18,286 nucleotides of DNA from an uncultured Ideonella sp. (GTDB lineage: Bacteria > Pseudomonadota > Gammaproteobacteria > Burkholderiales > Burkholderiaceae). The notes under the pieces are model-generated. The model was not told the DNA's origin. It was given only the letters and a program-made list of their open reading frames with translations, and did no database searches. The position numbers and the translations under genes are program-made. Shown here one piece after another: positions 1-18,286 of this stretch. The stretch covers positions 1 to 18,286 of the forward strand of contig CAMLGG010000089.1 in NCBI GenBank assembly GCA_946479475.1, read 5' to 3'. How positions within the stretch are numbered: position 1 is the first letter of the stretch; every line of letters starts with the position of its first letter.

Positions 1-132
1 CAGAAGAACCGCCACATCAAGCTGGCCGGCAACGACAAGCTGCGCATCGAGCGCGAGATCGCCGAGCCGCGCGAGCGGGCGCAGTTCGTGCGCGACACGC
101 TGCGGGCGCTGGGGCAGCCGGCAGCGCCGTGA
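1..132 (+). CDS. C-terminal fragment of an unidentified protein
   Basis: The first reading frame is open from the window edge to a TGA at 130-132 and encodes the last 43 residues of a protein, ending in ALGQPAAP. The fragment is strongly charged (many Lys, Arg and Glu) and looks like a helical C-terminal tail. No family motif is recognisable in this short piece, so no function is assigned. Codon use (G/C at third positions) matches the neighbouring genes, which supports a real gene rather than chance. The opposite-strand frame here is alanine/arginine-rich noise. The start and most of the gene lie outside the window. Confidence 0.6.
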   Translation, partial: QKNRHIKLAGNDKLRIEREIAEPRERAQFVRDTLRALGQPAAP

Positions 133-256
133 GCGGCATGGTCGGCGGCGCTGAACGCGCAGAGAGTCGCGCGTCGTCGACACCTGCGGTGCAGAAAGTC
201 ACGTCCCACCGACGAACTCACCAAGGTGGCGAGCGATCACGAAGAGAATTCGCCGG

Positions 257-275
257 GCTGTGCGTCTCGCACAGC
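257..275 (+). promoter_or_regulatory. Perfect hairpin just upstream of the lipoprotein operon RBS
   Basis: GCTGTGCG (257-264) and CGCACAGC (268-275) are perfect inverted repeats of 8 bp around a TCT loop. The structure ends 4 nt before the Shine-Dalgarno GGGAGG (280-285) of the first lipoprotein gene. No T-tract follows, so it is not a standard intrinsic terminator. It could be a leader-mRNA stem that affects ribosome access, or an operator for a dimeric regulator. The rest of the 133-289 gap shows no clear promoter; a GAGAAT at 244-249 is a weak -10 candidate without a convincing -35. Confidence 0.5.
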
Positions 276-289
276 TGACGGGAGGGATC

Positions 290-847
290 ATGAATATCAG
301 AGCGGCGGCCTTCGCGGCCATCATGGCATTCGGCCTGGTTGGCTGCGGAACACTGAACAACAGGAACTCGGTGGCCAACGTTCCGGCCTCGGAGTTCGAC
401 TCGGCCAGCAAGGGTGTGGTCATCGTGTCCACGGGAGCGCCCGAGCACTGCATCTCGACAGCGACGTTTCTCAGCCTGTACACGCTGCCAAAGCAGGAGC
501 GCCTGGACGGCCTGATCTCCGTTGACGGGTATGCCGTGAAGAGCGATTTCACGGACCACCACGGCTATGTGAACGGCATCGCGCTTCCCGCCGGGAAGTA
601 TGCGTTCGTGCCCTCGATCGCCAACCCTTACGTCTCGACGGTCCGCACGACCACCTTCCAGTTCGAGGTCGCTGCGGGCGAGACAACCTACCTCGGCGAA
701 CTATTCATGCCCCGCGCCTGCAGCCTGAACAACTCATTTGTCGTCCGCGATCAGTCCGGACGCGACATCGAACTGGCCGAGCAGAAGAATCCGTCCCTCA
801 AGGGCCGCCCCATCGTCAAGCGGCTGATGCAGCCCGTGAACCCGTGA
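290..847 (+). CDS. Putative outer-membrane lipoprotein 1 of a three-gene operon
   Basis: This is a 185-residue predicted lipoprotein. Its N-terminus has a short basic start, a hydrophobic stretch and the lipobox LVGC with Cys19. Gly follows the cysteine, with no Asp at +2, which favours sorting to the outer membrane. I chose ATG 290 over an in-frame start at 260 because GGGAGG lies at 280-285 and the signal peptide then begins correctly. The mature part looks beta-rich, with an 'LPAGKYAF' segment and 'FEVAAGETTYLGEL', vaguely like small DUF2846-type envelope proteins; that resemblance is only an impression. Cys residues in APEHC and PRAC might pair in the periplasm. The next gene starts 8 nt after the stop, so the three lipoprotein genes are probably one transcript. 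The function is unknown. Confidence 0.8.
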   Translation: MNIRAAAFAAIMAFGLVGCGTLNNRNSVANVPASEFDSASKGVVIVSTGAPEHCISTATFLSLYTLPKQERLDGLISVDGYAVKSDFTDHHGYVNGIALPAGKYAFVPSIANPYVSTVRTTTFQFEVAAGETTYLGELFMPRACSLNNSFVVRDQSGRDIELAEQKNPSLKGRPIVKRLMQPVNP

Positions 848-855
848 GGTGCATC

Positions 856-1287
856 ATGAAAATCAGCCTTCTGCCCAGCCTTCTGGCGGGCTCGCTCCTG
901 CTGGCCTGCGGCGCCACTCGAGCCACGGGCTACCAGGACTCGACCAACCCGCTGCTGGGATGGATGGGGGGCTACTGGGAGTCCAAGGGCCCCGGCGAGC
1001 TGATCAAGGTGGGTTTCTCGGGCAACAACTTCTCGACCCACGACAAGATCCGCTCGTATCTCCTGTACCGGTGCGCCGAGATCGTCAAGCGCGAGGGCAA
1101 GGAGTACTTTGCCTTCTACAGGAACCTGCCCGCCGCCGTGCGCGACCAGCGCAGCAGCGAGAAGTACCCCTCGCTCAGCGCAGGCAAACCCGCGGTCTAT
1201 GCATACATCCTGATGTTCGACGCCGAAGCGCCGGGCCTGTTGTCCGCCAGTGAACTGCTGGCCCAGCTCAAATCCGAGATCGAATAG
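856..1287 (+). CDS. Putative lipoprotein 2, resembling the CC0125/CC1285 family
   Basis: This 143-residue protein has a hydrophobic leader ending in LLAC (Cys18), so it is probably a lipoprotein. The body begins with a GYQD segment, followed by a glycine-rich stretch, 'IKVGFSGNNFST', and then 'YLLYRCAEIVKREGKEYFAFY'. That order (GY, V-x-F-x-GN, LLYRCAE, followed by an aromatic strand) is the pattern I associate with CC0125/CC1285-family lipoproteins; the match is from memory and not searched. ATG 856 is preferred over the GTG at 844, which overlaps the previous stop, because GAGGTG sits just upstream. The gene lies between two other lipoprotein genes with gaps of 8 and 9 nt, indicating co-transcription and translational coupling. 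The molecular role is unknown. Confidence 0.8.
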   Translation: MKISLLPSLLAGSLLLACGATRATGYQDSTNPLLGWMGGYWESKGPGELIKVGFSGNNFSTHDKIRSYLLYRCAEIVKREGKEYFAFYRNLPAAVRDQRSSEKYPSLSAGKPAVYAYILMFDAEAPGLLSASELLAQLKSEIE

Positions 1288-1296
1288 CGGCTCACC

Positions 1297-1731
1297 ATGC
1301 GTCTGACTGTTGCCTTTCGCGTCCTGCCCGTCGCTGCCGTACTCAGCGCATGCGGAGTCCTCCCCACGTATCAGCAGCCGCCGGAAGCGCCGGCCGCCCG
1401 GCTCAATACCAGCAGCGCGGGGAACAAGTGGATCTGCGTCGACAGCAAGCCACACCGCCTGGCGTCCGGGCCCGACGGCTACGCGGTGCTGCCCGCAGGT
1501 CGGCGCGTCACCGTGGGCTCCAACTACTACAACTCGGTCTATGGCGGCACCACCACCTCGTGCAATCCCCGCTTGAGCTTCGTTCCCTTGGCGGGCCAGT
1601 CCTACTTCATGGACTTCGAGATCGAGGACGGTCGTTGCAACATCGTCACCTACAAGGAGGTCAAGACCAACCGGATCGGGCTGGAGCTGGATCCGACCAT
1701 GGAACCGTCCTGGGAGTGTCCGGGCCGCTGA
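1297..1731 (+). CDS. Putative lipoprotein 3 of the operon
   Basis: This 144-residue protein has a signal sequence ending in the lipobox LSAC (Cys19) with Gly at +2. A proline/alanine-rich linker (about 23-40) is followed by a compact, probably beta-rich domain. That domain contains five cysteines (in ICVD, TSCNP, GRCN and WECPG, plus the acylated Cys19), so disulfides are likely in the periplasm. Its layout of 'LPAGRRVTV', then 'LSFVPLAGQSYFMDFE', then 'CNIVTYKE' is loosely like that of the first lipoprotein in the operon: a PAG turn, then a strand and a second G-x-x-Y/S-Y strand. The two may be distant relatives. There is no strong Shine-Dalgarno, so translation may be coupled to the upstream gene. 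The stop is 18 nt from the convergent RES toxin gene. Confidence 0.78.
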   Translation: MRLTVAFRVLPVAAVLSACGVLPTYQQPPEAPAARLNTSSAGNKWICVDSKPHRLASGPDGYAVLPAGRRVTVGSNYYNSVYGGTTTSCNPRLSFVPLAGQSYFMDFEIEDGRCNIVTYKEVKTNRIGLELDPTMEPSWECPGR

Positions 1732-1749
1732 AGGATCAGGCTGGGGTGC

Positions 1750-2226
1750 TCAAACGCCGCGGAACAGGCGGTTGTAGTCCAGCCGGCGGACGATCTCCGC
1801 GCGAATGGCCTTCGCCTGCGGGTGCAGGGGGTTGATCAGGGCGACCGGCTCCTCGGGCACGATGACCGAGGGCACCAGCAGGAGAGCCGTCCGCCCGCTG
1901 CGCAGCCAATCGGCGCCGATGCGCACGCTGGCCCGGCCGGCCGGGATGGCGGCCCAGGCGGGCGGCAGGCTCGCAGCCTCCCGGACCTCGCGCGCCTCCC
2001 ACGCCTCTTCGGGGACGTCAATCCGCACCAGGAAACGGTTCAACGGAAGGCCGGTGTCGTCGATGTGGGCGGCCGTTTCCAGTACCGCGAGCGCAATCGT
2101 CGGCGCCGTGTAGAGCACCGGCTGCCCATCATCGTTCCAGCGGCCGGGCGACCGGGCGGCGCCTGCGCCGCTGAGGTCATCGGCCGAGTAGTGGCGGGTG
2201 TCGGCGGCGATGCGCCACAGGATCAC
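1750..2226 (-). CDS. RES-domain toxin of an Xre-RES toxin-antitoxin module
   Basis: This 158-residue protein matches the RES family, toxins known to degrade NAD+ and arrest growth. The conserved features are visible: Arg29 in 'SPGRWN' after the N-terminal strand, Tyr39 in 'VLYTA', Glu50 in 'AVLET', and Ser120 in 'LLVPSVIVPEE' followed by 'NPLHP'. The length is typical. The start is the GTG at 2226. Its GTGA overlaps the TGA of the antitoxin gene, so toxin translation is probably coupled to that of the antitoxin. The antitoxin-first order and Xre/MbcA/ParS partner are classic for this TA class. All key residues are present, so I expect an active toxin; activity and substrate are inferred from the family. 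It ends 18 nt from the convergent lipoprotein operon. Confidence 0.92.
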   Translation of the reverse strand: MILWRIAADTRHYSADDLSGAGAARSPGRWNDDGQPVLYTAPTIALAVLETAAHIDDTGLPLNRFLVRIDVPEEAWEAREVREAASLPPAWAAIPAGRASVRIGADWLRSGRTALLLVPSVIVPEEPVALINPLHPQAKAIRAEIVRRLDYNRLFRGV

Positions 2227-2726
2227 TGATACGCCCCGCTCTCGATGGCGCCCAGCAGGCGGGCGACCATCTCGAGTCCGGTGGGCGTGTCGATGAGGTC
2301 CGCGGGCCGGCGCCCGCCGAGTGCAGGCTGAGGCCGCTCCAGCCACTGGCCCAGCCACTTCGCACTGTCGAAATCCTTGGCCTCGGGGGCGGTGGAGTTC
2401 TCGACGATGGCGCGCGCCATCGCCAGCAGGCGCGCCACCCCGAGAGCGGCGCGGCCGCCGCTGCCGGCGAGCAGTTCGCCGTTGGCGGCCTTCTTCTCCG
2501 CCGTGGCCTTGGGCACGCCGACGATGGAGTACAGGCGCGAGGTGGGCATCTCCATCCGCTTGGACAAGTCCTTCAGGAAGATGCTGGACACGCCCTTGCG
2601 CTCGGTCTCGACCAGTTGCATGGGCTCGGCACCGGCAATGCGCTGGACGAAGTCGTCCACGCCCTTGCCCGGCCGGTAGCTGATCTCGTCCGGGGGCTGG
2701 CGCAGGGCCTGGCTCGCGCTTGACAT
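2223..2726 (-). CDS. Xre/MbcA/ParS-family antitoxin (DUF2384)
   Basis: This 167-residue protein is the antitoxin partner of the RES toxin. The N-terminal part (about 45-100) includes 'FLKDLSKRMEMPTSRLYSI', an Xre-like helix-turn-helix. The C-terminal part (about 105-165) has the toxin-binding signature of the family: 'AKWLGQWLERPQPALGG', then 'PADLIDTPTGLEMV' and a final 'ESGAY'. The family neutralises RES toxins by direct binding and represses its own operon. I chose ATG 2726 rather than the upstream in-frame ATG at 2786, because AGGTG lies just before it and a promoter -10 box sits between the two. The final codons overlap the toxin start by 4 nt. Confidence 0.92.
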   Translation of the reverse strand: MSSASQALRQPPDEISYRPGKGVDDFVQRIAGAEPMQLVETERKGVSSIFLKDLSKRMEMPTSRLYSIVGVPKATAEKKAANGELLAGSGGRAALGVARLLAMARAIVENSTAPEAKDFDSAKWLGQWLERPQPALGGRRPADLIDTPTGLEMVARLLGAIESGAYQ

Positions 2727-2757
2727 GGTGGCACCTGTTTCGATCAATTTGAGACGA

Positions 2758-2786
2758 ATCATAGTCCCATCGTGGACGATACGCAA
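2758..2786 (-). promoter_or_regulatory. Predicted promoter of the Xre-RES operon
   Basis: Read on the minus strand, TTGCGT (2786-2781) and TATGAT (2763-2758) are separated by exactly 17 nt, a good sigma70-type arrangement with a -10 box differing from TATAAT at one position. Transcription would begin around 2751, giving a leader of about 25 nt that contains the AGGTG ribosome binding site before ATG 2726. The -35 box begins directly after the lysR stop codon, so the TA module carries its own promoter. Confidence 0.6.
2769..2780. promoter_or_regulatory. Palindromic operator candidate in the TA promoter spacer
   Basis: The 12-bp sequence ATCGTGGACGAT is an inverted repeat with perfect 5-bp arms (ATCGT/ACGAT) and a 2-bp centre. 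It lies entirely between the -35 and -10 boxes of the predicted Xre-RES promoter. A dimeric Xre antitoxin bound here would block RNA polymerase, as expected for TA autoregulation. The role is inferred from position and symmetry. Confidence 0.5.
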
Positions 2787-3728
2787 TCATCCTGCTTTGA
2801 CGGCGGGCCCGACCACCTTGGGCATGGCGTTCTTCATCGCCTCCACGAAGCGCCTCAGGCGGGCCGGATAGAAGCTGGCGTGCCGGTACGCGAGGAAAAC
2901 AGGTAGCGAAGGCGCCGTCCACTCGGGCACCACCTGCACCAGCCTTCCGCTCGCCAGGTCGTCCGCGACGAGCCACGCGGAGACGACCGCGACGCCCAGG
3001 CCGAGCACGGCCGCGCTGCGCAGGGCGTAGAGGCTGTCGGTGCTCATGCGCGGCTTGATCGCCAGCCGCCGCGACTGCCCGCTCGCCGAATGGAGCAGGG
3101 TCACCTCGTTGCGGTAGTAGGTCTGCAGCGCCAGCCATGGCAGTGCCTCGAGATCGGACGGATCCGCGGGCAGCGGGCGCGCCTCGGCCAGCGACGGCGC
3201 GCAGACCGCGATCCGCTTCACCTCCGAGATCCGGATCGCCACCACGGACGGATCGCTCAGCTCGCCGACCTGGATCGCGCAATCCACGCCTTCGGCCACC
3301 ATGCTGCGGGTCTCGTCCTGCAGGAGCCACTCCACCGAGACCCGCGGGTACTGCTGCAAGTAGCGCGCGAGCGGCCCGACCAGTTGCTCCTGGCCGAACG
3401 CGTGGGGAGCGACCACGCGCAGCGTGCCCTCCGGCTCGTCGCCGGCACCTCGCAAGTCCGATTCGAAGGCCTGCCAGCCGACGAGCAGCTCCCGGGCCTG
3501 CTCGTAGCAGCGCAGTCCGTCCTCGGTGAGCTTCATCGAATGCGTCGAGCGCTGCAGCAGCCGCACGCCGAACCACTGCTCGAGCGCCTGAAGCCGGCGG
3601 CTGACGGTCGGCTGCGTGGCACCGAGCTGGGCAGCCGCGGCCGACAGGCTGCCCGCTTCAACGATCCGCACGAAGGTCTGCAGGAGCAGGACGCGGTCGA
3701 CGGGCGCATCGGCGGAGGTCTTGGCCAT
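2787..3728 (-). CDS. LysR-family transcriptional regulator
   Basis: This 313-residue protein is a LysR-type regulator of standard length. The N-terminal winged helix-turn-helix covers roughly residues 11-68 and contains the family pattern 'EAGSLSAAAAQLGATQPTVS' followed by 'RRLQALEQWFGVRLLQR'. A linker helix and a periplasmic-binding-protein-like effector domain follow (about 95-300), with the typical 'GTLRVVAPHAFG' opening. I chose ATG 3728 because it begins just before the HTH; the longer frame from 3851 adds 41 residues antisense to the transporter start. The gene is divergent from an MFS transporter, the usual LysR arrangement, so it probably controls that neighbour in response to an unknown small molecule. 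Confidence 0.92.
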   Translation of the reverse strand: MAKTSADAPVDRVLLLQTFVRIVEAGSLSAAAAQLGATQPTVSRRLQALEQWFGVRLLQRSTHSMKLTEDGLRCYEQARELLVGWQAFESDLRGAGDEPEGTLRVVAPHAFGQEQLVGPLARYLQQYPRVSVEWLLQDETRSMVAEGVDCAIQVGELSDPSVVAIRISEVKRIAVCAPSLAEARPLPADPSDLEALPWLALQTYYRNEVTLLHSASGQSRRLAIKPRMSTDSLYALRSAAVLGLGVAVVSAWLVADDLASGRLVQVVPEWTAPSLPVFLAYRHASFYPARLRRFVEAMKNAMPKVVGPAVKAG

Positions 3729-3827
3729 ACGCCCAGCGTATATCAATTCTGCTGCCGTGCGGGCTACCGCCCTGGGATGGCACCGCCGAAACTTCGCCCC
3801 ATTCCCGGCGAACCCTGCGAACCAACC
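3729..3827. promoter_or_regulatory. Divergent lysR/MFS control region
   Basis: This 99-bp gap separates two divergent start codons and must hold both promoters and any LysR operator not inside the coding regions. The only AT-rich stretch is at about 3737-3750, including TATATCAATTC, and lies close to the lysR start. On the lysR strand it offers TATACG 8 nt before the ATG, so the lysR mRNA leader would be very short. I see no convincing T-N11-A palindrome and no clear -35 box for either gene. Confidence 0.4.
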
Positions 3828-5066
3828 ATGAACAACATTCATCGCACGCATGAACCCGCGGCGACTCCGCCTTCACTGCCCGCCTCGCTGACCTTGCTCC
3901 TCGCGAGCGGCGCCGGCCTCGCGGTCGCAACGCTGTACTACGCCCAACCCATGCTCGGGGTGCTGGCGGAAGAGACGGGCGCCACGGTGCGCCAGGTCGG
4001 ACTGGTCCCGACCGCCACCCAGCTCGGCTACGCCCTGGGCATCCTCCTGCTGGCCCCGCTGGGTGACCGCCTCGACCGCCGAAGCATCATCCTCGTCAAG
4101 GTGGCCGTCCTCGGCATCGCCTTGCTGCTGGCGGGCGCCGCGCCGTCCGTAGGCCTGCTGCTGGCGGCGAGCCTGGCCATCGGGCTGGCGGCGACCCTCG
4201 CGCAGGACATCGTGCCGGCCGCGGCGACGCTCGCCCCCGAGCAGCATCGCGGAAAGGTGGTGGGAACGGTCATGACCGGCCTGCTGCTGGGGATCCTTCT
4301 GTCGCGGGTCGTCAGCGGCTTCGTGGCCGAGCAGTTCGGCTGGCGGACCGTGTTCGTGGCCGCCGCGGCGAGCATTGCCGCCTTCGGCCTGGCGGCGTGG
4401 CGCCGCCTGCCGGGATTCCGGCCGACCACGCAGTTGAGCTACGGCGCCCTGCTCGGCTCCCTCGGCCAGCTGTGGCTGCGGCACGTCGGCCTGCGACGGG
4501 CAGCCCTGGCCCAGGCCCTGCTTGCAGTCGGCTTCAGCGCCTTCTGGTCGACGCTGGCGCTCATGCTGCACGGCGAGCCCTTCCACCGGGGCAGCGCGGC
4601 GGCAGGCGCCTTCGGCTTGGCCGGTGCGGCAGGCGCATTGGCGGCCCCGCTCGCCGGTCGCCTGGCCGACAGGCACGGTCCCGAGCGGGTGACCCGCCTC
4701 GGCACGGGCCTGGTGCTGCTGTCGTTCGCCGCCATGGCCGTCGGCACCCTGCTGCCTGCCAGTACACAGCTGGCGATGCTGGCCCTGGCGGCGATCGGCT
4801 TCGACCTCGGATTCCAGGCCACCCTCGTCGCCCACCAGACGATCGTCTACGGCCTGGAGCCGCCGGCGCGCAGCCGGCTCAACGCGGTCCTGTTCGTGCT
4901 GATGTTCGCCGGCATGGCGCTGGGCTCCGCCGGCGGCAGCCTGCTGTTCGCACAGTGGGGCTGGGCGGCCGTCCTCGCCCTGGCCATCGCCAGCGCTCTC
5001 GCGGCGTTGCTCATCCGCCTGTGGCCAGGCCGATCGGCCGAACGCGACCGGCGACTGGCGGCGTAG
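3828..5066 (+). CDS. MFS transporter (DHA1-like, 12 TM)
   Basis: This 412-residue inner-membrane protein has about twelve hydrophobic segments. The MFS signature motif A lies in the loop between TM2 and TM3 (residues 79-86, 'GDRLDRRS'), with a weaker counterpart in the second half ('AGRLADRHGPERVTR'). Early sequence includes 'ATLYYAQPML' and 'TQLGYALGILLLAPLGD', which I associate with a family of proton-driven drug or metabolite exporters common in proteobacteria. The substrate cannot be read from sequence. ATG 3828 is chosen because the longer frame extends backward over the divergent lysR gene on the other strand. The divergent LysR regulator 99 bp away suggests inducible efflux. The C-terminus ends in a short basic tail. 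Confidence 0.9.
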   Translation: MNNIHRTHEPAATPPSLPASLTLLLASGAGLAVATLYYAQPMLGVLAEETGATVRQVGLVPTATQLGYALGILLLAPLGDRLDRRSIILVKVAVLGIALLLAGAAPSVGLLLAASLAIGLAATLAQDIVPAAATLAPEQHRGKVVGTVMTGLLLGILLSRVVSGFVAEQFGWRTVFVAAAASIAAFGLAAWRRLPGFRPTTQLSYGALLGSLGQLWLRHVGLRRAALAQALLAVGFSAFWSTLALMLHGEPFHRGSAAAGAFGLAGAAGALAAPLAGRLADRHGPERVTRLGTGLVLLSFAAMAVGTLLPASTQLAMLALAAIGFDLGFQATLVAHQTIVYGLEPPARSRLNAVLFVLMFAGMALGSAGGSLLFAQWGWAAVLALAIASALAALLIRLWPGRSAERDRRLAA

Positions 5067-5212
5067 TCACCTCCCCTGCCCCTCGATCCTCGGGATGGAT
5101 GGAGGTCGGTGCCCGGCCCATGCTGCCTGTCCAGCCAGCCGCGCACGACGCGGCGACGACGCGGCGGCCTGCCCCGCCCGCGCCTGCCCCTCGCACCCCA
5201 AAGGAGATGTCC

Positions 5213-6178
5213 ATGCTCTGGAGCCGCCGCCTTTGTACCGTCCTTCTCGCCGCCAGCGCCCTGTCGAGCCCGGCATTCGCGGCCGTCCCGACCCGCGTCG
5301 GTGACGCCGACGCCGCCGTCCGCCCTGCCGGCATCCCGCTCGACTACGTGGTCACGCCCAACGGGTTGTTCCACCCCTCGTGCGTGATTGAGGTGCGCGA
5401 CACGGAACGCCTGGCCGCCGACGGCGCCGTGCTGCGCGCCGATGGCAGCGTCGCGCGCGAGCCCACCACCTGCGCTTACCCGCGCTACGTGCTGCACGGC
5501 AATGCCGTGGAACGCGTCGAACCCGGCATGCGTCCCGAGTACAGCGGCTGGGTCGCCCGGAGCGATTCGAACTCCAACGTCACCCCGCCGGCCGGCAGCT
5601 CGGCCGCCATCTTCACGGTGCCCAGCGCCCCGACGACCAGGAACGGCCAGGTCCTGTACTACTTTCCCGGCCTCGAGGACGGCGGCGCCGTGCAGACCAT
5701 CCTGCAGCCCGTGCTGGCCTGGAACGGCTTCAACGACGCCCGCTGGACGATGACCAACTGGAATTGCTGCAAGAGCGGCCAGACCTGGCACGGCTCGACC
5801 ATCCCGGTCAGCACGGGCGACAAGATCAAGGGCACGATGAAGGGCAGCAGCTGCTCCGGCGGCGTGTGCGCCAAGTGGATGATCACCAGCCTCGACAAGA
5901 CCACCGGCCAGAAGACCACCTTCGACACCGACTCCTACGGCCAGGCCTTCGACTGGTACTTCGGCGGCGTCAAGGAGGTCTATTTCGTCACCCAGTGCAG
6001 CCAGTACCCGGCCAGCGGCAGCATCAGCTTCAAGCGGGTGTACTTCTACGACACGAACGGCGTGGACAGCACGCCTTCGGACTGGAACCACTGGGTAGCT
6101 GGCGGCGTGCCGGCCTGCAACTACCAGGTCACCACCAGCACCCACACGACGACCATCACCTTCAACGCGGCCCAGTGA
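5213..6178 (+). CDS. Secreted cysteine-rich protein of unknown function
   Basis: This 321-residue protein has a clear Sec signal peptide (basic start, hydrophobic core, cleavage after 'SPAFA' at residue 23). I prefer ATG 5213 to ATG 5207, since AAGGAG ends directly before 5207 but is about 6 nt from 5213. The mature protein has eight cysteines (57, 87, 185, 186, 214, 219, 262, 302). Its central part is rich in Trp, Tyr and Gly: 'LYYFPGLEDG', 'ILQPVLAWNG', 'STGDKIKGTM', 'FDWYFGGVKEVYF'. The W-rich strands followed by a V-S-T-G-D turn recall concanavalin-like beta-sandwich domains, including those of G1 glutamic peptidases, but I cannot identify the catalytic Gln/Glu pair and do not claim an enzyme. 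Its last 17 bp overlap the convergent delta-60 gene. Confidence 0.8.
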   Translation: MLWSRRLCTVLLAASALSSPAFAAVPTRVGDADAAVRPAGIPLDYVVTPNGLFHPSCVIEVRDTERLAADGAVLRADGSVAREPTTCAYPRYVLHGNAVERVEPGMRPEYSGWVARSDSNSNVTPPAGSSAAIFTVPSAPTTRNGQVLYYFPGLEDGGAVQTILQPVLAWNGFNDARWTMTNWNCCKSGQTWHGSTIPVSTGDKIKGTMKGSSCSGGVCAKWMITSLDKTTGQKTTFDTDSYGQAFDWYFGGVKEVYFVTQCSQYPASGSISFKRVYFYDTNGVDSTPSDWNHWVAGGVPACNYQVTTSTHTTTITFNAAQ

Positions 6179-7535
6179 GCCGGCTGGCCGGCGGGCGCTT
6201 CGACTCGCCCGCCGCCGTCGACAGGTAGCGCGCGATGGCGAACTGGACGCTCTTGTCGGTGCCCGTCGCCTGGAAGCCTACGGCGACGATCTTCCCGTCG
6301 GGCTGCAAGGCCGCGCCTTGCGCGCCGCCGTTGAGGCTGCCGAAAGAAGTGCGCACCCAGCCGTTCCTGCCGAAGCCCGGGTCGAGCGCACCGCTGCTGT
6401 CCAGGCGCGCCAGCACGAAGTCGGAGTCCGACGACTCCGAATCGGGGAAGCCCACCAGCACCAGCCTGCCGTCGCCCTGAAGCAGCACGCTGTTGACCTG
6501 CTCGCAGCAACTGCCGAAGTGCAGGCGCACGCGGCCCTTGGTGCCGAAGGACTTGTCCGTCGTGCCGTCGGCGTTGTAGCGGGCTGCGGCGTACCGCGTA
6601 TCGCCGAATGCCAGGCTCGCAAGACCGGCCGCCACGATCCTGCCGTCCGGCTGCAGCACCGCCGAGCGGGCCCGATCGAAGTTCCGGGCGCCGAAGTCGG
6701 TCCGCACCTTGCCGCCCTGGCCGAAGCCCGTATCCAGCGTGCCATCGGCGTGATAGCGCGCCAGGGCGAAGTCGTAGAAGCTGGACGGGTTCTTCGCCGA
6801 GCCGGCGGCGACGATCCTGCCGTCCGGCTGGACCAGCACGGCCATCGCGTCGTCGTTGAAGCCGTCGAAATCGGTCAGCACCTGGCCGCCGTTGCCGAAG
6901 CTCGGGTCCAGCGTCCCGTCTGGGTTGTAGCGGGCCAGCCCGAAGTCGGTGTCGGAGGAGTCGTCGCTGGAGAAATCGACGAAGACCGTGCCGGCCGCGA
7001 CGATCTTCCCGTCGGCCTGCAACGCCAGGCCGAAGGCGTAGCTGCCGAAGCCGAAGTTCGTCGTCACGATGCCACCGTTGCCGAAGCTGGCGTCGAGGGA
7101 GCCGTCGGGGTTGTAGCGGACCAGCTCGAAGTTGCCCGCGAAGACGAACAAGGGATAGGCGCCCCCGGCCACCAGGATCTTGCCGTCCGGCTGAACGAGC
7201 ACCGCTGAGGGGACCGCCGCCAGGCCGGGAAAATCGGTCGTCACCCGGCCCTTGGTGCCGAAGCTGTCGTCCAGCTTGCCGTCCGCCATGTAGCGCGCGA
7301 TGGCGAAGTCCTCGCTCGAGTAGTCGTTGTTCTGGTAGGTGGTCCCCGCCACGACGATCCTGCCGTCGGCCTGGATGGCCACGGCTCGGGCCAGGTCGGC
7401 TCCGCCGTGGAAGTCGGTCATCTTCTTGCCGGCCCGGCCGAACGTCGGGTCGAGGTCCCCGTCGGCGGCCAGCGCTGGCGCCCCGATGGCGAGCAGGCAA
7501 GACAGTGCGAGCGCGAAGGGGTCGGACTTCTTCAT
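6162..7535 (-). CDS. Secreted delta-60 repeat protein, seven repeats
   Basis: This 457-residue protein has a signal peptide cleaved near 'APALA' (residue 23) and seven repeats. Each begins with DG-x-LD-x-SFG (variants allowed), followed by G-x-V-x-TDF, a 'VLxQPDGRIVAAG' strand and 'DFALARY'. The repeats begin near residues 25, 85, 144, 206, 264, 323 and 381, a spacing of 58-62. This is the delta-60 (TIGR02608-type) repeat. Seven copies suggest a seven-bladed beta-propeller, an inference. The C-terminal tail after about residue 440 is Ser/Pro/Arg-rich with no anchor. GGAG lies 7 nt before ATG 7535. The gene follows the carotenoid-oxygenase gene by 71 bp on the same strand and may be co-transcribed. 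Its function is unknown; such proteins are often surface or secreted. Confidence 0.9.
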   Translation of the reverse strand: MKKSDPFALALSCLLAIGAPALAADGDLDPTFGRAGKKMTDFHGGADLARAVAIQADGRIVVAGTTYQNNDYSSEDFAIARYMADGKLDDSFGTKGRVTTDFPGLAAVPSAVLVQPDGKILVAGGAYPLFVFAGNFELVRYNPDGSLDASFGNGGIVTTNFGFGSYAFGLALQADGKIVAAGTVFVDFSSDDSSDTDFGLARYNPDGTLDPSFGNGGQVLTDFDGFNDDAMAVLVQPDGRIVAAGSAKNPSSFYDFALARYHADGTLDTGFGQGGKVRTDFGARNFDRARSAVLQPDGRIVAAGLASLAFGDTRYAAARYNADGTTDKSFGTKGRVRLHFGSCCEQVNSVLLQGDGRLVLVGFPDSESSDSDFVLARLDSSGALDPGFGRNGWVRTSFGSLNGGAQGAALQPDGKIVAVGFQATGTDKSVQFAIARYLSTAAGESKRPPASRLTGPR

Positions 7536-7606
7536 CTCGTGGCTCCGGATCGACACACCTGACGGTGAGTGCCGGCCCGGCGCGCATGCGTTGCCTGCCG
7601 CCCCCG

Positions 7607-9067
7607 TCAGGCCGGCTGGTACGCCCCGTGGAACCCGAACGGCACGACCTGCGGCATGTCCACCATGGCCAGGCACTCCATCCGTCGCGGGTCGATCGCG
7701 GCAAGCCTCGTCGCCACGTCGCCGTCGGCCAGGGTGCAGACGAGCAAGACTCCGTCGTCCTCCGCGGTGCCGCCCGGCCGCGGGACGAAAAGCGGCTCCA
7801 GCTGCACGGCGTGCGCGCGCCGCCATTCCTGGCGTTCGCCGGTGCTCAGGTCGATTCGCACCGTGCGGTCGAGGAAGTGCGCCCGGTCCTCGGGGTCGTA
7901 GCCGGCGCCCCAGGCCCACCGCGCCGCTCCCGTCTCCGGCCGGTCGGGATGCACCTGCGGCAACTCGAACCCGCTGGCCAGGGGCTCGATCAGGGCCTCG
8001 GCCTGTCCGGGCGCCATGCGATAGCGCGTCAGCCTGGCGGCGGTGCGCTGCCGCGCGCCGGACCGCACGGCGGCCAGCGCCAGGTCCTCGAACACCGTGG
8101 CGTCGGGGTAGTCGCACAGGTCCAGCACGAGGTCGCCGCCGTCCTCGAAGGCCTGCACCGCATGGAAGCACATCATCGGCGGGATGGCCCAGCTTCGCGT
8201 CGTGCCGTCGGCCAGCGAGATCGCGTGGATCGCCGAGCCCGTGCCGGGCTCCCAGCGGAAGTTCGCCTGGTACGGACGGTGGGTGAACAGGAATCCCAGG
8301 GGCTGCGCGCGCAACGCCGTCTCCCACACCAGCATGTGGCGCGCGCTGCGGGCGAAGGCATGCAGGTAGCCCGCCTTGCGGACCTGGATGGCGCCGACCT
8401 GCTCGCGGCGGGTGGTGCCCGCGCGGATGCGGAACAGGCGGTAGCAGCACTTCGGGCCGAACTCGACGCCTACGTTCCAGTAGTCCCCGCGGCTGTCGGT
8501 CATGCCGTGAGCGGCCATCAATGCGAGGTCGAGGCCGTCGTCGTGCTTCAACTCGCCGATGGTCGCCAGGCTCGCCGGGTCGAACTCGATCAGGTGGGGC
8601 GACTCGGTGCAGGCGATCCATCGCTCGCCGATGCGCGACATCACCACCGCCGGGTTGTCGCTGCTGCGCGGGTGGAAGAAGTGAGTGATCCGCGAGAGCC
8701 AGGGCTCGGTGTCCGGCGTGGCGAACTCGCCGACCACCGGCCGGCCGGCGGCCTTTGCCAGATCGAAGGACTGGCTGCGGGCGAAGCGACTGCGGTAGAC
8801 GACACGGCTGCCATCGAACCGGACCCTGTGCAGCATCGCGAGCCCGTCGAACCAGTGGGCGTAGCGCCCTTGCGGCAGGTCCCACAGCGCCGGGCCGTTG
8901 AGCAGCAGCGAGCCTTGCAGCCACTCCGGCAGGGCGCCGTGCACCGGGCACGTGGTGTCATCGAGCTCCGCCGCGCCGGAATCGAAGCCGCGCAGCCGGC
9001 TCAACGAGGAGGCGCGCGCCTCGGCGGCCATGGTTCGGACGGTGGATCTCTCCAGAACGGCGGACAT
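7607..9067 (-). CDS. Carotenoid oxygenase (RPE65/CCD) family protein
   Basis: This 486-residue protein carries the four iron-binding histidines of carotenoid cleavage dioxygenases in the right order and context: His187 in 'AAHGMTDSRGD', His236 in 'GYLHAFARS', His302 in 'MMCFHAVQAFEDGGD' and His480 in 'PFGFHGAY' near the C-terminus. Glu155 may be a second-shell residue. Members cleave double bonds in carotenoids, stilbenes or related phenylpropenoids using Fe(II) and O2; the substrate here is unknown. No signal peptide is visible, so it is probably cytoplasmic. GGAGG is positioned 5-6 nt before ATG 9067, which excludes the longer frame beginning at 9160. It is divergent from serB and upstream of the delta-60 gene. 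No carotenoid biosynthesis gene is in the window. Confidence 0.92.
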   Translation of the reverse strand: MSAVLERSTVRTMAAEARASSLSRLRGFDSGAAELDDTTCPVHGALPEWLQGSLLLNGPALWDLPQGRYAHWFDGLAMLHRVRFDGSRVVYRSRFARSQSFDLAKAAGRPVVGEFATPDTEPWLSRITHFFHPRSSDNPAVVMSRIGERWIACTESPHLIEFDPASLATIGELKHDDGLDLALMAAHGMTDSRGDYWNVGVEFGPKCCYRLFRIRAGTTRREQVGAIQVRKAGYLHAFARSARHMLVWETALRAQPLGFLFTHRPYQANFRWEPGTGSAIHAISLADGTTRSWAIPPMMCFHAVQAFEDGGDLVLDLCDYPDATVFEDLALAAVRSGARQRTAARLTRYRMAPGQAEALIEPLASGFELPQVHPDRPETGAARWAWGAGYDPEDRAHFLDRTVRIDLSTGERQEWRRAHAVQLEPLFVPRPGGTAEDDGVLLVCTLADGDVATRLAAIDPRRMECLAMVDMPQVVPFGFHGAYQPA

Positions 9068-9222
9068 GCGGCCTCCTTCGCCGGTGCGGTCTGCCCGGCT
9101 GGAGGGTTCTACGCCGGGCGCGGGCGGCTGGATGCCCGGGATTACCTGGGGCCCTGCCATACTTGCCGGTTCGCATTCGCCCGGCCGGCTCGCGGCCAGG
9201 CCCCTTCCCCGTCCGAAGTCCC
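9068..9222. promoter_or_regulatory. Divergent region between the carotenoid oxygenase gene and serB
   Basis: This 155-bp gap separates two divergent genes. The minus-strand gene has its RBS (GGAGG, plus-strand cctcc) within the first ten bases. For serB the best -10 candidate is CATACT at 9158-9163, preceded by TGC as in extended -10 promoters, with no good -35 box. It would give a leader of about 50 nt containing a short GGCC/GGCC stem. No operator or riboswitch is recognised. Confidence 0.3.
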
Positions 9223-9930
9223 ATGTCCGCTCACGAGTTCTCCCCCGGCCTGTTCACCCGCGGCTTCACGCCGCCGCTGCGGCTGGCCGACTTCCGCCTC
9301 GTCGCCTTCGACATGGATTCGACTTTGATCGACATCGAGTGCGTGGACGAGATCGCGGCCGAGGCGGGCCGCAAGGCCGAAGTCGCCGCGATCACCGAGG
9401 CCGCCATGCGCGGCGAGATCGCCGATTTCAAGGAAAGCCTGCGGCGCAGGGTCTCGCTGCTGGCGGGTGTGCCCGAAGGCGCGCTGCAGCAGGTCCGCGA
9501 ACGACTGTGCCTGAATCCCGGCGTGGAGGCGTTCGTCGCCGCTTGCCGGGCGGCCGGATTGAAGACGCTGCTGGTTTCCGGCGGCTTCACCTTCTTCAGC
9601 GAGCACGTCCGGCGGCGCCTGCAGCTGGATTTCGCCCGGGCCAACGTGCTGGAGGTGGCCCAGGGGCGGCTCACCGGCCGCCTGCTCGACAGGCCGTGGG
9701 GCGACATCGTCGACGGTGCCGAGAAGCGGCGCGTCCTGCTGGAGGTCTGCGAGCTGATGGGCATCGAGCCGGCGCAGGCCATCGCCGTCGGCGACGGCGC
9801 CAACGATCTGCCGATGATGGCCGCGGCCGGGCTTTCGATCGCCTACCACGCCAAGCCCGCCGTGCGCGAGAAGGCCATGCTCTCCATCGAGCAGGGCGGC
9901 ATGGAGCGGGCGCTGGAAGTGCTGCGCTAG
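9223..9930 (+). CDS. serB: Phosphoserine phosphatase
   Basis: This 235-residue HAD-superfamily enzyme makes the last step of serine biosynthesis, O-phosphoserine to serine plus phosphate, in the cytoplasm. All HAD motifs are present: motif I 'AFDMDSTLIDIECVDEIA' with nucleophile Asp30 and general acid Asp32, motif II 'LLVSGGF' with Ser119, Lys168 in 'DGAEKRR', and motif III 'VGDGANDLPM' (190-198). The cap segment between motifs I and II and the total length match the short SerB common in betaproteobacteria, which lacks the N-terminal ACT domain of longer forms. ATG 9223 gives the expected N-terminus; a TTG at 9163 would extend it by 20 unlikely residues. It stands alone, divergent from the carotenoid oxygenase gene. 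Confidence 0.95.
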   Translation: MSAHEFSPGLFTRGFTPPLRLADFRLVAFDMDSTLIDIECVDEIAAEAGRKAEVAAITEAAMRGEIADFKESLRRRVSLLAGVPEGALQQVRERLCLNPGVEAFVAACRAAGLKTLLVSGGFTFFSEHVRRRLQLDFARANVLEVAQGRLTGRLLDRPWGDIVDGAEKRRVLLEVCELMGIEPAQAIAVGDGANDLPMMAAAGLSIAYHAKPAVREKAMLSIEQGGMERALEVLR

Positions 9931-9945
9931 AGCCCTGGTAGCCGG

Positions 9946-9996
9946 GCCTTCGCGCCCAGTCCGCCCGGCTTCGTCCGGGCCCCGGGCTGGTTCGTC
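9946..9996. repeat. Three direct repeats at 21-bp spacing upstream of the LytS/LytTR operon
   Basis: The segments GCCTTCGCG (9946-9954), GGCTTCGTC (9967-9975) and TGGTTCGTC (9988-9996) share TTCG at exactly 21-bp intervals; the last two share TTCGTC. They end 44 bp before the lytS start codon. LytTR-domain regulators classically bind imperfect 9-bp direct repeats separated by about 12 bp, meaning two helical turns, and AlgR-type boxes contain GTTCGTC. These repeats are therefore a candidate operator for the regulator encoded by the same operon. The pattern is seen directly; the binding is inferred. Confidence 0.45.
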
Positions 9997-10004
9997 GCCC
10001 TTTT
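9984..10004 (+). terminator. Weak terminator-like hairpin after serB
   Basis: GGGC (9984-9987) and GCCC (9997-10000) can pair around a 9-nt loop and are followed by TTTT (10001-10004). Nested alternatives exist nearby: AGCCGGGC (9940-9947) pairs with GCCCGGCT (9963-9970), which competes with GCCCGG/CCGGGC (9963-9968 / 9975-9980). The stem before the T-run is short, so this is only a possible intrinsic terminator for serB. It may instead be part of the operator repeats overlapping it. Confidence 0.3.
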
Positions 10005-10028
10005 CACCCGCCCGCAGAGCCCCGGGCG

Positions 10029-10034
10029 GACAAT
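10029..10034 (+). promoter_or_regulatory. -10 box candidate of the LytS/LytTR operon
   Basis: GACAAT matches TATAAT at four of six positions and is separated from ATG 10041 by only 6 nt. Transcription would then start at or next to the A of the start codon, and no Shine-Dalgarno sequence is present (the intervening bases are CCCTCC). This suggests a leaderless mRNA. No good -35 is visible 17 nt upstream, consistent with activation by a regulator bound to the repeats at 9946-9996. Confidence 0.35.
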
Positions 10035-10040
10035 CCCTCC

Positions 10041-11210
10041 ATGACGAACCTGGATCCGCCCGCCGCCGCCGTCTCGCGCTGGGCCGTGTTCCGGCGCGTG
10101 GTCAACCTGCCGCACGTGGCGGCGGTGTTCTATTTCGCCTTCGTCTTCGCCCTGTCCCGCATCATCGCCTGGCAGGCGGCCACCACCGAAGTCTCGCAAT
10201 GGCTGTTCGAGCTGGCGCGCTACACCCGCCAGTCGCTCATCTCCGGGCTGTCGATCCTGGCCTGCGCCGGACTGGCGGAGGCCTGGCTGGCCGGCGGGCG
10301 CCTCGGCCCTCGCGCGGCGTGGGCAGTGCGCGGCGGTGCCGTCGCGGTGGGGACGGCGTTCGGCGCCGCCATGCGTTACGCGATCTTCTACGCTCCGGAT
10401 TTCAGGGAGCCGCTGGAGTGGCCCTGGGCCATCTACACCACCAGCCTGTGGTGGCTGCTGGGCTGCAGTGGCTATGGGCTTCTGCACCTTTCCCAGCTGG
10501 AGCGGGCCAATCGCGAGCGCCTGGCCCGGGCGCGCCAGGCCCGCGAGGTCCTGGCCGCGCAGCAGATGGAGGCCGAACTCTCGGCCCTGCAGGCGCAGAT
10601 CGAACCGCACTTCCTCTTCAATACCCTGGCCAACGTCAAGCGGCTGTACGACGTGGCACCCGGGCGCGGCCGCGACATGCTGGCCAGCCTCATCGCCTAC
10701 CTGCAGACCGCCCTGCCCGGCATGCGCCGCCAGCGCGCCTGCCTGGGCGACGAGCTGGACCGGGTGCAGCACTACCTGGCCATCCTGCAGATGCGCATGG
10801 GCGATCGCCTTCGCTTCGAGATCAGCGCTCCGGCGCAGCTGCGTGACGCGGAGATGCCGCCGATGGTGGTCGCCACGCTGGTCGAGAACGCGATCAAGCA
10901 CGGCCTCTCACCCCTGCCCGAGGGCGGGCGGTTGTGGGTCACGGCCAGCGAGACCGCCGGTGGCCTGCTGCTGGTGGACGTCCGCGACGACGGGCACGGC
11001 TTCGTCGGCGCCGGCGGCAGCGGCGTCGGCCTGGCCAACACCCGGGCCCGCCTGCTGGCGCTGTACGGCCAGCAGGCTTTCCTCGCCCTGGAGGCGGCCG
11101 AGCCGCGAGGCGTGCTCGCCCGCGTGTGCCTGCCACTGCGCCGGGTGATCGAGCCGGACGCTCCGGCGGCGCCATTGCCCGTCCCGGCGACCGACGACGC
11201 CCTCGCGTGA
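10041..11210 (+). CDS. LytS-type sensor histidine kinase (intact)
   Basis: This 389-residue protein has about four transmembrane helices in the first 150 residues, a coiled-coil-like linker (about 150-180) and a His_kinase (PF06580-type) catalytic region. The phosphoacceptor is His190 in 'LQAQIEPHFLFNTLANV'. The ATP-binding domain shows the N box 'TLVENAIKHG' (Asn283), 'DVRDDGHGF' (314-321) and the G-rich 'GVGLANTRARL' (328-338). It should autophosphorylate His190 and pass the phosphate to the LytTR regulator encoded two genes downstream, as in AlgZ/AlgR or LytS/LytR pairs. The stop overlaps the next ATG by one base (TGATG). The signal it senses is unknown, and there is no large extracytoplasmic domain, so sensing probably takes place in or near the membrane. 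Confidence 0.93.
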   Translation: MTNLDPPAAAVSRWAVFRRVVNLPHVAAVFYFAFVFALSRIIAWQAATTEVSQWLFELARYTRQSLISGLSILACAGLAEAWLAGGRLGPRAAWAVRGGAVAVGTAFGAAMRYAIFYAPDFREPLEWPWAIYTTSLWWLLGCSGYGLLHLSQLERANRERLARARQAREVLAAQQMEAELSALQAQIEPHFLFNTLANVKRLYDVAPGRGRDMLASLIAYLQTALPGMRRQRACLGDELDRVQHYLAILQMRMGDRLRFEISAPAQLRDAEMPPMVVATLVENAIKHGLSPLPEGGRLWVTASETAGGLLLVDVRDDGHGFVGAGGSGVGLANTRARLLALYGQQAFLALEAAEPRGVLARVCLPLRRVIEPDAPAAPLPVPATDDALA

Positions 11211-12349
11211 TGAGCAGCGTTCTTCCTCGCTCCCTTCCGCTGCAGGCTGCACGCCCCTGGTGGGCGCCGCTGGGCCACGTGCTGCAGTCCTGGCGCTCGG
11301 TCCGCTGGTTCGAGCTGGCGGGGTTCATCGCATTGGGCCTGCTTTACGGTGCCGTCGACCTTTCCGGCCTGGCCGACGTGAAGCACCTGGAGCAGCCCTG
11401 GCCGCTGTTCTGGCGCCTGCTGCTTTCACCGCCCATCTGCACGCTGGTGCTGCTGCTGGCCTGGCTGCCCGCCGATCGCAGCGACCCCGCCCATCCCCAG
11501 CGCGTCCAGCGCCTGATGATTGCGGCCGTCCTGGGCAGCATCATCGCCGTGCCGCTGCTGTGGGGCGTGACCGAGCTGGCCCACTGGCCGACCTGGCAGG
11601 ACTTGTGCGAAGAGTCCAAGTGCAAGATCCAGCTGACGCTGATGCAGCGGTTCTCCGCCGACTTCCTTTCGGTGCTGCTGCCGAGCGCCCTCTCGCTGGC
11701 CCTGATCGAGATGCTGCGCCGCCGCTGGCGCAGCGAGGCCATGCTGCAGTCCCTGCTCGGGGAGCAGGCCGCGCTCAGCCGGCAGGCCATGGCCGCCCGC
11801 CTCGCGGCGATGCAGGCGCAGGTGGAGCCGCGCTTCCTCTTCGACGTGCTCGTCGACGTGCAGCAGCAATATGCCCTCGGCCAGGGCGAGGGCGCCGCCG
11901 AGCAGCTGGAGCGCCTGATCCACCACCTGCGGGTGGCCCTGCCGCGCCTGCGCGAGCAGAACGTGACCACGCTGGACGCCGAGGCCGCGCTGCTCGGCAG
12001 CTACCTGGGCCTGCGGCAAAGCCTGGAGCGCCGGCCGGTGCAGTTCGACGATGCCCTGCCGCCGACGCTGCGGTCGGCCACCTTGCCGGCGATGCTGCTG
12101 CTGCCCCTGCTCCAACGTGCGCTGCGGCTTGCGCCGGGCGGCCTGCCTTCGCGGATCGCCCTCACCGCCTGGCGAAACGTCGGCGCGCTGGGCATCCGCC
12201 TCACCGTGAGTTCGCCGGGCCTGTGCGGCGACGACGCCGACCTGGCCGCCCAGCGCGAGCGGCTGCAGGTCCTGGCCGGCGACCAGGCCTGCCTGCGCTG
12301 CGAGGCCGACGAGCATTCGACGCGCTTCACCCTGGAACTGCCGACATGA
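11210..12349 (+). CDS. LytS-like pseudokinase lacking catalytic residues
   Basis: This 379-residue protein has the same architecture as its upstream neighbour: about four TM helices (near 33-53, 66-87, 103-122, 149-167), a linker helix and a LytS-like C-terminal half. The line 'MQAQVEPRFLFDVLVDVQ' aligns with 'LQAQIEPHFLFNTLANVK' of the intact kinase, but Arg208 replaces the phosphoacceptor His and Asp212 replaces Asn. The N-box equivalent is 'PLLQRALRLAPGG' without Asn, and neither the DDGHG nor the GVGL motif is present. The frame is intact from start to stop with normal codon bias, so it is a maintained protein rather than a pseudogene. The loop between TM3 and TM4, predicted periplasmic, carries 'DLCEESKCK' (Cys133, Cys138). 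It overlaps both neighbours (TGATG, ATGA). It is probably a regulatory partner of the kinase; heterodimerisation is an inference. Confidence 0.88.
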   Translation: MSSVLPRSLPLQAARPWWAPLGHVLQSWRSVRWFELAGFIALGLLYGAVDLSGLADVKHLEQPWPLFWRLLLSPPICTLVLLLAWLPADRSDPAHPQRVQRLMIAAVLGSIIAVPLLWGVTELAHWPTWQDLCEESKCKIQLTLMQRFSADFLSVLLPSALSLALIEMLRRRWRSEAMLQSLLGEQAALSRQAMAARLAAMQAQVEPRFLFDVLVDVQQQYALGQGEGAAEQLERLIHHLRVALPRLREQNVTTLDAEAALLGSYLGLRQSLERRPVQFDDALPPTLRSATLPAMLLLPLLQRALRLAPGGLPSRIALTAWRNVGALGIRLTVSSPGLCGDDADLAAQRERLQVLAGDQACLRCEADEHSTRFTLELPT

Positions 12350-13113
12350 CGATCAAGAACCCGACCGCGCTGGTCGCCGAGGACGAATCCACGCTGCGCG
12401 CCGAGCTGATCGAGCAGATCACCAGGCTCTGGCCGGAGCTGAGCATCGTCGGCGAGGCCAGCGACGGCGTGCAGGCCTTGCGGCTGCTCGACGAGTTGCG
12501 GCCCGACGTGCTGTTCCTCGACATCCAGATGCCCGGCGCCACCGGCCTGGAAGTCGCCCGGCAGGCCAGCGGGCGCAGCCATGTGGTGTTCGTAACGGCC
12601 TATGACGAGCACGCCGTCGCCGCCTTCGACCACGGTGCGGTCGACTACCTGCTCAAGCCGCTGCAGCCGGCGCGGTTGTTCACCGCCATCGGCCGCGTCA
12701 AGCAGCGCCTGGGCAGCACCCCGAACGAACTCAGCTCCGTGCTCGACCGCCTGGCCTCGCTGCCCGGCTCGGCGGCGCCGGCGCGCCAGCACCTGCGCTG
12801 GATCAACGCCTCCGTCGGCCAGACACTGCGCCTGATCACCGTCGACGAGGTCCTCTACTTCGCGGCCGACAACAAGTACACCCGGGTCGCGACACGTGAG
12901 AGCGAAGCGTTGATCCGCAAGCCGTTGAAGGAACTGGTCGAAGAGCTCGACCCGCAGCAGTTCTGGCAGATCCACCGCTCCACGCTGGTCAACGCCAGCG
13001 CCATCGCCGGCGCCAGCCGCGACTTCCGCGGCCGCCTGCAGCTCAAGCTGAAGGAGCGCAGCGAGACCTTGCTCGTAGCCGAGAGCTACGCACATCTGTT
13101 CAAGCAGATGTAA
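12346..13113 (+). CDS. LytTR-family response regulator
   Basis: This 255-residue protein has a receiver domain (about 7-122) and a C-terminal LytTR DNA-binding domain (about 147-255). In the receiver, Glu12 and Asp13 form the acidic pocket ('VAEDES'), Asp59 in 'VLFLDIQMPG' is the phosphorylation site, Thr84 lies in 'VFVTAYDEHA', and Lys104 is in 'DYLLKPL'. The LytTR part shows the family features 'VDEVLYFAADNKYTRV', 'LIRKPLKELVEEL' and 'FWQIHRSTLVN'. It should be phosphorylated by the upstream LytS kinase and bind tandem direct repeats in DNA. The start overlaps the pseudokinase stop (ATGA), so all three proteins are translationally coupled. Its layout is like AlgR/LytR of betaproteobacteria. 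The genes it controls are not known from sequence; autoregulation is likely given the repeats upstream of the operon. Confidence 0.95.
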   Translation: MTIKNPTALVAEDESTLRAELIEQITRLWPELSIVGEASDGVQALRLLDELRPDVLFLDIQMPGATGLEVARQASGRSHVVFVTAYDEHAVAAFDHGAVDYLLKPLQPARLFTAIGRVKQRLGSTPNELSSVLDRLASLPGSAAPARQHLRWINASVGQTLRLITVDEVLYFAADNKYTRVATRESEALIRKPLKELVEELDPQQFWQIHRSTLVNASAIAGASRDFRGRLQLKLKERSETLLVAESYAHLFKQM

Positions 13114-13311
13114 TCACCCTGCAACCGCCTGCAAGAAGGGCGTTGTTCCCGGCCCAATTCAGGCGATCAGCTTCTCACGCGGCTCGTCAGCGGGCCGATC
13201 AAGGCGGCACTCGCCCGCCCCGTTTCCTCAGGTGCACCGGACAGGAGCCGGGCGAAGCACACAGCGCTTCGCGGCCCGCCGGGCCCGGCCCTGGCCGCCT
13301 TTGGAAACGTC
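13114..13311 (+). promoter_or_regulatory. Leader region of the secreted hydrolase with a hairpin
   Basis: This 198-bp gap follows the LytTR regulator. It has no intrinsic terminator with a T-run, so read-through from the signalling operon is possible. GCGAAGC (13252-13258) and GCTTCGC (13266-13272) form a 7-bp stem with a 7-nt loop, followed by a GC-rich tract (13273-13292) that can fold in several ways. GGAA at 13303-13306 is a modest Shine-Dalgarno for ATG 13312. I found neither a convincing -35/-10 pair nor the 21-bp phased repeats seen before the signalling operon. Confidence 0.35.
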
Positions 13312-14268
13312 ATGAAAGCCCTCCGCACTGCACGCCTCAAGCCCCTCGTGGCCGCCCTTTTCGCCGCCAGCCTCGCACCGCTGGCAGCTCCCGCGCATGC
13401 CGTCACTTCGGACGGCACGCCGCCCGGCTACAACGCGAACTGCAACTGCTATCGCAACGTCGCCTACGGCTCGACGACCTGGTTCGAACCCACCACCCGC
13501 AAGTTCGCCAAGCAGGTGATGGACATCTGGATGCCCGCGGCCATCAACCGGGCCGAAGGCGCCCCGATCGCCTACTACGGCCACCCCAACGGCGTCGGCC
13601 ACTACATCGCGATGGACACGACGCCGGGCTCGCTGTGGAGCCGCCTCGTGAAGCCGCTGACGGACCGCGGCTACATCGTCGTCTCGTACGAGTTCCGCCA
13701 TCCCGTCGTGAACTACGTCGAGGGCATGCCGGTGCCGCGCTACGACATCCAGAAGGCGATCAACTACTTCACGACCAACTTCGCCGGCACGCTGAACGCG
13801 GACCCGTCGAACTCCTTCGTCTCCGGGCAGTCGCGTGGCGGCGGCCTGGGCCTGCTGACCGCGTTGACGGGCTACTTCACCGGCACCACCAAGGTCCAGG
13901 GGATCTGGACCTACCAGGCCCAGACCAGCTTCAACTGCAACGAGATGGCCAAGACCTACGTCATCGAGAGCGACCGCGCCACCTTCCTCTCGCAGTGCGT
14001 GCAGGTCGACGGCGCCGGCTCTTCGCTGAAGGCGGTCTCGCCGTCCTCGCCGCCGGCCGTCGCGATCTACGACCGGCCGTTCAACAAGGTCCTCGAGCCG
14101 GCAGCAGCGGTCGACGTCCACTACCCCGACTTCGGATGGCAGCTGTGCAAGCGCTACGGCGCCCAGGGCCTGTCGGCGCAGTGCACGCCCATCGAGAGCA
14201 CCAGCAACGCGGATGCGTGGATCGGCATGGCCGACTTCTTCGACGGGCACGTGCAGGCGGGGATGTGA
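13312..14268 (+). CDS. Secreted alpha/beta hydrolase (esterase-like)
   Basis: This 318-residue protein has a Sec signal peptide cleaved after 'APAHA' (residue 30). The nucleophile elbow G-x-S-x-G is 'SGQSRGGGLG' with Ser174. 'YYGHPNG' (88-94) is a likely oxyanion-hole strand. Candidate acid residues are Asp254 or Asp268 in the region before the last helix, and His313 in 'DGHVQAGM' near the C-terminus is a candidate catalytic His. The early 'NVAYG' and 'QVMDIWMPA' segments are usual in carboxylesterases and feruloyl-esterase-like enzymes. The mature protein has six cysteines (44, 46, 209, 229, 279, 291), so disulfides are likely. The substrate cannot be assigned. The gene follows the LytTR regulator by 198 bp on the same strand and ends 21 bp from the convergent hrpA gene. 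Confidence 0.85.
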   Translation: MKALRTARLKPLVAALFAASLAPLAAPAHAVTSDGTPPGYNANCNCYRNVAYGSTTWFEPTTRKFAKQVMDIWMPAAINRAEGAPIAYYGHPNGVGHYIAMDTTPGSLWSRLVKPLTDRGYIVVSYEFRHPVVNYVEGMPVPRYDIQKAINYFTTNFAGTLNADPSNSFVSGQSRGGGLGLLTALTGYFTGTTKVQGIWTYQAQTSFNCNEMAKTYVIESDRATFLSQCVQVDGAGSSLKAVSPSSPPAVAIYDRPFNKVLEPAAAVDVHYPDFGWQLCKRYGAQGLSAQCTPIESTSNADAWIGMADFFDGHVQAGM

Positions 14269-14289
14269 GCCGCGGGGCTCGGGACCCAC

Positions 14290-17200
14290 TCAGCTCGTCA
14301 GCTGGGCCCACACCTTCTCGAGCCTCTTGACCGACACGGGCTGCGGAGTTCGCAGCTCCTGCGCGAACAGGCTGATGCGCAGCTCCTCGAGCAGCCAGCG
14401 GAACTCGTCGAGCCGGGCATCGGCCTGGCCCTTCAGCTCGGCCAGGCGGCGCTGCCAGCGCTGCTCCAGCGGACGCAGCTCGGCCAGGTGCTGCGCATCA
14501 CGCGCCGGATCGGCGCGCAGCTTGTCCAGCCGCATCACCACGCCCTTCAGGTAGCGCGCGAAGTGCTGCAAGGCCGGCCAGGGCGTCTGCGCGAGGAAGC
14601 GCTTCGGCACGAGGCGCTGCAACTGCGCCGCCACGTCGTCGGCCACTTCCTTCGGCGGCTTGGCGTCCTTGAGCTTGCGTGCCGCGGCGGCGTACTCGAC
14701 GAGAACCGTGCCCGCGAGCCGCGCGACCTCCTGCGCGATCAGGTTGAGGCGCGTGCGCCCCTCCTCGATCCGCCTGCCGAACGCCATCGCATCCTGCGGT
14801 AGAGGCTCCTGCAGGAACGCGCGTTCCAACGCCACCGCGATGATCTGGTCTCGCAGCTCCTCCTGCGTGCCCAGCGGCATGTAGGCCACCGCCATCTTCT
14901 GCAGATCGGGGATGTTCTTTTCCAGGTACTTCAGCGGCTCCTTGATCTGCAGGGCCACGAGGCGGCGCAGGCCGGCGCGATGCAGTTGCGCCGCGACCTC
15001 CGGCTCGTCGAAGACCTCGACCTCGACGTGGGTGCCCTTGTCGATCAGGGCCGGGAAGCCGATCAGCGTCTGGCCTTTCTGGCGGATCTCCATCAGCTCC
15101 GGCAGCTCGCCGAAGGTCCACGCCGTGTACCGCGCCGGCGGTGCGTCGGCCGCAGGAGCGGGTGGCGCCTTGACGGTCGCGACCACTCCTCGCGAGGGTG
15201 GCCCCTCAGGCGCCGCGACGGCCGGCGCCGGCGGCGCCGACGGCGCGCGCTTCAAGGCCGCGAGGGCCTGGAAAGCACTGCGTGCCTGGCCGCCCCATTC
15301 CGCCTTGAGCGTGGCCAGCTGCCGGCCCATGCCGAGCTGGCGCCCGTGCTCGTCGACCACCCGGAAGTTCATGAACAGGTGCGGCGCCAGCTGTTCGAGC
15401 TTGAAGTCGTTGCGCTGCACGGCGAGCTGGGTGCGCTCGCGCACCACCTTCAGCAGCGCATCCATCAACGGGCCCTGGGCAAACGGCACGGTGGCGCAGA
15501 ACTCCGCGGCGAAGTCCGGCAGCGGCACGAGCCGTGAGCGCGGCCTCTGGTGCAGGCTCTTCACCAGCGCCAGCACCTTGCCCTCCAGCATGCCGGGCAC
15601 CAGCCACTCGCAGCGCTCTTCGCTGACCTGGTTCAGCGCGTAGATGGGCACGGTGACGGTGACGCCGTCCCTGGGGTCGCCGGGCTCGTGCAGATAGGTG
15701 GAGGCGCAATCGACGCCGCCGAGGCGGATGGTCTTCGGGAAAGCCGAGGTGGTGATGCCGGCGGCCTCATGGCGCATCAACTCGTCGCGGTTGAGCATCA
15801 GCAGCCGGGGCTGCCTCTTGACCTCTTCCCGGTACCAACGCTCGAAGCTGGCGCCGCTGACGACGTCGGCGGGCAGCTGCTGGTCGTAGTAGGCGTGGAT
15901 CAACTCGTCGTCCACGAGCACGTCCTGCCGCCGCGCCTTGTGCTCCAGCTCCTCGACCTGGGCGATCATCTTGCGGTTGTGGGCGAGGAAGGGCAGCCTC
16001 GTCTCCCACTCGCCGTTGACCAGCGCCTCGCGGATGAAGATCTCGCGCGCCGCCACCGGGTCCACCTGGCCGAAGTTCACCCGCCGGTTGTTGTAGACCA
16101 CGATGCCGTAGAGCGTCGCCCGCTCCAGCGCGATCACCTCGGCCGCCTTCTTCTCCCAGTGCGGCTCCAGCAGCTGGGTCTTGAGCAGGTGGCCGGCGAT
16201 CGGAGGGATCCACTGCGGCTCGATCGCCGCCAGGCCGCGGCCGAACAGCCGCGTGGTGTCGACCAGCTCGGCCGCGATCAGCCAGCGGCCCGGCTTCTTG
16301 CTCAGGTGGGCGCCGGGATGGCGCCAGAACTTGATGCCACGCGCGCCGAGGTACCAGTCCTCGTCGTCGGCCTTGCAGCCCACGTTGCCCAGCAGCCCGG
16401 CCAGCATCGCGAGATGGACCTGCTCGTAGGTGGCCGGCGAGGTGTTGAGCCTCCAGCCGTGCTCGGCGACGACCGTCTGCAGCTGCGAGTGGATGTCGCG
16501 CCATTCGCGCACCCGCCGCGGGCTGACGAAGCTTTCGCGCAGCCGTTGTTCCTGCTGGCGGTTGCTGAGCTTGTGGACGTCGGCCTTCTCGCCCGCGTGC
16601 CCGTGCACGCCGCGGCCCTCCTCGATCCACTTCCACAGCTTCAGGTAGCCCATGAACTCCGACTTCTCGTCGTCGAACTTCCTGTGCTTCTCGTCCGCAG
16701 CCTGTTGAGCTTCCAGCGGGCGGTCGCGCACGTCCTGCACGCTGAGTGCGCTGGCGATGACCAGCACCTCCGTCAGCGACTGGCGTTGGCGCGCCTCGAG
16801 GATCATGCGGCCCACGCGCGGGTCCAGCGGCAGCTTGGCGAGCTCGCGTCCGATCGGTGTGAGTTCGTTGGCCTCGTCGACGGCGCCGAGTTCGGCCAGG
16901 AGCGCATAGCCGTCGGCGATGGCCTTGCGCGGCGGCGGCTCGAGGAACGGAAACTCCTCGACCAGGCCGAGGTGCAGGGCCTTCATGCGCAGGATCACGC
17001 CGGCCAGCGAAGACCGCAGGATCTCGGGGTCGGTGAAGCGCGGGCGCCCCGCGAAATCCTTCTCGTCGTACAGCCGTATGCAGATGCCGTTGGCCACGCG
17101 GCCGCAGCGCCCGGCGCGCTGGTTGGCCGCCGCCTGGCTCACCGGCTCGACCTGCAGCTGCTCGACCTTGTTGCGATAGCTGTAGCGCTTGACGCGAGCC

Positions 17201-18216
17201 TGGCCGGTGTCGATCACGTAGCGGATGCCCGGCACCGTCAGCGACGTCTCGGCGACGTTGGTGGCCAGCACGATGCGCTTTCCGCCACCGCTTTCGAACA
17301 CCCGGTCCTGCTCGGCCTGCGACAGCCGCGCGAACAGCGGCAGGATGTCGGCGTGGCGGTGCAACGGCTGGTGCGACAGGTGCTTGCGCAGGTGGTCCGC
17401 CGCCTCGCGGATCTCCCGCTCACCCGGCAGGAAGACGAGGATGTCGCCCGAGCCTTCGCGCCAGAGCTCGTCCACGCCGTCGGCGATGGCGTCGTTCAGG
17501 TCGTATTCACGGCTCTCCTCGAACGGGCGCCAGCGTTGCTCGACCGGGAACGTGCGTCCGCTGACGTGGATCACCGGCGCCGGGCCGCGAGCCGAGGCGA
17601 AGTGGTTCGAGAACCGCTCGGCGTCGATGGTGGCCGAGGTGACGATCACCTTCAAGTCGGGCCGCCTCGGCAGCACCTCCTTCAGGTAGCCGAGCAGGAA
17701 GTCGATGTTCAGCGAGCGCTCGTGCGCCTCGTCGATGATCAGGGTGTCGTAGGCCTTGAGCAGCGGGTCGGTCTGCGTCTCGGCCAGCAGGATGCCGTCG
17801 GTCATGAGCTTGACCGAGGCGCCGGGCTGCAGCCGGTCCTGGAAGCGCACCTTGTAGCCCACCACCTCGCCCAGCGGCGAGTTCAGCTCCTCGGCGATCC
17901 GCTTGGCGACCGAGCTGGCGGCGATGCGGCGCGGCTGGGTGTGGCCGATCAGGCCCTTTCCGCCGGCCCCCAGGCCACGCCCCAGCTCCAGCGCGATCTT
18001 GGGCAGCTGGGTCGTCTTGCCCGAGCCGGTCTCGCCGCTGACGATGATCACCGAATGCTCGGCCAGCGCCCGGGCGATCTCCTCGCGCCGGGCGGAGACC
18101 GGCAGCGATTCGGGGTAGTGGATGGGCGGGACGGGGTTCGCCGCGACGGGGCGCGGGGGCCTCGGGGGCCGCGGCGGCCGTGGTCCGGCCGCGCGCTCGG
18201 GGCGGGTGGTCGACAT
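14290..18216 (-). CDS. hrpA: ATP-dependent RNA helicase HrpA (DEAH box)
   Basis: This 1308-residue protein matches the long HrpA of proteobacteria (E. coli HrpA is about 1300). Motif I is 'SGETGSGKTTQ' (60-70), motif II is DEAH (162-165) in 'LIIDEAHERS', motif III is SAT (194-196), motif V is 'ATNVAETSLTVPG' (318-330) and motif VI is 'QRAGRCGR' (366-373). Helicase-associated and OB-fold regions follow, and the large C-terminal domain corresponds to the DUF3418 portion characteristic of HrpA. It unwinds RNA and is linked to mRNA processing and rescue of colliding ribosomes; these roles come from the family. Two low-complexity segments stand out: a Pro/Arg-rich N-terminus (11-30) and an Ala/Pro-rich linker near 1040-1090. 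There is no Shine-Dalgarno before ATG 18216. Confidence 0.97.
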   Translation of the reverse strand: MSTTRPERAAGPRPPRPPRPPRPVAANPVPPIHYPESLPVSARREEIARALAEHSVIIVSGETGSGKTTQLPKIALELGRGLGAGGKGLIGHTQPRRIAASSVAKRIAEELNSPLGEVVGYKVRFQDRLQPGASVKLMTDGILLAETQTDPLLKAYDTLIIDEAHERSLNIDFLLGYLKEVLPRRPDLKVIVTSATIDAERFSNHFASARGPAPVIHVSGRTFPVEQRWRPFEESREYDLNDAIADGVDELWREGSGDILVFLPGEREIREAADHLRKHLSHQPLHRHADILPLFARLSQAEQDRVFESGGGKRIVLATNVAETSLTVPGIRYVIDTGQARVKRYSYRNKVEQLQVEPVSQAAANQRAGRCGRVANGICIRLYDEKDFAGRPRFTDPEILRSSLAGVILRMKALHLGLVEEFPFLEPPPRKAIADGYALLAELGAVDEANELTPIGRELAKLPLDPRVGRMILEARQRQSLTEVLVIASALSVQDVRDRPLEAQQAADEKHRKFDDEKSEFMGYLKLWKWIEEGRGVHGHAGEKADVHKLSNRQQEQRLRESFVSPRRVREWRDIHSQLQTVVAEHGWRLNTSPATYEQVHLAMLAGLLGNVGCKADDEDWYLGARGIKFWRHPGAHLSKKPGRWLIAAELVDTTRLFGRGLAAIEPQWIPPIAGHLLKTQLLEPHWEKKAAEVIALERATLYGIVVYNNRRVNFGQVDPVAAREIFIREALVNGEWETRLPFLAHNRKMIAQVEELEHKARRQDVLVDDELIHAYYDQQLPADVVSGASFERWYREEVKRQPRLLMLNRDELMRHEAAGITTSAFPKTIRLGGVDCASTYLHEPGDPRDGVTVTVPIYALNQVSEERCEWLVPGMLEGKVLALVKSLHQRPRSRLVPLPDFAAEFCATVPFAQGPLMDALLKVVRERTQLAVQRNDFKLEQLAPHLFMNFRVVDEHGRQLGMGRQLATLKAEWGGQARSAFQALAALKRAPSAPPAPAVAAPEGPPSRGVVATVKAPPAPAADAPPARYTAWTFGELPELMEIRQKGQTLIGFPALIDKGTHVEVEVFDEPEVAAQLHRAGLRRLVALQIKEPLKYLEKNIPDLQKMAVAYMPLGTQEELRDQIIAVALERAFLQEPLPQDAMAFGRRIEEGRTRLNLIAQEVARLAGTVLVEYAAAARKLKDAKPPKEVADDVAAQLQRLVPKRFLAQTPWPALQHFARYLKGVVMRLDKLRADPARDAQHLAELRPLEQRWQRRLAELKGQADARLDEFRWLLEELRISLFAQELRTPQPVSVKRLEKVWAQLTS

Positions 18217-18228
18217 GGCAGGGCGCGG

Positions 18229-18234
18229 ATTATC
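18229..18234 (-). promoter_or_regulatory. -10 box candidate of hrpA
   Basis: On the minus strand GATAAT matches TATAAT at five of six positions and ends 12 nt before the hrpA ATG. The expected transcription start near 18222 leaves a leader of only about 6 nt, and no ribosome binding site is present. ATGAAC, 16 nt further upstream, is a weak -35. The position supports a nearly leaderless transcript. Confidence 0.45.
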
Positions 18235-18286
18235 GGCGCGGCGGGCTGTTGTTCATCCCGGGCAGGCAAAATGGGCGCCGAAATGG
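18235..18286. other. Intergenic edge upstream of a probable divergent gene
   Basis: The last 52 bases lie beyond hrpA. Plus-strand ATGs occur at 18271 and 18283, and CAAAAT at 18267-18272 could be a -10 box for a divergent gene beginning at 18283 or later. In many Burkholderiales argA is a neighbour of hrpA, but too little sequence is present to identify the gene. Confidence 0.2.

Follow-up and report, generated by a model that had tools for sequence, protein, structure and literature searches.

A kinase-dead LytS paralogue encoded between a LytS-type kinase and a LytTR response regulator in Burkholderiales

Three overlapping genes in the Ideonella window

The window, by which we mean the whole stretch of 18,286 nucleotides that was analyzed, carries three consecutive open reading frames on the + strand. 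They encode a LytS-type sensor histidine kinase (HK), a dead paralogue of this kinase (PSK), and a LytTR response regulator (RR), with the following features.

10041..11210, + strand: HK, an intact LytS-type sensor histidine kinase (PF06580, 72.5 bits; HATPase_c, 32.8 bits, cut-off 26.4), with four predicted TM helices, a DHp part containing His190 (codon 10608-10610), and a CA part containing Asn283, D316-x-G-x-G, and GVGL
11210..12349, + strand: PSK, a kinase-dead LytS paralogue of 379 aa (PF06580, 37.1 bits, cut-off 25.2, residues 196-270)
11306..11719, + strand: PSK residues 33-170, four predicted membrane helices (AF2 helices 33-56, 63-89, 98-124, and 144-204)
11795..11959, + strand: PSK residues 196-250, the DHp helices (207-222 and 226-243 in the model), with the lowest column entropy
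11960..12346, + strand: PSK residues 251-379, a CA-like fold that is kept in the model and lacks the N and G boxes
12346..13113, + strand: RR, a response regulator with a receiver domain (Response_reg, 75.4 bits) and a LytTR DNA-binding domain (LytTR, 83.8 bits)

The PSK frame is open from its ATG at 11210 to its stop at 12349; it overlaps the end of HK by 1 nt and the start of RR by 4 nt. Two kinase-like proteins and one response regulator are therefore encoded together, which is the arrangement of the streptococcal FasBCA system. The gene upstream (9163-9930) encodes the phosphoserine phosphatase SerB (TIGR00338, 223.8 bits, cut-off 144.15), and the gene downstream (13312-14268) encodes an alpha/beta hydrolase of the BD-FAE family (36.1 bits, cut-off 26.8). 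Neither of these two neighbors was found at the related loci. A tblastn search of 115 loci with SerB and seven other proteins of the window's flanks gave no match at E 1e-8, although 31 of these loci are shorter than 4.5 kb and contain little flank. When the flanking ORFs of 30 loci were compared all against all, clusters common to up to 17 loci (upstream) were obtained, and none of those listed includes the window; many ORFs of these shared clusters are probably frame-shadow ORFs.

PSK and HK both score above the PF06580 cut-off, which places PSK in the LytS-type family by sequence, and the two proteins are 35% identical over 187 residues (E 9e-16). In the alignment, Arg208 of PSK (codon 11831-11833) occupies the position of the phospho-accepting His190 of HK, the N-box Asn column contains Arg303, and DxGxG and GxGL are missing at the G-box columns. 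PSK thus lacks the phospho-accepting His and the ATP-binding motifs of an active enzyme, and a Pfam search at E up to 1 found no HATPase_c match in it. A first-pass annotation of this DNA had described an open frame of 379 codons that overlaps its neighbors by 1 and 4 nt, an Arg in place of His190, and the absence of the N box, DDGHG, and GVGL; the ORF coordinates and the alignment bear out each of these points. The annotation "histidine kinase" of genes of this kind at such loci calls for caution, as their products are probably not enzymes.

The AF2 model of HK has a pLDDT of 87.7, and model comparison indicated that HK and PSK have a common layout and, among the PDB matches named, the same best structural relative, GanS. 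To judge from their length and hydrophobicity, the four PSK helices would span the membrane, and the last of them (144-204) continues into DHp. The CA-like part of PSK has conserved motifs of its own, namely LLLPLLQRALR, LCGDDAEL, Cys339 (12224-12226), and Cys364 (12299-12301).

Conservation of the dead paralogue and of the triplet

A protein search with PSK returned 294 homologues, the best 120 of which have identities from 95% downwards, and their source names include Ideonella, Roseateles, Pelomonas, Vitreoscilla, and Piscinibacter. (The homologue lists used here comprise the best 120 of 294, 27 of 27, and the best 120 of 208, each drawn from ~8000 scored candidates.) We aligned the window PSK with 119 of the best 120 (alignment A3), excluding P0041, a 264-residue piece. 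Among the matches listed and the window protein, the His column contains Q in 63 rows, R in 22, A in 13, E in 10, H in 8, T in 3, and K in 1. The position four residues further on, which is Asn in kinases, contains D in 103 rows, E in 11, N in 3, K in 2, and H in 1 of the same set. The N-box Asn column is R in 114 rows, G in 2, and L, T, Q, and A in 1 each, so that Asn is found there in none of the 119 aligned homologues among the matches listed. DxGxG does not occur within the last 140 residues of any of these 120 rows; a GxGL string is present elsewhere in that stretch in 16 of the 120 listed rows and was not taken as a G box. The dead CA domain is a feature common to all 120 rows.

Because the His column drifts among the homologues, the Arg in the window is incidental, and we rejected Arg208 as a meaningful substitution and as a signature of the protein. 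The first-pass annotation had treated orthologues that keep the His and Asn residues as evidence against its reading. Such retention is seen for the His, which is present in 8 of the 120 listed rows (two of these proteins are 91% identical to the window PSK), but not for the N-box Asn.

We also aligned 157 kinase-like rows, which were classed by their similarity to P0001 or P0002 (two rows from locus L114 were moved to the PSK class by their residues). The H, N, D, and G residues are present in each of the 104 HK rows. The 53 PSK rows include two pieces of one split gene, the L020 gene cut by a contig end, and 12 CA-less rows (two of them, L112 and P0124, are the same protein); not one of the 53 has the H, the N of the N box, or the D of the G1 box. 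This split between the classes exceeds chance. These counts bear on the proposal that PSK takes phosphate from HK, as FasC does in the model of the FasBCA authors. A His is available for this purpose in the eight rows mentioned, but the other 112 of the 120 listed rows, including that of the window, lack it, as do all 53 rows from PSK loci or CA-less proteins. We consider phosphate transfer to PSK highly improbable, and phosphorylation of the dead partner in the manner of FasB and FasC is impossible for most PSKs because they have no phospho-His.

In a scan of genome contigs, 80 loci were kept. An intact kinase is followed by a dead paralogue in 24 of them (L001-L023 and L025), and the regulator comes next in 23 of these; the remaining locus, L020, ends at the contig end. 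The order at L044 is RR-HK-PSK (L115, another contig stretch than L044, was left out), and the other loci of the 80 contain ordinary kinases, mostly with a regulator. Many of the Oxalobacteraceae contigs among L026-L077 stop ~1 kb away from the gene of an ordinary LytS kinase, a pattern that an adjoining, assembly-breaking repeat would produce.

Among 299 related genomes, all from one family, PSK was found in 24; it is full-length in 21 (E up to 1e-122), split between two frames in 1, and CA-less in 2. A separate search for close orthologues of RR, at a cut of E up to 1e-90 that was our own choice, gave 24 of the 299 genomes, and these are the same 24. HK overlaps PSK by 4 nt at 35 of 36 loci and by 1 nt at the remaining one, and an alternative start of the window PSK, an in-frame GTG at 11207, would make the overlap 4 nt in the window as well. 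PSK overlaps RR by 4 nt at 24 of 35 regulator-bearing loci; at nine others, the two genes are listed as either 2-78 nt apart or overlapping by 1 nt. The 24 scanned loci and the 299-genome searches exclude a strain-specific loss or a sequencing error, and the triplet of kinase, pseudokinase, and LytTR regulator, fixed in 24 of 299 genomes, sustains the first-pass view that the pseudokinase is maintained. It suggests a three-part rather than a two-part signaling switch. Plasmid records contained no match. One apparent fusion of PSK to the regulator (P0264) reads like a frameshift into the next gene and was dropped as evidence.

Median NG86 dN/dS values over 17 locus pairs were 0.25 for HK, 0.30 for PSK, and 0.08 for RR; for PSK, the five closest pairs gave 0.09-0.15 and the pair L081/L091 gave the maximum, 0.88, with dS probably underestimated for distant pairs of these GC-rich genes. 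The selection on PSK is purifying. A dN/dS near 1 with frequent disruption, which the earlier annotation had named as evidence against it, was not observed, as only one of the 24 genomes has a disrupted copy. Mean distances were highest for PSK (0.94, compared with 0.59 and 0.29 for the other two genes), indicating that PSK evolves fastest. If PSK were a functionless duplicate in decay, the loss of its catalytic residues, its faster evolution, the split copy, and the pair at 0.88 would all be accounted for. Against this, PSK is present in 24 of 24 regulator-bearing genomes, its closest pairs have low dN/dS, and a CA-less form is conserved over 10 proteins (see below); we give simple decay very little credence.

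Within PSK, the column entropies in A3 (among the matches listed) are 0.87 bits for DHp, 1.60 for CA, and 1.91 for TM, and DHp is thus the best conserved part. At 27 matched loci the values are 0.80, 1.58, and 1.81 bits for DHp, CA, and TM of PSK and 0.46, 0.81, and 1.60 bits for those of HK, so that, of the three parts, CA shows the greatest relaxation in PSK when compared with HK.

CA-less forms, a second branch, and the tree

The middle genes of L111 and L112, the two CA-less cases among the 299 genomes, encode proteins of 231 and 247 residues that stop after or within the DHp helices (that of L111 was identified by reading ORFs). At L111 the overlaps are 4 nt on both sides; at L112 the overlap with the kinase is 4 nt and the regulator lies ~20 nt downstream. 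The L112 protein has nine further relatives in the database, of 236-250 residues and 55-89% identity (10 proteins at 55-100%), and judged by this conservation the short form is itself maintained. L177, from a more distant genome, is also a triplet, in which the gene between HK and RR encodes a TM+DHp-only protein (234-236 aa, depending on the start) and overlaps the regulator gene by 4 nt. At all three loci CA is gone and the middle gene still lies between HK and RR. They probably represent two losses, because in the tree the L111 kinase is sister to the L112 kinase.

All 10 CA-less proteins (P0124-P0133) and the L111 protein (L111:4853-5548) have a Cys-x-x-Cys motif in the stretch ahead of their last TM helix, and in the window PSK this stretch contains a pair of Cys, four residues apart (CEESKC). 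To judge from the topology, the stretch may form an extracytoplasmic loop that senses redox state or metals; the motif in the CA-less forms hints at sensing by PSK.

The CA-less forms also bear on the proposal that the degenerate CA domain has been put to a new use, for example the binding of a different ligand or redox sensing through Cys339 and Cys364, and feeds a cytoplasmic signal to the kinase. The predicted retention of the CA fold and its conserved motifs would fit such a role, as would the presence of Cys339 in 117 and of Cys364 in 119 of 120 A3 rows (among the matches listed). However, relatives at the same place in the operon lack the whole domain, and CA is less conserved than DHp, so that we regard a new CA function as improbable.

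A second, distant branch is represented by L114 (Rivibacter subsaxonicus by source names), an HK-PSK-HK-PSK-RR array in which Val and Met occupy the His column. The array lies directly upstream of a gene that by eye resembles a TonB-dependent receptor gene. A search with one of the L114 PSKs returned 208 homologues; none of the best 120 has the His or the N-box Asn, and DxGxG is retained in 23 of them. One DxGxG-bearing protein, P0225 (Casimicrobiaceae), has a sub-threshold HATPase_c match. When 399 genomes were searched with this branch (A5) at E up to 1e-55, 23 of them matched; the ORFs examined in 20 of these are ordinary kinases with His and Asn, and the other three are G130, G017, and G336.

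In a tree of 77 rows, from which the catalytic columns were removed and L177 is absent, all 35 HKs group together (97/82), the window PSK lineage forms a second group (100/100), and the second branch forms a third (99/87). The 19 HKs that are accompanied by a PSK form one group inside the HKs (99/97). One state change explains the labels and the PSK branches are long; the tree is compatible with a single origin of PSK without proving it. The kinase of L043, whose record is titled Mycobacteriaceae, groups with Burkholderiales kinases, and its contig is probably misassigned.

A probable dimer-partner role, its rival, and known systems

PSK is most simply a dimer partner of HK, because DHp is its best kept part, CA can be dropped, and an intact paralogue of the same layout adjoins it; a dimer partner is favored over an ATP-binding decoy because CA is lost while the gene is kept and DHp is conserved. 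The explanation that we consider probable is a three-component LytTR system in which PSK is a membrane sensor and dimerization subunit that pairs with HK and sets its activity. The TM and DHp helices of PSK would pair with those of HK, and the resulting asymmetric heterodimer would have a single working CA domain and, for the window proteins, a single phospho-His. Signals felt by PSK would raise or lower the activity of HK toward RR, the sensing and the sign of control being inferred. With a PSK that has no His, the phosphate would have to sit on the true kinase, and the heterodimer would either phosphorylate HK in cis or be inhibitory; its activity would depend on whether HK is phosphorylated in cis or in trans.

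The co-occurrence of PSK and RR in the same genomes, the gene overlaps, the purifying selection, and the common layout and GanS likeness of HK and PSK count for this explanation, as does the precedent of FasC, for which the excerpted report states that the TM+DHp part suffices and that FasC interacts with FasB in a two-hybrid assay (PMC12675982). The correlation of PSK and HK distances given RR, 0.75 (0 of 2000 permutations were as high), points the same way. The corresponding values are 0.48 for PSK and RR given HK and 0.13 for HK and RR given PSK; these two count against the explanation and would also fit binding to the regulator. Taken together, the correlations support pairing with HK weakly, because PSK, as the fastest-evolving protein, carries most of the signal. 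The rate of PSK evolution and the pair at 0.88 also count against a partner of HK, and the predicted CA fold of the full-length PSK, with its own conserved residues, argues against a pure TM+DHp partner.

The DHp of kinases also carries the surface on which the regulator docks. The main rival explanation makes PSK an anchor or sink that ties RR to the membrane: as a homodimer, it would dock the receiver on its DHp and hold it inactive until a signal arrives, like the inhibitors of LytTR Regulatory Systems (LRS). DHp is indeed the conserved part of PSK, the regulator is present in every PSK genome of the 299-genome set, PSK and RR distances correlate, and membrane inhibitors of LytTR-family regulators exist (PMC6193735, in excerpt). 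However, an intact kinase that is paralogous to PSK and laid out in the same way stands beside it in every case, the correlation with HK is higher than that with RR, and known LRS inhibitors are not kinase-like; a sink for RR is therefore unlikely.

Histidine kinases are usually described as homodimers. Extending the dimer-partner explanation to Burkholderiales and their relatives, we propose tentatively, at somewhat less than even confidence, that HK and its dead paralogue are co-inherited as an obligate asymmetric receptor whose working unit is a heterodimer with a single active site and not a kinase homodimer. The dead partner would have decayed in stages, first the His and Asn, later the G boxes, and in some lineages the whole CA, with TM and DHp remaining under selection. 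If this is true, comparison of the full-length, partly decayed, and CA-less versions would make it possible to ask how the two halves of a kinase dimer contribute, and a natural dead partner beside its kinase would offer a handle on pseudokinase evolution in two-component signaling.

Several known systems invite comparison. DivL of Caulobacter is not known to be of the PF06580 type or to be encoded with a LytTR regulator in a three-gene operon, RetS/GacS has a domain make-up other than that of the window proteins, and the Fas kinases are of the AgrC/ComD type and are not known to belong to PF06580. DivL (PMC4211667, in excerpt; PDB 4q20) was included as a comparison, and RetS/GacS of Pseudomonas aeruginosa is described in an excerpted account as a heterodimer of kinases in which one inhibits the other (PMC12675982; PDB 7n0e). 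According to the excerpted report, ChrS of Corynebacterium glutamicum is a CA-dead kinase that heterodimerizes with its paralogue HrrS and alters the output; it arose by a frameshift in laboratory evolution, whereas PSK is a natural conserved gene (PMC9491836). BtsS/BtsR and YpdA/YpdB each combine a LytS-type kinase with a LytTR regulator, like HK and RR, but the excerpted description of them includes no dead paralogue (PMC5552118). In LRS such as HdrRM, a transmembrane protein controls the LytTR-family regulator of the same operon; as excerpted, an LRS operon has no kinase, whereas the window has an intact kinase and an RR with a receiver domain and is not an LRS (PMC6193735).

The closest known system is FasBCA of streptococci, and three-component systems with a proposed pseudokinase are already known. 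According to the excerpted report, FasBCA of group A Streptococcus comprises two sensor-kinase-like membrane proteins and one ComE-like regulator; FasC is the proposed pseudokinase and can dispense with its kinase domain, and a two-hybrid assay showed interaction between FasB and FasC but no self-interaction of either (PMC12675982). The same excerpts point to differences: FasC needs its H246, at whose position the window PSK carries Arg208 and a His is found in 8 of 120 rows (among the matches listed), and FasBCA is a Gram-positive system whose kinases have six predicted TM segments compared with four in the window proteins (PMC12675982). We found no report of a LytS-family pseudokinase triplet in the open-access PMC literature (most subscription papers fall outside this scope), which suggests that, relative to this literature, the LytS-family version of a pseudokinase three-component system is new.
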